In this document: in pieces, positions 1 through 64,000 of the stretch
How positions within the stretch are numbered: the stretch's first letter is position 1
Layout: the number at the start of each line of letters is the position of its first letter
Assembly (NCBI RefSeq): GCF_025561425.1
Contig: NZ_CP094824.1
Span: 806,001-870,000 of the forward strand
Length of the DNA: 64,000 bases
Direction: 5' to 3'
From: Mammaliicoccus sciuri
GTDB lineage: Bacteria > Bacillota > Bacilli > Staphylococcales > Staphylococcaceae
Notes under the pieces: generated by a model
Told to the model about the DNA's origin: nothing
What the model saw: only the letters and a program-made list of their open reading frames with translations
The model's database searches: none
Made by a program: the position numbers and the translations under genes

Positions 1-51
1 AATATATACATCTTAACCCAGAACTTTTTTAAAATTTAGGAGGACACTATA

Positions 52-489
52 ATGCGTCAAACATTTATGGCTAATGAAGCAAACATCGATCGCAAATGGT
101 ACGTTGTTGATGCTGAAGGACAAACGTTAGGTCGTTTATCATCAGAAATCGCATCAATCTTACGCGGTAAACATAAAGTAACTTACACACCACACGTTGA
201 TACAGGAGATAACGTTATCATCATTAACGCTGAAAAAATCTACTTATCAGGTAATAAAGAACAAGATAAAATTTACTACCGTCACTCAAATCACCCAGGT
301 GGATTAAAATCAGTATCTGCTGGTGAATTAAAAGAGAAAAACCCAGTTCGTTTATTAGAAACATCTATCAAAGGTATGTTACCTAAGAGCAAACTTGGTG
401 AAAAACAAGGTAAAAAATTATTCGTATATGCTGGTGCAGAGCATCCACATGCTGCACAACAACCTGAAAACTACGAGTTACGTGGTTAA
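52..489 (+). CDS. rplM: 50S ribosomal protein L13
   Basis: Large-subunit ribosomal protein that binds 23S rRNA and acts early in 50S assembly. The 145-residue product has the usual family length and carries the hallmark segments [15 protein letters not shown] near the start, [27 protein letters not shown] and the C-terminal [12 protein letters not shown]. The ATG at 52 follows AGGAGGACAC with good spacing. It is the first gene of the conserved rplM-rpsI pair, with 19 bases between the two genes. The 51 bases upstream in the window may be the end of a longer leader that is cut off here. Codon use is biased toward the optimal set, as expected for a ribosomal protein. Confidence 0.98.
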
Positions 490-508
490 TTAAGAGGAGG
501 ATACTACA

Positions 509-901
509 TTGGCACAAGTTGAATATAAAGGCACAGGTCGTCGTAAACATTCAGTAGCACGTGTACGTTTAGTACCTGGTGAAGGTAACGTAACAATTAA
601 CAAACGTGACGTACGTGACTACTTACCATTTGAATCATTAATTTTAGATTTAAACCAACCATTTGATGTAACTGAAACAAAAGGTAACTACGATGTTTTA
701 GTAAACGTTCAAGGTGGAGGTTTCACTGGACAAGCACAAGCTATCCGTCACGGAATTGCACGTGCATTGTTAGAAGCAGATCCAGAATACCGTGGATCAT
801 TAAAACGCGCTGGATTACTTACACGTGACCCACGTATGAAAGAACGTAAGAAACCTGGTCTTAAAGGTGCTCGTCGTTCACCACAATTCTCAAAACGTTA
901 A
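509..901 (+). CDS. rpsI: 30S ribosomal protein S9
   Basis: Small-subunit ribosomal protein whose basic C-terminal tail reaches the decoding region near P-site tRNA. The 130-residue product shows [16 protein letters not shown] at the N-terminus, the [19 protein letters not shown] core, and the terminal QFSKR typical of S9. The start is TTG at 509, placed by the GAGGAGG site ten bases upstream and by the conserved [13 protein letters not shown] beginning. It forms a two-gene operon with rplM and is followed by a strong intrinsic terminator. Confidence 0.98.
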
Positions 902-988
902 TATGCCAAAGTTGTTGCGAACTTGTTCGCTTACAAATTTGGTACGCAAATTGTATTTGCAATTTGTGTTCAAAAGAATATACGTTTC

Positions 989-1024
989 AACACTTCTCGA
1001 ACAACTTCGAGGAGTGTTTTTTTA
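989..1024 (+). terminator. Intrinsic terminator of rplM-rpsI
   Basis: A 12-bp stem (AACACTTCTCGA with TCGAGGAGTGTT, one G-U pair) closes a 6-base loop and runs into seven T residues. It lies about 90 bases after rpsI. A smaller inverted repeat, GCGAAC/GTTCGC, lies between rpsI and this hairpin. Confidence 0.9.
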
Positions 1025-1076
1025 TGTAATGGTATAATATATTCCATAACCTTACAGACTAAAAGGAGATTTTTCG

Positions 1077-1753
1077 ATGTATAAAAATATTTTATTTGAT
1101 TTGGACAATACTTTATTAGATTTTAATGCTCGTGAAAGGGAAGCAATCAAGGCGGTTTTTGAATCTGAGGGTATTGTGTTTAATGATTTGAATTTTAAGC
1201 AGTATCAGGATATTAATAAGCGTTTATGGATAGAGCTTAAGCAGGGCAAGGTTTCTAAGGATGAAGTGTTAACGACTCGCTTTAAGGAATTTTTTAAGCT
1301 GTTTGATTTAAATGTTGATGCGCGTGCTAAAGAGGCTATTTTTAGAAAGACGTTGAATGATAATCATGAGCTGGTTGATGGTGCGAAAGATATATTAAGT
1401 TATTTGAAAGAAGCGGGTTATCATCTTTATAGTGCTTCTAATGGTGTTTATGAAACTCAGATGAAACGCATGAATGATGCAGGTATTTTTGATTATTTTG
1501 ATGATCATTTTATTTCAGAGAAAATTGGATTTGAAAAGCCTCATAAACAATTTTTGATCATTGTTTAAATGTTATTAAAGATGATGATTTGTCACATTAT
1601 TTAATGATAGGAGATACGTTAACATCTGATATTACTGGTGCTAATGAATATGGTATTGATTCATGTTACTTTGACCATCAAAATCTTGGTAACGGCGATA
1701 TTGCGACATATGTTATTAATCATTTAGAAGCGTTAAAGGATATAATAAAGTAA
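1077..1753 (+). pseudogene. HAD-family phosphatase (YjjG/YfnB type), frameshifted
   Basis: Haloacid-dehalogenase phosphohydrolase of the YjjG/YfnB type, expected to act on phosphorylated nucleotides or sugars. HAD motif I is seen as LFDLDNTLLDF at residues 6-16 and motif II around SASNG. Reading breaks in the T run at 1551-1555: the frame runs to a TAA at 1566-1568. One extra T restores FFDHCLNVIKDDD and then motif III, MIGDTLTSDITGA, to a TAA at 1751-1753. The restored protein of about 225 residues has normal length and order. The lesion is one base in a homopolymer, so a sequencing error or a phase-variable slip is as possible as true decay. The ATG at 1077 follows AAAAGGAG. As read, the 163-residue product lacks motif III and should be inactive. 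Confidence 0.85.
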
Positions 1754-1780
1754 GCTGAGATGTATTGTCTCAGCTTTTAT
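1753..1780 (+). terminator. Terminator after the HAD gene
   Basis: AGCTGAGA and TCTCAGCT form an 8-bp stem with a 7-base loop, followed by TTTTATT. It overlaps the end of the HAD frame and separates it from the convergent ABC gene. Confidence 0.8.
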
Positions 1781-1791
1781 TGTGCTTATAT

Positions 1792-3516
1792 TTATTTCTC
1801 TTCGTTGATATACATTCTATAATAGAATCCTTGTTTCTCTATAAGTGTATCGTGATTACCAGATTCTATAATGCCTTCTTTTGTTAGGACGTATATGTTA
1901 TCTGCATTTCGAATTGTTGATAATCGATGGGCGATGACGATAGTAGTCCGATTGAGTGTCAGTTGTTCTAATGATTGTTGAACGACTTTCTCACTTAAAT
2001 TATCTAAAGCACTTGTGGCTTCATCTAAGATGACGACTTCTGGGTTTTTTAAAAACATTCTTGCGATACTAAGTCTTTGTTTTTGCCCGCCAGAAAGTTT
2101 AGCACCTTTTTCACCAATTTGAGTGTGATAACCATTAGGCAGTTGTTGAATAAATTCATGTGCGTTTGCTAATTTAGATGCATGAATGATTTCATCCATT
2201 GAAGCTTCAGGATTACCATATTTAATATTCTCATAAACGGTACTTGAGAATATATAGACATCTTGTTGAACGATACCTATTCTTTGTCTAAGTTCTTCAA
2301 GAGGCATTGTTCTAATATCTTGATGATTAATCGTTATGGATCCTGATGTGACATCGTAAAATCTTGGTAGCAGATTGGCGATGGTTGATTTACCTGAACC
2401 TGATGGGCCAACTATCGCAATATATGCACCGGGTTAGATTGTTAAATTTAAATTCTTGATAATATCTTCTTGGTCATATTGAAAGTAAACATGATCAAAT
2501 TGAATAGCACCGTTTGAATGTTGTATTTGATGTTGATGAGTATTCTCTGAAGTTATATCTGGTTTAAGTTGCATTAATTTAAAGAAGCGGTTAAAACCTG
2601 AAATACCTTCATTATATTGAACAGACAGCTTAACAAGTACTTCTATAGGTGTTGCGATATTACCTACATAAAGTACAAATGCTAACAAATCCCCGATAGA
2701 AATTTCTTTTTTCATAATTAGTAATGCACCGAGCACAATGATGATGACAGGCATTGCTTGAATGATGGACCCTATAATCTCATTATATAGAGCTTCATAT
2801 TTATGAACTTTCTTTTTGATTTCAATCGCTTTTTTATTAAGTGATTTATACTGATTACTTTCAAATGATTCATTCGTAAAAGATTTTGTAACTTTAATTC
2901 CTGATATCGTATTTTCTAAAAATCCATGAATTTCAGCATTTGTAGCTTTATCTTGTTCATAGATAGAAGAGAGCTTTTTGATGTAGTACCAATAAACCAC
3001 AATCATAATAGGAATAAATAGCATCATCACAATTGTTAATTCTACATTGATATACAAGAGAATGACGACAGCACCTATAAAACGAATAATGTACATTAAG
3101 ATATCTTCAGGACCGTGATGATATAACTCTGATAAGTTCTCAAGATTACCCGTTAATCTCGACATCAAACTACCCGTACTATTTCGGTCGAAAAAGTGAT
3201 GAGGTTGGCTTTGAATATGTTCATATAACTCTTCGCTCATATCTTTCTCCATCTTTGCACCCATAACATGACCATAATAATCTATAGAAATATGGCACAA
3301 AAATTGAATCAATATGAGCAATACCATAGCAGCACCTAGTAAGTAAATTTCTTTAACATGCGCTACAGAGAAATGTTGAATTAAATTCTCTGTGATATAA
3401 CGAATAATCAATGGTATTACAAGCGTTATAACCGTAATAAGTAATGAACAAATTAAAGTTAAACCGAAAATTCGTTTATAAGGTCTGTAGTATGATATGA
3501 ATTTTTTAAATTTCAC
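1792..3516 (-). pseudogene. ABC multidrug exporter half-transporter, in-frame stop
   Basis: Type IV ABC exporter subunit of the Sav1866/BmrA group: an N-terminal six-helix membrane domain (about residues 1-300) fused to a nucleotide-binding domain. The frame is interrupted by TAA at 2436-2434, after IIKNLNLTI. Translation in the same frame then gives PGAYIAIVGPSGSGKST (Walker A), LSGGQKQRLSIARM (signature), VVILDEATSALD (Walker B) and the H-loop AHRLST, ending at 1792. With one sense codon in place of the stop it would be a normal 574-residue protein. This is a nonsense change, not a frameshift. The start is GTG at 3516 after AAGGAGCT. The second half could restart at ATG 2307, but that lacks Walker A. 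A leader peptide and competing hairpins lie upstream. Confidence 0.88.
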
Positions 3517-3528
3517 AATAATAGCTCC

Positions 3529-3589
3529 TTAAGTTTTATTGGTGTCGTTTACCAATAAACTTAATACATTTCACTTAAAGGTAAACGAC
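3529..3589 (-). promoter_or_regulatory. Competing leader hairpins before the ABC exporter
   Basis: Two mutually exclusive stems are visible in the minus-strand leader. Stem B pairs 3589-3580 (GTCGTTTACC), inside the end of the leader ORF, with 3553-3544 (GGTAAACGAC), 10 of 10. Stem A pairs 3564-3551 with 3543-3529, about 14 bp with one bulged base, and takes in the first two bases of the AAGGAG ribosome site (3530-3525). The shared bases 3551-3553 and the loop geometry mean both cannot form at once. This is the layout of ribosome-mediated attenuation. No U-run follows stem A, so control of translation rather than termination is more likely. Inference from sequence only. Confidence 0.5.
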
Positions 3590-3634
3590 CTCAGTGGCAG
3601 TAGTTAAAAGGATACGATTATTATTTTTTCTCAT
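3575..3634 (-). CDS. Candidate 19-residue leader peptide of the ABC exporter
   Basis: A short frame reads MRKNNNRILLTTATEVVYL, from ATG at 3634 to TAA at 3577-3575. AGAGGAAG sits six bases before the ATG. The last codons (GTC GTT TAC C) form one arm of a 10-bp stem with bases further down the leader, so ribosome position would decide folding. Bacillus bmrCD, a related ABC exporter, is controlled this way by its leader peptide BmrB. No sequence similarity to BmrB is claimed. It is too short to be supported by family membership. Confidence 0.45.
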   Translation of the reverse strand: MRKNNNRILLTTATEVVYL

Positions 3635-3662
3635 GGTAATCTTCCTCTATAGTGTGAAATTA

Positions 3663-3711
3663 CAGTAAAGACTGTTACTGAGAGTATAAGTTAAAATCAA
3701 ATAAAACACAA
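3663..3711 (-). promoter_or_regulatory. Promoter with operator-like repeat for the ABC exporter
   Basis: On the minus strand TTGTGT (3711-3706) and TATACT (3688-3683) are separated by exactly 17 bases. A perfect inverted repeat CAGTAA-N6-TTACTG (3663-3680) covers the expected start of transcription, a typical place for a repressor. The leader ORF starts about 40 bases downstream. Confidence 0.5.
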
Positions 3712-3795
3712 CGCGGATGAGAATACTTTGTTATTTTTGCACTTGATTCGTATATAGCGTATTCTAAATATATTAAATGAATGAAGGTGAGATGT

Positions 3796-4170
3796 ATGAT
3801 TGAAAAGTTACATCAAGTCATGTTATATGTTGATGATCAAGAAAAGGCTGTTGAATTTTGGAAAGATGTAATGAACTTTGTTGTGAAGTCTGAAGACGAG
3901 TTGCCTGAAGGTTTCAAGTCTGTAGAAATTGCACCTAGTGAAGATGCTGAAACGTCTTTTGTATTATTTGATAAAGCTTTTATTGAAAAGTACAGTCCTG
4001 AAGTGAGTTTAGAAACACCTTCTTTAATGTTTAAAGCTACGAATTTTGATGAATTATATAAGTCGTTAAAAGAACAAGGATTAACTGGTCATGATATTAT
4101 AGAAATGCCTGAGGGTAGAGTATTTAATTTTCATGATAAGCAAGGTAATTATTTTGCAATTACTGAGTAA
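3796..4170 (+). CDS. VOC-family (glyoxalase/bleomycin resistance-like) protein
   Basis: Single-domain vicinal oxygen chelate protein of 124 residues, made of paired beta-alpha-beta-beta-beta units. LHQVMLYVDDQEKAVEFW opens the first unit, and GRVFNFHDKQGNYFAI closes the second with the usual pattern of a product-binding loop. Such proteins are metal-dependent lyases, dioxygenases or drug-binding proteins. The substrate cannot be read from sequence. I place the start at ATG 3796, five bases after AAGGTGAG. An in-frame ATG at 3781 lies within or before that ribosome site and is less likely. The DinB-type gene follows after 17 bases, suggesting one transcript. Confidence 0.85.
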   Translation: MIEKLHQVMLYVDDQEKAVEFWKDVMNFVVKSEDELPEGFKSVEIAPSEDAETSFVLFDKAFIEKYSPEVSLETPSLMFKATNFDELYKSLKEQGLTGHDIIEMPEGRVFNFHDKQGNYFAITE

Positions 4171-4187
4171 AAACGGAGGGAATTGAA

Positions 4188-4649
4188 ATGATAGAAGCAC
4201 AGTTTCGAATTTCTTATAGTATGTTATCTGATGTTGTCAAAGATATAGATGAGAAACAAGCGGATTTTCAACTGGAGTTAGCGAAAAACAATATTAAATG
4301 GCAACTCGGTCACGTAATTGTGGCGAATGAATCATTTGTCTTTGGTTCAAGTGAAGAAGGTAATATACTCGGTGAAAAGTTAGGTGAATCATTCTCACCA
4401 GGTACTTCACCACAAGATTTTACAGGTGTAGAACCAACTTTCCAAGAATTAAAAGGTATATTAAATCAACAACTAGAAAGAATATTAAATGCACTTGATG
4501 AACAAATGGACAAATCTAGAAAAGCACCAATAGCGAATATGGATACATTTGCAGAAACAATTTCATTTGGCATATTGCATACGAATTATCATACTGGTCA
4601 AATTAAGTTGATGAAATCAATGTTAGATAAATTAGATCAAGGCGTATAA
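4188..4649 (+). CDS. DinB-family four-helix protein
   Basis: A 153-residue protein of the DinB/YfiT-like superfamily, four-helix bundles that bind a divalent metal through three histidines. Visible candidates are His42 in WQLGHVIVANE and the two in GILHTNYHTGQIK near the C-terminus, at the normal places for the family. Members include bacillithiol-dependent transferases and damage-induced proteins, so a thiol-transferase role is possible in a bacillithiol-using bacterium. The exact reaction is not known. The ATG at 4188 follows ACGGAGGG. It is co-oriented with the VOC gene 17 bases upstream, and both look like small detoxification enzymes. Confidence 0.8.
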   Translation: MIEAQFRISYSMLSDVVKDIDEKQADFQLELAKNNIKWQLGHVIVANESFVFGSSEEGNILGEKLGESFSPGTSPQDFTGVEPTFQELKGILNQQLERILNALDEQMDKSRKAPIANMDTFAETISFGILHTNYHTGQIKLMKSMLDKLDQGV

Positions 4650-4658
4650 AAATATAGG

Positions 4659-4824
4659 GAGCGGGACAGAAATCTAATTTGTATAAAAAGGTTTCGTAGT
4701 CCCGCCCCGGCAAGGATGACTAGAGTTGAAAAAAGCTTGCTACAAGCGCATTTTCAATTCAGTCATCTACTGCCAATATACTAAAACAGGCTGAGACATT
4801 ACTTTATGTCCCAGCCTGTTTTTC
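4659..4824. repeat. Structured intergenic repeat element, about 165 bp
   Basis: Three stacked hairpins: GCGGGAC/GTCCCGC (4661-4667 with 4699-4705); a long arm GATGACT...TTGAAAA pairing with TTTTCAA...AGTCATC (4715-4767) with an inner GCTTG/CAAGC; and a terminal GGCTGAGACA/TGTCCCAGCC stem. From memory, similar GCGGGAC...GTCCCGCCCC segments ending in a CAGCCTGTTTTT hairpin recur between staphylococcal genes. I cannot confirm copy number here because there is only one full copy in the window. The last hairpin acts as a terminator, and its right arm also encodes the end of a small minus-strand gene. Confidence 0.6.
4785..4824 (+). terminator. Terminator ending the repeat element
   Basis: A 14-bp stem with one mismatch (AACAGGCTGAGACA with TGTCCCAGCCTGTT) is followed by a T run. 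It serves the VOC-DinB unit and overlaps the 3-prime end of the minus-strand zinc-finger gene. Confidence 0.8.
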
Positions 4825-4944
4825 ATTAGAACAGTCAAAGCATAATAATGTTTTGTCTTCTTGCACGACACCTTCTATAAAGCCACTATTACAATAAATA
4901 TCTGTTTGGCATTTTGCACATTTACCTACGAATTCTTTTTCCAT
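4804..4944 (-). CDS. Small CxxC zinc-binding protein, 46 residues
   Basis: A 46-residue frame starts at ATG 4944 after AAGGTGTG and ends at TAA 4806-4804. It carries CAKC at residues 9-12 and CFDC at 35-38, with a further Cys18. This is the spacing of a small zinc ribbon or rubredoxin-like knuckle. I do not recognise a named family. It lies head-to-head with the DUF1272 gene, another small cysteine-rich protein, with 87 bases between the two starts, so they may share control. The last residues (KQAGT) are encoded by the right arm of the repeat-element terminator, which suggests the original end was replaced by the repeat. Confidence 0.65.
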   Translation of the reverse strand: MEKEFVGKCAKCQTDIYCNSGFIEGVVQEDKTLLCFDCSNEKQAGT

Positions 4945-5031
4945 ATAATCACACCTTAAAATTCATTTTATGTACTTAAAAGTGATATGATAATTATGTA
5001 TATACTAACATATTTTTATGGAGTGATAGAA

Positions 5032-5235
5032 ATGGCTTTAGAGATGAAACCAAATTGCGAAAAATGCGGATATGAATTTCATAAGAAAAGTAATGCTTTT
5101 ATATGTGTTCAAGAAACAACATACTGCAGAGAATGCGCGGAAAATTTATATTATGTTTGTCCAAAATGTAATGGGGAACTTGTCGTTCGTCCAAAAGCAA
5201 AAGCTGATACTAAAACTGTAATGGGAGACTGTTAA
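5032..5235 (+). CDS. DUF1272 small zinc-finger protein
   Basis: A 67-residue protein matching the DUF1272 pattern: MALEMKPNCEKCGYEF at the start, then CVQETTYCRECAENL and CPKCNGELVVRP. Four cysteine pairs would bind two zinc ions in a treble-clef or ribbon fold. Function in this family is unknown. I use ATG 5032, which follows GGAGTGATAG and gives the usual family N-terminus. An upstream in-frame ATG at 4987 would add 15 hydrophobic residues without a good ribosome site. It heads a short same-strand run with the GNAT and dehydrogenase genes (19- and 18-base gaps). Confidence 0.85.
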   Translation: MALEMKPNCEKCGYEFHKKSNAFICVQETTYCRECAENLYYVCPKCNGELVVRPKAKADTKTVMGDC

Positions 5236-5254
5236 TAATAAATGAGGTGATGGA

Positions 5255-5695
5255 TTGAATATTCGAAGATTACAACTCAATGAGGTAGAGAAAGTTGTTG
5301 CTGTATTTGATGACTATCGTGCTCATTTTGGACAACAATCAGATATAAAGGCGACGTATGAATTTATATATAGAAATGTTTCTTGTGAAGATGCGGTTAT
5401 ATTTATAGCTGAAGCGAATGAGCAAGTGATAGGATTTGTACAGCTATACAAGATGTTGTCATCAATGAAAATGTCAAACCTACTTATTATTAATGATTTA
5501 TTTTTAACAGCAGATGCGAGAGGTCAACGAATCGGTGAGCAATTAATGAACCAAGCATTTACTTATGGGAAAGAAAATGGATATGAGACAATATATTTAG
5601 AAACCGAAAAATCAAATATAGCTGGTAATCGTTTATATCAAAAATTAGGCATGCAAATCGATGATGAACATAACTATTATCATAAACATTTATAA
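5255..5695 (+). CDS. GNAT-family N-acetyltransferase
   Basis: A 146-residue acetyl-CoA-dependent acetyltransferase. The pyrophosphate-binding loop is seen as ARGQRIGEQLMNQA (about residues 89-102), preceded by the beta-4 strand LLIINDLFLT and followed by the YLETEKSNIAGNRLYQKLGM motif that lines the substrate pocket. The acceptor cannot be predicted. The start is TTG at 5255, four bases after GAGGTGA, and matches the usual beginning MNIRRLQLNE. It lies between the DUF1272 and dehydrogenase genes, probably on the same transcript. Confidence 0.88.
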   Translation: MNIRRLQLNEVEKVVAVFDDYRAHFGQQSDIKATYEFIYRNVSCEDAVIFIAEANEQVIGFVQLYKMLSSMKMSNLLIINDLFLTADARGQRIGEQLMNQAFTYGKENGYETIYLETEKSNIAGNRLYQKLGMQIDDEHNYYHKHL

Positions 5696-5713
5696 ACAAG
5701 AGGTGACTTTTAG

Positions 5714-6718
5714 ATGAAAGCAATTGTGTTTAGTAACAGTTTTGATTTGAAAGTATCAAATGAATTTGAAGAAAGAGATATACCAGTTCCAGAAGCTAAA
5801 GGAAGAAATCTTTTAGTGAATGTGAAAGCAGCGAGTATAAATCCTATAGATACGAAATCAAGAAATACATCTGATGGAGAATTTAAAATATTAGGGTATG
5901 ATGCAGTAGGTGTTGTAGAAGCGATTGGAGAAGAAGTAGAATTGTTCCACGTAGGTGATGAAGTATATTATTCTGGCACAAATACGAAACAAGGGTCGAA
6001 TGCAGAATATCAATTAGTTGATGAACGACTTGTGGGCATTAAACCAGAACACTTATCTTACGTAGAATCAGCAGCTTTACCTTTAACAGCACTAACATCA
6101 TTTGAAGCATTATTAGAAGGACTAAATATTTCTTCTAATCCTGAAGATAATAAAGATAAGAAGTTACTGATTATTAATGGTGCAGGCGGTGTAGGTTCTG
6201 TCGCAACTCAAATTGCGAAACATTTAGGGCTAACAGTAATCACGACAGCATCACGTAAAGAAACGAGAAGATGGTCAGAGAAAATGGGTGCTGACATCGT
6301 GCTCAATCATAAACACCACTTACCAGATGAATTAAGAGCACATAAAATTAATCAAGTAGATTATATCTTTAATACACATAGTAGTGATGCATACTTTAAT
6401 GTAATGGCAGAAATGATTAAGCCAAGAGGAAAAATCGTAGCACTTGTTAATTTTATTGATAAAGTAGATTTAAATTTATTAAAAGATAAAAGCGTGACAT
6501 TCTCATTTGAATTTATGTTCACTAGACCAAAATATGAAACAGACGACATGATCGCACATCATGAATATTTGAGAAAGTTAACATATTTATTAGATAGAGG
6601 TACGATTAAAACGACAGTAAATAAGACACTAAAAGGATTAAGCGTAGAAACAATTACAGAAGCACATCGTTTAATAGAAGAAGGAAAAAGTATTGGTAAA
6701 ATAGTTATAGAATATTAA
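5714..6718 (+). CDS. Zinc-type alcohol dehydrogenase-like/quinone oxidoreductase
   Basis: A 334-residue member of the medium-chain dehydrogenase/reductase superfamily, in the zinc-free alcohol dehydrogenase-like branch related to NADPH:quinone reductases. The GroES-like domain occupies about residues 1-125, with NPIDTKSRN and ILGYDAVGVVEAIG. The Rossmann domain begins with LLIINGAGGVGSVATQIAK near residue 157. Structural-zinc cysteines are absent, as in this branch. The likely role is NADPH-dependent reduction of quinones or reactive aldehydes. The ATG at 5714 follows AAGAGGTGA. It is the last gene before a repeat array and a bidirectional terminator. Confidence 0.9.
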   Translation: MKAIVFSNSFDLKVSNEFEERDIPVPEAKGRNLLVNVKAASINPIDTKSRNTSDGEFKILGYDAVGVVEAIGEEVELFHVGDEVYYSGTNTKQGSNAEYQLVDERLVGIKPEHLSYVESAALPLTALTSFEALLEGLNISSNPEDNKDKKLLIINGAGGVGSVATQIAKHLGLTVITTASRKETRRWSEKMGADIVLNHKHHLPDELRAHKINQVDYIFNTHSSDAYFNVMAEMIKPRGKIVALVNFIDKVDLNLLKDKSVTFSFEFMFTRPKYETDDMIAHHEYLRKLTYLLDRGTIKTTVNKTLKGLSVETITEAHRLIEEGKSIGKIVIEY

Positions 6719-6738
6719 CAGTACTAATAGAAATGACA

Positions 6739-6935
6739 TTACGAACACTTTCGGCAAAACTTGTTTATAACGGGTGCGTTACGAACATTTTCGACAAAAC
6801 TTGTTCATAACGGGTGCGTTAATTACAAAAGTCAGCGGAAGTGTAACTATGGGTGTCTATAGTAACAAAATTCGGCGGAAGTGTAACTATGGGGGCTATA
6901 ATTACAAAAGTCGCAACAACTGTAACTACCGTAGC
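6739..6935. repeat. Degenerate tandem array, five units of 39-40 bp
   Basis: Five consecutive units start at about 6739, 6779, 6819, 6858 and 6897. The first two share ACGAACA-TTTTCG-AAAACTTGTT-ATAACGGGTGCG; the next three share TTACAAAAGTC-GCGGAAGTGTAACTA. Each unit has short inverted arms about 14 bases apart: TTACA at 6823-6827 pairs with TGTAA at 6842-6846; GAACA faces TGTTT in the first unit. The array lies between convergent genes. Related arrays occur at 46361 and 62905. No coding potential is seen. Confidence 0.8.
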
Positions 6936-6960
6936 CATCACTACTTAAAATAAACTACAA

Positions 6961-6992
6961 AAAAGCACAACCTCGCGTGAGGTTGTGCTTTT
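6961..6992. terminator. Bidirectional terminator between convergent genes
   Basis: A perfect 14-bp stem AAAAGCACAACCTC/GAGGTTGTGCTTTT with loop GCGT. A- and T-rich flanks on both sides let it serve the dehydrogenase unit (+) and the marR-yhgE unit (-). Confidence 0.92.
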
Positions 6993-6999
6993 CTACATC

Positions 7000-8436
7000 T
7001 TAATAGTCGTTTTCGTTTGTGATACGTCTTAAGTGTGGATATTTAGAACGTATTACATATACAAGTAATGTTAGTGCGGCAAATACGATTGCGATAAGTC
7101 CGATTATAAGCATTGATTGTCCATAAGTTACGTCGCTTGTGAAGTTGAAGATATTTTCTCTTAGTGCTTTAATAACATAACTCATTGGAGAGAATGGGTG
7201 TAAGTCTTGGAAGAACTTACCTGATAATTCTATTGGGAATGTACCTTCACTTGATCCTAATTGTAAGATTAATAATATAATCGCTAAGAATTTACCGATA
7301 TTACCTAATACAACTGTTAGGAATGTCACAATCATGTATGCTGCAATACTCCATAAGATGAGTGTTAAAGTAAAGTATCCTGGATTGGCGATATCAATTT
7401 CAAATCCGTATAAACATAGTACCGCTAATGCTAATGCTGATCCTAAAGCTTGCATCATGAATATTGCAAACTTACTTAACCACCATTTGAAACCTGTGGA
7501 ATCACCAATTCGTTTATCGATAGGGTAAACTGCTGAGAATGCAACTGCACCTACATATAAACTTAATGATAGGATATATGGCGCAAAGCTTTGACCATAG
7601 TTATTAACTTCTGTTAAATCATCTTCGTTTGATACGACTGGTTTATTGATTGCTTTAACATTTTTATCTTCAAAGTATTTATCATCTGATTGTTTAATAG
7701 CTTTATCTATATTCGCTTTTAATTTATCATTGTTAGCTTGTAAATCACTTAAACCTTGAGATACTTTCATACTGCCTTGTAAAAGTTGTTGTCCTTCAGC
7801 GCCAGCCATTGGAGCAAGTTGTTCTAATCCAGATTCAACTTGTTTATTACCGTCAATGAGTTGAGATTCTGCATCTGACATTTGTCCAAGTGCTTTAGAA
7901 GTATCTTTATAATCATCTGTTAATTTATTCATACCTTTAAATGATTCTGAAATATATTTCTCACGAACAGATTCACTTAAATCATATTCAACAGCTGTAA
8001 TAGCTTTAGTTGCGATTTGTGAACCAGTGTAACTATAACCAGGGTTCGTTTTGACATTTAAGTCGATTTTTTTAGGATTTTTGTCTAACATAGATCCTGC
8101 ATTTTTAGTCGTTTCAGATGGAATTGAAATGACAGCATAAGATTCACCATGTTCTAAATGTTTGTCTGCAGTTTTTTGAGAAACAAATTCCCATTTAAAT
8201 TTATCATTGTCTTTTAATTTATCTACTACATCATTACCGATGTTTGTCTTTTCACCATTGATTTTTCCGCCGTTATCGCTATTTACTACAGATATCTTTA
8301 ATGAATCCGTCTTTCCGTATGGATCCCATAAAGAACCTACAAATACTGAACTATAAATAAGTGGAATAAGCATAATTGCTATAAGTGATACGAGTAAGAA
8401 CTTATGTGTCCATAAATTTTTTATATCATCAAACAT
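7000..8436 (-). CDS. YhgE/Pip-family membrane protein (ABC-2 permease-like)
   Basis: A protein of about 478 residues of the YhgE/Pip family: one N-terminal membrane helix (about residues 10-32, LLVSLIAIMLIPLIYSSVF), a large extracellular domain of some 240 residues, then five or six helices resembling an ABC-2 permease. The N-terminal LWTHKFLLVSLIAIMLIPL pattern and the G-SYAVISIPS segment fit the family; the EsaA component of type VII secretion is a distant relative. The function is probably export or tolerance to a membrane-active compound. Two starts are possible: ATG 8436 (MFDDIKNLW) or ATG 8445; both overlap the marR gene, so the two are translationally coupled. It probably forms an operon with marR under the twin operators upstream. 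Confidence 0.85.
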   Translation of the reverse strand: MFDDIKNLWTHKFLLVSLIAIMLIPLIYSSVFVGSLWDPYGKTDSLKISVVNSDNGGKINGEKTNIGNDVVDKLKDNDKFKWEFVSQKTADKHLEHGESYAVISIPSETTKNAGSMLDKNPKKIDLNVKTNPGYSYTGSQIATKAITAVEYDLSESVREKYISESFKGMNKLTDDYKDTSKALGQMSDAESQLIDGNKQVESGLEQLAPMAGAEGQQLLQGSMKVSQGLSDLQANNDKLKANIDKAIKQSDDKYFEDKNVKAINKPVVSNEDDLTEVNNYGQSFAPYILSLSLYVGAVAFSAVYPIDKRIGDSTGFKWWLSKFAIFMMQALGSALALAVLCLYGFEIDIANPGYFTLTLILWSIAAYMIVTFLTVVLGNIGKFLAIILLILQLGSSEGTFPIELSGKFFQDLHPFSPMSYVIKALRENIFNFTSDVTYGQSMLIIGLIAIVFAALTLLVYVIRSKYPHLRRITNENDY

Positions 8437-8887
8437 GATTAACATTGTCCTTTCCTGTTATAAGTTTATTAGCTTTCTCTAATTGTTTAACAAACGTTAT
8501 AATCTCTTCGTCTGAAAAGTGAGAAGACAGTTTACGATTAAATGTTTCGTAAATAACATCTTCAGTACGCTTTACAAGTTCTAAACCTTTATCTGTTAGC
8601 AAAACAGATTTCTCTCTCTTATCTTCGCCTTGCTGAATAGCAATGAGGTCTAGATGCTTCAATTTATTAATTCTGTTTGATATAGCAGTCTTAAAGACAC
8701 CTTGTTTAGCAGCAATAAAACTGTATGTGCATCTAGGAAAATCTTTAATAATTTTTAAAGTTTGATATTGTTCTTTAGAAACAACTTCATCTAACCCAGA
8801 ATTATTTAAAATCTTTGCAACTTCACTGTGTATATTAATGATGGATTCTTGGAATAGGTTAAAAGCTTTTTTTAATTCTTCTTCCAT
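8429..8887 (-). CDS. MarR-family transcriptional regulator
   Basis: A 152-residue winged-helix repressor. The recognition region reads FIAAKQGVFKTAISNRINKL and the wing DKREKSVLLTDKGLELV, which contains the family-typical D-R-K-LT pattern. Long helices at both ends would make the dimer interface. The ATG at 8887 follows AGGAGGTG. It overlaps the YhgE/Pip gene downstream, so it is very likely the local regulator of that transporter-like protein and of itself. Two matching palindromes lie directly upstream, one overlapping its own ribosome site. The ligand is unknown. Confidence 0.92.
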   Translation of the reverse strand: MEEELKKAFNLFQESIINIHSEVAKILNNSGLDEVVSKEQYQTLKIIKDFPRCTYSFIAAKQGVFKTAISNRINKLKHLDLIAIQQGEDKREKSVLLTDKGLELVKRTEDVIYETFNRKLSSHFSDEEIITFVKQLEKANKLITGKDNVNHV

Positions 8888-8890
8888 AAT

Positions 8891-8909
8891 TAGTACACCT
8901 CCTGTACTT
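8891..8909. promoter_or_regulatory. MarR operator 1, over the ribosome site
   Basis: TAGTACA-CCTCC-TGTACTT, 6 of 7 arm positions symmetric, has the same 5-base spacer as the stronger site 30 bp upstream. It spans the AGGAGG of marR, so binding would block the start of the transcript. Confidence 0.6.
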
Positions 8910-8920
8910 AATACAAAGAG

Positions 8921-8943
8921 TATAGTACACCCTATGTACTATA
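8921..8943. promoter_or_regulatory. MarR operator 2, perfect palindrome
   Basis: TATAGTACA and TGTACTATA are perfect 9-bp arms around a 5-base spacer. It sits where the marR promoter should be. The repeated architecture and position make it the main operator of the marR-yhgE unit. Confidence 0.7.
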
Positions 8944-8970
8944 ATTGCAAGAGGTTTAACTCAAAAAAAT

Positions 8971-8984
8971 ACAATCGTTTGCGT
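8971..8984. promoter_or_regulatory. Upstream LacI-type half-degenerate operator
   Basis: ACAATCGTTTGCGT resembles the palindrome TGCAATCGTTTGCA located 65 bp downstream. It could be an auxiliary site for MalR, allowing looping at the maltose promoter. Confidence 0.4.
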
Positions 8985-9035
8985 GTAAAGGCTTTCTTTT
9001 GAAAATAAATAGTTTATATTCTCATAAATTATTAA

Positions 9036-9049
9036 TGCAATCGTTTGCA
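9036..9049. promoter_or_regulatory. LacI-type (MalR) operator of the maltose operon
   Basis: TGCAATCGTTTGCA is a near-perfect 14-bp palindrome of the LacI/GalR class with a central CG. It lies ten bases before the -35 box. MalR, encoded in the operon, is the natural candidate. Confidence 0.65.
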
Positions 9050-9058
9050 TAAAAATTG

Positions 9059-9087
9059 TTGACTTTTTAACTTTTTACACATATGAT
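9059..9087 (+). promoter_or_regulatory. SigA promoter of the maltose operon
   Basis: TTGACT (9059-9064) and TATGAT (9082-9087) are separated by 17 bases. Operators lie upstream and a cre site downstream. Confidence 0.75.
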
Positions 9088-9104
9088 AAATCTATATCAA
9101 ATTT

Positions 9105-9118
9105 TGAAAACGATTACA
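9105..9118. promoter_or_regulatory. cre site for CcpA
   Basis: TGAAAACGATTACA agrees with every position of the cre consensus TGWAANCGNTNWCA. It lies about 18 bases after the -10 box and 19 bases before the msmX start, so CcpA would block elongation when glucose is present. Confidence 0.75.
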
Positions 9119-9136
9119 ATTATGGAGGGTTTATCT

Positions 9137-10237
9137 ATGGCTGAAATGAAATTAGAGAATATAAAGAAGACTTACGACAAAGGTAATACTGTAGTACATG
9201 ATTTTAACTTACATATAAAAGATAAAGAGTTTATTGTTTGCGTTGGTCCATCAGGGTGTGGAAAGTCTACAACTTTGAGAATGATCGCAGGATTAGAAGA
9301 TATTACATCAGGAAATTTTTTAATTGATGATCGAAGAATGAATGATGTCGCACCGAAAGATAGAGATATCGCAATGGTCTTTCAAAATTATGCATTATAC
9401 CCACATATGACAGTCTATGACAATATGGCATTTGGACTTAAACTACGAAAAATGAATAAAAAAGAAATAGATAAAAGGGTTCAATACGCAGCTGAAATTC
9501 TTGGTTTGAAGGAATACTTGCCAAGAAAACCTAAAGCTTTATCAGGTGGTCAAAGACAAAGGGTTGCATTAGGTCGAGCAATTGTAAGAGATGCGAAAGT
9601 ATTCTTAATGGATGAACCTTTATCTAATTTAGACGCGAAATTAAGAGTTCAAATGAGAACAGAAATATTAAAGTTGCATGAACGATTACAAACTACAACG
9701 ATTTATGTCACGCATGACCAAACAGAAGCTTTAACGATGGCAACACGTATTGTTGTCTTAAAAGATGGCGATATTATGCAAATAGGTACACCGCGTGAAG
9801 TATATGACGCACCGGAGAATGAGTTTGTTGCACAATTTATTGGATCACCAGCAATGAATATTTTTGACGCAAAAGTTAATAAAGACGAGTTAGTGATTGG
9901 CAATCAAGTGATTAAATTAAATGAAAGTAAAGCACGCATGTTAAATCATAACGGCTATGATGGCAAGACGATACGATTCGGTATTCGACCAGAAGATATT
10001 CATGATGAACCTGTATTTATCAATGCTAATAAGGATTTAACCTTTAAGACTAAAGTACTTGTTAGTGAATTATTAGGTTCTGAAATTATGATTCACGGAT
10101 TATTTAATGATGAAGAAATTTGTGCCAAGTTAGATGCTAGAACAGTCATTCATCCAAATGATGAAATTGAGCTCGCATTAGATTTAAATAAATGTCACTT
10201 CTTTGATAAAGAAACTGGAGAAAAAATAAAAAATTAA
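9137..10237 (+). CDS. msmX: Sugar ABC transporter ATPase (MsmX/MalK type)
   Basis: A 366-residue ATPase that powers carbohydrate importers. Walker A is GPSGCGKST, the Q-loop is MVFQNYALYPH, the signature is LSGGQRQRVALGRAI, Walker B is VFLMDEPLSNLD, and the switch histidine is in YVTHDQTEA. A C-terminal TOBE/MalK regulatory region (about residues 240-366, with IRFGIRPEDI) is present. Start at ATG 9137, after GGAGGG, giving MAEMKLENIKKTY. It is the first gene of the maltose operon, 41 bases before malE. In Firmicutes such ATPases often serve several sugar transporters, so its role may be wider than maltose. Confidence 0.93.
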   Translation: MAEMKLENIKKTYDKGNTVVHDFNLHIKDKEFIVCVGPSGCGKSTTLRMIAGLEDITSGNFLIDDRRMNDVAPKDRDIAMVFQNYALYPHMTVYDNMAFGLKLRKMNKKEIDKRVQYAAEILGLKEYLPRKPKALSGGQRQRVALGRAIVRDAKVFLMDEPLSNLDAKLRVQMRTEILKLHERLQTTTIYVTHDQTEALTMATRIVVLKDGDIMQIGTPREVYDAPENEFVAQFIGSPAMNIFDAKVNKDELVIGNQVIKLNESKARMLNHNGYDGKTIRFGIRPEDIHDEPVFINANKDLTFKTKVLVSELLGSEIMIHGLFNDEEICAKLDARTVIHPNDEIELALDLNKCHFFDKETGEKIKN

Positions 10238-10278
10238 TTGATTGAGTGAATTAACAATTAATGAAAGAAGGGGATTAG

Positions 10279-11532
10279 ATGAAACATATAATAAAAGTTT
10301 GCTCAATATTACTCGTGACATTATTGCTTGCAAGTTGTGGTCCTAATCGAACACAAGAAGATATTGATAAAGCATTAAATGATGATGAAAAAACGGCCAA
10401 ACCTAAGTCACTTACGATGTGGGTAGATGGCGATAGACAAATGGCTTTTTATAAGAAAGTAACGGAAGATTATACAAAAAAGACAGGTATTAAAGTCATT
10501 CTTAAAAATTCAGCTCAAGATGATCAAGTAGATAACTTGTCACTTGATGGTCCTTCAGGTAATGGACCTGACTTATTCTTTCAACCGCATGACCGTGCAG
10601 GAGATGCTTATTTACAAGGATTAGCAGCAGAAATTGAATTTACAGATGAAGAATTGAAAGGTTATTCCAAAGAAGCATTACAAACTTTAAATTATGAAGG
10701 TAAACAGTTAGCATTACCCGTTATCGTAGAATCAACGGCTGTTGTCTATAATAAGAAACTCGTTAAGACACCACCGAAGACGATGGATGATGTTGAAAAA
10801 ATCGCAAAAGATGTAACGGACAAAGATAAAAAGCAATATGGATTTATGTTTGATGCAAAGAACTTCTACTTTAATTATCCATTTTTATTCTCTCAAGGCG
10901 GATACATATTTAAAGAAGAAAAAGATGGATTTAATACAAATGATGTTGCAGTAAATGCTCCATCTGTCGTGAAAAATGGAGAGAGATTACAATCTTGGTA
11001 TGACAAAGGTTATATTACGAAGTCAGCTAATCAAGATGTAATTGTAGGACTGTTTAAAGAAGGCAAAGTAGGTATATTTCTAACAAGTCCTTGGCAAACG
11101 AATGAGTTCAAAGAAGCACTTGGCGATGATTTTGGAACAGCAACTTTCCCAACTGATAATGGTAAAGAAATGAAACCATTCTTAGGGGTAAGAGGTTGGT
11201 TTATATCCGAATATAGTGAAGAGAAGTACTGGGCTAAAAACTTAATGCTGTATTTAACAAATAAAGATAATATGCAGAAATATACAGATGAAATGCAAGA
11301 AATTACAGGTCGTACAGACGTTTCTTCTAAAAATGAATTATTAAAGCCATATGAAGAACAAGCTCAAAATGCTATTCCAATGCCAAACATTCCAGAGATG
11401 AGTCAAGTATGGGATCCGATGGGAAATGCAGCGACATTTATATCCAACGGTAAAGACCCTAAAGAAGCGCTTGATGAAGCGAAAAACGGTATTGATGAAC
11501 AAGTAGAAATTATGAATGCATCTAAAAAATAA
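10279..11532 (+). CDS. malE: Maltose/maltodextrin-binding lipoprotein
   Basis: A 417-residue solute-binding protein of the family 1 sugar-binding type. The signal peptide ends in the lipobox LLASC with the lipidated Cys20. SLTMWVDGDRQMAFYKKV opens the mature domain, and the IVESTAVVYNKKL and VGIFLTSPWQTNEF segments are characteristic of MalE/MdxE proteins. It should be anchored to the outer face of the membrane and deliver maltodextrins to MalFG. The ATG at 10279 follows GAAAGAAGGGG. Fourteen bases separate its stop from malF. Confidence 0.92.
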   Translation: MKHIIKVCSILLVTLLLASCGPNRTQEDIDKALNDDEKTAKPKSLTMWVDGDRQMAFYKKVTEDYTKKTGIKVILKNSAQDDQVDNLSLDGPSGNGPDLFFQPHDRAGDAYLQGLAAEIEFTDEELKGYSKEALQTLNYEGKQLALPVIVESTAVVYNKKLVKTPPKTMDDVEKIAKDVTDKDKKQYGFMFDAKNFYFNYPFLFSQGGYIFKEEKDGFNTNDVAVNAPSVVKNGERLQSWYDKGYITKSANQDVIVGLFKEGKVGIFLTSPWQTNEFKEALGDDFGTATFPTDNGKEMKPFLGVRGWFISEYSEEKYWAKNLMLYLTNKDNMQKYTDEMQEITGRTDVSSKNELLKPYEEQAQNAIPMPNIPEMSQVWDPMGNAATFISNGKDPKEALDEAKNGIDEQVEIMNASKK

Positions 11533-11546
11533 AAGAAGGTGTGAAA

Positions 11547-12809
11547 ATGAGAAATCCAAAATTAGCAGCCATGCTATCGATTATTCCAGGTATTGGCCAA
11601 TTCTATAATAAAAGATATATAAAAGGTAGTATATTTATCGTATTTTTTATTAGTTTCATTTCAGTATTTTATCAATTTATGAATATTGGATTCTGGGGAT
11701 TATTCACTTTAGGTACAGTGCCTAAACTAGATGATTCTAGGGTTCTATTAGCACAAGGTATCATTTCGTTATTATTAATTGCATTTGCAATCACTTTATA
11801 TGTCGTAAATATCATAGATGCTTATCGTAATGCAGATCAATATAATAAAGGATTTGAAATTAAAGATAGTAAAGGTCGAATGACGGCGACATGGGATAAG
11901 ACTTTCCCATATTTATTAATATCACCAGGTATCTTTTTATTAATATTTGTTGTCGTATTTCCACTTTTATTCATGTGTTTTTTAGCTTTTACAAATTACA
12001 ATTTATATAATGCACCACCTAGACATTTATTAGAATGGGTAGGATTTGATAACTTTAAATCATTAGTTACAGTACCTATTTGGAAGACAACATTCTTTAA
12101 CGTATTAACTTGGACGATTGTTTGGACTTTAGTAGCGACTACTTTACAAATCGCGTTAGCGTTATTGCTCGCTATTATTGTTAACCACCCACTTATTAGA
12201 TTTAAAAAGCTTATTAGAACAGTATTAATCTTACCTTGGGCAGTTCCATCGTTTGTAACAATATTAATCTTTGCTGCCATTTTTAATGATGATTTCGGTT
12301 CGATTAATAATGATATCTTGCAACCATTATTTGGTATTGCACCAGCTTGGTTAAATGATCCATTCTGGGCAAAGGTTGCTTTAATCTTAATTCAAGTTTG
12401 GCTTGGATTCCCATTCGTATTCGCTTTATTCACTGGTGTTCTACAAAGTATTTCATCAGACTGGTACGAAGCGGCAGATATGGACGGCGCATCAAGTTGG
12501 CAAAAATTTAGAAATATTACGTTTCCACATATTTTATTTGCGACTGCACCATTATTAATTATGCAATACGCAGGAAACTTTAATAACTTTAATTTAATTT
12601 ACTTATTTAATAAAGGTGGTCCACCTGTTTCTGGTCAGAATGCAGGTAGCACAGATATCTTAATTTCATGGGTTTATCGATTAACATTTGATATGCAAAA
12701 TTATAATATGGCCGCAACGATTTCATTAATTATCGGTGTGTTTATTGCCATTATTGCATTCTTACAATTTAGAAAGACAAGTACTTTTAAAGATGAGGGG
12801 GATATTTAA
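11547..12809 (+). CDS. malF: Maltose ABC transporter permease MalF
   Basis: A 420-residue inner-membrane permease. An N-terminal hydrophobic region carries MLSIIPGIGQFYNKRYIKG, followed by the permease core with the coupling (EAA) loop DWYEAADMDGASSWQKFRNITFP. About eight membrane helices are expected. ATG 11547 has AAGGTG at ideal spacing; the GTG at 11541 falls inside that ribosome site. It overlaps malG by one base (TAATG), so the two are coupled and made in equal amounts. Confidence 0.92.
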   Translation: MRNPKLAAMLSIIPGIGQFYNKRYIKGSIFIVFFISFISVFYQFMNIGFWGLFTLGTVPKLDDSRVLLAQGIISLLLIAFAITLYVVNIIDAYRNADQYNKGFEIKDSKGRMTATWDKTFPYLLISPGIFLLIFVVVFPLLFMCFLAFTNYNLYNAPPRHLLEWVGFDNFKSLVTVPIWKTTFFNVLTWTIVWTLVATTLQIALALLLAIIVNHPLIRFKKLIRTVLILPWAVPSFVTILIFAAIFNDDFGSINNDILQPLFGIAPAWLNDPFWAKVALILIQVWLGFPFVFALFTGVLQSISSDWYEAADMDGASSWQKFRNITFPHILFATAPLLIMQYAGNFNNFNLIYLFNKGGPPVSGQNAGSTDILISWVYRLTFDMQNYNMAATISLIIGVFIAIIAFLQFRKTSTFKDEGDI

Positions 12810-13651
12810 TGAATAAGAAGAATAAAAATATATTAAGAGAGATTATCATGTATGGCATTTTGATTATTATGTTTATTATCATTATTTATCCATTACTGTG
12901 GACTTTAGGGTTATCACTTAACTCAGGTTCCAATCTTTATGGTTCTTCTATGATACCGAAAGATGCATCTTTGAAAAATTATATTTATTTACTAACTGAT
13001 CCATCGAGTGATTATCTCACTTGGTATAAGAATACTTTAATCGTGGCGACGGCTAATGCTCTATTTTCTGTAATCTTTGTTGGTTTAACATCATATGCAT
13101 TTTCAAGATATCGTTTTGTCGGTAGAAAATACGGGCTGATTGCATTTTTAATTTTACAAATGTTCCCGGTATTGATGGCAATGGTAGCAATTTATATCTT
13201 ATTAAATACAATAGGCTTATTAGATTCACTATTCGGTCTTACTTTAATTTATATAGGTGGTTCCATTCCGATGAATGCTTTCTTAGTTAAAGGATATTTC
13301 GATACAATTCCTAAAGAATTAGATGAATCTGCTAAAATAGATGGTGCAGGACATATGAGAATATTTTTCACAATTATGTTACCGTTAGCTAAACCGATTC
13401 TAGCAGTTGTTGCACTATTTAATTTTATGGGACCATTTATGGACTTTATTCTGCCAAGAATTCTATTACGAAGTCCTGAAAAATACACACTAGCAGTCGG
13501 ATTATTTAATTTTATAAATGATAAATTCGGAAACAACTTTACAGTATTTGCTGCTGGGGCAATGATGATTGCAATACCAATCTCAATAGTATTCTTATTA
13601 TTACAAAGATACTTAGTGACTGGTTTAACGGCAGGTGCTACAAAAGGATAA
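12809..13651 (+). CDS. malG: Maltose ABC transporter permease MalG
   Basis: The 280-residue partner permease of MalF, with six predicted helices. The coupling loop is IPKELDESAKIDGAGHMRIFFTI, with the EAA-type pattern E-A-IDGAG. The C-terminus ends TGLTAGATKG, as is typical of MalG proteins that contact the ATPase. Its ATG overlaps the malF stop. The regulator malR follows after 15 bases. Confidence 0.92.
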   Translation: MNKKNKNILREIIMYGILIIMFIIIIYPLLWTLGLSLNSGSNLYGSSMIPKDASLKNYIYLLTDPSSDYLTWYKNTLIVATANALFSVIFVGLTSYAFSRYRFVGRKYGLIAFLILQMFPVLMAMVAIYILLNTIGLLDSLFGLTLIYIGGSIPMNAFLVKGYFDTIPKELDESAKIDGAGHMRIFFTIMLPLAKPILAVVALFNFMGPFMDFILPRILLRSPEKYTLAVGLFNFINDKFGNNFTVFAAGAMMIAIPISIVFLLLQRYLVTGLTAGATKG

Positions 13652-13666
13652 TAAAGGAGTGATCTC

Positions 13667-14671
13667 GTGGTTACAATAAAAGATGTTGCGAAAGAAGCAA
13701 ATGTTGCACCATCAACAGTATCAAGAGTGATTAGTGGACATAAAAGTATAAGTGAAAAGACATCAAAGAAAGTAAAAGCTGTGATGAAGCAATTGGGATA
13801 TCAACCTAATATTGCCGCGAGAACACTTGTAACACAAAAATCTAAAACGATTGGTTTAATTTTAAAATCAGCTTCTAAAGAAATGAAGCAAAACCCATTC
13901 TTTACAGATGTTCTGATGGGGATATCAATAGCTTGTAAACAAAGAGAATATTCAACGATTATGACAACGTCAGTTGAACAAGCTGACCTATTAGTTGAAG
14001 TAGAAAATCTCATTAAATCTAAATCAATAGATGGCTTTATTATGCTTTATTCAAAAGAGAATGATCCCGTTACACAACTACTCAAAAAATATCAATTTCC
14101 GTTTGTTGTTGTAGGGAAACAACTAAGCGAAAGAGAAATTATTCATATCGACAATGATAATGTCGAAGCAAGTCAAATGATTACAGAATTTATGATTCGA
14201 AAAGGCCATGAACATTTAGCTTTTATAGCTGAACCAGATTCATATGCTGTTGCATTAGACAGGGTAGAAGGCTTTAAGAAAGCTTGCGATAAACATGGTA
14301 TCAACCAATATGAAATTTACCATGCAAATCCTAACAGAGATGAAATATTAGCAATCATTAAAGAAATGAAAGAAAGTGCGACTTTCCCTACAGCGATTAT
14401 TACGTCAGATAGCATGATCAATATTAATTTATTAAGTGCATTATATGAACTTAATATAAGAGTGCCAGATGAAGTGATGACAGCAACTTTTAATGATTCA
14501 TTTATTAATACTTTTGCTTCACCGCCTCAAACGGTCGTGAATATTTATCCTGAACATTTAGGTGAGGAAGCGGGTATAGCTTTAATTAAACTGATTGAGA
14601 ATCCTAATATTTTAAGAAAAAATACGATTATTCCAACAGATATAATAGAGAGAAAATCAACGATAAAATAA
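13667..14671 (+). CDS. malR: LacI-family maltose operon regulator
   Basis: A 334-residue LacI/GalR repressor. The helix-turn-helix and hinge read TIKDVAKEANVAPSTVSRVIS at residues 2-22, and the periplasmic-binding-like effector domain runs from about residue 60, with SKTIGLILKSASK. The start is GTG at 13667 after AAAGGAG. It lies inside the operon between malG and the glucosidase gene, so it would control its own synthesis. The palindrome TGCAATCGTTTGCA before msmX suits this class. Confidence 0.9.
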   Translation: MVTIKDVAKEANVAPSTVSRVISGHKSISEKTSKKVKAVMKQLGYQPNIAARTLVTQKSKTIGLILKSASKEMKQNPFFTDVLMGISIACKQREYSTIMTTSVEQADLLVEVENLIKSKSIDGFIMLYSKENDPVTQLLKKYQFPFVVVGKQLSEREIIHIDNDNVEASQMITEFMIRKGHEHLAFIAEPDSYAVALDRVEGFKKACDKHGINQYEIYHANPNRDEILAIIKEMKESATFPTAIITSDSMININLLSALYELNIRVPDEVMTATFNDSFINTFASPPQTVVNIYPEHLGEEAGIALIKLIENPNILRKNTIIPTDIIERKSTIK

Positions 14672-14682
14672 GAGGTGACTGA

Positions 14683-16341
14683 ATGATGGAGGAACGAATT
14701 TGGTGGAAAGAAGCGGTATGTTATCAAGTTTATCCTAGAAGTTTTAATGATTCTAACAATGATGGTATTGGTGACATAAATGGTATTAGAGAAAAGTTAG
14801 ATTATTTGAAAGATCTAGGTATAGATGTGATTTGGGTTTCGCCAATATTTAAATCACCTAATGATGATAATGGTTATGATATTAGTGATTATCAAGATAT
14901 TATGGATGAGTTTGGAACGATGGAAGACTTCGAATTACTTTTAAAAGAGACACACGATAAAGGTATGAAACTCATATTGGATTTAGTCATCAATCATACA
15001 TCAGATGAACATCCTTGGTTTATCGAGTCTAAATCGAGTAAAGACAATCCTAAAAGAGATTGGTACATATGGCAAGAAGGTAAAGACGGCAAAGAACCTA
15101 ATAACTGGGGAAGTATATTCAACGGTTCAGCTTGGGAAAGAACTGAAGAAACAGATGAATACTACTTGCATATTTTCAGTAAAAAACAACCTGATTTAAA
15201 TTGGGAGAATGAAGCGGTTCGCTCTGAATTATATAATATGATTAACTGGTGGTTTGATAAAGGTATCGATGGTTTCCGTGTAGATGCGATTACACATATT
15301 CAAAAATCATTTGAAGATGGGGACATACCAGTCGAACCAGGTGATGAGCAGTATAAAGCAGCATTTGAACGCTATACGAATAGACCAGGAATATTAAATC
15401 ATTTATGTGAATTGAGAGATGAAACATTCAATAAATATGACATTATGACAGTAGGGGAAGCAAATGGTGTTAGTCCTGATGATGCGAATGATTGGGTAGG
15501 CTTTGATAATGGTATATTTAATATGATTTTTCAGTTTGAACATTTAGGATTATGGAATACAGAAGATAGCGGATTTGATGTTATACAATATAAAAATATT
15601 ATGTCTAAATGGCAAGACCAACTTGAAGGTGTGGGCTGGAATGCGCTATTTATCGAAAATCATGATCAACCAAGACTCGTTTCAACTTGGGGAGATGATG
15701 AGCAGTATTGGTATGAAAGTGCAACAAGTCATGCGACAAATTATTTCTTACAAAAAGGCACACCATTTATTTATCAAGGACAAGAAATAGGGATGACAAA
15801 TTATCCGTTTGAATCATTAGAAGATTTTAATGACGTTTCTGTTAAAAATGAAATTAAATTGAAAGAACAAAATGGGGAAGATACATCATCTTTATTAAAT
15901 AATTTAAGTAAAGTAAATAGAGATAATTCACGTACAATGATGCAGTGGGATAATCGTGAGTATGCAGGATTTTCAACAACAGAACCATGGTTCCACGTAA
16001 ATCCAAATTACAAAACAATCAACGGAGCAGATCAATTAGAAGATGATCATTCTGTATTAAATTATTATAAGCGTTTGATTCAATTGAAAAAAGATTACGA
16101 CGTGTTTAATTACGGTAAATACGAACTAGTCGAAAAAGATCATAAACAAATCTATAGTTATAAGCGTATATTAGATAACGAAGAAGTTATTATTATGAGT
16201 AACTTAACAGACGAGAAAGCTAGTATCACATATCCACTCAATATAGAAAAAAGTAAGTTATTATTACACAACTATACAACAATAGAAGATATAAACATAT
16301 TAGAACCATTTGAAACAAGAGTATATCTAATAGAAGAATAA
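14683..16341 (+). CDS. malA: Alpha-glucosidase, GH13 family
   Basis: A 552-residue cytoplasmic glycoside hydrolase of family 13 (oligo-glucosidase group). The four conserved regions are visible: DLVINHTS, GFRVDAITH with the nucleophile Asp, VGEANGV with the acid/base Glu, and ENHDQPR with the transition-state Asp. The residue after the nucleophile is Ala rather than Val, which in this subfamily points to alpha-1,4 (maltase) rather than alpha-1,6 action; this is inference. The ATG at 14683 follows AGAGGTGA; ATG 14686 is an alternative. Last gene of the maltose operon, followed by a terminator. It would release glucose from imported maltose and maltodextrins. Confidence 0.93.
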   Translation: MMEERIWWKEAVCYQVYPRSFNDSNNDGIGDINGIREKLDYLKDLGIDVIWVSPIFKSPNDDNGYDISDYQDIMDEFGTMEDFELLLKETHDKGMKLILDLVINHTSDEHPWFIESKSSKDNPKRDWYIWQEGKDGKEPNNWGSIFNGSAWERTEETDEYYLHIFSKKQPDLNWENEAVRSELYNMINWWFDKGIDGFRVDAITHIQKSFEDGDIPVEPGDEQYKAAFERYTNRPGILNHLCELRDETFNKYDIMTVGEANGVSPDDANDWVGFDNGIFNMIFQFEHLGLWNTEDSGFDVIQYKNIMSKWQDQLEGVGWNALFIENHDQPRLVSTWGDDEQYWYESATSHATNYFLQKGTPFIYQGQEIGMTNYPFESLEDFNDVSVKNEIKLKEQNGEDTSSLLNNLSKVNRDNSRTMMQWDNREYAGFSTTEPWFHVNPNYKTINGADQLEDDHSVLNYYKRLIQLKKDYDVFNYGKYELVEKDHKQIYSYKRILDNEEVIIMSNLTDEKASITYPLNIEKSKLLLHNYTTIEDINILEPFETRVYLIEE

Positions 16342-16349
16342 TAAGTTGA

Positions 16350-16384
16350 AATCCGAGACAACAGGCTTTGTCTCGGATTTTTTA
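16350..16384 (+). terminator. Terminator of the maltose operon
   Basis: AATCCGAGACA and TGTCTCGGATT form an 11-bp stem with an 8-base loop, then six T residues. Confidence 0.92.
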
Positions 16385-16398
16385 TTTGTGGATGGGGA

Positions 16399-16518
16399 TG
16401 TAACGATCAGAATTCGAAGAAATGGTAATAAGAACGCGCTAACTACCATAATTCGGAAAAGTGGTAATAAGAACGCACTCTCGTTAGGGACATTATTCAG
16501 AATTCTGTCCGTAAGCTC
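16399..16518. repeat. Degenerate tandem array, three units of about 40 bp
   Basis: Units begin near 16399, 16439 and 16478. The first two share AATTCG-A-AA-TGGTAATAAGAACGC. In the second, TACCA (16444-16448) pairs with TGGTA (16462-16466) across 13 bases. In the third, GGACA (16488-16492) pairs with TGTCC (16506-16510), also across 13 bases. Same subfamily as the array at 40578. Confidence 0.75.
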
Positions 16519-16564
16519 CACATACAAGCTCATTCTTAAATTATGTTTTCTTATTAACTCATAT

Positions 16565-16578
16565 TGTTAACGCTTACC
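16565..16578. promoter_or_regulatory. Possible cre-like site before dhaK
   Basis: TGTTAACGCTTACC matches the cre consensus at 12 of 14 positions. A TATAAT lies at 16592-16597, but a good -35 at 17 bases is lacking, so the promoter is uncertain. Confidence 0.3.
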
Positions 16579-16634
16579 TAACTAAACGTTTTATAATGGA
16601 ATAGAAAACATAGAATTCAACGGGAGGTCATTAT

Positions 16635-17600
16635 ATGAAGAAATTAATGAATGAAAAAACAAACTTTGTAGCGGATATGCTTAAGGGAATCGAAGTGATG
16701 GATAACTCAGTTGAAATTATTAGCGATAATGTTGTCGTTCGTACAAATGTTAAAAAGAGTGGTGTTGCTTTAGTTTCTGGTGGTGGTTCTGGTCATGAAC
16801 CGACGCATGCTGGTTATGTTGCTGAAGGTATGTTAGATGCAGCTGTATGTGGTGAAGTCTTTACTTCTCCTACACCGGATAAGATTCTCGAAGCAATTAA
16901 ACATGTCGCGACTGATGAAGGTGTCTTATTAATCATTAAGAACTATGCCGGAGATGTTATGAACTTTGAAATGGCGCAAGAGATGGCCGAAATGGAAGGT
17001 ATTTCTTGCCAATCCGTTATCGTACGTGATGATATTTCTATTGAAAATGAACAAGATAGAAGAGGTGTAGCGGGTACAGTTCTTGTACATAAGTATGCCG
17101 GCTATCTATCTGATAATGGATATAACTTAGCAGCTATTAAAGAAAAAGTAGAATCATTTATTGAAAACATTAGAACGATTGGAATGGCCATTTATCCTTG
17201 TTTAGTACCAACAACAGGTCAATACGGATTTGATTTAGATGATAATAAAATGGAGATTGGTATTGGTATTCATGGTGAACGTGGTATTTATCAAGAAAAT
17301 ATTGAAACAATCGATAAAATCATTAACCGTTTAATGCATGAACTTGAAAAGGAAGTTTCTGATAAATCATTAATCGTTATGATTAATGGTATGGGTGCGA
17401 CACCAGATTCAGAACTTGCAATCATCGCGCATTATTTTAATGAATATGCAGAACAAAATGAATTAGATGTTAAAAAGTACTTTGTTGGCAATTATATGAC
17501 GGCACTAGATATGCAAGGATTTTCTATTACATTAGTGCCTTATCAACAAGAAGTTGAAGAAGCATTTAACGCACCGACAGAAAGTAAATATTTTAAATAG
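16635..17600 (+). CDS. dhaK: Dihydroxyacetone kinase subunit DhaK
   Basis: The 321-residue substrate-binding subunit of PTS-dependent dihydroxyacetone kinase. It binds dihydroxyacetone through a hemiaminal bond to a histidine, here the His in IGIGIHGERGIY (about residue 217). The GGGSGHEPTHAGYV loop near residue 50 and NGMGATPDSELAI also match the family. The ATG at 16635 follows GGGAGGTC. It is the first of three tightly spaced genes dhaK-dhaL-dhaM. Product: dihydroxyacetone phosphate, feeding glycolysis. Confidence 0.95.
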   Translation: MKKLMNEKTNFVADMLKGIEVMDNSVEIISDNVVVRTNVKKSGVALVSGGGSGHEPTHAGYVAEGMLDAAVCGEVFTSPTPDKILEAIKHVATDEGVLLIIKNYAGDVMNFEMAQEMAEMEGISCQSVIVRDDISIENEQDRRGVAGTVLVHKYAGYLSDNGYNLAAIKEKVESFIENIRTIGMAIYPCLVPTTGQYGFDLDDNKMEIGIGIHGERGIYQENIETIDKIINRLMHELEKEVSDKSLIVMINGMGATPDSELAIIAHYFNEYAEQNELDVKKYFVGNYMTALDMQGFSITLVPYQQEVEEAFNAPTESKYFK

Positions 17601-17612
17601 GAGGCATTTTAA

Positions 17613-18188
17613 ATGAACGCAGAAACATTGTTGAACAAACTTAAAGAATTAAGTCATACATTTGAACAAGAAGAACAAAATTTAACACAATTAGACAGAG
17701 CAATTGGTGATGGCGACCATGGTGTTAATATGTTACGCGGATTTAAAGCAGTAGACGAAAAAGTTACAGGAGATACAGTAAGTGATGTATTGAAATCTAC
17801 GGGTATGACTTTAATGAGTTCAGTAGGTGGTGCATCAGGTCCACTGTATGGATTTAGCTTTGTTAAAATGGCAGGTCTAGATTATGACGAAATCACTTCT
17901 GATAATTTATTAGAATATATAAATACTTTTAAAGATGCTGTTGCTGCTAGAGGTAAAGTATCAGGTGGAGAAAAAACAATGTATGATGTGTTGTTAAAAG
18001 CCTCAGATCATTTATCGAATGGGGATAAATTATCTGAAGAGGTGTTGCAACAGTTCGCTGAAGATACGAAAGATTTAGAAGCAACTAAAGGCAGAGCATC
18101 CTATTTCAAAAAGGATTCTATAGGACATATAGATCCTGGTGCACAAAGTATGGTATATGTATTAAAAGCTTTAAGTGAGGATGTGTAA
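17613..18188 (+). CDS. dhaL: Dihydroxyacetone kinase subunit DhaL
   Basis: The 191-residue subunit that holds a tightly bound ADP, which is rephosphorylated by DhaM and used to phosphorylate the substrate on DhaK. The nucleotide/metal site is seen in DRAIGDGDHGVNM, with its conserved aspartates, and in SVGGASGPLYG. GRASYFKKDSIGHIDPGAQS is the typical C-terminal segment. The ATG at 17613 follows AGGAGGC. Twelve bases after dhaK and two before dhaM. Confidence 0.95.
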   Translation: MNAETLLNKLKELSHTFEQEEQNLTQLDRAIGDGDHGVNMLRGFKAVDEKVTGDTVSDVLKSTGMTLMSSVGGASGPLYGFSFVKMAGLDYDEITSDNLLEYINTFKDAVAARGKVSGGEKTMYDVLLKASDHLSNGDKLSEEVLQQFAEDTKDLEATKGRASYFKKDSIGHIDPGAQSMVYVLKALSEDV

Positions 18189-18190
18189 AC

Positions 18191-18559
18191 ATGGCGACAA
18201 TAGGTATTATTAGTCATAGTAACGATATCGCACAAGGTGTAAAAGCATTATTGGAGCAAATGTCTCCAAGTGTCACAGTAATCGCAAAAGGCGGGACAAA
18301 TGAAGGTGGTATCGGTACAAGTATTGATACAGTTAATGAAGTGATTGATGCATTAACTGAAGATGCATTGTTATTTTATGATATTGGTTCATCTGAAATG
18401 AATTTAGAAATGGCGTTAGACTTATATGATGGTGAACATAAATTGTATAAAGTAGACGGTCCAATTGTAGAAGGTGCATTTTTAGCAAGTGTATCTTTAT
18501 CAACAGGTGCAACATTAGAAGAAGCAATGGAAAGTATTAAAAGAGAATTTCATCAATAA
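18191..18559 (+). CDS. dhaM: Dihydroxyacetone kinase phosphotransfer subunit DhaM
   Basis: A 122-residue EIIA-mannose-like protein. His9 in GIISHSNDIAQGV is the expected phosphorylation site, receiving phosphate from HPr of the PTS. This is the short single-domain form found in Firmicutes, not the multidomain enterobacterial one. Its ATG is two bases after the dhaL stop. Its presence shows the kinase uses phosphoenolpyruvate, not ATP. Confidence 0.93.
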   Translation: MATIGIISHSNDIAQGVKALLEQMSPSVTVIAKGGTNEGGIGTSIDTVNEVIDALTEDALLFYDIGSSEMNLEMALDLYDGEHKLYKVDGPIVEGAFLASVSLSTGATLEEAMESIKREFHQ

Positions 18560-18638
18560 TTTAAATTCTTTAAGATGAAATATATTTTAAATGATATAAT
18601 TGCTCTACTAATGATTTTAACAAGGTGGAGAAAGTAGA

Positions 18639-19367
18639 ATGAAGATATCGAACAAGAAATTATACGAAAAAGTTGCAGATGTCATCATATTAGATATTAA
18701 TGAAGGTCGTTTGAAAATAGGAGACCGCTTACCATCTATAAAGGCTTTATCTGAAAGTTTTGGGGTAGGACAAGCAACGATAAGAGAAGCATTGAATGCG
18801 TTAAGAGCAATGGGCTATGTAGAAATTAAACACGGGCAAGGGACTTTCATCGTTGAAAGAGAAGAAGTTTATTTTAATATCGAAGCAATTAATGGAGACG
18901 TTAAAGATATTGAAAATTTACTAGAGGTCCGTAAAATTGTTGAAGTCGGTGTATCAAGACTAGCAGCTGAAAAAAGAACGGATGATGACTTGCATGCTAT
19001 TGAATCTGCATTAAAAGACATGAAACAAGCCATTCAAGACAATGAATTAGGAGAAGCTTCTGATTTGAAATTTCATTTAGCTGTAGTAGAAGCGGCTAAA
19101 AATGATATGCTTAAACAATTATTGTTAAATGTATCTGAAATTATGAGGCATACAATGAAAGAAACGAGAAGGATTTATTTATATACGAAAAGTAAATCAA
19201 TCGAGAAGTTGTATAACGAGCATAAAGAAATTTTTGAAGCTATTAAATCTCAAAACGCAGAGCTTGCGCAACATAAGATGGCATTTCATTTAGAAGAAGT
19301 AGAAAAAGTTGTAATCAGTAATATTAAAAAAAGAACAATAATACTTGATGATGATAACTGCTATTGA
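18639..19367 (+). CDS. GntR/FadR-type transcriptional regulator
   Basis: A 242-residue regulator with an N-terminal winged helix (RLPSIKALSESFGVGQATIREALNAL, split here over residues 28-53, then GYVEIKHGQGTFIVER) and a C-terminal all-helical FCD domain with candidate metal-binding His residues (FHLAVVEA and FHLEEVE). FCD regulators usually sense organic acids or sugar acids. It lies alone between dhaM and the AbgT transporter gene, with TATAAT at 18595-18600 and AAGGTGGAG before the ATG. Possible targets are itself and the AbgT gene; this is not shown by the sequence. Confidence 0.88.
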   Translation: MKISNKKLYEKVADVIILDINEGRLKIGDRLPSIKALSESFGVGQATIREALNALRAMGYVEIKHGQGTFIVEREEVYFNIEAINGDVKDIENLLEVRKIVEVGVSRLAAEKRTDDDLHAIESALKDMKQAIQDNELGEASDLKFHLAVVEAAKNDMLKQLLLNVSEIMRHTMKETRRIYLYTKSKSIEKLYNEHKEIFEAIKSQNAELAQHKMAFHLEEVEKVVISNIKKRTIILDDDNCY

Positions 19368-19398
19368 TGTCTAATATAGACATGATAGCAGTTTTTTA
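19356..19398 (+). terminator. Terminator overlapping the regulator stop
   Basis: AACTGCTAT (19356-19364) pairs with ATAGCAGTT (19385-19393), and ATGTC with GACAT inside it. T residues follow. The left arm contains the last codons of the GntR gene. Confidence 0.88.
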
Positions 19399-19756
19399 TT
19401 TTATGCAAAATTAAAAGCGATAAGCTTCAGGAGGCTTATCGCTTTAGGGTATGTAACCCCATCCGTTCCATTTCATAATCATATATAAAGACTTCTTACA
19501 GTTAATAATAAATTGCATGATGTCTATTCGAAAATGAAGTGCATTTATTACAACTTATCATCTGTATACTTAGTATAAGGTCAACGGTGCACTTTATCAA
19601 TGTTAATTCTTAAAAAAAGATGCCAAATTTACACTTAATTGTGATTTAAAAATTTATATAAAGACTTGTTATAAAAAAATGTAAAATTATCAGAACCTTC
19701 AAAAAATAAACACAGTTTGATATACTGATTTTAATTTACTGATGGGAGGATAATAT
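19399..19756. other. Gene-free stretch before the AbgT gene
   Basis: This 358-base AT-rich stretch holds a perfect 12-bp hairpin, AAAGCGATAAGC/GCTTATCGCTTT (19414-19445), without a T run. I see no ORF with a ribosome site, no tRNA-like fold and no riboswitch motif. The promoter of the AbgT gene is probably in the last 100 bases but I cannot place it with confidence. Confidence 0.5.
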
Positions 19757-21292
19757 ATGAATCAAACAAAAGAAAAAGTTTCAATCATTAATAGATTTCT
19801 AAATTTAATAGAAAGAGCAGGGAATAGATTACCCGATCCGAGTATACTATTTTTCTTCTTATGTGCAGCGTTAATATTTCTGTCTTGGTTTATTTCATTA
19901 TTTCACGTAAAAGTGGAAAGTCCTGCAACTGGGAAGACTGTAGAAGTTACAAATTTAATTTCTAGAGAAGGTTTTGGAAAAATTATTAGTGAATCTATCA
20001 CGAATTTTTCAGAATTTCCTGCGTTAGGTTTAGTACTAGCAGTTATGTTAGGGATAGGTGTTGCTGAGAAGACGGGTTATTTTGATAAGTTAATGATCCA
20101 AGTTGTTCAAAAAGCACCTAGAAAAATTATCGTACCCATTATTATTTTGGTAGGTATTATCGGTAATGCTGCAGGAGATGCAGCACCAGTCGTGTTACCA
20201 CCATTAACAGCGTTAGTCTTTATAAAGTTAGGTTATCATCCGATTGCTGGACTTGCGATGGCTTATGCCTCAGCACTAGGTGCATTTGCTGCGAACGTTA
20301 CGTTAGGTATGAGTGATGCGTTAGTATATGCGTTTACGAAACCAGCAGCTGAAATCATTGATAAAGACATCAATTTAAATGTTGCGATGAACTGGTATTT
20401 TATTGCAGCATCAACAATTATCCTATTACCAGCAATTTATTTTGTCAGTATGAAAGTCGTTATTCCGCGTTTAGGTACATACAAATCTGATGAAGGCTCT
20501 GAGGATCAAAGTGATGATAATGAAATTAGTGCAAAAGAAAGTAAAGCATTGAAGTTTGCGAATATTAGTTTCTTTGTTGTTATAGCGTTATTACTTGCTT
20601 TAGCAATTCCTGAAAATGGTTGGTTAAGAAATCCAAAGACAGGTAGTTTAATTGATAAAGCACCGTTAATGGATGGTGTAGGTATCATTATTTTAGTTAT
20701 CTTTTTCGTGCCTGGTTTTGTATATGGTATTCTTTCAGGGAAAATCTCAAATACAAAAGATTTAGGAAAAATGTTATCAGATTCCATGTCCACAATGGGT
20801 AGCTTTATCGTTATTGTGTTCTTTGCTGCTCAACTTTTAGCATATTTAGAATGGAGTAATTTAGGTATTGTCATTTCTGTAAAAGGTGCAGAATTATTAC
20901 AAGGTCAAAATGGAGTCATCTTGATTATTGGATTTATCATTCTAAGTTGTCTAATCAACCTATTAATCGGAAGTGCCTCAGCTAAATGGGCGATATTAGC
21001 ACCAATCTTTATACCAATGTTTATGTTATTAGGTTATCATCCAGCATTTACGCAAATGGTTTATCGTATCGGTGATTCCATAACAAATCCGATTACACCA
21101 ATGATGCCGTACTTACCATTATTACTTTCATATGCTCAAAAATATGATAAAAATATGAAACTAGGTACATTAATTTCAAGTTTAATGCCATATTCAATTG
21201 TGTTAGGAATCGTTTGGCCGTTATTCATGATTATTTGGTTCTTACTGGGTATTCCATTAGGACCAGGTGGAGATATTCATTTGAATAAATAG
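19757..21292 (+). CDS. AbgT-family transporter
   Basis: A 511-residue membrane protein of the AbgT family (p-aminobenzoyl-glutamate importer or sulfonamide exporter; Na+- or H+-coupled). About 11-13 helices are expected. The N-terminal ERAGNRLPDPSILFFFL and the motifs GNAAGDAAPVVLPPL and RIGDSITNPITPMMPYLPL are diagnostic. The family's proposed substrates include folate breakdown products and antimetabolites. The ATG at 19757 follows GGGAGGA. It is monocistronic, about 390 bases after the GntR-type regulator. Confidence 0.92.
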   Translation: MNQTKEKVSIINRFLNLIERAGNRLPDPSILFFFLCAALIFLSWFISLFHVKVESPATGKTVEVTNLISREGFGKIISESITNFSEFPALGLVLAVMLGIGVAEKTGYFDKLMIQVVQKAPRKIIVPIIILVGIIGNAAGDAAPVVLPPLTALVFIKLGYHPIAGLAMAYASALGAFAANVTLGMSDALVYAFTKPAAEIIDKDINLNVAMNWYFIAASTIILLPAIYFVSMKVVIPRLGTYKSDEGSEDQSDDNEISAKESKALKFANISFFVVIALLLALAIPENGWLRNPKTGSLIDKAPLMDGVGIIILVIFFVPGFVYGILSGKISNTKDLGKMLSDSMSTMGSFIVIVFFAAQLLAYLEWSNLGIVISVKGAELLQGQNGVILIIGFIILSCLINLLIGSASAKWAILAPIFIPMFMLLGYHPAFTQMVYRIGDSITNPITPMMPYLPLLLSYAQKYDKNMKLGTLISSLMPYSIVLGIVWPLFMIIWFLLGIPLGPGGDIHLNK

Positions 21293-21465
21293 TATTATAC
21301 ATTTTAATAATTATAAAATTTTTAATAGTTATAAATTCAATCTATCTGTGTTATGAGTATTCCACAATATAGTGTCGTTATGGTACAATCACCATTGGTA
21401 CATTAAAACGATTATAAAAATAAGCGGTATACAATATATAACAACAATTAGAAAAGGATGATTGA

Positions 21466-22407
21466 ATGTCTCCATTAATTTTAAAGCCTGTATTCAAAGA
21501 ACGTATATGGGGTGGTAGAAATTTAGAAAATATGGGATATAACCTGCCTGAAGGACGAATCGGTGAATGTTGGGGGATATCTGCACATGTAAATGGGCCA
21601 AACGAAATCGCAAACGGACCATATAAATGGAAAACTTTAGATGAAGTTTGGTTAAATCACCCAGAACTTTTCGGCAATCCTACAGAAGAAAAGTTCCCAT
21701 TATTAACTAAGATTCTTGATGCAAATGATCAACTATCTGTACAAGTACATCCTGATGATAGATATGCACATGAACATGAAAATGGTGAATTTGGTAAGAC
21801 AGAATGTTGGTATATTATAGATGCTAAAGAAGATGCAGAAATTATATATGGCACGTACGCAAACACAAAACAACAATTAGAAGAATTTATTCAGAATGAA
21901 GATTGGGATCATTTATTTAAACGTGTAAAAGTAGAAAAAGGAGACTTCTTCTATGTACCTAGTGGAACAGTTCACGCAATAGGTAGTGGTATTATGATTC
22001 TAGAAACACAACAAAATTCTGATACAACTTATAGAATTTACGATTATGACAGAATTGATAAAGACGGCAAGAAGAGAGAACTACATTTAGATAAGAGTAT
22101 CGATGTTATAACAGTCGGTGCACAAAGTCCAAATGTACCACCTAAAAAGATTGATGATGAAGACCAAAAAGGAACATTATTAATCGAAAGTGAATTCTTT
22201 ACAGTTGCTAAGTGGGAAATTAGTGGGACGTTTAATTTTAGAAAACCTAGAGACTATTGCTTAGTAAGTGTGATAGCCGGAAGCGGAGAAATCATTACAG
22301 ATGGTAATGTATTTGAAGTAGAAAAAGGCAATCATTTAATCATGACAGCAGATGATTTAGATAATCACATAAATGGTGAATTAGAAGTCATCATTAGTTA
22401 TGTGTAG
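21466..22407 (+). CDS. manA: Mannose-6-phosphate isomerase, class I
   Basis: A 313-residue cupin-fold zinc enzyme interconverting mannose 6-phosphate and fructose 6-phosphate. LKPVFKERIWGGRNLE is the typical N-terminus, LSVQVHPDDRYAHEHE and KTECWYIIDA supply zinc ligands, and YVPSGTVHAIG plus ILETQQNSDTTYRIYDYDR are the catalytic-face motifs. The ATG at 21466 follows AAAAGGATG. No mannose PTS lies beside it, so it probably serves sugar nucleotide supply or mannose entry from elsewhere. Confidence 0.95.
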   Translation: MSPLILKPVFKERIWGGRNLENMGYNLPEGRIGECWGISAHVNGPNEIANGPYKWKTLDEVWLNHPELFGNPTEEKFPLLTKILDANDQLSVQVHPDDRYAHEHENGEFGKTECWYIIDAKEDAEIIYGTYANTKQQLEEFIQNEDWDHLFKRVKVEKGDFFYVPSGTVHAIGSGIMILETQQNSDTTYRIYDYDRIDKDGKKRELHLDKSIDVITVGAQSPNVPPKKIDDEDQKGTLLIESEFFTVAKWEISGTFNFRKPRDYCLVSVIAGSGEIITDGNVFEVEKGNHLIMTADDLDNHINGELEVIISYV

Positions 22408-22422
22408 ATTGGGGTCTATCAA

Positions 22423-22653
22423 ATGAAAAAATTTCTATATTTATCATTAGTATGTGCAGTCATTGCAGGATTAGGTTTATTTTTCGGAATGCCTAAGTAT
22501 CCAACGCCAGTCATTCCATTTATCATAGCGTTAATTGGTTTAATACTTGCAATCTCTACATTAAAAGACAAAGACATATCAGCAGGACTCAAAATAGGCG
22601 GCATATTAGTCAACCTTATGCCATGCTTAGCAGGGTTATCGTTGATCGTATAA
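22423..22653 (+). CDS. Small membrane protein, 76 residues
   Basis: A very hydrophobic protein with two or three membrane segments: about residues 4-22, 28-46 and 56-74. The N-terminal MKKFLYLSLVCAVIAGLGLFF could also be read as a signal anchor. I do not recognise the family; small proteins of this type accompany manA in some staphylococci. The ATG at 22423 lies 15 bases after the manA stop and follows GGGG. A 20-bp perfect hairpin follows immediately. Confidence 0.65.
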   Translation: MKKFLYLSLVCAVIAGLGLFFGMPKYPTPVIPFIIALIGLILAISTLKDKDISAGLKIGGILVNLMPCLAGLSLIV

Positions 22654-22660
22654 AGCATAA

Positions 22661-22707
22661 TAAATCAACAGTAGAAATTCTGTAAAAGAATTTCTACTGT
22701 TGATTTA
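22661..22707. terminator. Perfect 20-bp hairpin after the manA unit
   Basis: TAAATCAACAGTAGAAATTC is perfectly repeated in inverse across a 7-base loop (TGTAAAA). No T run follows, so it may act as an mRNA 3-prime stabiliser or a weak terminator. Confidence 0.6.
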
Positions 22708-22776
22708 TGTATGATAGGATAATATCGCACGAAGACTTTGAACATAACCCTGTCAAGTAGACACTAAAAAAAGTAA

Positions 22777-23682
22777 TCAATATGTTGGCTGTGCTTTTAT
22801 AAGCGCAGCCATTTTTAATGAAATTCTTTTAGAATTATAAAATTTTATATATTCATTTATTTGCTTTGTGGCGTGTTTTATATCATTGAATGTTTGAGAT
22901 TTGTCTTTGAATACCTCTGATTTGAGTAACCCCCAAAAGCCTTCCATAGGACCATTATCAATACATCTACCTACACGAGACATGCTTTGCTTCATAGAAG
23001 CATTTTTAATCATCTCTCTAAATAGAACACTCGTATATTGGAATCCTCTGTCGCTATGAAATATAATGCCTTCGGTATTTCTTTTAATTATGGCTTTGTT
23101 AAAGGTATCGTATACAAGCTTATTATTGTTTTGAGATGAGACTACATGGCTGATGACTTTCTTAGCACCTAAATCATAAATAGCGCTTAAATACACTTTA
23201 GATCCATTTTTCAATTTAAATTCTGTCACATCTGTTAACCAGACCTTATTAACTTTACTTGTTGTAAATTTTCTGTTTAGGATATTTTGAGAAGTGATTT
23301 CTGGCTTACTAAGTTTATATTGCCTTCTCTTTTTTCTAATGACAGCTTTTAATCCATACTTCTTCATAATTCTATATACGCGTTTATGATTAACCTGGAA
23401 TTTAGTATATAATCTCAGATAAATATAAATTCTTCGATATCCATATATGCCATCATGTTCATGATAAATCCTGAAAATCTCATCTTTTAATTCGTTATTG
23501 AATCTTTCAGATTCTGAAACCTCTCTGTTTTTCCATTTATAATAACTTGCTCTCGATATTTCAAGTGCGGCGCATATCCATTTGATTGGATACTTATCTT
23601 TTAATGCTTCGATTGTCTTGTATGCTGCTATTTGCTTGATTTTCGATTCATCAACTGCCTCTCTATTTCTTCCTGCTTTTTT
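22777..23682 (-). CDS. IS3 transposase OrfB (DDE integrase, by frameshift)
   Basis: The catalytic part of the transposase, open from the slippery site to TGA at 22779. It begins with an HTH_21-type segment (WICAALEISRASYYKW, then GIYGYRRIYI and VNHKRVYRIMKKYGL) and continues into an RNase H-like integrase core. The DDE triad is visible: Asp in VWLTDVTEFK, Asp in IIFHSDRGFQYTS, and Glu in WGLLKSEVF. The first ATG of the frame is at 23367, inside the conserved region, so expression should be as an OrfAB fusion through -1 frameshifting rather than from that ATG. Confidence 0.9.
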   Translation of the reverse strand, partial: KKAGRNREAVDESKIKQIAAYKTIEALKDKYPIKWICAALEISRASYYKWKNREVSESERFNNELKDEIFRIYHEHDGIYGYRRIYIYLRLYTKFQVNHKRVYRIMKKYGLKAVIRKKRRQYKLSKPEITSQNILNRKFTTSKVNKVWLTDVTEFKLKNGSKVYLSAIYDLGAKKVISHVVSSQNNNKLVYDTFNKAIIKRNTEGIIFHSDRGFQYTSVLFREMIKNASMKQSMSRVGRCIDNGPMEGFWGLLKSEVFKDKSQTFNDIKHATKQINEYIKFYNSKRISLKMAALIKAQPTY

Positions 23683-24329
23683 AATACCTCATTCTCCATT
23701 TGGAGAAATTTATTTCTTTGTTCAAGTGCTTTTATTTTTAATTCAAGTTCTTCTTCTCTAGTTAAAGCTTCAACTGGTTTTCCTTTACCTCTACCATCTA
23801 CTAAACCAATATCACCATGTTTTTCATACTTTTTTACCCAATTATAGACTTGTGAATAGTTAACTTGGTACTTTTCAGCTGTCTTATTAAAGTCTCTATT
23901 ATTTTCAATACAATATTTAGCTATTTCAATTCTCTCTTCAAATGTTGTTTTTCTAGTATTCATAGTGTCTACCTCCAGATATGGAAAATAAGATTTATTT
24001 TCCTTTCCTTCAGTATACTTTTCCACCCAATTTTTTAAAGTAGCATGATGTGAAATATTGTAATAGGCTGCTAGATCTGAATACGTCTTATTAGTCTCTA
24101 GATATTCTTTAACAACTTTTTCTTTAAATTCGCGTGTATAGATTTTATTTCGATTCTTATTTATAAGTGCTGTTATACCATGTTGCTTATACACTTTATA
24201 TTTAAATCGAATCACACTATCACTAATATCTAAATTTAACTTATCAATTACATTTTGAAAGGAATAACCCTTTTCATGCAAATCGAAGATTTCCTGATAC
24301 AGTTTAACAGGTAGTCTAGTTTTATACAT
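23628..24329 (-). CDS. IS3 transposase OrfA (DNA-binding)
   Basis: A 233-residue DNA-binding protein of the IS150 group with repeated helix-turn-helix units: about residues 10-60 (ISDSVIRFKYKVYKQHG), 65-105 (YYNISHHATLKNWVEKY) and 125-175 (YQVNYSQVYNWVKKYEKHG). A leucine-zipper-like coiled coil follows (ELKIKALEQRNKFLQMENEV, split), used for OrfA-OrfAB pairing. Translation starts at ATG 24329 after AGGAGG. Its end overlaps the orfB frame by about 55 bases. Confidence 0.9.
   Translation of the reverse strand: MYKTRLPVKLYQEIFDLHEKGYSFQNVIDKLNLDISDSVIRFKYKVYKQHGITALINKNRNKIYTREFKEKVVKEYLETNKTYSDLAAYYNISHHATLKNWVEKYTEGKENKSYFPYLEVDTMNTRKTTFEERIEIAKYCIENNRDFNKTAEKYQVNYSQVYNWVKKYEKHGDIGLVDGRGKGKPVEALTREEELELKIKALEQRNKFLQMENEVLKKQEEIERQLMNRKSSK
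23676..23682 (-). promoter_or_regulatory. Programmed -1 frameshift site A AAA AAG
   Basis: In the orfA frame the codons are TTA AAA AAG. Slipping one base back enters the orfB frame, which stays open to 22777. This is the canonical heptamer for IS3 elements. Confidence 0.85.
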
Positions 24330-24648
24330 AAAAATACCTCCTATAGAGTTTTAGTTTTTTTAATGTCTATTCTATAGGGAATAATACAGAGATATCATGC
24401 GCTAAGGTACTAAATCAGGGTGTAATGTACGAACACTCATGCATATTACCTTCCTCTCACATCCAATTTATCTTTCGCTAGTTATAATATGCGATTTATT
24501 ATATTTGTTCATTTTCTAATTAATCTTTAAAAGTAATATTATAAGATTAATGAAAATGAAATAAAACTGTAATATAAACGGTAAAGATTAAGGTGTATAA
24601 TTAATAAGAATTCATAAATAAACTGTAAGAAGATGGAGGTAAGTTATT

Positions 24649-25671
24649 TTGAAGAAAAAGACAATAGCGGCATTTGTTGGTGCTTCGGTTGCAGTTGCAG
24701 TATCATCTCATCAAGCGGAAGCAGCAACTTATAAAGTTAAAAGTGGAGATTCTTTATGGCTGATTGCTGATAAACATAATACAACGATTGCGAAAATTAA
24801 AAGCTTAAATAATTTAAGTTCAAATCTTATTTTCCCTAATCAAGTATTGCAAGTTCCTGGTACTTCAAATTCATCAAATACATCGAGCACGAGCTCAAGA
24901 TCTACTTCAACTTCATCAACGACATATTACACAGTAAAATCGGGAGATACATTAGGGGTTATTGCTGGTAAATATGGTACGACGTATCAAAAAATTATGT
25001 CATTGAATGGGTTAAGCAACACGATTATTTATCCGGGACAAAAATTAAAAGTTAATGGAACAGCAACTTCTAGTAGTAACACGGGTAGCTCTAGCAACAG
25101 TGGAGCGTCTAATGCTTCAGGTAGCACTTCTACTTATACAGTTAAGTCAGGAGATTCACTATCAGCGATTGCAGCTAGATATGGAACGACATACCAAAAA
25201 ATTATGTCATTAAATGGTTTATCAAACTTTATCATTTACCCGGGACAAAAATTAAAAGTGAGTGGAACATCATCAAGTTCAGGTTCTACTTCTACTTCTA
25301 ATTCAAATAACAACAGTGGATTCACATCACCGACATTCAATCATCAAAATTTATACGACTGGGGTCAATGTACTTGGCACGTATTTAACCGTCGTAAAGC
25401 TATAGGTAAACCAATTAGTACGTATTGGTGGAATGCAAACAATTGGGCAAGTGCAGCTGCTAAAGATGGTTATGTTGTTAATCACACACCATCAGTTGGA
25501 TCAATCCTTCAATCATCAGCTGGATACTATGGTCATGTTTCATTTGTTGAAAGAATTAATTCAAACGGAAGCATTCAAGTATCAGAAATGAATTTTAGTT
25601 CATCACCAGGTGTACTAACTTACAGAACGCTACCAGCTTCTCAAGTTTCAAGTTATAATTTTATACATTAA
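24649..25671 (+). CDS. LysM-CHAP peptidoglycan hydrolase (Sle1-like)
   Basis: A 340-residue secreted wall hydrolase, most like staphylococcal Sle1/Aaa (N-acetylmuramoyl-L-alanine amidase that splits daughter cells). A 25-residue signal peptide ends HQAEA; three LysM modules follow at about 27-71, 92-137 and 162-206, joined by Ser/Thr/Asn-rich linkers; the CHAP domain runs from about 225 to 340, with the catalytic Cys in YDWGQCTWH and His in YYGHVSFVE. The start is TTG at 24649, eight bases after GGAGGT. A half-match to the WalR box (TGTAAT at 24569) lies upstream; sle1 is a known WalR target elsewhere. The IS element ends about 270 bases upstream. Confidence 0.9.
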
Positions 25672-25675
25672 TATT

Positions 25676-25718
25676 GAAGAGTCTTGGACATTATGATGTG
25701 TCCTCGGCTCTTTTTTTT
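25676..25718 (+). terminator. Terminator of the LysM-CHAP gene
   Basis: AAGAGTCTTGGACA pairs with TGTCCTCGGCTCTT (two mismatches near the middle) and eight T residues follow. Confidence 0.85.
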
Positions 25719-25885
25719 ATAATTGTAAACATAGACATGAGTGTGAATGTCTTATACAATGTTAATATTAATGTGTTGTTAAAAAAGTAAATTTTAAGCG
25801 TAATTTTTATATGAAAATAAAATTAAGATATCAAAGTAAACATCATTATGAAAATCGATCATTATAGATATTAAGGAGTATACAT

Positions 25886-27256
25886 ATGTCTGAAGAAAGA
25901 AACTACTTTTGGTTAAATTGTGGATATAATAGGTGGCGTCATACGGAACCATTAGAAGGCCAAACTGCAGTGTTTGAATCAGGTGCAAGCTTTAATCCAA
26001 CGCAAGGTTATCATGCATTTAAGACAGCTAAACCGGGAGATAAAGTCATTTATTATCAAGTGCAAAATCAAGTCGGCTTACTTGGATTCGGTGAGATCTT
26101 ACAAGTTCAAACGGGTGGCAATCAAAAAGTAAGCATCCAATTTAAATTTGAGCAATCTTTAACAATGTTATCGATTGAATATTTAAAGAGAAGTGAACAA
26201 TTAGAATCTAGAATTAAACAAATGACAGAACAATTGTTTAATCGCATTACGAAAGAAGAATTCGATTTAATTATAGGGTTAGGACAAGGCGCTATAAAAA
26301 TTCCTAGGTATTTCCTGTTAACAGAAGAAATTCAATTTGAACCAGATCAAACATATACAATATATACACATACTGTAAATGGTATTAAGAGAAATGGTTA
26401 TACGTACTATACTCAGTTAGAAATAGGAGACCAGATTATATTTTTAAGTAGAAATGCTAATCAGTCAATTATAGGGACTGGTGAAGTGTCAGATAGTATA
26501 CATAAGTTGCCACCACAACCTGGTAGAACAGATTCTACATGTATTGAAGTTAAATATCATGAAGATATTAACCCTGTGAATATTGGCGAATTAAATAGAC
26601 ATCAAACGTTAAAGAAATTATATTTCTTACAAGACAGTTCGAAACAATCTATTGCTAATTTAACAAAAGCACAATATGATGCGATGTTGGATATGAGTAA
26701 CGGGACTTACAAAGAAAGTTCAAGTAATCAATATGAGATGTCTGTTCAACGTGAGCAGGAAAATGAACCTAAAAAAGATAAACCTATTATTTTAATGCTT
26801 TGTGACAATAAAGAAGACGGTTTGAAAAAAGCGAAACATTATGTTGAACGTGAACTTGCTAAAGGTATATATACAGTAGGTCATCCTGATTTCTCAGAAG
26901 AAATGTTATACGGTCGATATTTACCAAATGAAAGTGGCGCTTTATATTATAGAGAGGGTTTCATTACAGGGCATATTACGAACTCAGAAAGAGAATGGCT
27001 TGTGATTGACCAGTTTGAAAGAATTGATCCAGAAATCTTTCAATTATTCTTAAATGTACTTGATGGCCACGAAATGACATTACCAAGATATAATCATGAA
27101 GGTAAGATGGTAAAGTGGAGTCTAGAAAAAGACTCATTCTATCGTCATAATCCTAAATGGCGCATGATTGGTTTATGTTACGGCTCGATTGAAGACATAA
27201 AAGAACAATATTCACATCAATTCTTAAAACATTGTAGAGTATTACATGTAGGATAA
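25886..27256 (+). CDS. Double EVE-domain protein with degenerate McrB-like AAA domain
   Basis: A 456-residue cytoplasmic protein. Residues 1-130 look like an EVE (PUA-like) domain: NYFWLNCGYNRWRH, then HAFKTAKPGDKVIYYQ and GLLGFGEI. A second EVE-like unit spans about 145-285: PRYFLLTEE, YTQLEIGDQIIFLSR, IIGTGEVSD. The C-terminal 150 residues resemble the McrB/AAA_5 ATPase core: YGRYLPNESGALYYREGF (pore-loop region), WLVIDQFERIDPEIFQLFL (Walker B position) and WRMIGLCYG (sensor 1). Yet no Walker A loop is present, Walker B has DQ instead of DE, and the sensor Asn and Arg finger are not seen. It would bind a modified base or nucleotide without hydrolysing ATP. No mcrC or methylase is nearby. 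The ATG follows AAGGAG. Function unknown; an anti-phage or RNA-modification reader role is speculation. Confidence 0.75.
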   Translation: MSEERNYFWLNCGYNRWRHTEPLEGQTAVFESGASFNPTQGYHAFKTAKPGDKVIYYQVQNQVGLLGFGEILQVQTGGNQKVSIQFKFEQSLTMLSIEYLKRSEQLESRIKQMTEQLFNRITKEEFDLIIGLGQGAIKIPRYFLLTEEIQFEPDQTYTIYTHTVNGIKRNGYTYYTQLEIGDQIIFLSRNANQSIIGTGEVSDSIHKLPPQPGRTDSTCIEVKYHEDINPVNIGELNRHQTLKKLYFLQDSSKQSIANLTKAQYDAMLDMSNGTYKESSSNQYEMSVQREQENEPKKDKPIILMLCDNKEDGLKKAKHYVERELAKGIYTVGHPDFSEEMLYGRYLPNESGALYYREGFITGHITNSEREWLVIDQFERIDPEIFQLFLNVLDGHEMTLPRYNHEGKMVKWSLEKDSFYRHNPKWRMIGLCYGSIEDIKEQYSHQFLKHCRVLHVG

Positions 27257-27262
27257 AATAGG

Positions 27263-27305
27263 CGGAATAAAATCTTAACACTTAAGATTTTATTCCGTTT
27301 TTATT
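27263..27305 (+). terminator. Terminator of the EVE-domain gene
   Basis: A perfect 15-bp stem CGGAATAAAATCTTA/TAAGATTTTATTCCG with a short loop, then a T-rich tract. Confidence 0.9.
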
Positions 27306-27396
27306 TTTTTAAAGGTTTATAAATTGCAGAATATTCTGTAATATAGAATTATGCTTGGTTTATTATTCACAAATAAAATTGCAAAGGGGTTATTTT

Positions 27397-28770
27397 ATGG
27401 AGAAAATCTTAGCATTTTCAGATTGGTTATGGGGGTATCCAATCGTCACACTTTTATTAGTATCAAGTTTATTTTTAACATTGTATTTAGGATTAATACA
27501 AATTAGGCATTTTGGTTACATGATGAAACAAACTTTTGGAAGTATTAATAAAGAGCCTAAAGGTGAAGGTACAATTACGCCGAGGCAAGCGTTAACGTCA
27601 GCTTTATCATCAACAGTAGGTGCTGCAAACATTGTCGGTGTACCTACAGCTATTATGATGGGTGGACCTGGTGCAGTATTTTGGATGTTAGTGATCGCAT
27701 TTTTAGGAATGGCATTAAAGTATTCCGAAAACGTACTAGGTATATATTATCGTGAGAAAAACGATAAAGGAGAATATGTTGGTGGACCAACATATTATAT
27801 GAAAAAAGGCTTCAAAAATAAAAAAGTCGGATTAGTATTTTCATTTGTATTTGCATTTGCTCTAATGCTTGAACTTATTCCAAGTATTATGGTACAGGGG
27901 AATTCAGCTGCAAGTACTGTTCAAGATACATTCGATATTCATATGGGTATAACAGGCATCGTATTAGCTGTTATTGCTGCTTTAGTTGTATTTGGCGGTA
28001 TTCAGCGTATCGCAACATTTACCGAAATGATTGTACCGGTTATGGTAGGTTTATATTGTATTTTGGGATTCTTGATTATTATACTGAATATTCAACATGT
28101 ACCTAGTGTAATTGCGTTAGTTGTTGAGAAGGCATTTAATCCAGATGCAGCATTAGGTGGTAGTTTCGGTGCTGCTTTAGCCACTACAGTACGTTGGGGA
28201 TTTGCACGTGGTATTTATTCAAACGAAGCGGGTCTTGGTACATCGCCAATTGCGCATGCTGCTGCAAAGACTGACCATCCTGTAAGACAAGCATTCTGGA
28301 GTGTTAGTGAAATCGTTGTTGATACATTAATCATATGTAGTACGACAGCATTTGTTGTTTTAGTATCTGATGTATGGAAAGATAATGATGCTAAAGAACA
28401 ATCTGCTGCACTTACAGCACGTGCCTTTTATAATGAATTTGGAACATTTGGAAGCTGGATTGTATCTATTTCAATGGTCTTTTTCGTATTCTCAACAATC
28501 ATCGTTGTTATATACTATGGATCAAGAATGGCAGAATATCTATTTGGCTTAACAGCAGGCTTTATTATGAAAATTGTTTATGTGCTCTCAATCGCACTTG
28601 GCGCATTCGGTGCGGGTACACAACTTTGGAATTTATTAGACATCGCACTTGCATGTATATTGATTCCAAATATTATCGCAGTTGTGATGTTAGCACCTAA
28701 AGTAAAAAGTTTAACAACAGAATTCTTTACAGGAAAAGAATTCTATTTAAAAGATAAAGCTAAAAAGTAA
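27397..28770 (+). CDS. Alanine/glycine:cation symporter (AGCS family)
   Basis: A 457-residue sodium-coupled amino acid importer of the AGCS (AlsT/DagA) family with about 10-11 helices. Diagnostic segments are LTSALSSTVGAANIVGVPTA (20 residues), GGPGAVFWM, YVGGPTYYM and RGIYSNEAGLGTSPIAHAAA. ATG 27397 follows AAAGGGG at good spacing and gives MEKILAFSDWLWGYP. An upstream TTG at 27355 would add an unlikely tail. Substrate could be alanine, glycine or glutamine; family alone does not decide. Single gene with its own terminator. Confidence 0.93.
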   Translation: MEKILAFSDWLWGYPIVTLLLVSSLFLTLYLGLIQIRHFGYMMKQTFGSINKEPKGEGTITPRQALTSALSSTVGAANIVGVPTAIMMGGPGAVFWMLVIAFLGMALKYSENVLGIYYREKNDKGEYVGGPTYYMKKGFKNKKVGLVFSFVFAFALMLELIPSIMVQGNSAASTVQDTFDIHMGITGIVLAVIAALVVFGGIQRIATFTEMIVPVMVGLYCILGFLIIILNIQHVPSVIALVVEKAFNPDAALGGSFGAALATTVRWGFARGIYSNEAGLGTSPIAHAAAKTDHPVRQAFWSVSEIVVDTLIICSTTAFVVLVSDVWKDNDAKEQSAALTARAFYNEFGTFGSWIVSISMVFFVFSTIIVVIYYGSRMAEYLFGLTAGFIMKIVYVLSIALGAFGAGTQLWNLLDIALACILIPNIIAVVMLAPKVKSLTTEFFTGKEFYLKDKAKK

Positions 28771-28795
28771 ATATCTACAATTAATTGAATAGAAG

Positions 28796-28833
28796 AAAAA
28801 GATTATAACGATTACAGTTATAATCTTTTTTTA
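28796..28833. terminator. Terminator of the AGCS gene
   Basis: AAAAAGATTATAAC and GTTATAATCTTTTT form a 14-bp stem around GATTACA, followed by further T residues. The A-rich left flank makes it potentially bidirectional. Confidence 0.9.
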
Positions 28834-29013
28834 TTTGTAAAATAATAGTACTTCTATACACTTTGTGAGTTAGTCATTTCAGTTTGATAATTTACCTCTA
28901 GAAAAATACATAAATTGTCAAATATATATTTAAATTCCATATTGATATTATTTAATTTTGTGTTAAAATTATTTTAAGAAAATCTAATTAGTGAAAAAAT
29001 AGGAGGTCAGACT

Positions 29014-29373
29014 ATGAAGACTCAATCTTATTCAGAAGCAATTTCAACATGTTCAGCGTTTTTCGATCAGCAAAATAAAATTGATAATATCTTTTTAGTT
29101 ATTGAACAAAAATATGGTCTAAAGAAGCATGAATTTTTCTTTTTAATGAAATTAAATGAAGTGGAAGAAGTACATCTTAAAGATGCTATTGAAAAAGGCT
29201 ATATTAAGCAAAATAAATCAGCGAGAGCGATTAAACGTTTATTTGAGAAAAGATACATATTAAAAAATCGCTTAAAATCAGACGAACGATCAGTAATTTT
29301 ACGTTTTAATAATGAGTTCAAAGAAGAATTCAATGAAATTATGCAAGAAGTTATATATATGCTTAATGAATAA
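29014..29373 (+). CDS. SarA-family winged-helix regulator
   Basis: A 119-residue single-domain regulator similar to SarA, SarR and Rot of staphylococci. A helix-turn-helix region lies around HLKDAIEKGYIKQNKSARAI and the wing contains RLKSDERSVILRF, where the D-E-R motif is the family hallmark (also seen in MarR proteins). These proteins bind AT-rich DNA as dimers and tune exoprotein, biofilm or virulence genes. Which Sar protein it corresponds to is not clear. The ATG at 29014 follows AGGAGGTC. The gene stands alone between two transporter genes. Confidence 0.82.
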   Translation: MKTQSYSEAISTCSAFFDQQNKIDNIFLVIEQKYGLKKHEFFFLMKLNEVEEVHLKDAIEKGYIKQNKSARAIKRLFEKRYILKNRLKSDERSVILRFNNEFKEEFNEIMQEVIYMLNE

Positions 29374-29392
29374 TTATATGAGTTATAAGTAT

Positions 29393-29424
29393 GAGCCTGG
29401 CACATAAATATTTGTCCAGGCTTT
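29393..29424 (+). terminator. Probable terminator of the Sar-type gene
   Basis: AGCCTGG (29394-29400) and CCAGGCT (29416-29422) form a short stem with an inner ACA/TGT; the T run after it is short. Confidence 0.55.
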
Positions 29425-29471
29425 GTCATTATGGGATTGTAATATGTAGCATAAACTATTAAAATTATAAA

Positions 29472-29485
29472 TGTAAGCGCTTTAT
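29472..29485. promoter_or_regulatory. cre-like site before nhaC
   Basis: TGTAAGCGCTTTAT matches 12 of 14 positions of the cre consensus, with the symmetric core TAAGCGCTT. It lies 16 bases before the start codon, just upstream of the ribosome site. Confidence 0.5.
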
Positions 29486-29501
29486 TTATAAGAGGTTATC
29501 T

Positions 29502-30926
29502 ATGGAGAATAATAGTACATCTAAGAAAGAAATTAGTTTCTTTTGGGCCGTTGTGCCATTTTTATTTATGATTATCAGTATGTTATTTACGGTAGTCGTT
29601 TTAGAGCAAGCTCCGCACATACCGTTAATGATAGGAACAGCAATTGCTGCAATTGTAGCTTACTATCATGGGTATAGTTGGCAAGACATCGAAGAAATGA
29701 TGTATAAAGGTATTAGACTAGCCTTACCAGCAATCGTCATTATCATTTTAGTTGGTCTAATCATTGGTGTTTGGATAGGTGGAGGCGTAGTAGCCACAAT
29801 GATTTACTTTGGCTTGAAATTAATAACGCCGTCATTATTTTTAGTAACCATCGCAGTTATTTGTGCAATCGTAGCGTTAGCTATTGGTAGTAGTTGGTCA
29901 ACAATGGCAACAGTTGGTGTTGCTGGTATGGGTATTGGATTAAGTATGGATATACCAGCAGGCATGATAGCAGGTGCTATTATATCTGGATCATACTTTG
30001 GTGATAAGATGAGCCCATTATCAGATACGACAAACTTAGCAGCAGGATTAACAGGTACGGATTTATTTGATCATATTAAACACATGTTCTATACAACAGT
30101 ACCTGCCGTTATCATTTCATTAATTGTATTTTTTATTTTAGGACAACAATTTTCAACTGGTAATATGAATCAAGCAAAAATTGATGCCATCAATAATGAA
30201 ATGTTAGATAAATTTACAATTTCGCCGTGGCTATTGCTCGTACCTGTAATAGTTATAATACTAGTAGCTTTTAAAGTACCAGCAATTCCAGCATTAGTCG
30301 TCGGTATTGTTTTAGGATTCTTATCGCAAATATTTATTCAAGGTGGAAGTCTTCATGACAGTGTGAAGACATTACAAACTGGATTTGTATTAGAGTCTAA
30401 AAATGATTTAGTCAAAGAGTTGTTCAACAGAGGTGGATTAGAATCCATGTTCTATACAATTTCAATGACTATCGTTGCGATGACATTTGGAGGCATTCTT
30501 GAATATTCAGGTATGCTAAAATCAATCATTACAAAAATCTTAAAAATCGCAAAAGGTACTGGTGGTTTAATAGCATCTGTTATTATTTCATGTATAGGTA
30601 CTAACGCTTCATGTTCAGAAGAATACATATCGATTGTAGTACCTTCAAGAATGTACATTAATACATTTTTAGAAAAAAGACTACATCCGAAAAACTTATC
30701 ACGTGCACTTGAAGACGGTGGTACTGTAACATCTGTATTCTTCTTGTGGAATACATGTGGGGTATTTATCGCCCAAACATTGAATGTGAACGTATTAGAT
30801 TATGGCATTTATGCAGTATTCAACTATACGGTACCAATCATATCTGTCATCTTTGGATATGTAGGATTTAAAATTATTAAAATTAACGAAGAAGAATATC
30901 AAGCATTTAAAAAGCAAGCTACGTAA
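29502..30926 (+). CDS. nhaC: NhaC-family Na+/H+ antiporter
   Basis: A 474-residue membrane protein of the NhaC family with about 11-12 helices. Conserved stretches include ALAIGSSWSTMATVGVAGMG (20 residues), GSYFGDKMSPLSDTTNLAAG and GTNASCSEEYISIVVPSRM. It exchanges internal sodium for protons and supports growth at high salt or alkaline pH; some homologues move organic substrates such as malate/lactate. The ATG at 29502 follows AGAGGTT. A cre-like site in the leader suggests catabolite control, which would favour an organic-anion role. Monocistronic. Confidence 0.9.
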   Translation: MENNSTSKKEISFFWAVVPFLFMIISMLFTVVVLEQAPHIPLMIGTAIAAIVAYYHGYSWQDIEEMMYKGIRLALPAIVIIILVGLIIGVWIGGGVVATMIYFGLKLITPSLFLVTIAVICAIVALAIGSSWSTMATVGVAGMGIGLSMDIPAGMIAGAIISGSYFGDKMSPLSDTTNLAAGLTGTDLFDHIKHMFYTTVPAVIISLIVFFILGQQFSTGNMNQAKIDAINNEMLDKFTISPWLLLVPVIVIILVAFKVPAIPALVVGIVLGFLSQIFIQGGSLHDSVKTLQTGFVLESKNDLVKELFNRGGLESMFYTISMTIVAMTFGGILEYSGMLKSIITKILKIAKGTGGLIASVIISCIGTNASCSEEYISIVVPSRMYINTFLEKRLHPKNLSRALEDGGTVTSVFFLWNTCGVFIAQTLNVNVLDYGIYAVFNYTVPIISVIFGYVGFKIIKINEEEYQAFKKQAT

Positions 30927-30940
30927 TTATAGAATTGAAG

Positions 30941-30974
30941 AGGTGCTAGGACAGAAGAGTCCTAGCACTTTATT
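30941..30974 (+). terminator. Terminator of nhaC
   Basis: GTGCTAGGAC and GTCCTAGCAC pair perfectly around AGAAGA, followed by TTTATT. Confidence 0.88.
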
Positions 30975-31009
30975 GTTAGGGACATTATTTGGAATTGTAT
31001 CTCTAAAAC
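30975..31009. repeat. Isolated unit of the 40-bp intergenic repeat family
   Basis: GTTAGGGACATTATTTGGAA is followed by a diverged right half (TTGTATCTC). It matches the left part of the GGACA/TGTCC unit at 16478-16518 (GTTAGGGACATTATTCAGAA). The right arm is degenerate, so this looks like a decayed single copy. Confidence 0.5.
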
Positions 31010-31048
31010 TTTTATTTATCATACTGTCGTGTTACGTTTAAGAAAATA

Positions 31049-31453
31049 ATGATTGGAGTGATTGTTATCGCTATTGTTTATTATGATGGGGATTGTGGAT
31101 ACTGTAATCGTGCTGTGATGTGGTTAATTCATCATAAGATTTCGACTCGTTTTCAATTTGCTCAACTAGAATCTTCATATGGTGATCATTTATTTGATGC
31201 GCGACCTGAATTGCAAAATATAGATAGCATTATTGTCGTAGATGGTGACAAAGTATGGTTTAAATCAAACGCGATTATTCATTTATTAGGTCAAATAAAA
31301 GGGTATCAATTAATCGGATGGGCTTTGAAATGGATACCGAAATTTGTACGAGATATTGTCTATGATGCATTTGCCAAAGTCAGACATAAAGTGATTTTGA
31401 AAAATGCTTGTCGATTACCGACACCTGAAGAAAGAAAATATTTTTTAAATTAA
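31049..31453 (+). CDS. DCC-family thiol-disulfide oxidoreductase (DUF393)
   Basis: A protein of about 134 residues of the DCC/DUF393 family, related to thioredoxins. The hallmark YYDGDCGYCN (residues 11-20 of this frame) has the CxxC redox pair, and FKSNAIIHLL and the C-terminal CRLPTPEER fit family members. It likely acts as a small disulfide or selenium/sulfur-handling oxidoreductase in the cytoplasm. The start is uncertain: ATG 31049 has only a weak ribosome site (AAGAAA), while a better GGAGTGA lies inside the frame at 31054-31060 with no standard start at the right distance. Confidence 0.8.
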   Translation: MIGVIVIAIVYYDGDCGYCNRAVMWLIHHKISTRFQFAQLESSYGDHLFDARPELQNIDSIIVVDGDKVWFKSNAIIHLLGQIKGYQLIGWALKWIPKFVRDIVYDAFAKVRHKVILKNACRLPTPEERKYFLN

Positions 31454-31481
31454 TATTGCATAAATAAAGATTGCGTGATAT

Positions 31482-31509
31482 CCTTTTGTGTAAACGGTTA
31501 CACAAAAGG
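31482..31509. promoter_or_regulatory. 28-bp palindrome: RbsR operator and cre
   Basis: CCTTTTGTGTAA and TTACACAAAAGG are perfect 12-bp arms around ACGG. The core TGTAAACGGTTACA (31489-31502) matches the cre consensus at all positions, so both RbsR and CcpA could bind. It ends ten bases before the rbsR start. TTGCAT (31456-31461) with a weak TATCCT 17 bases on may be the promoter. Confidence 0.75.
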
Positions 31510-31519
31510 AAGTTGAAGT

Positions 31520-32485
31520 ATGGCAACAATTAAACAAGTTGCGCAACATGCAGGAGTATCTGTTGCTACTGTATCTAGAGCGCTTAACAAAAGTGGTTAT
31601 GTTAAGAAGGAAACACAAGATAAAATTGATAAAGCAATTCAAGAATTAAATTATCGACCTAATGAAACAGCAAGAACTTTATATAAACGACAATCTAGAA
31701 TGATAGGGCTATTATTACCAGATATGAGTAACCCTTTTTTTACAGTAGTTGCTAGAGGTGTTGAAGATGAAGCGATGGCGATGGGCTATCATATTATTAT
31801 TGGAAATGGTGATGGTAATGATGAGAAAGAGCTTGCTTATTTAAATACATTTAACGTACATAATTGTAGTGGTATTATTGCTTCACAATTATCGAGTAAG
31901 GAAACTTTTGATTCATTTAAATCTTATAATATGCCTTTTGTTCTATTAGACCGTGTGTACGAAGATCATGAATTTGTTGAAACAAATCATTACAAAGGTG
32001 GACAACTTCAAGCTCAGGCAGTGATTAATGGAAAAGCGCAATCTGTTCTTATTTTAGAACAAGATTTAAATTACAAATCATTTAGAGAGCGATTCAATGG
32101 TGCGAAGTTAATGTTAGATGAAGCGAGTATCAACTATGTTTCAGCTAATGAATTATCTTTATCAGAAGATGATTTGCTTAATTTAATTAAAGAACACGAC
32201 ATTGATAGCATTATTTGTAGTAATGATGTTGGCGCATTTAACGTCATGAGTATTCTTTATAATCATCAATACAAAGTACCAGACGATATACAAGTGGTTG
32301 GTTATGATGATATACCATTATCACGTACATATTCACCAAGTTTAACAACGATTCATCAACCTGCTTATTTAATTGGTCAAAAAGCATGTCAACAATTGAT
32401 TAAACAGTTGGAAGGTAAACAAAGAGAACATCATCAAATATTAGATGTGACTTTAGTGGAAAGACAATCAACAAGGAGAGGTTAA
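31520..32485 (+). CDS. rbsR: Ribose operon repressor, LacI family
   Basis: A 321-residue LacI/GalR regulator. DNA-binding helices at residues 2-22 read ATIKQVAQHAGVSVATVSRAL, split as TIKQVAQHAG and VSVATVSRAL, followed by the hinge NYRPNETARTLYKRQS and an effector domain starting IGLLLPDMSNPFF. The ATG at 31520 follows AAAGGAAG. It heads the operon rbsR-K-D-A-C-B, and a 28-bp palindrome directly upstream should be its own operator. Ribose or ribose phosphate is the expected inducer. Confidence 0.93.
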   Translation: MATIKQVAQHAGVSVATVSRALNKSGYVKKETQDKIDKAIQELNYRPNETARTLYKRQSRMIGLLLPDMSNPFFTVVARGVEDEAMAMGYHIIIGNGDGNDEKELAYLNTFNVHNCSGIIASQLSSKETFDSFKSYNMPFVLLDRVYEDHEFVETNHYKGGQLQAQAVINGKAQSVLILEQDLNYKSFRERFNGAKLMLDEASINYVSANELSLSEDDLLNLIKEHDIDSIICSNDVGAFNVMSILYNHQYKVPDDIQVVGYDDIPLSRTYSPSLTTIHQPAYLIGQKACQQLIKQLEGKQREHHQILDVTLVERQSTRRG

Positions 32486-32486
32486 A

Positions 32487-33368
32487 ATGAAGAAAATAAC
32501 AGTTATTGGAAGTATGTCTATAGATTTAGTTGTATCAGCGTCTAAAAGACCAGGTAAAGGAGAAACAATTCTTGGGGACGATTTCTTTACAACACCTGGT
32601 GGGAAAGGTGCAAACCAAGCAGTCGCAGCTGCAAGATTAGGCGATAACGTACATATGATTGGTAGAGTTGGTGATGATGATTTTGGTAAGGAAATATATG
32701 AAAATCTTAAAAAAAATCACGTTATTGTGGATGGTGTGGAACCTGTTACACAAATGCCATCTGGAACAGCACATATAACATTATCTGAACAAGATAATAG
32801 TATTATTGTCGTACCTTCAGCTAACAATGAAGTGACGCCAGACTATGTTAAAAAACATCTAGAAGCATTGTCAGAAGGTGATATCATTTTATTACAACAA
32901 GAAATTCCAAGTGAAACAGTTGAATTTGCGGTTGAATATTGTTCAGAACACGGTTTGATTTCAATTCTGAATCCTGCGCCATATAGAGAAGTAAGCAACA
33001 CTGTTATCGAAAAAGTTGATTATTTAACACCAAACGAAACAGAAAGTGATGAGATGTTTAAAGATGAATTAGATGAAGCTTTAGCAGCTTATCCAATGAA
33101 ATTGATTGTAACTTTAGGCGATAAAGGTGCAGCTTATCATAATGGTAAAGAAAAAGTTCAAGTACCAGGATATAAACGTGAAGTGAAAGATACGACAGGT
33201 GCTGGCGATACATTTAATGGTGCATTTGCAGTAGCGCTTCAAAAAGAATACAGCTTAGATCAAGCATTAGCATTTGCTAATTTAGCAGCAAGTCACTCAG
33301 TAACTGGATTAGGTGCACAAGGCGGAATGCCAACATTACAAGATATTGAAGGAGAAAGGCATGTATAA
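32487..33368 (+). CDS. rbsK: Ribokinase
   Basis: A 293-residue PfkB-family kinase that turns ribose into ribose 5-phosphate with ATP. GSMSIDLVVSASKRPGKGET opens the fold, GGKGANQAVAAARLG is PfkB signature 1, and VKDTTGAGDTFNGAFA is signature 2 with the catalytic Asp and anion hole. The ATG is one base after the rbsR stop and follows AAGGAGAGG. It overlaps rbsD by eight bases, implying translational coupling. Confidence 0.95.
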   Translation: MKKITVIGSMSIDLVVSASKRPGKGETILGDDFFTTPGGKGANQAVAAARLGDNVHMIGRVGDDDFGKEIYENLKKNHVIVDGVEPVTQMPSGTAHITLSEQDNSIIVVPSANNEVTPDYVKKHLEALSEGDIILLQQEIPSETVEFAVEYCSEHGLISILNPAPYREVSNTVIEKVDYLTPNETESDEMFKDELDEALAAYPMKLIVTLGDKGAAYHNGKEKVQVPGYKREVKDTTGAGDTFNGAFAVALQKEYSLDQALAFANLAASHSVTGLGAQGGMPTLQDIEGERHV

Positions 33369-33750
33369 GACAGGTATATTAAACAGTGAAATTTCTAAAG
33401 TATTAAGCGATCTTGGTCATACAGATCGTATTGTGATAGCAGATTGTGGATTACCAGTACCAAAAGGCGTGCGAAAAATTGATTTAGCACTGTCTTTTGG
33501 TGTACCAAGTTTTGAAAGCGTTTACGATATTTTGTTGGAACATATGTCTGTACAGAAAATGATTTTTGCAGAAGAAATTAAGACGGATAATTCAGCACTT
33601 TATGAAAAGATTCAAGAAACAGATGTTGAAAGAGAATTTGTATCACACGAAGCATTTAAAAAATTAACACAAGATACTGTCGCAATTATAAGAACAGGGG
33701 AAGCAACACCATATGCAAACGTCATATTAGAAAGTGATGTTTTATTTTAA
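33361..33750 (+). CDS. rbsD: D-ribose pyranase
   Basis: A 129-residue enzyme that interconverts the pyranose and furanose forms of ribose so ribokinase can use it. GILNSEISKVLSDLGHTDRI contains the catalytic His19-20 region, and IADCGLPVPKGVRKIDLAL and RTGEATPYANVIL are typical. I choose ATG 33361, which overlaps the end of rbsK in another frame; it follows GAAGGAGAAAGGC. Longer in-frame extensions upstream lie inside rbsK and are not needed. Confidence 0.93.
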   Translation: MYKTGILNSEISKVLSDLGHTDRIVIADCGLPVPKGVRKIDLALSFGVPSFESVYDILLEHMSVQKMIFAEEIKTDNSALYEKIQETDVEREFVSHEAFKKLTQDTVAIIRTGEATPYANVILESDVLF

Positions 33751-33761
33751 GGAGGGATTTC

Positions 33762-35258
33762 ATGCTAGAAATGTCTGGTGTACATAAAGCGTTTGGCCAA
33801 AATAAAGTGTTAACAGGTGTAGATTTTAAATTAAAAGAAGCTTCAGTTCATGCACTTATGGGAGAAAATGGTGCAGGGAAATCTACTTTAATGAAGATTC
33901 TTGTTGGTATTCATGAAAAAGATGCAGGTCAAATTAATTATCACAATCAAGAAGTTGACTTTAAAAATGCTCAGATGTCAGAAGAAGTAGGTATTACGTT
34001 TATACATCAAGAGCTTAATATTTGGCCAGAGTTAACAGTACTTGAAAATTTATTTATCGGGAAAGAAATGCGAAATAAATTTGGCATATTAAATGCGAAG
34101 AAAATGAAGAAAGAAGCATTAAAAGTCTTTGAAAAATTAAACTTTAATATCTCATTGAAGAAAGTTACAGGAAAATGTTCAATCGGTGAACAACAAATGA
34201 TAGAAATTGCTAAAGCTTTAATGACCAATGCAAAAATTATCATCATGGATGAACCAACTGCAGCACTAACAGATAAAGAAATCACACAGTTATTTAAACT
34301 TATCAAAAATCTTCAAAATCAAGGCGTTTCATTTGTTTATATTTCACATAGAATGGCTGAGATATTTGAGATTTCTGATGAAATTACCGTTATGAGAGAT
34401 GGTAAAACTGTGTTATACAAACCTACAAGTGAAACTAATTATGATGAAATTGTTAAATCAATGGTAGGTAGAGTCTTAACAGAGCAGTTCCCAGAAAGAA
34501 CCGTTGAACCAGGTGAAACATTGATGCATGTTAAATCACTTAATAATGATGAACAAGGCATCAAAGATATTTCATTCTCATTAAGAAAAGGTGAGATATT
34601 AGGATTTAGTGGTTTAATGGGTGCTGGTAGAACTGAGATTATGAGAAGTCTGTTCGGAATTGATAAAGGCCATAAAGATATAGACATTAATGGTAAATCC
34701 GTATTGATTAAGTCACCGGAATATGCAATGAAACATGGTTTAGGCTTAATTACTGAAAATAGAAAAGATGAAGGACTCATTCTCGATTTCTCAATCGAAC
34801 ATAATATGGTTCTACCATCTCTTGAAAGCTTTTCGAATAAAGGGTTTATTAAAGAACAAGCGACACATGTATTTGCGGATCAAATGAGCAAAAGGCTCAA
34901 TATTAAGACACCACGAAAAGCACTAGTATCCTCACTTTCAGGTGGTAACCAACAAAAAGTAGTATTGGCAAAATGGATTGGTACAGGTGCTCAAATCTTG
35001 ATTTTAGATGAACCGACAAGAGGGATAGACGTTGGTGCTAAGAGAGAAATTTATCAATTGATGAATGAGCTAACTGAACGTGGTGTGTCGATTATTATGA
35101 TTTCTTCAGAGTTACCTGAAGTTATTGGCATGAGTGATCGCGTTATTGTTGTTCAAGAAGGCAATATTAAAGGTGAAATTGAAGGCGAAAATATAACAGA
35201 AGAAAATATTATGACATTAGCTACAGGAGGGGAATTACATGCAACAACTAACAGCTAA
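33762..35258 (+). CDS. rbsA: Ribose ABC transporter ATPase
   Basis: A 498-residue double ATPase of the CUT2 sugar-import class. The first half has Walker A GENGAGKST and IIIMDEPTAALTD; the second has the degenerate GLMGAGRTE typical of this class and a full signature LSGGNQQKVVLAKW with ILILDEPTRGID. It energises RbsC. The ATG at 33762 follows AAGGAGGG, and its end overlaps rbsC by 20 bases. Confidence 0.95.
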   Translation: MLEMSGVHKAFGQNKVLTGVDFKLKEASVHALMGENGAGKSTLMKILVGIHEKDAGQINYHNQEVDFKNAQMSEEVGITFIHQELNIWPELTVLENLFIGKEMRNKFGILNAKKMKKEALKVFEKLNFNISLKKVTGKCSIGEQQMIEIAKALMTNAKIIIMDEPTAALTDKEITQLFKLIKNLQNQGVSFVYISHRMAEIFEISDEITVMRDGKTVLYKPTSETNYDEIVKSMVGRVLTEQFPERTVEPGETLMHVKSLNNDEQGIKDISFSLRKGEILGFSGLMGAGRTEIMRSLFGIDKGHKDIDINGKSVLIKSPEYAMKHGLGLITENRKDEGLILDFSIEHNMVLPSLESFSNKGFIKEQATHVFADQMSKRLNIKTPRKALVSSLSGGNQQKVVLAKWIGTGAQILILDEPTRGIDVGAKREIYQLMNELTERGVSIIMISSELPEVIGMSDRVIVVQEGNIKGEIEGENITEENIMTLATGGELHATTNS

Positions 35259-36177
35259 GACTTCATTAGTCGAAAAAATTATTCCATTTATAGGACTTAT
35301 ATTATTAATTGTTGTGATTAGTATTATGAACTCAGCATTTCTAGATTTATCGAATTTATTAAACTTATTAAGACAAGTTTCAATTAACGGGTTAATTGCT
35401 TTTGGTATGACATTTGTTATTTTAACTGGCGGCATAGACTTATCAGTCGGTTCGATACTCGCATTATCAAGTGCATTTACCGCAATCTTAATTACAAGTG
35501 GTTTAGATCCAATCGTTGCATTGATTGTCGGAGTACTTGGTGGTTTCTTATTAGGTGTATGTAACGGTGTATTAGTAACATTCGGGAGTATGGCACCATT
35601 CATCGCAACACTTGCAACGATGACAATATTTAGAGGTTTAACACTCGTTGTAACAGATGGCAATCCCATTACTAATTTAGGTGATAGCTATATGTTCCAA
35701 CTATTTGGTAAAGGTTATTTCTTCGGCATTCCAGTACCAGCAGTCACAATGATTATTGTATTTATTATATTGGCGATTATTTTACAAAAAACAACATTTG
35801 GTAGACATACATATGCTATCGGTGGTAATGAAGTCGCTTCAAAAATTTCTGGTATTAAAGTAAACAGAGTGAAAATTTTAATTTATGGTATTTCTGGTTT
35901 AATGTCTGCATTAGCAGGTGCAATTTTAACATCACGTTTAAACTCAGCTCAACCTACAGCTGGTACATCATATGAGTTAGATGCTATCGCTGCAGTTGTA
36001 TTAGGCGGAACTTCTTTAACAGGCGGTAAAGGTAGAATTGTTGGAACGTTTATTGGTGTACTTATTATTGGTGTACTTAATAACGGATTGAATTTATTAG
36101 GAGTATCATCATTCTACCAACAAGTCGTAAAAGGTATTGTTATTTTAATTGCTGTATTAATAGATAGAAAAAAATAA
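35239..36177 (+). CDS. rbsC: Ribose ABC transporter permease
   Basis: A 312-residue CUT2-class permease with about eight to ten helices. Conserved parts are GMTFVILTGGIDLSVGSILA, RGLTLVVTDG, GNEVASKISGI and ELDAIAAVVLGGTSLTGGKG. It forms the membrane channel as a homodimer with RbsA and RbsB. The ATG at 35239 follows CAGGAGGGG inside the rbsA end. rbsB follows 24 bases later. Confidence 0.95.
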   Translation: MQQLTAKTSLVEKIIPFIGLILLIVVISIMNSAFLDLSNLLNLLRQVSINGLIAFGMTFVILTGGIDLSVGSILALSSAFTAILITSGLDPIVALIVGVLGGFLLGVCNGVLVTFGSMAPFIATLATMTIFRGLTLVVTDGNPITNLGDSYMFQLFGKGYFFGIPVPAVTMIIVFIILAIILQKTTFGRHTYAIGGNEVASKISGIKVNRVKILIYGISGLMSALAGAILTSRLNSAQPTAGTSYELDAIAAVVLGGTSLTGGKGRIVGTFIGVLIIGVLNNGLNLLGVSSFYQQVVKGIVILIAVLIDRKK

Positions 36178-36201
36178 TCAATTAGATTGAGGGGAAAACA
36201 A

Positions 36202-37116
36202 ATGAAGAAATTATTAATACTATTAATGACAACTGTGTTATTTTTAGCGGCATGTTCACTTGAATCGCCTTTGAAAAAAGATAATGAAGGTAAAACAAAT
36301 AAGAAGAAATCTGATATAACAATTGGTGTCAGTGTTTCAACATTAAATAACCCATTCTTCGTTTCAATTAAAGAAGGTATTGAAAAAGAAGCTGAAAAAC
36401 AAGGAATGAAAGTAAAAGTAGTTGATGCAAGAGATGATTCAGCTAAACAAACAAATGATATAGAAGATTTAGTTCAACAACAAGTTGATTATTTAGTTGT
36501 CAATCCTACTGATTCTAGTGCAATTTCTAGTGCGGTTCAGTCAGCAAATAATGAAGGTATACCTGTTATTACATTAGATAGATCAGTAGATAAAGGTGAT
36601 GTTGCAACATTTATCGCTTCAGATAACGTTGAAGGCGGCAAAATGGGCGGACAATTTATTTTAGATAAATTAAGTAAAAATGCTAAAGTTGCTGAATTAG
36701 AAGGTGTTCCAGGTGCAAGTGCAACAAGAGAAAGAGGAGAAGGCTTCCATAAAGTTGCCGACAAATCACTTGATGTCATTGCTAAACAAAGTGCTAAGTT
36801 TGATCGAGCAGAAGGATTAAACGTGACTCAAAATATCTTACAAGCACATCCAGAAGTAGAAGCGATATTCTCACACAATGATGAAATGGCACTCGGTGCT
36901 ATCGAAGCAATTGGTGATAAAGATGTAATCGTAGTTGGATTTGATGGTAATGAAGATGCAATGAAAGCAATTAAAAGTGGTAAACTAGATGCAACTGTCG
37001 CGCAACAACCTGATAAGATGGGTAAAGCTTCAGTAGACTCTATCATTAAATTGATGGACGGTAAGAAACTTGAGAAAGAAATTAAGATTCCACTTAAACT
37101 TGAGAAAGCAGAATAA
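36202..37116 (+). CDS. rbsB: Ribose-binding lipoprotein
   Basis: A 304-residue solute-binding protein of the ribose/galactose type. The signal ends in LFLAAC with lipidated Cys18. TIGVSVSTLNNPFFVSIKEG opens the binding fold, ITLDRSVDKGDV, GVPGASATRERGEGF and VVGFDGNEDAMKAI are typical. The ATG at 36202 follows GAGGGGA; an in-frame TTG at 36187 would place bases before the ribosome site. Last gene of the rbs operon. Confidence 0.94.
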   Translation: MKKLLILLMTTVLFLAACSLESPLKKDNEGKTNKKKSDITIGVSVSTLNNPFFVSIKEGIEKEAEKQGMKVKVVDARDDSAKQTNDIEDLVQQQVDYLVVNPTDSSAISSAVQSANNEGIPVITLDRSVDKGDVATFIASDNVEGGKMGGQFILDKLSKNAKVAELEGVPGASATRERGEGFHKVADKSLDVIAKQSAKFDRAEGLNVTQNILQAHPEVEAIFSHNDEMALGAIEAIGDKDVIVVGFDGNEDAMKAIKSGKLDATVAQQPDKMGKASVDSIIKLMDGKKLEKEIKIPLKLEKAE

Positions 37117-37132
37117 ATGTTTATAAAACGAT

Positions 37133-37174
37133 AAAGAAGGTATAAGTCTAATGTAGGCTTTACCTTCTTTTTTA
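37133..37174 (+). terminator. Terminator of the rbs operon
   Basis: AAAGAAGGTA (37133-37142) pairs with TACCTTCTTT (37161-37170), with an inner GTCT/AGGC, then T residues. Confidence 0.88.
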
Positions 37175-37188
37175 TGTATATTTAAACT

Positions 37189-37213
37189 CTTATTTATAAT
37201 TATTATAAATAAG
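37189..37213. promoter_or_regulatory. PerR box in a 25-bp perfect palindrome
   Basis: TTATAATTATTATAA (37194-37208) agrees fully with the PerR box pattern TTATAATNATTATAA. The symmetry continues for five more bases on each side. It lies just upstream of the dps promoter, so peroxide-sensing PerR (Fe/Mn form) should control dps. Confidence 0.8.
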
Positions 37214-37226
37214 CCGCTTATCATCG

Positions 37227-37255
37227 TTGACAGATTAGGATGATTATAATATAAT
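37227..37255 (+). promoter_or_regulatory. Consensus SigA promoter of dps
   Basis: TTGACA (37227-37232) and TATAAT (37250-37255) with a 17-base spacer: every position is consensus. The PerR box ends 13 bases before the -35 hexamer. Confidence 0.88.
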
Positions 37256-37301
37256 AATTAATGTAATCAAGAAAAGTTAACTACAGAGGAGTGTAAAATA
37301 A

Positions 37302-37745
37302 ATGACAAATAATAAAGAAGTAATCGAAGCATTAAATAAACAAGTAGCAGAGTGGACAGTATTATATACTAAATTACACAACTATCACTGGTATGTTAAA
37401 GGACCAAATTTCTTCTCACTACATGAGAAATTTGAAGAACTTTACAATGAAGCAAGTGTGTATATTGACGATTTAGCTGAACGTATTTTAGCAATTGAAG
37501 GTAACCCAATCGCTACTTTAAGAGAAGCATTAGAATGGTCAGTTATTGAAGAAGCTGAGAAAAACTTAACTGCAAACCAAATGGTTGAACAATTATCTAA
37601 AGACTTCACAACTGTAATTGCTCAATTAGAAGAAGGTATTCAATTAGCAGAAAAAGTTAATGACGATATGACTGGTGACATGTTATTAGCAATGGTAACA
37701 AGTCTTGAAAAACACAACTGGATGTTAAAATCATTCTTAAAATAA
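37302..37745 (+). CDS. dps: Dps-family ferritin-like DNA-protection protein (MrgA)
   Basis: A 147-residue mini-ferritin forming 12-subunit shells that oxidise and store iron with peroxide and protect DNA. The ferroxidase site between subunits is visible: LHNYHWYVKGPNFFSLHEKF provides His and Asp/Glu ligands, with VYIDDLAERILAIEG on the partner. The ATG at 37302 follows AGAGGAGTG. The perfect promoter plus PerR box predict strong induction by hydrogen peroxide or iron shortage. A terminator follows directly. Confidence 0.94.
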   Translation: MTNNKEVIEALNKQVAEWTVLYTKLHNYHWYVKGPNFFSLHEKFEELYNEASVYIDDLAERILAIEGNPIATLREALEWSVIEEAEKNLTANQMVEQLSKDFTTVIAQLEEGIQLAEKVNDDMTGDMLLAMVTSLEKHNWMLKSFLK

Positions 37746-37759
37746 TATTGAATTACGAT

Positions 37760-37797
37760 TACCTAATCCATGAACATATTGGATTAGGTATTTTTTT
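37760..37797 (+). terminator. Terminator of dps
   Basis: TACCTAATCCA and TGGATTAGGTA form an 11-bp stem with a 9-base loop, then seven T residues. Confidence 0.92.
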
Positions 37798-37806
37798 AAT
37801 TATAAA

Positions 37807-37820
37807 TGTAAACGTATTCA
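37807..37820. promoter_or_regulatory. cre-like site before glcD
   Basis: TGTAAACGTATTCA matches 13 of 14 positions of the cre consensus. It lies 66 bases before the start of glcD. Confidence 0.55.
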
Positions 37821-37885
37821 TTTGGAATGAAAATTAAAGTAAACAGTGCTATCATGAATATAATTTCATATTGAGGGGGGATAAC

Positions 37886-39295
37886 ATGGAAGAACTCTAT
37901 CATGCTTTAAAGAAACATTTAGATAATGGGCGCGTTTCTAAAGAAGTAGCGGATCTTTCAAGTTATAGTTTTGATGCTTCTTTCGGTGAATACATGCCTG
38001 ATATTATTTGTCAGCCAATGTCTACTGAAGAAGTGGTGCATATTGTAAAGTTAAGTAATCAATATGACGTACCAATTTATCCGAGAGGTAGTGGTACAAG
38101 TTTAAGTGGGGGACCACTTGCAGTTCATGGTGGTATAGTGTTGGATTTTTCAAGATGGGCCAATGAAATAACAGTTTACGAAAATGATTTAATGATGGAA
38201 GTTTCACCAGGCGTTATCACTGAGAAAATTCATAAAGTTGCTGAATCATATGGATTGATGTATCCACCTGATCCATCCAGTTCTCGTGTTTCAACAATTG
38301 GGGGTAACTTGGCTGAAAATGCAGGTGGACCAAGATGCTTAAAGTATGGCGTCACGAAAGACTATGTTGTTGGATTAGAAGTCGTAACGGCCAACGGAGA
38401 TATTATTCACTGTGGTGGACGCACAGTAAAAAATGTTACAGGTTATGATATGACAAAATTAATCGTAGGGTCAGAAGGTACGCTCGGTATTATTACAAAA
38501 GCTACTTTACAATTGATTCCTAAGCCGATTGATACAAAGACAGCAATGTTGCAGTTTGATGATTTTATTACATCAGGTGAAGCGGTATCCAAAATTTTAA
38601 GATCAGGTATATTACCTTCTAAAATTGAAATTATGGATAAATATTGTGTTGATGCTGTATTATCGACACATCCAATTGAGAATGTGACAGCCGATGCTGA
38701 GTCGGTATTGTTAGTCGAATTAGATGGTCATCCTTTAGCACTTGAAGCAGAAATGAAAATCATCGAAGAAACATGTGCTGCGTTACCTGGTTGTAAAGTC
38801 ATTATTGCTGAAGATGAAAAACAGGCATCCGAACTTTGGGAAGTGCGTAAACTTGTGTCACCAGCTATCGTGAAATTTGGACCAACAAAGATAAGTGAAG
38901 ATACAAGTGTGCCGGTCAGTCAAATTCCAGCTTTCTTTGAAGAAATCGAAAGAATCCGACAAACTTATCAATTAAATTTAGTTGTGTTTGGTCATGCTGG
39001 AGATGGCAATTTACATCCTAATATCATTACTGATAAACGTAAGCCAGAAGAAATGAAACGAGCTGAAGAAGCAGTTGCTGAAATTTTTAAAGCATCACTG
39101 AAATTAGGTGGTACATTAAGTGGTGAACATGGTATTGGATTGTTTAAAAAGCCATTTATGTATAACGAATTTGATGAAGCAGGCATGAAATTTATGAAAG
39201 ATGTAAAACAAGCATTGGACCCTAATAATCGTTTGAATCCAGGTAAAATCTTTCCAGACGAGCATGAAAGGTTTGTGTTAGTCCATGACGAATAA
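37886..39295 (+). CDS. glcD: FAD-linked oxidase, glycolate oxidase subunit GlcD type
   Basis: A 469-residue FAD enzyme of the GlcD/D-lactate dehydrogenase family. The PCMH-type FAD-binding domain holds YPRGSGTSLSGGPLA and GGNLAENAGGPRCLKYG; the C-terminal cap has VVFGHAGDGNLHPNI and GTLSGEHGIG, where His residues help substrate oxidation. Substrates may be glycolate, D-lactate or another 2-hydroxy acid. The ATG at 37886 follows GAGGGGGG. It overlaps glcF by 11 bases, so the two subunits are made together. Confidence 0.92.
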   Translation: MEELYHALKKHLDNGRVSKEVADLSSYSFDASFGEYMPDIICQPMSTEEVVHIVKLSNQYDVPIYPRGSGTSLSGGPLAVHGGIVLDFSRWANEITVYENDLMMEVSPGVITEKIHKVAESYGLMYPPDPSSSRVSTIGGNLAENAGGPRCLKYGVTKDYVVGLEVVTANGDIIHCGGRTVKNVTGYDMTKLIVGSEGTLGIITKATLQLIPKPIDTKTAMLQFDDFITSGEAVSKILRSGILPSKIEIMDKYCVDAVLSTHPIENVTADAESVLLVELDGHPLALEAEMKIIEETCAALPGCKVIIAEDEKQASELWEVRKLVSPAIVKFGPTKISEDTSVPVSQIPAFFEEIERIRQTYQLNLVVFGHAGDGNLHPNIITDKRKPEEMKRAEEAVAEIFKASLKLGGTLSGEHGIGLFKKPFMYNEFDEAGMKFMKDVKQALDPNNRLNPGKIFPDEHERFVLVHDE

Positions 39296-40541
39296 TCTAA
39301 TCGAAAAATTAGCTTATGATGCAACTTTTGATTGTGTACAATGTGGCTTTTGTTTACCGTCTTGCCCTACATATTTAACGATGAAAGAAGAAAAACATTC
39401 TCCACGAGGTAGAATCAATCTCGTTAAATATGCAGTTGAAGGTAAAGCAGAACTTAAAGATTTAGAAGAAGCGATTGATTTATGTTTAGGCTGTAGACAA
39501 TGTGAAACAGTTTGTCCAACGAATGTTCAATATGGAGACATTTATGAATCGGCAGTCGAAGTATTACGAGAAAAACGAAATAAAAAATTAGACACACAAA
39601 TTATGTCTGTATTTTTAGAACGTCAATATATGATAGATGCGATGTATAAAGGCTTGAAGCTCTATCATACGTCATTTGTTTCAAGGATTTTAAGTAAGAC
39701 AAATGCATTGAAATTACTGCCTGAAAGATTAGGCAATATGGCGATGATTTTGCCACCAGTTCAAAAAGATAACCGACCTTACCAAACACCTTTTAGAACG
39801 AAAAAAACAACAATTGGCTTTTTCAGAGGTTGTATGATGGATTCATTTTTCTCACATATAAACGATCTTGCGATAAAAATTTTAGAAGCGCATAATATTC
39901 AAGTTGTAGAAATTAAACAACAAACTTGTTGTGGCGCACTTCAACATCATGCTGGAGAAATGGATAAAGCAAGAAAATTAGCCAAATTAAATATTGAAGC
40001 GCTAGAAAAATTCGATGTAGACTATTATGTCAATGCTATTGGCGGTTGTGGCGCTTCGTTAATAGAATATGATCATTTATTGAGAAATGAAGCGGAGTGG
40101 AAAGCTAGAGCAGAACAGTTTGTTGATAAAGTGAGAGATATATCGGTTATATTAGAAGATATTGACTTAAACTTAGAACATCCGATTAATATACAAGCCA
40201 CTTATCAGCCATCATGCCATTTGCAAAACGTACAACATGTATTCAATGAACCTGAAAAAGTAATCAACCAAATAAAAGGACTAACATATAAAGTATTACC
40301 CGAAAAAGACATCTGTTGCGGTTCAGCAGGAATATATAATATCGTGAATTATGATGCATCGATGGAAATTTTAAATCGAAAAATGAGTCACGTAAAAGAA
40401 ATAGAACCACAATTAATCATCACATCAAATCCAGGATGTCACTTGCAAATGTTGTTAGGTGTTAAAAATGAAGGATTAGAAGACAAAATTCAAGTCAAAC
40501 ATATCGTAGAAGTCGTTGCAGAAGCGTGCGGTATAGAATAA
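39285..40541 (+). CDS. glcF: Iron-sulfur subunit, glycolate oxidase GlcF type
   Basis: A 418-residue electron-transfer protein. Two 4Fe-4S motifs lie near the N-terminus: CVQCGFCLPSCPTY and CLGCRQCETVCPTN. Two CCG-type domains follow, with CCGALQHHAG and CCGSAGIYN. It would pass electrons from the FAD subunit GlcD toward the quinone pool. Its start overlaps the glcD end. The matching pair in Bacillus is ysfC-ysfD. A repeat array and bidirectional terminator follow. Confidence 0.92.
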   Translation: MTNNLIEKLAYDATFDCVQCGFCLPSCPTYLTMKEEKHSPRGRINLVKYAVEGKAELKDLEEAIDLCLGCRQCETVCPTNVQYGDIYESAVEVLREKRNKKLDTQIMSVFLERQYMIDAMYKGLKLYHTSFVSRILSKTNALKLLPERLGNMAMILPPVQKDNRPYQTPFRTKKTTIGFFRGCMMDSFFSHINDLAIKILEAHNIQVVEIKQQTCCGALQHHAGEMDKARKLAKLNIEALEKFDVDYYVNAIGGCGASLIEYDHLLRNEAEWKARAEQFVDKVRDISVILEDIDLNLEHPINIQATYQPSCHLQNVQHVFNEPEKVINQIKGLTYKVLPEKDICCGSAGIYNIVNYDASMEILNRKMSHVKEIEPQLIITSNPGCHLQMLLGVKNEGLEDKIQVKHIVEVVAEACGIE

Positions 40542-40577
40542 TGAGCATGTTGAAGTGATGAGTGATGATTGGTGCGG

Positions 40578-40725
40578 GTGTTAGGGACAGAATTCCGAGA
40601 AATGTCCGTAAGTGAGATCCCTCCTAATTACCAGAATTTAGAATAATGGAAGTTAGCCGATTCTAATTACCAGAATTCAGAAAAATGGAAGTTAGCGACC
40701 TCTAATTATCTAAATTCTGAAACTT
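40578..40725. repeat. Degenerate tandem array, about four units
   Basis: Unit 1 has GGACA (40585-40589) facing TGTCC (40603-40607) across 13 bases with core GAATTCCGAGAAA. Units 2 and 3 share CTAATTACCAGAATT-AGAA-AATGG and then AAGTTAGC; arms TACCA/TGGAA. Unit 4 is cut short (CTAATTATCTAAATTCTGAA). Same subfamily as the array at 16399. It lies between convergent genes glcF and deoD. Confidence 0.78.
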
Positions 40726-40760
40726 AAAGCAACCAATATTACTTCATCACTATCACAAAT

Positions 40761-40803
40761 GAAAAGAGCTGAGACGGTAATCATCGTCTCAGCTCTCTTT
40801 TTA
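40761..40803. terminator. Bidirectional terminator between glcF and deoD
   Basis: AGAGCTGAGACG and CGTCTCAGCTCT are perfect 12-bp arms with an 8-base loop; A-rich left and T-rich right flanks. Confidence 0.92.
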
Positions 40804-40815
40804 TGCATATTGAAA

Positions 40816-41526
40816 TTATTCTGCGATTTCTAATGCAATTTCCATCATTTGTGTAAATGAATTTTGTCTTTCTTCTGCTGTTGTTGCTTCATCTCTTAAT
40901 AAGTGGTCACTTACTGTGAAGATACCTAATGCTTTTTTACCAGCTGCTGCGGCATTTACATATAATCCTGCTGATTCCATTTCAACGCCTAAGATACCTA
41001 ATCTAGCCCATTTGCTTGTTACTTCTGAGTCTGCATTATAGAAAATATCACTTGAGAAGATATTACCTACGTGTGATGTTGCGCCGATTTCGTCAGCTTT
41101 GTTTTTAGCGCTTGCTACTAAACCGAAGTCTGCGATTGGTGCGAAGTAACCTGGTACGTTGAATTGATCAACATATCGAGAGTTTGTAGATGCACCTTGA
41201 GCGATAATAATATCGTATAAGTTGATATCTTCTTGCATAGCACCACATGATCCGATACGAATAATTGTGTCTACGTCAAAGAAATTATAAAGTTCATAAG
41301 AATAAATACCGATTGAAGCGATACCCATACCTGAACCCATAACAGATACTTCTTTACCTTTATAAGTTCCTGTGTAACCTAACATATTTCTTACATCGTT
41401 GAATTGTTCTACATTTTCTAAAAAGTTTTCAGCGATAAATTTAGCACGTAATGGATCCCCCGGCATTAGTACTGTTTTTGCGATTTTTACACCATTTGGT
41501 TGAATATGTGGTGTTCCTTGAGTCAT
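40816..41526 (-). CDS. deoD: Purine-nucleoside phosphorylase, DeoD type
   Basis: A 236-residue hexameric phosphorylase that splits purine (deoxy)nucleosides to base and (deoxy)ribose 1-phosphate. Phosphate-binding VLMPGDPLRAKFIAE, IRIGSCGAMQ and the base-pocket GVEMESAGLYV and SDHLLRDE with the catalytic Asp are present. ATG 41526 follows AAAGGAGAAG; an upstream frame extension to 41565 has no support. Divergent from deoR, and functionally tied to deoC-pdp-deoB. Confidence 0.95.
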   Translation of the reverse strand: MTQGTPHIQPNGVKIAKTVLMPGDPLRAKFIAENFLENVEQFNDVRNMLGYTGTYKGKEVSVMGSGMGIASIGIYSYELYNFFDVDTIIRIGSCGAMQEDINLYDIIIAQGASTNSRYVDQFNVPGYFAPIADFGLVASAKNKADEIGATSHVGNIFSSDIFYNADSEVTSKWARLGILGVEMESAGLYVNAAAAGKKALGIFTVSDHLLRDEATTAEERQNSFTQMMEIALEIAE

Positions 41527-41638
41527 AACTATCTTCTCCTTTAAATAAAATAAAAGTTTTTTCATCTTAAAGATAACATTTGTTTAAATTTTTTGCGAAT
41601 TTTTGTACGATAAGAGTGAAAGAAAGTGGTGAATAGGG

Positions 41639-42574
41639 ATGGATTTACAAAAGAACAAGGATAGTATCAAGATTGCAAAGCTTTATTATCAAGAAGGTTT
41701 GAGCCAAGAAGCGATTGCGAAAAAGTTGAATATTTCAAGACCAACGATATCAAGATTATTGAATCATGCTAAAAATCAAGGCTTTGTTACGATTAAAATT
41801 GATGACCCTTATCAAGATGCAGAAAGTTTAGCTTCACTTTTAAAAGCGAAATACAATTTAAAAGATTGTGTTGTTGAACATGCATCTTATAACGATTATT
41901 CAAATATTCAAACGGCAATTGGTAAAAAGACTGCTGAATATTTAAATAAAATTGTAAAAAACGGGGATAATATTGGTATAAGTTGGGGTAAAACGATGTA
42001 TCAAGTTTCTCAATATCTAGAACAAAGTCATTTTAATGATATTGGTATTATCCAGTTGAAGGGCGGTATTAGTTTTTCAGATGTTGATACGAGAAGTCAT
42101 CAAATTCTAGAAAGATTTGCTCAAGCATATAATGCGACACCGAGAGATTTACCGTTACCCGTTATTTTTGATGTAAAAGAAGTTAAAGATATGGTTGAAA
42201 AAGACCGACATATTAAATCAATACTCGATCAAGGTAGACAAGTTGATGTTGCGATTTTTACTGTAGGAACTGTAAGAGATTCTTCCCTATTATTTAAACT
42301 TGGATTTTTAAGTGAAGAAGAAAAAGACAGACTTAAAAAATCAGCAGTCGGTGATATTTGTTCAAGATTTTATAATAGTAAAGGCGAAGTGGCAGACGAA
42401 GCTATTAATAATCGTACGATAGGTATTGAACTTGATGCATTGAAAGGTATAGAACATTCAGTATTAGTTGCTGGAGGTGAGCATAAAGTCGCTTCAATTA
42501 GAGGTGCACTTGAAGGTAAATTGAGTAATATTTTAATTACAGATCAATACACTGCACAGGCGTTATTAGATTAG
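41639..42574 (+). CDS. deoR: Deoxyribonucleoside regulator, SorC family
   Basis: A 311-residue SorC-type repressor like Bacillus DeoR. The helix-turn-helix region reads GLSQEAIAKKLNISRPTISR (20 residues) and a sugar-phosphate-binding domain follows, with NIGISWGKTMYQV and QLKGGISF. The expected effector is deoxyribose 5-phosphate. The ATG at 41639 lies after AAGTGGTGAATAGGG. It is immediately upstream of deoC and divergent from deoD; TGAACA-containing operators lie between deoR and deoC. Confidence 0.92.
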   Translation: MDLQKNKDSIKIAKLYYQEGLSQEAIAKKLNISRPTISRLLNHAKNQGFVTIKIDDPYQDAESLASLLKAKYNLKDCVVEHASYNDYSNIQTAIGKKTAEYLNKIVKNGDNIGISWGKTMYQVSQYLEQSHFNDIGIIQLKGGISFSDVDTRSHQILERFAQAYNATPRDLPLPVIFDVKEVKDMVEKDRHIKSILDQGRQVDVAIFTVGTVRDSSLLFKLGFLSEEEKDRLKKSAVGDICSRFYNSKGEVADEAINNRTIGIELDALKGIEHSVLVAGGEHKVASIRGALEGKLSNILITDQYTAQALLD

Positions 42575-42625
42575 TGAACAATATTTCAGTTATCGTTTTA
42601 CAAATGTTCAACAACGTTATATAAT
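42575..42625 (+). promoter_or_regulatory. deoC promoter with DeoR operator
   Basis: TTTACA (42597-42602) and TATAAT (42620-42625) are 17 bases apart. TGAACAATATTTCA (42575-42588) lies just upstream and resembles the Bacillus DeoR palindrome; a half site TGTTCA (42605-42610) sits in the spacer. Full site plus half site is the known DeoR layout. Confidence 0.7.
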
Positions 42626-42658
42626 AGAGTTAATCAAAAAATATTAGGAGGATTCAAC

Positions 42659-43321
42659 ATGTCATTAGCTAAATATATCGATCACACAGCATTAAAACCA
42701 GATACGACTTTGGAACAAATTGACGCTTTATTAAGTGAAGCGAAAGAATATGGATTCAAATCAGTATGTGTCAATCCTACACACGTTGCACATGCCAAGA
42801 AAGCTTTAGAAGGGTCAGATGTACTTGTATGTACAGTAATCGGATTCCCTCTTGGAGCAAACACAAGTGAAGTTAAAGCATTTGAAACAGAAGATGCAAT
42901 TAAAAAAGGTGCTCAAGAAGTAGATATGGTTATTAACACTGGCGCATTAAAAGACGCCAGAGATGAAGATGTTAAAAAAGATATCGAAAGTGTTGTTTCA
43001 GCAGCTAACGGTGTAACAACTAAAGTTATCATTGAAACTTCATTATTAACAGATGCTGAAAAAGTGAGAGCATGTGAACTTGCTGTTGCAGCAGGTGCTG
43101 ATTTTGTTAAAACTTCAACAGGATTTTCAACAGGTGGCGCAACTGCAGAAGATATTAAATTAATGCGTGAAACAGTTGGTCCTGATTTAGGCGTAAAAGC
43201 TTCTGGTGGTATCCGTTCATACGAAGATGTTAAAACAATGATAGATAATGGTGCAACTCGTATCGGTGCTTCAGCAGGCGTTAAAATTTTAAAAGGTGAA
43301 GCGTCAGATTCAGATTACTAA
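42659..43321 (+). CDS. deoC: Deoxyribose-phosphate aldolase
   Basis: A 220-residue class I aldolase splitting deoxyribose 5-phosphate to glyceraldehyde 3-phosphate and acetaldehyde. The Schiff-base lysine is in [22 protein letters not shown] carries the second catalytic lysine, and the N-terminal [12 protein letters not shown] is typical. The ATG at 42659 follows AGGAGG. First gene of deoC-pdp-deoB under DeoR. Confidence 0.96.
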
Positions 43322-43357
43322 AAATTAATGGTACTTGAAATAGTACCTTTAATTTTT
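43321..43357 (+). terminator. Hairpin between deoC and pdp
   Basis: AAAATTAATGGTAC and GTACCTTTAATTTT form a 14-bp stem with one mismatch. The T-rich end could terminate part of the transcripts, lowering pdp-deoB relative to deoC. Confidence 0.65.
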
Positions 43358-43403
43358 CAAATTAAGGTAAGCGTATTCATACAAAAATTGGAGGGTATTA
43401 ACG

Positions 43404-44705
43404 ATGAGAATGGTTGATGTAATTGCAAAGAAACGTGACGGGAAAGAATTAACGAAAGAAGAAATTGAATTTTTTGTTAAAGGATATACTGCAGGCGATA
43501 TTCCGGATTACCAAGCGTCTAGTTTAGCAATGGCTATATATTTTCAAGATATGACAGATGAAGAACGTGCAAACTTAACGATGGCTATGGTTGAATCAGG
43601 CGATCAAATTGATTTATCTGAAATTGAAGGTATTAAAGTTGATAAGCACTCAACAGGTGGCGTAGGTGATACAACAACACTTGTGCTTGCACCTTTAGTA
43701 GCAGCATTAGACGTACCAGTCGCAAAAATGAGTGGACGTGGTTTAGGTCATACAGGTGGTACAATCGATAAACTTGAAGCGGTTGAAGGGTTCCATGTTG
43801 AAATCAGTGAACAAGAATTTATCGATTTAGTGAATAAAGATAAAGTAGCTGTAATTGGTCAAACAGGTAACTTAACACCTGCAGATAAAAAGCTTTACGG
43901 CTTACGAGATGTAACAGGTACAGTCAATTCAATTCCATTAATTGCATCTTCAATTATGAGTAAGAAAATTGCAGCAGGTGCTGATGCGATTGTCTTAGAT
44001 GTTAAGACTGGTGCAGGTGCATTTATGAAGACGATTGAAGATTCTGAGTTACTTGCGCATGCAATGGTAAAAATCGGGAATAATGTAGGTAGAAATACAA
44101 TGGCAATCATTTCTGATATGAGCCAACCTTTAGGAAGAGCAATTGGTAACGGGTTAGAAGTGAAAGAAGCGATTGAAACATTAAAAGGTGAAGGTCCAGA
44201 AGATTTAACTGAACTTGTATTAACTTTAGGTTCTCAAATGGTTGTATTAGCTAAGAAAGCTGAAACTTTAGATGAAGCGAGAGAAAAACTTTTAGAAGTG
44301 ATTCGAAATGGTAAAGCATTAGAAAAATTCAAAGTATTCCTTGAAAATCAAGGTGGAGACGGTTCTGTAGTAGATGACGTTACGAAATTACCACAAGCTC
44401 AATATACTTTTGAAGTTAAAGCTGAAACTTCAGGTTATGTATCACACATCGTTGCAGATGAAATTGGTGTTGCTTCAATGCTTTTAGGTGCAGGTAGAGC
44501 AACAAAGGATGATATAATTGACTTGGCAGTTGGTTTAGTATTAAATAAAAAAGTTGGCGATAAAGTTGAAGCGGGTGAATCGTTAGTAACGATTTATGCA
44601 AATCAAGAAGATGTTAAAGATGTAGAAGCTAAAATTTTAGAAAACATCACAATTTCTGACGAACAAGTTAAACCAACATTAATTCATAAAGTGATTACAG
44701 ATTAG
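43404..44705 (+). CDS. pdp: Pyrimidine-nucleoside phosphorylase
   Basis: A 433-residue homodimeric phosphorylase for uridine, thymidine and deoxyuridine. [20 protein letters not shown] (20 residues) is the phosphate-binding signature, followed by [18 protein letters not shown] and [20 protein letters not shown] (20 residues). A C-terminal PYNP domain ends the protein. The ATG at 43404 follows GGAGGG. deoB starts 11 bases after its stop. Confidence 0.96.
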
Positions 44706-44716
44706 GAGTGTGTCAA

Positions 44717-45901
44717 ATGACAAACCGATTTAAACGTATTCATTTAATCGTAATGGATTCAGTAGGTATTGGTGAAGCACGAGATGCTAAAGCATTCGGT
44801 GATGAAGGTTCTCATACATTAAAACATACACTTGAAGGTTTTAATGAAACATTACCAAACTTAGAAAAGTTAGGCTTAGGTAATATAGCAGACTTACCAG
44901 TAGTTCAAAAAGTATCCAATCCAGAAGCATTCTATACTAAATTAAGTGAAGCTTCAGTTGGTAAAGATACAATGACAGGACATTGGGAAATCATGGGTCT
45001 AAATATTGATAAACCTTTTAAAGTCTATCCAGAAGGCTTCCCAGAAGAATTGGTGAAAGAAATTGAATCAATCACTGGTAGAAAAGTTGTTGCAAATAAA
45101 CCAGCATCAGGCACAGCAATTATCGATGAATATGGTAAGCATCAAATGGAAACTGGAGATTTAATTGTATATACATCTGCAGATCCAGTGCTACAAATTG
45201 CAGCACACGAAGATATCATTCCTTTAGAAGAATTATATGATATTTGTGAGAAAGTAAGAGAGCTTACGAAAGATCCTAAATATCTAATAGGAAGAATTAT
45301 TGCACGTCCATACGTTGGCGAGCCAGGTAACTTCACTAGAACATCAAACAGACATGACTATGCATTGAAACCTTTTGGTAAAACAGTAATGAATACTTTA
45401 AAAGATGCTGATTACGATGTCATTGCAATCGGTAAAATTAATGACATTTACGATGGTGAAGGTGTTACGAAAGCTATTAGAACCAAAGATAACATGGACG
45501 GTATGGATCAATTAATCGATGTTGTAAAAAGTGATTTCACTGGAATGAGCTTCTTAAACTTAGTTGATTTTGATGCATTATATGGTCATAGAAGAGATAA
45601 AGAAGGTTACGCACAAGCTATTAAAGACTTTGATAACCGATTAGAAGACTTACAAGCAGTATTAAATGAAGATGACTTAGTTATTATTACTGCTGACCAC
45701 GGTAACGATCCAACTGCTCCAGGTACAGATCATACACGTGAATATGTACCATTATTAATGTATAGTCCAAGCGTTAAAGAATATCATGAATTATCAGGTG
45801 ATGATACATTTAGTTCAATTGGTGCAACAATTGCAGATAACTTTAATGTGACGCTACCTGAATTCGGTAAAAGCTATTTAAATGAGATGGGGATTAAGTA
45901 A
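44717..45901 (+). CDS. deoB: Phosphopentomutase
   Basis: A 394-residue alkaline-phosphatase-superfamily mutase converting (deoxy)ribose 1-phosphate to the 5-phosphate, linking deoD/pdp to deoC. The metal site is visible: [24 protein letters not shown] with the phospho-threonine, [12 protein letters not shown] and [22 protein letters not shown] 44717 follows AGGAGTG; the GTG at 44708 lies inside that site. It overlaps the DoxX gene by one base (TAATG). Confidence 0.95.
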
Positions 45902-46251
45902 TGAATATAGTTAGACGATTATTTGGAATAGGATTTTCATTTGCAGGTGTGATGCATTTTTTGAGATCAGAAGGTTTTGAAGCAATCGTTCCAAACTATT
46001 TACCATTTAAAAAAGCAATTGTTTGGATAACAGGCGTGATGGAAATCGTATTTGGTATCATGTTAATGATCAAAAAGCCTAGTAGCTTAATGAAAAAATT
46101 AATCGAATGGTTCTTAGTAGCTGTATTTCCAGCAAATGTTTATATGGCACAAAAGAACATCCCATTAAACGGTAAACAATTACCAAAATGGGCGTTGTGG
46201 GGTAGATTACCACTACAATATGTGATGATTAAACTAGTAAGAAAAATGTAA
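45901..46251 (+). CDS. DoxX-like small membrane protein
   Basis: A 116-residue membrane protein with three or four helices, similar to the DoxX/DUF4267-like group: GIGFSFAGVMHFLRSEGFEAIVP is reminiscent of it (residues 9-31, in pieces GIGFSFAGVMHF and RSEGFEAIVP). Function is unclear; DoxX relatives are linked to thiol stress and quinone metabolism. The ATG overlaps the deoB stop, so it is translationally coupled with the deo genes, though a salvage role is not obvious. Followed by a terminator. Confidence 0.8.
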   Translation: MNIVRRLFGIGFSFAGVMHFLRSEGFEAIVPNYLPFKKAIVWITGVMEIVFGIMLMIKKPSSLMKKLIEWFLVAVFPANVYMAQKNIPLNGKQLPKWALWGRLPLQYVMIKLVRKM

Positions 46252-46262
46252 TATTTATATAG

Positions 46263-46297
46263 AGAGTTTGGGACATCGTATCCCAAACTCTTTTTTA
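46263..46297 (+). terminator. Terminator of the deo operon
   Basis: AGAGTTTGGGA and TCCCAAACTCT are perfect 11-bp arms with a 7-base loop, followed by T residues. Confidence 0.93.
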
Positions 46298-46360
46298 TTT
46301 GGGGGTGAGTTTGAAGTAGTGATTAGGTGAATATAATGTTGGGGGAGTTAGATATTAGGT

Positions 46361-46598
46361 GTCGTTATTAGCAAGTTTGGTGAGAAGTGCAAATAAGGAG
46401 ACCAATAATTACAATTCTCAGTAGTTTTGTAACTAAGGCAGTCCATAGTATAACTTTGACCGACTTTTGTAATTAAGGCGGCCCATAGTAACACTTCGAC
46501 CGAGTTTTGTAATCAAAACCCTCGTTATGAACAAGTTTGGGCAGAAGTGTTCACAACGCTCCCGTTATAAACAAGTTTACCCGAAAGTGTTCGCAACA
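46361..46598. repeat. Degenerate tandem array, six units of 38-41 bp
   Basis: Units begin near 46361, 46402, 46442, 46481, 46521 and 46560, and run opposite to the array at 6739. Examples: TGAACA (46528-46533) pairs with TGTTCA (46548-46553) across 14 bases; the last unit has AAACA facing TGTTC. Units 2-4 contain TTTTGTAA-TAAGGC, the reverse of TTACAAAAGTC units elsewhere. Lies between convergent genes. It is most of a 399-base gene-free stretch; the 63 bases before it (46298-46360) show nothing recognisable. Confidence 0.8.
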
Positions 46599-46614
46599 CC
46601 CAGCCATTCCAACA

Positions 46615-46645
46615 TAAAAAAAGCCCAGGTCATATCCTGGGCTTT
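46615..46645 (-). terminator. Terminator of luxS
   Basis: AAAGCCCAGG and CCTGGGCTTT (10 bp, loop of six) with a run of A on the plus strand left flank, which is the T run for the minus-strand luxS transcript. Confidence 0.92.
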
Positions 46646-46650
46646 CCTCA

Positions 46651-47118
46651 TTAATCTTCTTTAAAGATATTTTTCCAATTATCGCGTTCTGCTAAAAATT
46701 CAGTTGCTAATTGTTGTGCGCCTTCTAATGAATGGCTTGCTGCCCATCCGCATTGTACTTCGTTACATGCTGGGACTTCTGTTGCTTGTTCTACGTCTTT
46801 AAGTGTTGCTTCTAATATAGCAAGTACGTCATCATAATCGTCATGATTGATGAATGAAGCATAAAATCCTGTTTGACATCCCATTGGACTTACGTCTACC
46901 ACTTTGTCTGTATGGTTTCTAATGTTCTCAGCCATTAAATGTTCTAAGGAATGTAATGCAGGCATTTCCATATGTTCTTTGTTAGGTTGTTTAAATCGAA
47001 TATCATATTTATGAATAACATCACCATTAAGTCCTTCTTTGATTCCCGCAAGTCTCACAAATGGTGCGTCTACTATCGTATGATCTAAATTAAAACTTTC
47101 TACATTCATTTTTGTCAT
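46651..47118 (-). CDS. luxS: S-ribosylhomocysteine lyase
   Basis: A 155-residue iron/zinc enzyme that cleaves S-ribosylhomocysteine to homocysteine and the autoinducer-2 precursor. Metal ligands are visible in [16 protein letters not shown] (HxxEH) and in [28 protein letters not shown] supplies the catalytic Cys. The ATG at 47118 follows AGGAGGAATC. Single gene with its own terminator. It closes the activated-methyl cycle and fits the SAM-controlled unit about 700 bases away. Confidence 0.96.
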
Positions 47119-47255
47119 GAAGATTCCTCCTTTGATTTCGGCATCATTATATCAAGTTAATTTTGAAAAAACAATCAATTCAGATTTCTTTTACTTTCTT
47201 TCTATGTTACTTTATAAGATAATATTAATAAATTATTCTGAAATTAGGTGATGAG

Positions 47256-47798
47256 ATGGAACGTTTACGAGTAGTCCCTTACGACAGTATATGGCAACAC
47301 CTTTTTCTTGAAGAGAAAAAATATTTACAGTCGTTATTGAAAGAACATAGTATCAGCATTGAACATATAGGATCAACGGCTATTCCTGGATTATCTGCGA
47401 AGCCGATTATAGATATATTAATAGTTGTGAAAGATAGTAAATCGATTGATGAATTTACACATGAATTATCAGCTTTAGGATATGAGTCTAAAGGAGAACG
47501 TGGTGTTATCGGTAATCGATATTTCAAAAAATATGATCATTACGGTGCAGTATCTCACCATTTACATATTTATGATGAAGGTAGCCCACATATTTTAAGA
47601 TTATTGTCATTTAGAGATTATTTAAGAGCTTTTAATGGTGAAAGAGAAAGATATAGTCGTCTCAAGCATGACTTAGTCATTGAATTTCCTGATGACAGTG
47701 AACAGTACTATAAAGGTAAAGACAGCATGATTAAAGAATTCGAGAAAAAAGCAGAAAAATGGTACTTAAAATCCAATGATATTGCAACAAATCATTGA
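47256..47798 (+). CDS. GrpB/UPF0157-family protein
   Basis: A 180-residue protein of the GrpB family (UPF0157), which has a nucleotidyltransferase-like fold and is sometimes fused to dephospho-CoA kinase. HIGSTAIPGLSAKPIIDILI (20 residues) contains the G-S-T and D-x-D-type residues of the active site, and HHLHIYDEGSPH and FRDYLRAF are typical of the family. Biochemical function is not known. The ATG at 47256 follows AGGTGATGAG. Next comes the SAM riboswitch on the same strand. Confidence 0.85.
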   Translation: MERLRVVPYDSIWQHLFLEEKKYLQSLLKEHSISIEHIGSTAIPGLSAKPIIDILIVVKDSKSIDEFTHELSALGYESKGERGVIGNRYFKKYDHYGAVSHHLHIYDEGSPHILRLLSFRDYLRAFNGERERYSRLKHDLVIEFPDDSEQYYKGKDSMIKEFEKKAEKWYLKSNDIATNH

Positions 47799-47843
47799 CA
47801 TATCCGAGTAAGAAAGTTAGAATTAAATTCAAATTTCATACGA

Positions 47844-47980
47844 ATTATCAAGAGAGACTGAGGGAAGGGCCCGATGAAGTCCAGCAACCTCCCATAATGG
47901 AAAGGTGCCAATTCCTACAGTTTGTTACTGGAAGATAAAAGAACGATTGGCGCACTCCTTACAAAGTAGTGCGCTTTTAT
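47844..47980 (+). ncRNA. SAM-I (S-box) riboswitch with terminator
   Basis: The aptamer spans about 47844-47941 and shows the class I landmarks: TTATCAAGAGAGACTGAGGG in P1/P2 (20 bases), GGCCCGATGAAGTCCAGCAA (20 bases), then AACCTCCC, AAGGTGCCAATTCCTACAG and the closing GATAA. An expression platform follows: GCGCACT (47950-47956) and AGTGCGC (47968-47974) form a terminator stem ending in TTTTAT. With SAM bound the terminator forms and the downstream M20 and ATP-grasp genes are off; when methionine is short they are on. Confidence 0.96.
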
Positions 47981-48000
47981 ATTGGAAAGGTGAATCATTA

Positions 48001-49188
48001 ATGAGTAACTTATCGCAAAATATTATTAATTATATAGAACAAAATAGACATTTATATTTATCAATGAGTCATCAAATTCATGAGCGTCCTGAATTAGGAA
48101 ATGAAGAAGTATTTGCATCACGTTTATTAAGCGATCAATTAAAGAGTCATCATTTTAAGATAGAGAAGAATATTGCGAAGCATCCGACTGGTTTCATTGC
48201 AACGTATGACTCAGGAAAAGAAGGACCAACTATTGCATATTTAGCAGAATATGATGCATTACCTGGTCTTGGTCATGCGTGTGGTCATAATATTATTGGG
48301 ACTTCAAGTGTGTTAGCAGGTATCAGTTTGTCTAAAGTGATTGATCAAGTTGGTGGCAAAGTTGTCGTGTTAGGTTGTCCTGCTGAAGAAGGGGGTATTA
48401 ATGGTAGTGCAAAAGCAACTTATGTGAAAGCTGGCATTATCGATAATATTGATATTGCACTAATGGTCCATCCTGGCCATGAGACGTACGTGACAGTGCC
48501 TTCGTTAGCTGTAGATGTATTTGATGTTAAATTCTATGGACGAAGCGCTCATGCCTCTGAAAATGCTTTTGAAGCGGTTAATGCGTTAGATGCTATGTTA
48601 TCTTTCTTTAATGGGGTGAGCATGTTAAGACAACAAATTAAAAAGACAGATAAAGTGCATGGTGTCATATTAAATGGTGGTGAAGCAGCGAATATTATTC
48701 CTGACTTTACACATGCACGTTTTTATACGCGTGCCACTTCACGTAAAGAATTAGATATTCTTACTGATAAAGTGAGAAAAATAGCTGAAGGGGCAGCTAT
48801 ACAAACAGGTGGTACATATGAATTAAGACCAATTCAAAATGGTGTAAATGAATTCGTAATTAATAAGCCACTAGACGAATTATTTAGAAAGCACGCTGAA
48901 CAAGTTGGGGAAGAAGTCATTGATGATGATTTTGGTTTTGGTTCTACTGATACGGGGAATGTAAGTCATATCGTACCGACTATTCATCCACACATTAAAA
49001 TTGGACCATCTAATTTAGTCGGCCATACGAAAGAATTTTGCCAAGCTGCTGCAAGTACAAAGGGTGATAAGGCATTAATTAACGGTGCGAAAATATTGGC
49101 ATCAATGGGATTAGAACTTATAGAGAATGTATCCCTTAGAAATGAAATCATTGAGCATCATCAAACATTAAGGGAGAACTTGTTATGA
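48001..49188 (+). CDS. M20-family metallopeptidase/amidohydrolase
   Basis: A 395-residue di-zinc hydrolase of the M20D type (AbgB/PM20D2-like). AYLAEYDALPGLGHACGHN and PAEEGGINGSAKATYVKAG carry metal ligands and the general base, and a lid domain contains GRSAHASENAFEAVNALDA. Members cleave N-acyl amino acids or unusual dipeptides. ATG 48001 follows AAGGTGA; upstream in-frame codons fall in the riboswitch terminator. It overlaps the ATP-grasp gene by four bases. Control by SAM points to a sulfur amino acid derivative as substrate. In animals PM20D2 works with the ATP-grasp carnosine synthase to remove wrong products, an instructive parallel only. Confidence 0.9.
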   Translation: MSNLSQNIINYIEQNRHLYLSMSHQIHERPELGNEEVFASRLLSDQLKSHHFKIEKNIAKHPTGFIATYDSGKEGPTIAYLAEYDALPGLGHACGHNIIGTSSVLAGISLSKVIDQVGGKVVVLGCPAEEGGINGSAKATYVKAGIIDNIDIALMVHPGHETYVTVPSLAVDVFDVKFYGRSAHASENAFEAVNALDAMLSFFNGVSMLRQQIKKTDKVHGVILNGGEAANIIPDFTHARFYTRATSRKELDILTDKVRKIAEGAAIQTGGTYELRPIQNGVNEFVINKPLDELFRKHAEQVGEEVIDDDFGFGSTDTGNVSHIVPTIHPHIKIGPSNLVGHTKEFCQAAASTKGDKALINGAKILASMGLELIENVSLRNEIIEHHQTLRENLL

Positions 49189-50378
49189 ACAAAGAATATA
49201 GGAAACCACTCAATTTAACGTTAAGAGATTTATATGAAGAAGATATTGTATATAATGCGAGACCTTCGTATGAAGATAATCCTTGGTTAAAAGCTGAAGA
49301 AGCACAATCTAATTTTTTAACAGCAAGAGAAATGATTATCAGTAATATGCCCATGATCGTTCATGAAGCATGTTTAACAGATAATGTTAAAAGAATTTTA
49401 AAATTAGTAAATGTGGATATTCCGAGCAATATATATACTTTTAAAGATAGAACGCAATATGAACATTTACTACAACAGTTAACAGCTGACAATAAAAAAA
49501 TATTCTTCCAATACATACATGGTCAACATTTATGTAAAGACGAAGAATATGCCGTTTATAAACCTAAATTTATAGATTTAAACAATAAATCTAAAATTGA
49601 ACAATGGACGGGTGGTAAATATTTACCGAAACGTGAAATTGTGAAAGCTGTAGAATTTGAACAAGCTATTCAAAACTGGGATTTACCATTGGTGATTAAA
49701 CCGGGAGACGAGTTACCTACAGCAGGTGGGTATGGTGTGATGATTTGTTATAATGAAGCGGATTTAAAGAAAGCAACTGATAGAATTAAAGAAGCCTCAG
49801 ATACAAAATACATCATCATCGAACAATTCATTGAAGAAATTGATAATTATTGCGTTCAATACGTATATAGTGAAAAAACGGGTATACAATATATAGGTGC
49901 TGTAAAACAGCTTACAGATGAATACGGCTTCTACAATGGTAATGTTAATTCAAATTATGTACCACAAAGTGTTATAGATGCTGGGTATGAAATTATGAAA
50001 AATGGTGTTGAGCATGGTTATAAAGGTGTATCAGGGTTTGATCTTCTCGTAGATAACAACCACAATGTATATGCAATTGATTTAAACTTTAGACAAAATG
50101 GTTCAACAAGTATGTTATTACTGAAAGATCGATTACATGAAGGCTTTCATAAATTTCTAAGTTATCATTCCACAGGCGATAACACGCATTTCATCAATAC
50201 AATAGAACAATTCATCAAAAATGGCTACCTCTATCCACTTGCATACTATGATGGTGACTATTTCGGTAAAGACAACGTAAAATCAAGATTTGTTGGAATT
50301 TGGCATGCAGAAACTGAAGAAAAGGCATTAGAGCAAGAGCAACTTTTTCTAGATGCATTAAGTAGTCTAAATAAATAA
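49185..50378 (+). CDS. ATP-grasp ligase
   Basis: A 397-residue protein with an ATP-grasp fold. The nucleotide-binding strand and loop are seen in LPLVIKPGDELPTAGGYGVM (20 residues), the adenine-contact region in IIIEQFIEEIDNYCVQYVY, and the metal/phosphate site in YAIDLNFRQNGSTSMLL. Such enzymes join a carboxylate to an amine with ATP, as in dipeptide and pseudo-peptide synthesis. No named ligase is recognised. Its ATG overlaps the M20 stop (ATGA), and both are under the SAM riboswitch. Together they suggest making, and repairing or recycling, an amide that contains methionine, cysteine or a relative. Confidence 0.85.
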   Translation: MNKEYRKPLNLTLRDLYEEDIVYNARPSYEDNPWLKAEEAQSNFLTAREMIISNMPMIVHEACLTDNVKRILKLVNVDIPSNIYTFKDRTQYEHLLQQLTADNKKIFFQYIHGQHLCKDEEYAVYKPKFIDLNNKSKIEQWTGGKYLPKREIVKAVEFEQAIQNWDLPLVIKPGDELPTAGGYGVMICYNEADLKKATDRIKEASDTKYIIIEQFIEEIDNYCVQYVYSEKTGIQYIGAVKQLTDEYGFYNGNVNSNYVPQSVIDAGYEIMKNGVEHGYKGVSGFDLLVDNNHNVYAIDLNFRQNGSTSMLLLKDRLHEGFHKFLSYHSTGDNTHFINTIEQFIKNGYLYPLAYYDGDYFGKDNVKSRFVGIWHAETEEKALEQEQLFLDALSSLNK

Positions 50379-50473
50379 AAAATTTTTTACAATTTAACTT
50401 CTTTTATATTGACTTATACCTAATACGTATAATATATTTTATTGGGATTAAATATAAAGAAAAGGGTGGTAGA

Positions 50474-51136
50474 ATGGCTATCCAGGATATGTCTAAATTT
50501 AAACAAATATTAACAAAAGAAAGATTTTATGTTGTGTTGAATGACCGTAAAATCTTAAGAGACGGCGATACTGATTTTCGTCTAATTTGGTCAACGAAAG
50601 AAAGTGCAGAATCATATTTAAAATCGTATGAAATTACGAAATACGATAAAATTATGGAGTTAGATTTAGATAGATTTGTTACATATGGAATGGATGATAT
50701 CCTTGATGAAGGAGATCAATTCATTGTGGACAAATCAGCAGAAGATAACGGAATAAAAGTAGAAGCAATTCCATTCATAGAAGAAATTATGAGTGAACTA
50801 GATGATATCCGAATAGATGAATTTGCAGAAGACATTTGCAACGAAAACTATGTTTACGGGTTAACAGTCAAAGGACAAAAACAATTCATTATCGTATCAG
50901 AAGAAGATGCAAGTCTACCAAACATGATGACAGTATGGAGTACACGCAAATTAGCAGAAAAAGTACATCGTGATGACTTTGAAGAATACGATATTATTGA
51001 AGTAGAAACAGAAGTCTTTGAAGAATGGTTAGAAGACTTAAAACAAGAAGACATCGCATTAGGAATCAATTTAAAATCAGGCATGATCGGTACAGTAACA
51101 GATCCAAAAGCCATTTTAAACGCAATGCCATGTTAA
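50474..51136 (+). CDS. Tandem DUF2750 protein
   Basis: A 220-residue acidic protein built of two similar halves. Half 1 has FYVVLNDRKILRDGD...LIWSTKESAESYLKS (residues about 17-50, quoted in parts) and half 2 has FIIVSEEDASLPNMMTVWST followed by RKLAEKV. Both contain the W-S-T turn and the D-x-F/V-E-E-W/RF pattern. The domain is known from Firmicutes and proteobacteria but its function is not. The ATG at 50474 follows AAAGGGTGGT. Single gene with a bidirectional terminator. Confidence 0.8.
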   Translation: MAIQDMSKFKQILTKERFYVVLNDRKILRDGDTDFRLIWSTKESAESYLKSYEITKYDKIMELDLDRFVTYGMDDILDEGDQFIVDKSAEDNGIKVEAIPFIEEIMSELDDIRIDEFAEDICNENYVYGLTVKGQKQFIIVSEEDASLPNMMTVWSTRKLAEKVHRDDFEEYDIIEVETEVFEEWLEDLKQEDIALGINLKSGMIGTVTDPKAILNAMPC

Positions 51137-51156
51137 ATAATTAAATAAATGTAATT

Positions 51157-51192
51157 AAAAAAGACGCTCGCTATTAAGCAAGCGTCTTTTTT
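51157..51192. terminator. Terminator of the DUF2750 gene
   Basis: AAAAAAGACGCT and AGCGTCTTTTTT form a 12-bp stem extended by CG-C pairing; followed by T residues. Confidence 0.92.
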
Positions 51193-51201
51193 TGTCTTTT
51201 G

Positions 51202-51236
51202 AATTAATTGCAATTAATTAATAATATAATATTATT
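51202..51236. promoter_or_regulatory. Adjacent AT palindromes before a membrane gene
   Basis: AATTAATTGCAATTAATT (51202-51219) is a perfect 18-bp palindrome, followed at once by AATAATATAATATTATT, itself nearly symmetric and containing a possible -10 (TATAAT). They could be an operator/promoter for the unknown pair downstream. Base composition alone makes chance AT palindromes fairly likely. Confidence 0.35.
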
Positions 51237-51313
51237 CGATTGGTGTAAAAGTACTAACTGGAGGTTATAATAAATCAAAAAATGGTAAATTATAGTAATT
51301 GGAGGCGGTTGAT

Positions 51314-52078
51314 ATGTTAAAGTACTTAAAATTAATCATTTATAAATGGCAATTTATAATTTCTTTTTTACTTTTATGTTCAATATCCATTATTCATTTG
51401 TGGAATGTCAAAATAGAGCATGGAGAACATCAACTACTAGAGTATACGCCTTACACAGAAAATATCATGATTAAAGGTGAATCATTATTATCTATTTTAT
51501 ATGTAGGACTTATGCCATTGGTCATTTCAATTGGCGTTAGTACGTTATTTTATAAATTAAATTTGAAATCAAAGTTTAAAACATTAATTTATTCGAGTGT
51601 TGTATCGTTTATTATGGTAACTTTACCGCTTTTAATAAATTTTTTAGGAATGTTTATGATTTTACCGAACATAAAACCTGACATTGTACTTAAACAGTTC
51701 GGTGGCATTTTTTCAGATAACCCAATGATCATTTCTTTGTATTATGATTATCCAACATTATTTATATTATCATTAATCGTGTTTGTAGGTTTATGGGGCA
51801 TAGTAACAAATGTATTCTCAATATCATTACTATTATATTTTGGTGAGAAGTTTATTGTTAAGTTCATACCTTTCATTCTTCAAACACTATTTTATGCAAT
51901 CACAGAATTCATGATAGTCGATATAATTGTATCGCCTATACATTTCTTATTAATATCATATGGTATATATAATTCACAATTTTTACCGAGTTTATTCTGT
52001 ATATCGATTTATCTTGTATTGATTACATACATATATAGATTAAGCAGCGAAGAAAAAGTCATCAATGTAGGTGAATAA
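51314..52078 (+). CDS. Multi-pass membrane protein of unknown function
   Basis: A 254-residue protein with about six hydrophobic helices (near residues 12-30, 57-80, 95-120, 145-170, 185-205 and 218-245) and an external loop (residues about 32-56) after the first. The layout recalls ABC-2-type permease subunits but no diagnostic motif is seen and no ATPase gene is adjacent. ATG 51314 follows GGAGGCGGTTGAT; the TTG at 51299 just precedes the ribosome site. Two bases separate it from the next gene, so the two work together. I do not recognise the family. Confidence 0.65.
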   Translation: MLKYLKLIIYKWQFIISFLLLCSISIIHLWNVKIEHGEHQLLEYTPYTENIMIKGESLLSILYVGLMPLVISIGVSTLFYKLNLKSKFKTLIYSSVVSFIMVTLPLLINFLGMFMILPNIKPDIVLKQFGGIFSDNPMIISLYYDYPTLFILSLIVFVGLWGIVTNVFSISLLLYFGEKFIVKFIPFILQTLFYAITEFMIVDIIVSPIHFLLISYGIYNSQFLPSLFCISIYLVLITYIYRLSSEEKVINVGE

Positions 52079-52080
52079 CT

Positions 52081-52602
52081 ATGAAAAAAACACTCATCAT
52101 TACCGTTTTAGTCGTTCTATTTTTAAGTATTGGTTCAGTAGGGTACCATCAATATGTAAAGGCAAATGAAAAATTTACAGATTACGAATTAAAAAAAGAG
52201 GAGATTCAATTAAATCATAATCATGAAATAAGTGTAGGAAAATTAAAAATCAGTAATTTAGATGCGCATACTGTTAGTAATGAAATAATAATAGATATGG
52301 ATATGACGATTTTAAAGAATAAAGGATCAAAATATGAATTTGAAAAAAACATAGATGGAGCTTTCATTTTACTTGTTGATGATTTATATGCTACAAGTGG
52401 CGGAAAATATGAATTAAAAAATAGTAAATATAAAACAGCTAGTGTGACTTATGATAAATATGAAGCTCATTTAAGTTTTAGCACTAACCTTGATAATATT
52501 AAAGGTAAACATAAATTGGAATGCGTTTACCTCGACCGTAATGGTCATAAGTTGAAGAAATTATATTTACCGATTCGTGTTGACGGTGGGAAGATTGTTT
52601 GA
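52081..52602 (+). CDS. Membrane-anchored extracellular protein of unknown function
   Basis: A 173-residue protein with one N-terminal hydrophobic segment (about residues 4-24, LIITVLVVLFLSIGSVGYH) lacking a clear cleavage site or lipobox, so probably a signal anchor. The remaining 145 residues look beta-rich and contain ISNLDAHTVSNEIIIDMDMT and YEAHLSFSTNL. Its ATG is two bases after the membrane gene upstream. No family recognised. Likely one subunit of a two-gene surface system; a hairpin TAGTAACTAC/GTAGTTACTA (52611-52634) follows. Confidence 0.6.
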   Translation: MKKTLIITVLVVLFLSIGSVGYHQYVKANEKFTDYELKKEEIQLNHNHEISVGKLKISNLDAHTVSNEIIIDMDMTILKNKGSKYEFEKNIDGAFILLVDDLYATSGGKYELKNSKYKTASVTYDKYEAHLSFSTNLDNIKGKHKLECVYLDRNGHKLKKLYLPIRVDGGKIV

Positions 52603-52667
52603 TACATTATTAGTAACTACTAAGGTAGTTACTACATCCCAACGTAGTAAAATCATTTATCCCAAAT

Positions 52668-52709
52668 AATAACCCTTAAGAGAAAAAGGTTTTTCTCTTA
52701 AAGGTTATT
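52668..52709. terminator. 20-bp hairpin between convergent genes, overlapping trmB-type stop
   Basis: Bases 52668-52687 pair with 52690-52709 (19 of 20) around only two bases (GG). It contains the last codons of the minus-strand regulator. There is no clean T run; such a tight cruciform-like structure may terminate both convergent transcripts or protect mRNA ends. Confidence 0.6.
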
Positions 52710-53446
52710 TCGTCTTCTATATCTTCTTCAAATTTACTAATATATTTATTGACTAGGACGTCATGCCAAATGTAGTCTTTCATCATTTTTATTTGTGTGT
52801 GATCATAACTGATATAAGCGCGCATATTTGATTCTGCTGTTTGTCCGTAAATCATGTGTTCATCGTCTACGATTACGACGAAAGGTTTAAGTGTTAATGA
52901 ACTTTTGACGTAGTTTGTATAACGATGATTAATGAGATCATAGCCGGGTTGGTCGACTTGGAATGTAATTCCTTGAATATGGATATCTTCTGAGACATGG
53001 TTTGTTAAGATGTCATATAAGTCTGGCCATATTGAAACGGTGATTTGTCTTTTTGCTTTTTTAATGGCAGATGTTACAGCATCTAGGATTGTTGATTCAT
53101 TTGTTAAGACTTCTATTTGAATAGGCGCATTGTCTTTTACGATATTTAATTTATTAATTTCTTGTTCAAGTTGAAGGAGTTCGTCGTTTTGCTTTTTTTC
53201 AAATAGTTGTATGGTTTGTTTTGGTGATAGGGCATAGTAGTATTTCTTTTGGTCTTGTAAATTGAAATAAGCGAGTCCTTGTTCATCAAGTTTATTGAGT
53301 GCTTCATAAATTTTTGAACGTGGAACGCTTGATATTTCACTAAGTTTATAAGCTGTTATGCCTGGATTTTGAACAAGGGCGATATAAGCTTTAGAGCCAT
53401 ATTCACTTAATCCAAAGCGTTTTAAAATGTCGATCATTTGATTCAT
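52676..53446 (-). CDS. TrmB-family transcriptional regulator
   Basis: A 256-residue protein with an N-terminal TrmB-type winged helix (RFGLSEYGSKAYIALVQNPG, 20 residues, then ITAYKLSEISSVPRSKIYEA) followed by a coiled coil (about residues 80-105) and a PLD-like effector domain (ITVSIWPDLYDIL). The family senses sugars in archaea; bacterial members vary. ATG 53446 follows AAGGTGAC. It is the last gene of a coaW-pentapeptide-trmB run on the minus strand, with gaps of 18 and 11 bases. Confidence 0.85.
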   Translation of the reverse strand: MNQMIDILKRFGLSEYGSKAYIALVQNPGITAYKLSEISSVPRSKIYEALNKLDEQGLAYFNLQDQKKYYYALSPKQTIQLFEKKQNDELLQLEQEINKLNIVKDNAPIQIEVLTNESTILDAVTSAIKKAKRQITVSIWPDLYDILTNHVSEDIHIQGITFQVDQPGYDLINHRYTNYVKSSLTLKPFVVIVDDEHMIYGQTAESNMRAYISYDHTQIKMMKDYIWHDVLVNKYISKFEEDIEDEITFKRKTFFS

Positions 53447-53457
53447 AATGTCACCTT

Positions 53458-54087
53458 CTAGTTTGATGTTACGTTAACCCCGAATAACGGAAGTATATCA
53501 TATGCTTGGTATTCAGAAACTGTTGCACCTTTTAAGTCATTAGGTTGTACAACAAGTTGTTCAATTGTATTGGACGATAAATCAATGTCTTTTAATGATG
53601 TTTCAACAACTTCAAGTGATTCTAATGCACATCTTTCAATTGCGACAGATTTTTGAGTACAGAATGAAAGGTAAGTTTCTGACATTTGATTATCGTTAAA
53701 TAAAACGTGATCTAAGTTACAATTTTGAAATTGACTCATTTTTAACTGACAATTAGAAAATTGTACATGCTTGAGTTTAACGTCCGTAAAGTTAGGACCA
53801 ATCATGCGACAATCTTTGAAGTGCACTCTATTAAGGGAGGCTTCGCTGAATATACAGTTTGAAAGGTCGCATCCTTTAAATATAATATCTAATCCGTGAA
53901 TTTTAGTGAAATCAACAGATTCAAATGTACATTGATTGAAATACATTGTATCGATTTGACTCGTTTCTTCATCTAACTTAATCAATGCTTTATCAAAGTA
54001 CAAGTCATACGAAGACTGATAGAGTGTTACATCTTTTGTTTCTTCGTATTCAAATTTATTGCGTAGTTTAGGTTCTATAATTTTCAT
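53458..54087 (-). CDS. Pentapeptide-repeat protein
   Basis: A 209-residue protein whose middle (residues about 50-165) follows the pentapeptide pattern A(D/N)LxX with F, L or V at the centre: MYFNQCTFESVDFTKIHG, IFKGCDLSNCIFSEASLNRV and CQLKMSQFQNCNLDHVLF are examples. This makes a right-handed quadrilateral beta helix. Relatives include McbG and Qnr, which mimic DNA and protect gyrase, but that role cannot be read from sequence. The ATG at 54087 follows AAGGAGT. It sits between coaW and the TrmB-type gene. Confidence 0.85.
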   Translation of the reverse strand: MKIIEPKLRNKFEYEETKDVTLYQSSYDLYFDKALIKLDEETSQIDTMYFNQCTFESVDFTKIHGLDIIFKGCDLSNCIFSEASLNRVHFKDCRMIGPNFTDVKLKHVQFSNCQLKMSQFQNCNLDHVLFNDNQMSETYLSFCTQKSVAIERCALESLEVVETSLKDIDLSSNTIEQLVVQPNDLKGATVSEYQAYDILPLFGVNVTSN

Positions 54088-54105
54088 ATAAATACTCCTT
54101 AATGT

Positions 54106-54903
54106 TTAACAATATATTGAACCGAGCGCCCCTGAAAATTCACCATTTTCAATGAAGTATGGTTTTAGACCTCTTAAAATCGTGTAATCAACGACAATAT
54201 TTTTGAGTAGTTCATTTTTAACAAATGAAGATCCAATAAACACAACATTTTCCGTATTGTATTGTCTTGCGGCATGGATGGATACGGTTGTGACTGTTTC
54301 TCCCACGATACCCATTACAGCTGCTAAGCGATCAGCATTTGGAAATGCATCGTTCATATGCTGTAATACATGTCCAAAGTTAGCAGCAGTTAATTCACCA
54401 GAAATAGGGGTGTCATCACCTTTATAAATATGTTTAACTTTTAAATCTATTTTATCTCGATCTCCATTTAAAGCTGTTTGAACAAGTTCGTCATAATCGC
54501 TAATTTGAGTCAGTAAATAACTTAAACCTTGTATCATACCACCACCAGCTCCAGTACCGCCTGCACGTTCTTGATGATCAGTAGTTGCGTAATGAATAGA
54601 AGTACCAGTACCGACATTCGAGAATATATATGTTTCAAGGTCTATATTGTTTTCTTTTAAAAATATTTGAATCCCTTTATAAGTCGCATCAAATTCAATA
54701 CTACGTTTCGCTTGATGTTTAATGCATGAGTCTAAGTATTGTGCTTTACCACCTGTAATTGATACTTCAACATCATCTAATTGATTTAACCAATCTGCAA
54801 CTTGATCAATGTCAGTTGCTAACCATTTTTGATACGTTCTTTCATTATTTAATTCGGTCACGACTTTAATTAAAGTACCACCGGCATCAATACCAATTTT
54901 CAC
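54106..54903 (-). CDS. coaW: Type II pantothenate kinase
   Basis: A 265-residue enzyme for the first step of coenzyme A synthesis. GIDAGGTLIKVV is the ATP-binding phosphate 1 motif; FSNVGTGTSIHYA and ERAGGTGAGGGMIQGL match the staphylococcal type II enzyme, which escapes CoA feedback. The start is GTG at 54903 after GAGGTG. This form of kinase is characteristic of staphylococci and some bacilli, a useful taxonomic hint. First gene of a three-gene run. Confidence 0.94.
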   Translation of the reverse strand: MKIGIDAGGTLIKVVTELNNERTYQKWLATDIDQVADWLNQLDDVEVSITGGKAQYLDSCIKHQAKRSIEFDATYKGIQIFLKENNIDLETYIFSNVGTGTSIHYATTDHQERAGGTGAGGGMIQGLSYLLTQISDYDELVQTALNGDRDKIDLKVKHIYKGDDTPISGELTAANFGHVLQHMNDAFPNADRLAAVMGIVGETVTTVSIHAARQYNTENVVFIGSSFVKNELLKNIVVDYTILRGLKPYFIENGEFSGALGSIYC

Positions 54904-55053
54904 ACGAACACCTCATCTAGAAAAGTATATAATTATCGTTATTATACTATAAAAAATTGTATATGATAAATTAATGGTTTTTAGAAATATATTATAAAAA
55001 TTGTATAATTACATGATAAGATGATACCAAGTATAAATGAAGGAGGTTATATT

Positions 55054-55661
55054 TTGATTAGCATATACGAAATAAAACCGAAATTTCAGCAACTATTAAT
55101 GCCTATCGTTGACTGGATGAGAAAAATCGGAATGACACCAAATCAAGTTACAATATTAGCATTACTGCTATCAATCGTAACTGGGATTATTTTAAGTATA
55201 TTTCATGAAAACAAATGGATTTATATTTTAATACCAATCGTGATGTTTGTAAGAATGGCTTTAAATGCAATTGATGGTGTAATGGCAAAAAATATCAAAT
55301 GAAATCTCACTTAGGGTTATTGTTGAATGAATTAGGGGATGTTATAAGTGATTTATTTTTATTTATACCATTCGTGTTTATTGCTGAAGATTATGGAATA
55401 GGTATTATGTTGTTTATCAGTTTATCAATCATAAGTGAAATGGCTGGTGGAACTGTTCAAGTGATCGGTAGTTCAAGAAGATATGACGGTCCGATGGGTA
55501 AAAGTGACCGAGCATTTATTGTAGGTTTTATCAGTTTCTTGATTTTTGTTCATTTAAATATCATACCTTATTTACATTTTGTGTTCTATATTTGTTCAAT
55601 ACTCATGTTAATCAATATTTATAATCGAATAACAAATGGATTAAAGGAGGTTAAATCATGA
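55054..55661 (+). pseudogene. CDP-alcohol phosphatidyltransferase, split by a frameshift
   Basis: A membrane enzyme that swaps CMP of a CDP-lipid for an alcohol head group. The first frame starts at TTG 55054 after AAGGAGGT and holds the N-terminal part of the CDP-OH-P motif (IDGVMAKNIK), then stops at TGA 55302. A second frame from ATG 55299 continues MKSHLGLLLNELGDVISDLF with the D-x3-D part of the motif, to 55661. One A missing from the run at 55297-55299 explains the break; with it the protein has about 203 residues. The stop and start overlap as ATGA, so coupled translation of two halves is conceivable. It heads a four-gene lipid operon, like ynbA of E. coli. Confidence 0.82.
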
Positions 55662-56596
55662 ACTTAGGGAAGATATCTTCAGAAATGCTGATTGTTATGA
55701 TTGGGGTATTTATCGTACTCGTATTATCCAGTTTGATTAGTATTTATTTAACGAAACGATATCCTGAAAAAGACTTCACTGAAATTAGATTGAGAATTAA
55801 ATCATGGTGGAGTATGTGTATTATCTTTACAATTCCTTTAGTTATTCACTCTACTGTGTCATTGATTTTTCTTGGCTTACTTTGTTTTTTAGCTTTGAAA
55901 GAGTATTTTTCTTTAATCCCTACAAATCGTAGTCATAGAGCTGTATTATTCTGGGCGTACTTATCTATACCAATTCAATTTACATTTATCTATTTTGGAT
56001 TTTATGGCATGTTTATTATTTTTATTCCGGTATATATGTTCTTATTTATACCGATACAAGCAATATTGATAGGTGAAACAAAAGGGTTTTTACAATCAAT
56101 GGGATCTGTACAATGGGGCATGATGTTAATGGTGTTTAGTTTAAGTCATTTAGCATACTTAATTGTCTTACCTGGCGAAAAAAGTTCAGTACCCGGTGCG
56201 AGCCTTGTTTTATTTTTAGTTATATTAACGCAAGCAAATGATGTCTTTCAATTTCTGTTTGGTAAAGCATTTGGTAAACATAAAATTGTACCTAAAGTAA
56301 GTCCAAACAAGACATGGGAAGGTTTTGTTGGGGGGATTATTTCAACGACAATTCTATCTTTATGTTTAGCACCATTATTAACGCCATTCACGTTATTAGG
56401 CATGATTGTAGCAGGTTTATATATTAGTATTATGGGATTTGTGGGAGGTGTGAATATTTCAGCTTTAAAAAGAGATTTAAATATTAAAGATACTTCTCAA
56501 ACAATACCAGGTCATGGCGGTATTTTGGATAGAGTAGATTCTTTAACTTACACAGCGCCACTCTTCTTCCACTTTGTAAGGTTCTTTTACTTTTAA
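55658..56596 (+). CDS. CdsA-like phosphatidate cytidylyltransferase
   Basis: A 312-residue membrane enzyme that makes CDP-diacylglycerol from phosphatidate and CTP, or uses a related lipid. The family signature is complete near the C-terminus: SALKRDLNIKDTSQTIPGHG followed by GILDRVDSL. About eight helices precede and surround it. The ATG overlaps the preceding gene by four bases. It is a second, accessory copy in type (ynbB-like); the housekeeping cdsA usually lies near uppS and is not in this window. Confidence 0.9.
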   Translation: MNLGKISSEMLIVMIGVFIVLVLSSLISIYLTKRYPEKDFTEIRLRIKSWWSMCIIFTIPLVIHSTVSLIFLGLLCFLALKEYFSLIPTNRSHRAVLFWAYLSIPIQFTFIYFGFYGMFIIFIPVYMFLFIPIQAILIGETKGFLQSMGSVQWGMMLMVFSLSHLAYLIVLPGEKSSVPGASLVLFLVILTQANDVFQFLFGKAFGKHKIVPKVSPNKTWEGFVGGIISTTILSLCLAPLLTPFTLLGMIVAGLYISIMGFVGGVNISALKRDLNIKDTSQTIPGHGGILDRVDSLTYTAPLFFHFVRFFYF

Positions 56597-56609
56597 GGGG
56601 TGAACCGAT

Positions 56610-57239
56610 ATGTTAAGACTCATTATATTTACATGTATCATTAAGCCAATTATTATAATTGTTTTAGGATTAAATATACGTAGACGAGAATGGTTACCTA
56701 AAAAAGGTCCTATAGTGATTATTGCCAACCATAATTCACATTTAGATACACTTGTACTACTTTCATTGTTTCAAGGAGAAGGATTTAAGAAAGCACGACC
56801 TGTAGCTGCAGGCGATTATTTTCTGAAAAACAAACTATTAAAATGGTTTTCTATGAATGTTATGAGAATCATACCAATAGAGCGAAAAATGACGCGAGAT
56901 ATTAAAGGATTATTTGAACCAATTGTGGATGCTTTAGATGAAGGCAGTATTATTATCTTGTATCCAGAGGGAAGTAGAGGCGAACCTGAAAAGTTATCAA
57001 AATATAAATCCGGGATTTATTATTTAATGAGAGAACGTCCAGACATTCCGATACAAACTTTGTTTCTACATGGGTTAGGCAAATCATTACCGAAAGGCTC
57101 AAAACTATTTGTACCATTCTTTGTTGATATTTTTGTAGGACGTCCATTTTTATTTAATGAAAATAGAAAAGCATTTATGGATGAGCTTAATGAGCGAATG
57201 AATGAGCTTAGAAATGAAGGTGATTTTAAAGAATGGTAA
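56610..57239 (+). CDS. PlsC-type lysophospholipid acyltransferase
   Basis: A 209-residue membrane-associated acyltransferase that adds an acyl chain to a lysophosphatidate-like acceptor. The catalytic HX4D box is NHNSHLDTL and the phosphate-binding box is LYPEGSRGEPE. One N-terminal helix (about residues 2-17) anchors it. The ATG at 56610 follows AAGGGGTGA, and it overlaps the next gene by seven bases. Together with the cytidylyltransferase and the CDP-alcohol transferase it forms a short phospholipid-making route. Confidence 0.92.
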   Translation: MLRLIIFTCIIKPIIIIVLGLNIRRREWLPKKGPIVIIANHNSHLDTLVLLSLFQGEGFKKARPVAAGDYFLKNKLLKWFSMNVMRIIPIERKMTRDIKGLFEPIVDALDEGSIIILYPEGSRGEPEKLSKYKSGIYYLMRERPDIPIQTLFLHGLGKSLPKGSKLFVPFFVDIFVGRPFLFNENRKAFMDELNERMNELRNEGDFKEW

Positions 57240-57769
57240 TCATATTTATATGGGCTTTTCTTGAAGCAATTGTATTCTTTATTATCCCTGATGTGACTCT
57301 AACTTATTATGCAATCAAGCAAAAAAGTAAATTTAAATTATTGTGTGCAAATTTGATTGCAATTATAGGTGCAGTTCTAGGTGGCATCATCGTTTACATT
57401 ATTTCAATTCAACATTTGAACTTTGTTGAAATGATCATGATTAAGATTCCGGGTATTCATCCTTATATGATAGAACACGTGATACATTCATTAGAAGATA
57501 AAGGTGTGCTCGGATTAATAGAAGCACCATTGTTTGGTGTTCCATATAAACTTTATGCAATGATGAGCTATCACGCAGGTATATCATTTCTTGTATTTAT
57601 ATTCGTAAGTTTCTTTGCAAGACTCTTGAGGTTTATATTAACGAGTTATCTAGCATATGTACTCAGTCATATTGTGTTTAAAAACGTTAATCAATATATC
57701 AAAATATTACTATGGTTAATCGTATGGATAATCGTCTATTGGATATATTTTTCGATACATGCGTTTTAA
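57233..57769 (+). CDS. DedA/VTT-like membrane protein
   Basis: A 178-residue protein with four or five helices. FLEAIVFFIIPDVTL and GAVLGGIIVYI resemble the re-entrant region of YqaA/DedA (VTT-domain) proteins, and the middle IEAPLFGVPYKLYAMMS would be the second re-entrant half. VTT proteins act as lipid scramblases or flippases, which suits its place as the last gene of the lipid operon. Assignment is by pattern, not a clear signature. The ATG overlaps the acyltransferase gene. Confidence 0.7.
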   Translation: MVIIFIWAFLEAIVFFIIPDVTLTYYAIKQKSKFKLLCANLIAIIGAVLGGIIVYIISIQHLNFVEMIMIKIPGIHPYMIEHVIHSLEDKGVLGLIEAPLFGVPYKLYAMMSYHAGISFLVFIFVSFFARLLRFILTSYLAYVLSHIVFKNVNQYIKILLWLIVWIIVYWIYFSIHAF

Positions 57770-57794
57770 TTTATGTAATTAAGACAATCAAAGA

Positions 57795-57840
57795 AGGCAC
57801 CATTCATTGATTGAAACAATGAATGATGCCTATTTTAATT
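57795..57840 (+). terminator. Terminator of the lipid operon
   Basis: A 15-bp stem with one mismatch (AGGCACCATTCATTG with CAATGAATGATGCCT), followed by a T-rich tract that also touches the end of the convergent BCCT gene. Confidence 0.85.
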
Positions 57841-59437
57841 ATTTTTCTTCTTCTTCACGTTCTTCTAATGACTTAGAGAAATCTGTGTCATCATCTATAT
57901 AAGTCATTTTGAAATGTTTAGATGGTTCTCTACGTAATGCTTTCATAATAGAGAACATCATTAAGAATAGTATAAATGCGAATGGCAGTCCGGCTACGAC
58001 AGAAGCGGTTTGTAAACTTTCTAAACCACCTGCTAATGTCATGGCAACTGAAATGGCACCAATTAATGTTCCCCAAACTAATTTATACTTGAATGGCGGT
58101 ACGATTGAGCCTTTATCAGACATGCTTGATAAGATAAAAGTAGTTGAATCCGAACTTGTAACAAGGAACAAGAAGATTAATATTATTGCTAGAATACTAG
58201 TTGCTTCGTAAAATGGGAAGTTTGATAATAGAGAGAATAGTGCAACTGTATAATCTCCTTTAACATCTTCCGCAATAGAAGCACCTTTATTAATAACTAA
58301 ATACATGGCCGTTCCACCAAAAGTGGCAATCCAACTAAATGAAATAAGTGGTGGAATAATTAACACGCCAATTACAAATTCTCTAATCGTTCTGCCTCTT
58401 GATACTCTGGCTACAAATCCTCCGATAAATGGAGACCATGCAATGACCCATGCCCAATAGAACACAGTCCATTGTTGAACCCAAGAATTGTCACCTTCAT
58501 AAGGATTTAATCTAAAACTATATTGTACAAAGTTTGTAATATAGTCACCTATAGCAACAGTAAATGTTTCAAATATAAATTGTGTCGGTCCTAAAATAAG
58601 TATAAATATAAGTAAAGCAAAACAAATAAATATGTTAGCATTACTTAGCCATTTAACACCTTTATTAAGACCTGATGCTGATGAACCAAGAAATAGTAAA
58701 GTCATCATGACGGTGATGATAATTTTAGTCCAATTATTATTAGGAATATCAAAAACATGATGAAGTCCGCCACCAATTTGCATTATCCCTAGACCAATTG
58801 AAGTTGCAATACCCATGACAGTTGCGACTATCGCCAAGATATCGATAACATTTCTGTATGGTTTCTTATAAGTTTCACCGAATACGGGTTCCATTGCTGT
58901 AGATATTAAACCATCTCTTCTTTTTCTAAATTGGAAGTAAGCTACTATAAGCCCTGCCATTGCAAAGATAGACCATTGTGAAATACCCCAATGGAAAAAT
59001 GTATATCCCATAGCAAGTCGAGCTGATTCTAATGTAGCGCCATCTACTTCATTTGGAAATGGTGATTTTAAGTAATGTGTCATTGGTTCAGCTACGCCCC
59101 AGAATACAATCCCGACACCGAGACCAGCAGAGAATAACATGCCGACCCATGATATAAATGAGAATTCTGGTTCTTCGTCGTCTCTACCGAGTTTAAATCG
59201 ACCAAATCTCGTTATAGCCAATCCGATTAAAAAGATATCTAATACGAATACGATGATTAAGAATAACCATCCTGTACTGTTAGATATAAATGTATATAAT
59301 ATATTAGCGTATTTACCAAAACCATTTGGAAAAATTCCAGCAGTTAAAGTTACTAATAATATAATAGACATAGATACCCAAAATACTAATGTTGTCTTAT
59401 TATTATGCTTGTCTGTATTGTCTTTTGACTGTTTCAT
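57839..59437 (-). CDS. BCCT-family compatible-solute transporter
   Basis: A 532-residue sodium-coupled importer of betaine, choline, carnitine or similar compounds with 12 helices. Markers are SWVGMLFSAGLGVGIVFWGV (20 residues), FHWGISQWSI and the family signature in helix 8, WTVFYWAWVIAWSPFIGGFV (20 residues). The acidic C-terminal tail (EEREEEEK) may sense osmolarity. ATG 59437 follows AAAGGGGG. Single gene, convergent with the lipid operon. Confidence 0.93.
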   Translation of the reverse strand: MKQSKDNTDKHNNKTTLVFWVSMSIILLVTLTAGIFPNGFGKYANILYTFISNSTGWLFLIIVFVLDIFLIGLAITRFGRFKLGRDDEEPEFSFISWVGMLFSAGLGVGIVFWGVAEPMTHYLKSPFPNEVDGATLESARLAMGYTFFHWGISQWSIFAMAGLIVAYFQFRKRRDGLISTAMEPVFGETYKKPYRNVIDILAIVATVMGIATSIGLGIMQIGGGLHHVFDIPNNNWTKIIITVMMTLLFLGSSASGLNKGVKWLSNANIFICFALLIFILILGPTQFIFETFTVAIGDYITNFVQYSFRLNPYEGDNSWVQQWTVFYWAWVIAWSPFIGGFVARVSRGRTIREFVIGVLIIPPLISFSWIATFGGTAMYLVINKGASIAEDVKGDYTVALFSLLSNFPFYEATSILAIILIFLFLVTSSDSTTFILSSMSDKGSIVPPFKYKLVWGTLIGAISVAMTLAGGLESLQTASVVAGLPFAFILFLMMFSIMKALRREPSKHFKMTYIDDDTDFSKSLEEREEEEK

Positions 59438-59596
59438 TAATATCCCCCTTTAAATTATGCAGTCTTATTTCTATTACCCTCATCCAAATCAAACTAACAT
59501 GTGTACTATAATTAATTACGTTTTCTAAGGTTCTTAATTGCGCAATGAATGTAAAATTCGTTATGATATATATAAACAAACGGGGGGATATCAATC

Positions 59597-60454
59597 ATGA
59601 AAGCTAAATCATTCGGTGAAATCGTCATTAAACCATTTGAAGAACATATGAGAACGGCACTATATGATTTTGAATTAAATGAACGACAACAAATTTATTC
59701 TTCATTACCTAAAGAAGTGTTGGATGGTGCTATCGAAGATCCTGATAGAAGACCTAATGTTGTCGTAAACGATCAAGACGACATAGTTGGTTTTTTTGTA
59801 TTGCATAAGTATTATCAACACGAAGGTTACGACACACCACATAAAGTTGTATATATACGTTCATTAGCAATTAATGAAAAGTATCAAGGAAATGGGTATG
59901 GCACAACTATAATGATGAATTTACCTGAGTACGTTCAACATGTGTTCCCTGATTTTGATCATTTATATTTAGTAGTAGATGCTGAAAATGAGGCAGCATG
60001 GAATTTATATGAAAGAGCTGGCTTTATGCATACAGCAACAAAAGAAGAAGGACCAATAGGTAAAGAACGATTGTATTATTTAGATTTAGATTCAAAATAT
60101 GTATCTTCATTGAAACTTGTATTAAATGAAGATGATTTAGATAATGAATTTGTCGATATACATTTAATGAAAGATAATCAAAAAGTAGGTATCATCGTAT
60201 TAGAAGATAAAGGTCACTATTTTGATATTCGTAGTATAGAAGTCGAAGAAGACGAAAGAAAAGAAGGTATTGCAGAGAGTGCTTTAAGACAGTTAAGTAC
60301 TTTTGTGAGAAGAAGGTTTGAAGATAAGAAAGAAATACACATCACTTTATTCGGTTCAAACAATAAATTGAAACCTTTATGTGAGAAAGCACGATTTGTA
60401 GAAATACAAAAATCTGAGGACTATATTAAACTCATGAAATATATTAAGTATTAA
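59597..60454 (+). CDS. Two-domain GNAT acetyltransferase
   Basis: A 285-residue protein with two GNAT-like units. The first (about residues 1-170) has NEKYQGNGYGTTIMMNLPE for acetyl-CoA and DAENEAAWNLYERAGF. The second (about 180-285) is more diverged, with EEDERKEGIAESALRQL. Proteins of this type lie next to rpoE in staphylococci. The acceptor is unknown. The ATG at 59597 follows CGGGGGGAT. The rpoE promoter follows after a short gap. Confidence 0.85.
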   Translation: MKAKSFGEIVIKPFEEHMRTALYDFELNERQQIYSSLPKEVLDGAIEDPDRRPNVVVNDQDDIVGFFVLHKYYQHEGYDTPHKVVYIRSLAINEKYQGNGYGTTIMMNLPEYVQHVFPDFDHLYLVVDAENEAAWNLYERAGFMHTATKEEGPIGKERLYYLDLDSKYVSSLKLVLNEDDLDNEFVDIHLMKDNQKVGIIVLEDKGHYFDIRSIEVEEDERKEGIAESALRQLSTFVRRRFEDKKEIHITLFGSNNKLKPLCEKARFVEIQKSEDYIKLMKYIKY

Positions 60455-60476
60455 CTAACATTTGCTAAAAATCATC

Positions 60477-60506
60477 TTGTCAATTATAATCGTAAACTGT
60501 TATGAT
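60477..60506 (+). promoter_or_regulatory. Probable rpoE promoter
   Basis: TTGTCA (60477-60482) and TATGAT (60501-60506), spacer 18 bases, ending about 50 bases before the start codon. Confidence 0.5.
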
Positions 60507-60558
60507 TATAAATATTAATGTGCGACAATAGTTCGATTGTTGAAAGGAAGAGTAAAGC

Positions 60559-61059
60559 ATGAAATTAAAAGATTTCACAAAAGAAATGGTAGATGAGCAT
60601 TCATTTATCGAAATGGCTTATATTTTATTAACAGAGAACGGTAAAGAAACAAACTTATATGATATGATAGACGAATTCAAAAGCTTAGGTAATTATAATG
60701 ATTCAGAAATTGAGAACCGTATTTTACAATTCTATACGGACTTAAATACTGATGGACGCTTCTTAAGTGTGGGTGAGAATATTTGGGGACTTCGTGACTG
60801 GTATTCAGTTGACGATATCGAAGAAAAAATCGCACCAACAATTCAAAAATTCAACGTTCTAGACGAAGACGATGAAGCTGATTCAGAAATCTCATTATTA
60901 GGGGAAGAAGATAAATCTAAAGATCTTGATATTACAATTGATCAAGACGATGAAGAAGGTTTAAATGATCCTGAAGACCCTGAAGATGAAGATGTAGAAG
61001 ATGAATTAGATGAAGCGGGTCTTGTTGTAGATGAAGAAGACGAAGAAGACGAATTTTAA
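60559..61059 (+). CDS. rpoE: RNA polymerase delta subunit
   Basis: A 166-residue Gram-positive RNA polymerase subunit that speeds recycling and raises promoter selectivity. The folded N-terminal domain (about residues 1-90, with [15 protein letters not shown] and [18 protein letters not shown]) is followed by a disordered tail extremely rich in Asp and Glu, ending EEDEEDEF. The ATG at 60559 follows GAAAGGAAG. Upstream of pyrG, as in Bacillus and staphylococci. Confidence 0.95.
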
Positions 61060-61174
61060 TTGACTTTTCTTTAAAAGATGGTAATATTTTATTTGGGCTC
61101 CTTTAAATAGGACAATCGTATAAATATAGCGCTCCCTCCTTACATTTTAAATAATGTAAGTGGGAGCGTTTTTT
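61060..61174 (+). promoter_or_regulatory. pyrG promoter and CTP-sensing attenuator
   Basis: TTGACT (61060-61065) and TAATAT (61082-61087) place the start of transcription at GGGCTCC (61095). The leader ends in a terminator: CGCTCCC (61130-61136) with GGGAGCG (61162-61168) and CTTACATT with AATGTAAG inside, then six T residues. In Bacillus pyrG, low CTP causes repeated G addition after GGG; the poly-G tail then pairs with the CU-rich left arm and prevents termination. The GGGC start and CTCCCTCC arm here fit exactly. Confidence 0.85.
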
Positions 61175-61183
61175 ATTTTTTAA

Positions 61184-62806
<1,623 letters not shown>

Positions 62807-62813
62807 TATATAT

Positions 62814-62869
62814 AAAGCGCCCTTTATCCTAATACTTTCTCAAGTATTTAAGATAGAGGGCGCTTTTTT
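62814..62869 (+). terminator. Terminator of pyrG
   Basis: AAAGCGCCCTTTATC pairs with GATAGAGGGCGCTTT (15 bp, one G-T), with an inner AATACT/AGTATT, then T residues. Confidence 0.93.
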
Positions 62870-62904
62870 GTATGAATATGTGAGTGGGGATTATTAAGTG
62901 CTGC

Positions 62905-63020
62905 GTTGTGTACACTTTTGGGCAAACTTGTTTATAACGGGTGTGTTAATTACAAAAGTCGGCGGAATTGTAACTAAAAGCTCCGTTATCAAACTACTAG
63001 CAAACTACTCCCGTTGTCAC
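62905..63020. repeat. Degenerate tandem array, three units
   Basis: Units start near 62905, 62945 and 62983. Unit 1 (GGGCAAACTTGTTTATAACG, 20 bases) matches the first units at 6739. Unit 2 has TTACA (62950-62954) facing TGTAA (62969-62973) across AAAGTCGGCGGAAT. Unit 3 is decayed. Between convergent pyrG and the DUF2529 gene. Confidence 0.75.
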
Positions 63021-63040
63021 AGACCTGTTATCTACTATTA

Positions 63041-63568
63041 CTAGATTTCTTCATTCAAATCTTGTGTAATCTCGTGCATTTCAGCAAACATGATATAATA
63101 TATATAATTTAAAGCCATTAGATGTGGGGTAATAATTTTACTGTAATCAGCGGTTGGAACGATTGCTCTTGGTGTTGATAAGTCAATATAATGCATGAGT
63201 GTTTCATGTGTTTTATTGTCTTTATCTTTGTTGGCTATTACGACAAAATCTATATCGTGGTCGTTTAATTTTGTAATCCATTCGTTGAGTTCATCAGTAA
63301 AAGAGGTACCGGCTAATAATACGCGGTCAGTAGAATCGATCTTTTCGATTTCTTCTAAAGTATTGAGTGTTTCTGCATGTGGTAAGCTTTCGTTACTGTC
63401 AGTCATAAATGTTTGTAAATGATTAATTTCATCGAAAGTTTTGATGCATATATTGCCTTCACCGTTTGCTGCTTGCATAAGCAGTTGTGATGCAATTTCA
63501 ATTTCTTCGATTTGGGCATCTATTTTACTAAATATGCCATTTAATTGTGTATTAAAAATTTTAAGCAA
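63041..63568 (-). CDS. DUF2529 protein (YwjG-like)
   Basis: A 175-residue protein of the DUF2529 family, which has a SIS-like alpha/beta fold. DRVLLAGTSFTDELNEWI and FVVIANKDKD are consistent with a nucleotide- or sugar-phosphate-binding core, but no function is established. It starts at TTG 63568, with AAGGAG six bases upstream. The gene order pyrG-DUF2529 is conserved in Bacillus and staphylococci. Here it points away from pyrG's direction and is divergent from the Spo0F-like gene, with 60 bases between starts. Confidence 0.88.
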   Translation of the reverse strand: MLKIFNTQLNGIFSKIDAQIEEIEIASQLLMQAANGEGNICIKTFDEINHLQTFMTDSNESLPHAETLNTLEEIEKIDSTDRVLLAGTSFTDELNEWITKLNDHDIDFVVIANKDKDNKTHETLMHYIDLSTPRAIVPTADYSKIITPHLMALNYIYYIMFAEMHEITQDLNEEI

Positions 63569-63628
63569 TTTGTATTCTCCTTATTAACGTCATTAAATTT
63601 ATTTTATAGAAAAAGAGGGGTATCTTCA

Positions 63629-63982
63629 ATGGATGTACTTATTATAGATGATGAAAAGAATATTAGACAATTATTAAAAGAAATTATGGAATTAAATCAA
63701 TTTAATGTAGATACTGCTAAAAATGGAGCGGAGGGCATTGAATTATTTCATAAAAATACTTATAAATTGATTTTTATAGATAAAAGAATGCCTGGAATTT
63801 CTGGTGAAGAAGTATTTGCTGAAATTAGAAAATCTGACAAAAATATTCCAGTTTATATCATTTCAGCATTTCAATCATCTACCGAGTTGGAAGTTTTGAA
63901 AAAAGGAAGTATTACAGGTGTTCTAATGAAGCCGTTTACAATTGAAGAAGTTATGAAAATTGTAAGAAAACATTTAGGATAG
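63629..63982 (+). CDS. Spo0F-like single-domain response regulator
   Basis: A 117-residue receiver domain without an output domain. The acidic pair Asp7-Asp8 (LIIDDEKN), the phosphorylation site Asp51 (IFIDKRMPG), the switch Ser (YIISAFQ) and Lys (LMKPF) are all present. ATG 63629 follows AAAGAGGGG; a longer in-frame extension upstream overlaps the divergent gene and is unlikely. Length and neighbourhood (pyrG, DUF2529) match spo0F of Bacillus, which relays phosphate to Spo0B. Staphylococcaceae do not sporulate, so it must answer to another kinase or target. The gene ends 18 bases before the window edge. Confidence 0.88.
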   Translation: MDVLIIDDEKNIRQLLKEIMELNQFNVDTAKNGAEGIELFHKNTYKLIFIDKRMPGISGEEVFAEIRKSDKNIPVYIISAFQSSTELEVLKKGSITGVLMKPFTIEEVMKIVRKHLG

Positions 63983-64000
63983 GGCTTTCAAAAGGTGCAT

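What the first reader, a model, noticed from the sequence alone, without database searches (positions are those of the whole stretch)
25886..27256. Protein with two EVE-like domains and an ATPase-dead McrB-like domain
Seen: two EVE/PUA-like units followed by 150 residues that keep the McrB/AAA_5 order (YGRYLPNESG, WLVIDQFERIDPE, WRMIGLC) but lack a P-loop, have DQ for DE in Walker B, and lack the sensor Asn and Arg finger. Known: EVE domains bind modified bases, and EVE-McrB fusions occur in modification-dependent restriction. Inference: a stand-alone reader, inhibitor or regulator derived from a McrB-type defence protein and kept without its nuclease partner. No mcrC or methylase gene is within the window.
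Basis: partly seen in the sequence, partly recalled or inferred. Interest (0 to 1): 0.75.

Follow-up and report, generated by a model that had tools for sequence, protein, structure and literature searches.

The report
PcdA, a known staphylococcal division-site protein
The gene is the Mammaliicoccus copy of pcdA, a protein already described in Staphylococcus aureus that evolved from an anti-phage restriction enzyme subunit and now helps round bacteria place their next division site, so the finding is real but already explained.

Summary
In detail: 25886-27256 (+) encodes 456 residues, two EVE domains and a McrB-type AAA+ domain without P-loop, with DQ for DE in Walker B, no sensor Asn and no C-terminal lid. 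It is not an orphan defence protein but the orthologue of S. aureus PcdA (SAUSA300_2094; 2023 preprint read in part, 2024 journal version not held): 58% identical, same gene order, and the S. aureus copy carries all eight residues mutated in the preprint. It occurs in 108 of 108 family genomes searched; the 49 genomes of the order without a match include none known to be of the family. A 2025 review already lists Mammaliicoccus as a carrier. Likely function, by transfer: an early division protein, placed by DivIVA, that recruits FtsZ to the next, orthogonal plane. One point I did not find in the papers I saw: of the eight residues, Mammaliicoccus has replaced three (K114, Y187, T430) and macrococci four, while the predicted FtsZ-contact residues are kept. 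That questions how general the nucleotide switch and the EVE clefts are.

The parts
25886..27256 (+). pcdA orthologue, 456 aa
25886..26299 (+). EVE-1 domain (residues 1-138); keeps R16, E31 and Q60, the predicted FtsZ-contact residues of the S. aureus protein
   Evidence: fold; residues; contact role: AlphaFold-Multimer model and triple-Ala allele in PMC10602043
26300..26710 (+). EVE-2 domain (residues 139-275)
26771..27253 (+). degenerate McrB-type AAA+ core (residues 296-456): no P-loop, Walker B D375-Q376, no C-terminal lid
25873..25879 (+). likely ribosome-binding site (AAGGAGT)
   Evidence: read from sequence
25732..25760 (+). promoter-like site upstream of pcdA (10 of 12 consensus matches; the scan finds 19 sites against 11.5 expected, so weak)
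27260..27300 (+). terminator-like hairpin with T run, so pcdA is probably a single-gene transcript
21466..22407 (+). manA-like mannose-6-phosphate isomerase, conserved upstream neighbour
   Evidence: name from the S. aureus annotation
31049..31453 (+). DCC-family thiol-disulfide oxidoreductase, conserved downstream neighbour
   Evidence: name from the S. aureus annotation

Best explanation
The gene encodes PcdA of a Mammaliicoccus close to M. sciuri, a McrB-family AAA+ protein that was turned into a cell-division factor in the ancestor of Staphylococcus, Mammaliicoccus and the macrococci. Proposed working, transferred from S. aureus: DivIVA marks the future division site, PcdA binds DivIVA there, self-associates through its AAA+ core, and recruits unpolymerised FtsZ through a surface of EVE-1, so that the next septum forms roughly at right angles to the last. 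Shown here: orthology, domain folds, motif loss, family-wide conservation, purifying selection. Shown in S. aureus by others: localisation, FtsZ and DivIVA binding, division-angle defect, weak NTPase. Inferred: that the window's copy does the same.
For: 58% identity to S. aureus WP_000123393.1 over the full length. All 8 of 8 residues named in the preprint (Y57, K114, Y187, K253, K313, D374, T430, R450) sit at those numbers in that protein. Conserved order: manA upstream in 35 of 48 and DCC downstream in 36 of 48 places examined; in the window dps, deoD and luxS follow further down, as in S. aureus. Present in 8 of 8 genus genomes and 108 of 108 family genomes, 5 of 5 genera. In the order 101 of 150 genomes match, all 101 in the family. 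One copy in the own genome. A full-length DivIVA match, E 1.7e-33, is in the own genome. R16 and Q60 are kept in 50 of 50 orthologues and position 31 is E or D in 50 of 50. The preprint itself names Mammaliicoccus and Macrococcus as carriers, and passages of a 2025 review say the same and list M. sciuri among its genomes (PMC12203958).
Against: No experiment on this genus was found. Three of the eight residues whose alanine change gave a defect in S. aureus are naturally different in 8 of 8 Mammaliicoccus (K114 to T or S, Y187 to L, T430 to C), so details of EVE-cleft and nucleotide use may not transfer. The nine macrococcal loci show neither manA nor DCC near the gene (several of these contigs end close by), so gene order supports orthology only for Staphylococcus and Mammaliicoccus. 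With the profile search two macrococcal genomes (G012, G016) show one TAA inside the matched stretch, not looked into. FtsZ was not searched for in the own genome.
Confidence: 0.93

Rival explanations
1. A stand-alone modified-base reader or defence regulator: the EVE domains bind modified phage DNA or RNA bases and the degenerate AAA+ domain modulates another restriction system.
Against: Found in 108 of 108 family genomes and at a conserved chromosomal place in Staphylococcus and Mammaliicoccus, which is unusual for defence genes (general knowledge); two of the four EVE-cleft residues mutated in the preprint are replaced in this genus; S. aureus PcdA localises to division sites in cells without a nucleoid.
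Confidence: 0.04
2. A decayed, functionless remnant of a McrB gene.
For: P-loop, Walker B Glu, sensor Asn and lid are gone; one TAA inside the profile match in two macrococcal genomes.
Against: No stop inside any match listed; dN/dS 0.029-0.047 against four Mammaliicoccus genomes, 0.007-0.033 for the AAA+ part.
Confidence: 0.01
3. PcdA by descent, but working in this genus without the nucleotide switch and EVE clefts described in S. aureus: a nucleotide-independent FtsZ scaffold.
For: T430C, Y187L and K114T/S in 8 of 8 Mammaliicoccus; K253N, D374E and R450K in 9 of 9 macrococci and loss of K313 in 8 of 9; the AAA+ part diverges 2.3 times as much as EVE-1 within macrococci.
Against: Within Mammaliicoccus the AAA+ part is the most conserved of the three (0.048 differences per site against 0.099 and 0.136), so it does something; D374 is kept there; Cys, Glu and Lys can be mild replacements for Thr, Asp and Arg; K313A and R450A left self-interaction intact even in S. 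aureus.
Confidence: 0.25

Closest known systems
PcdA of Staphylococcus aureus (SAUSA300_2094; PMC10602043; Nat Microbiol 2024;9:2997 seen only as a citation)
   Same: Full-length homologue, EVE-EVE-degenerate McrB AAA+, no P-loop, Asp kept and Glu lost in Walker B, no lid, same gene neighbourhood, conserved FtsZ-contact residues
   Different: 58% identity; Cys for Thr430, Thr for Lys114, Leu for Tyr187
McrB NTPases of McrBC restriction systems
   Same: AAA+ core fold and motif order; six P-loop relatives in Bacilli have a 421-438 aa gene directly downstream, the place of mcrC; a haloarchaeal relative aligns over EVE and AAA+ together, residues 135-410, 21% identity
   Different: The six have GPPGTGK[ST], DE, MNT and MRRF; the window protein has none of these intact and ends 26 residues after the last aligned sensor-1 residue
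Single-domain EVE proteins (2eve, 1zce, human THYN1) and EVE-HNH nuclease VcaM4I
   Same: EVE fold
   Different: No AAA+ part, or a nuclease instead; 12-20% identity in the structural alignments

Membership tests
PcdA | Two N-terminal EVE domains plus McrB-type AAA+ domain | tested here: met
PcdA | Degraded Walker A, Walker B with Asp but no Glu, no C-terminal helical bundle | tested here: met
   the chain ends 26 residues after the last aligned residue
PcdA | The two beta-hairpin inserts of the McrB clade | not tested
   described in the preprint; not examined in the model
PcdA | Orthology to SAUSA300_2094 by sequence and gene order | tested here: met
   the locus tag comes from the preprint and was matched through the 8 residue numbers, not by accession
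PcdA | Restricted to Staphylococcus and close coccoid genera | tested here: met
   full-length matches only inside the family; one search scored at most 4 candidates per genome
PcdA | All eight functional residues of the S. aureus protein | tested here: not met
   5 of 8 kept, 3 replaced in the window; these are functional residues in one species, not a published membership criterion
PcdA | Binds FtsZ and DivIVA, sets division plane | not testable with these tools
   needs experiment
McrB (McrBC type IV restriction) | AAA+ core of McrB type | tested here: met
   Z to McrB (14.0) is tied with NorQ (13.3), so the assignment rests mainly on the profile match
McrB (McrBC type IV restriction) | Intact Walker A/B and sensor Asn | tested here: not met
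McrB (McrBC type IV restriction) | McrC nuclease partner | tested here: inconclusive
   no PF10117 match in own genome, but the same search type missed the EVE gene; no adjacent candidate ORF by eye
EVE domain | EVE fold | tested here: met
EVE domain | Binding of modified bases | not testable with these tools
   cleft residues K114 and Y187 of S. aureus are T and L here

The most novel reading that the evidence does not exclude
Outside Staphylococcus, PcdA works without the nucleotide switch and without canonical EVE clefts: the old core function is FtsZ recruitment by the EVE-1 surface (R16, E/D31 and Q60 kept in 50 of 50), the AAA+ part being only a self-association scaffold, and the ATP-gated form studied in S. 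aureus is one lineage's version.
Probability: 0.25. Interest if true: 0.5.

Novelty: already known. Interest (0 to 1): 0.25.

Why it matters
PcdA is a clear case of a restriction protein turned into a division protein. The window adds natural variants that test its published mechanism: if T430 and the EVE-cleft residues matter in S. aureus, why does a sister genus do without them? Purified proteins could answer that. It also touches a wider link: EVE-only proteins of beta- and gamma-proteobacteria are reported to sit in operons with the FtsZ partners ZapA and ZapB (passages of PMC7641849), and PcdA bound ZapA in a two-hybrid test.

Tried and rejected
Rejected: defence gene or reader (family-wide core gene), decayed copy (purifying selection), phage or plasmid gene. 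Of 3 phage and 4 plasmid records with a match, one each holds the whole gene. The plasmid record carries manA, czrAB, deoC, deoD and a luxS-type gene around it, and the record labelled phage carries czrB (part), SDR, manA, pcdA, DCC, dps and deoD at 98.6-100% to that S. aureus stretch; both look like S. aureus chromosome.

Led nowhere or weak: NCBIfam gave no meaningful family; PADLOC a weak hit to PDC-M37B, E 6.1e-4, 40 residues; phmmer against PDB was weak (best E 0.023, ClpB). Foldseek by E-value ranks NorQ and CbbQ above McrB, and the Z difference is under 1. The hhalign test used McrB-like proteins found with the PcdA profile itself, and no rival AAA+ family was put through the same test. 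Pfam found no domain in the neighbour genes of five of the six McrB-like relatives (the sixth, L098, not given) nor an EVE domain in those five McrB-like proteins; the partner is inferred from position only. The same holds for the haloarchaeal relative: its neighbour has no Pfam match, and EVE is not among the 25 of 28 families shown, so its EVE part rests on the BLASTP alignment.

Errors on the way: locus L007 was read on the wrong strand, so its row there is void; L011 of the same genome replaced it. The residue table used 50 proteins; left out were L001, L002, L005, L007, L012 (same genomes as others used), L019 (a further S. simulans) and L056-L095, fetched later; L027 and L028 are identical. 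One search is an earlier version with one duplicate Mammaliicoccus.

Full report
What is there. The ORF at 25886-27256 (+) starts with ATG and gives 456 residues. A ribosome site lies just upstream and a hairpin with a T run just downstream, so it is probably transcribed alone. The window is part of a 2.92-Mb single-contig genome; the nearest named relative for this gene is M. sciuri NCTC 12103 at 99%.

Identity. A paper search for EVE domain, McrB and modified led to a 2023 preprint on S. aureus PcdA (PMC10602043; abstract, all of Results, Discussion, one Methods section and passages seen). It describes two EVE domains, a McrB AAA+ domain with degraded Walker A, Walker B without Glu, no lid and no McrC, and states that pcdA occurs in Staphylococcus and relatives such as Mammaliicoccus and Macrococcus. 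The S. aureus protein in L055 has 8 of 8 residues that the authors mutated at the stated numbers, and the window protein is 58% identical to it. Passages of two reviews repeat the model (PMC12272431; PMC12203958). The journal version is not held.

Distribution. 8 of 8 genus genomes and 108 of 108 family genomes in 5 of 5 genera match, with no stop inside the listed matches. In the order 101 of 150 genomes match, in 5 of 14 genera, all 101 in the family; of the 49 without a match 20 are listed, all in other families. In that profile search G012 and G016 show one TAA inside the match; I did not look into it. In the class 42 of 398 match: 36 in the family and 6 elsewhere, these over the AAA+ part only, residues 311-434 at most (at most 4 candidates scored per genome). 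All six have a P-loop and a 421-438 aa gene directly downstream, in mcrC position, though Pfam names no domain in the five neighbours tested. One haloarchaeal plasmid protein (L109, 739 aa) aligns with the window protein over EVE-2 and AAA+ together (residues 135-410, 21% identity, BLASTP E 7e-12 for that single comparison) and its EVE part also with EVE-1; it has GPPGTGKT, LIIDE and TMNT and a 464-aa gene beside it. This fits descent from an EVE-McrB restriction protein.

Gene order. Among 48 places (window, L009-L054, L055) manA lies upstream in 35 and the DCC gene downstream in 36. The 12 misses for DCC are three loci whose contig ends within 2.3 kb and the nine macrococcal loci; the 13 for manA are one cut contig (L010), three Staphylococcus loci (L020, L021, L024) and the same nine.

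Selection. Against four Mammaliicoccus genomes dN/dS is 0.029-0.047 for the gene and 0.007-0.033 for the AAA+ part (some dS values exceed 1 and are near saturation). 0 of 50 orthologues has a P-loop.

Results that do not fit the simple transfer. Of eight residues whose alanine change gave a defect in S. aureus (mildest for K313), 8 of 8 Mammaliicoccus have T or S for K114, L for Y187 and C for T430; 9 of 9 macrococci have N for K253, E for D374 and K for R450, and 8 of 9 lack K313; even in Staphylococcus K313 is kept in 26 of 33; only Y57 is kept in all 50. By contrast the three residues placed at the FtsZ interface are R in 50, E or D in 50 and Q in 50. In S. aureus T430A lowered catalytic efficiency for ATP from 13.7 to 1.33 per min per mM and abolished self-interaction. 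Ungapped extension of the alignment puts T430 at the Met of the McrB MNT motif, not at its Asn or Thr, so its label as sensor threonine deserves a check. Within macrococci the AAA+ part differs at 0.49 of sites against 0.21 for EVE-1, within Staphylococcus 0.22 against 0.21, within Mammaliicoccus 0.05 against 0.10. So the AAA+ part drifted in macrococci and is tightly held in Mammaliicoccus.

Print check. Searches for PcdA with Mammaliicoccus (2 papers) and with Macrococcus and FtsZ (3 papers) together listed four papers. In the parts I saw of two of them (PMC10602043, PMC12203958) these replacements are not discussed; PMC12795462 and PMC12369386 were seen only as listings, and no supplement was read.

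Verdict. The most novel open point is whether the nucleotide switch is general.

Noticed in passing
window 22777-24329 (-): Two IS3-like transposase ORFs (named by eye) lie between manA and the LysM-CHAP gene; in M. sciuri NCTC 12103 (L009) manA is about 1.6 kb closer to pcdA, so this looks like a recent insertion.
   Followed up: partly
window 24649-25671 (+): A LysM-CHAP cell-wall hydrolase gene (named by eye) sits 1.2 kb upstream of the pcdA start in 5 of 5 Mammaliicoccus places, and nearly full length within 7 kb upstream in 6 of 9 macrococcal loci; a possible tie between septum placement and cell separation.
   Followed up: no
L055 (NZ_CP077935.1): A 256-kb S. aureus record labelled plasmid carries the usual chromosomal pcdA neighbourhood; probably a chromosome piece mislabelled as plasmid.
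   Followed up: partly
L110 (OR845009.1 1-8348): A record labelled Staphylococcus phage, marked unverified and from wastewater, holds pcdA with its S. aureus chromosomal neighbours; probably host DNA.
   Followed up: yes
L109 3257-6873: A haloarchaeal plasmid EVE-McrB protein with intact P-loop and a 464-aa partner gene lies beside 7-deazaguanine synthesis genes queC and queE; possibly a system tied to deazaguanine-modified DNA.
   Followed up: partly
L104 1753-2550: A MoxR-like AAA+ protein (named by eye) with an intact P-loop (GPTGSGKT) is the own genome's best match to the McrB-like profile.
   Followed up: partly
G000 whole genome: The family search with PF01878 found no EVE gene although hmmscan of the window protein gives E 2e-10: the loose first look of that search can miss real members.
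   Followed up: yes
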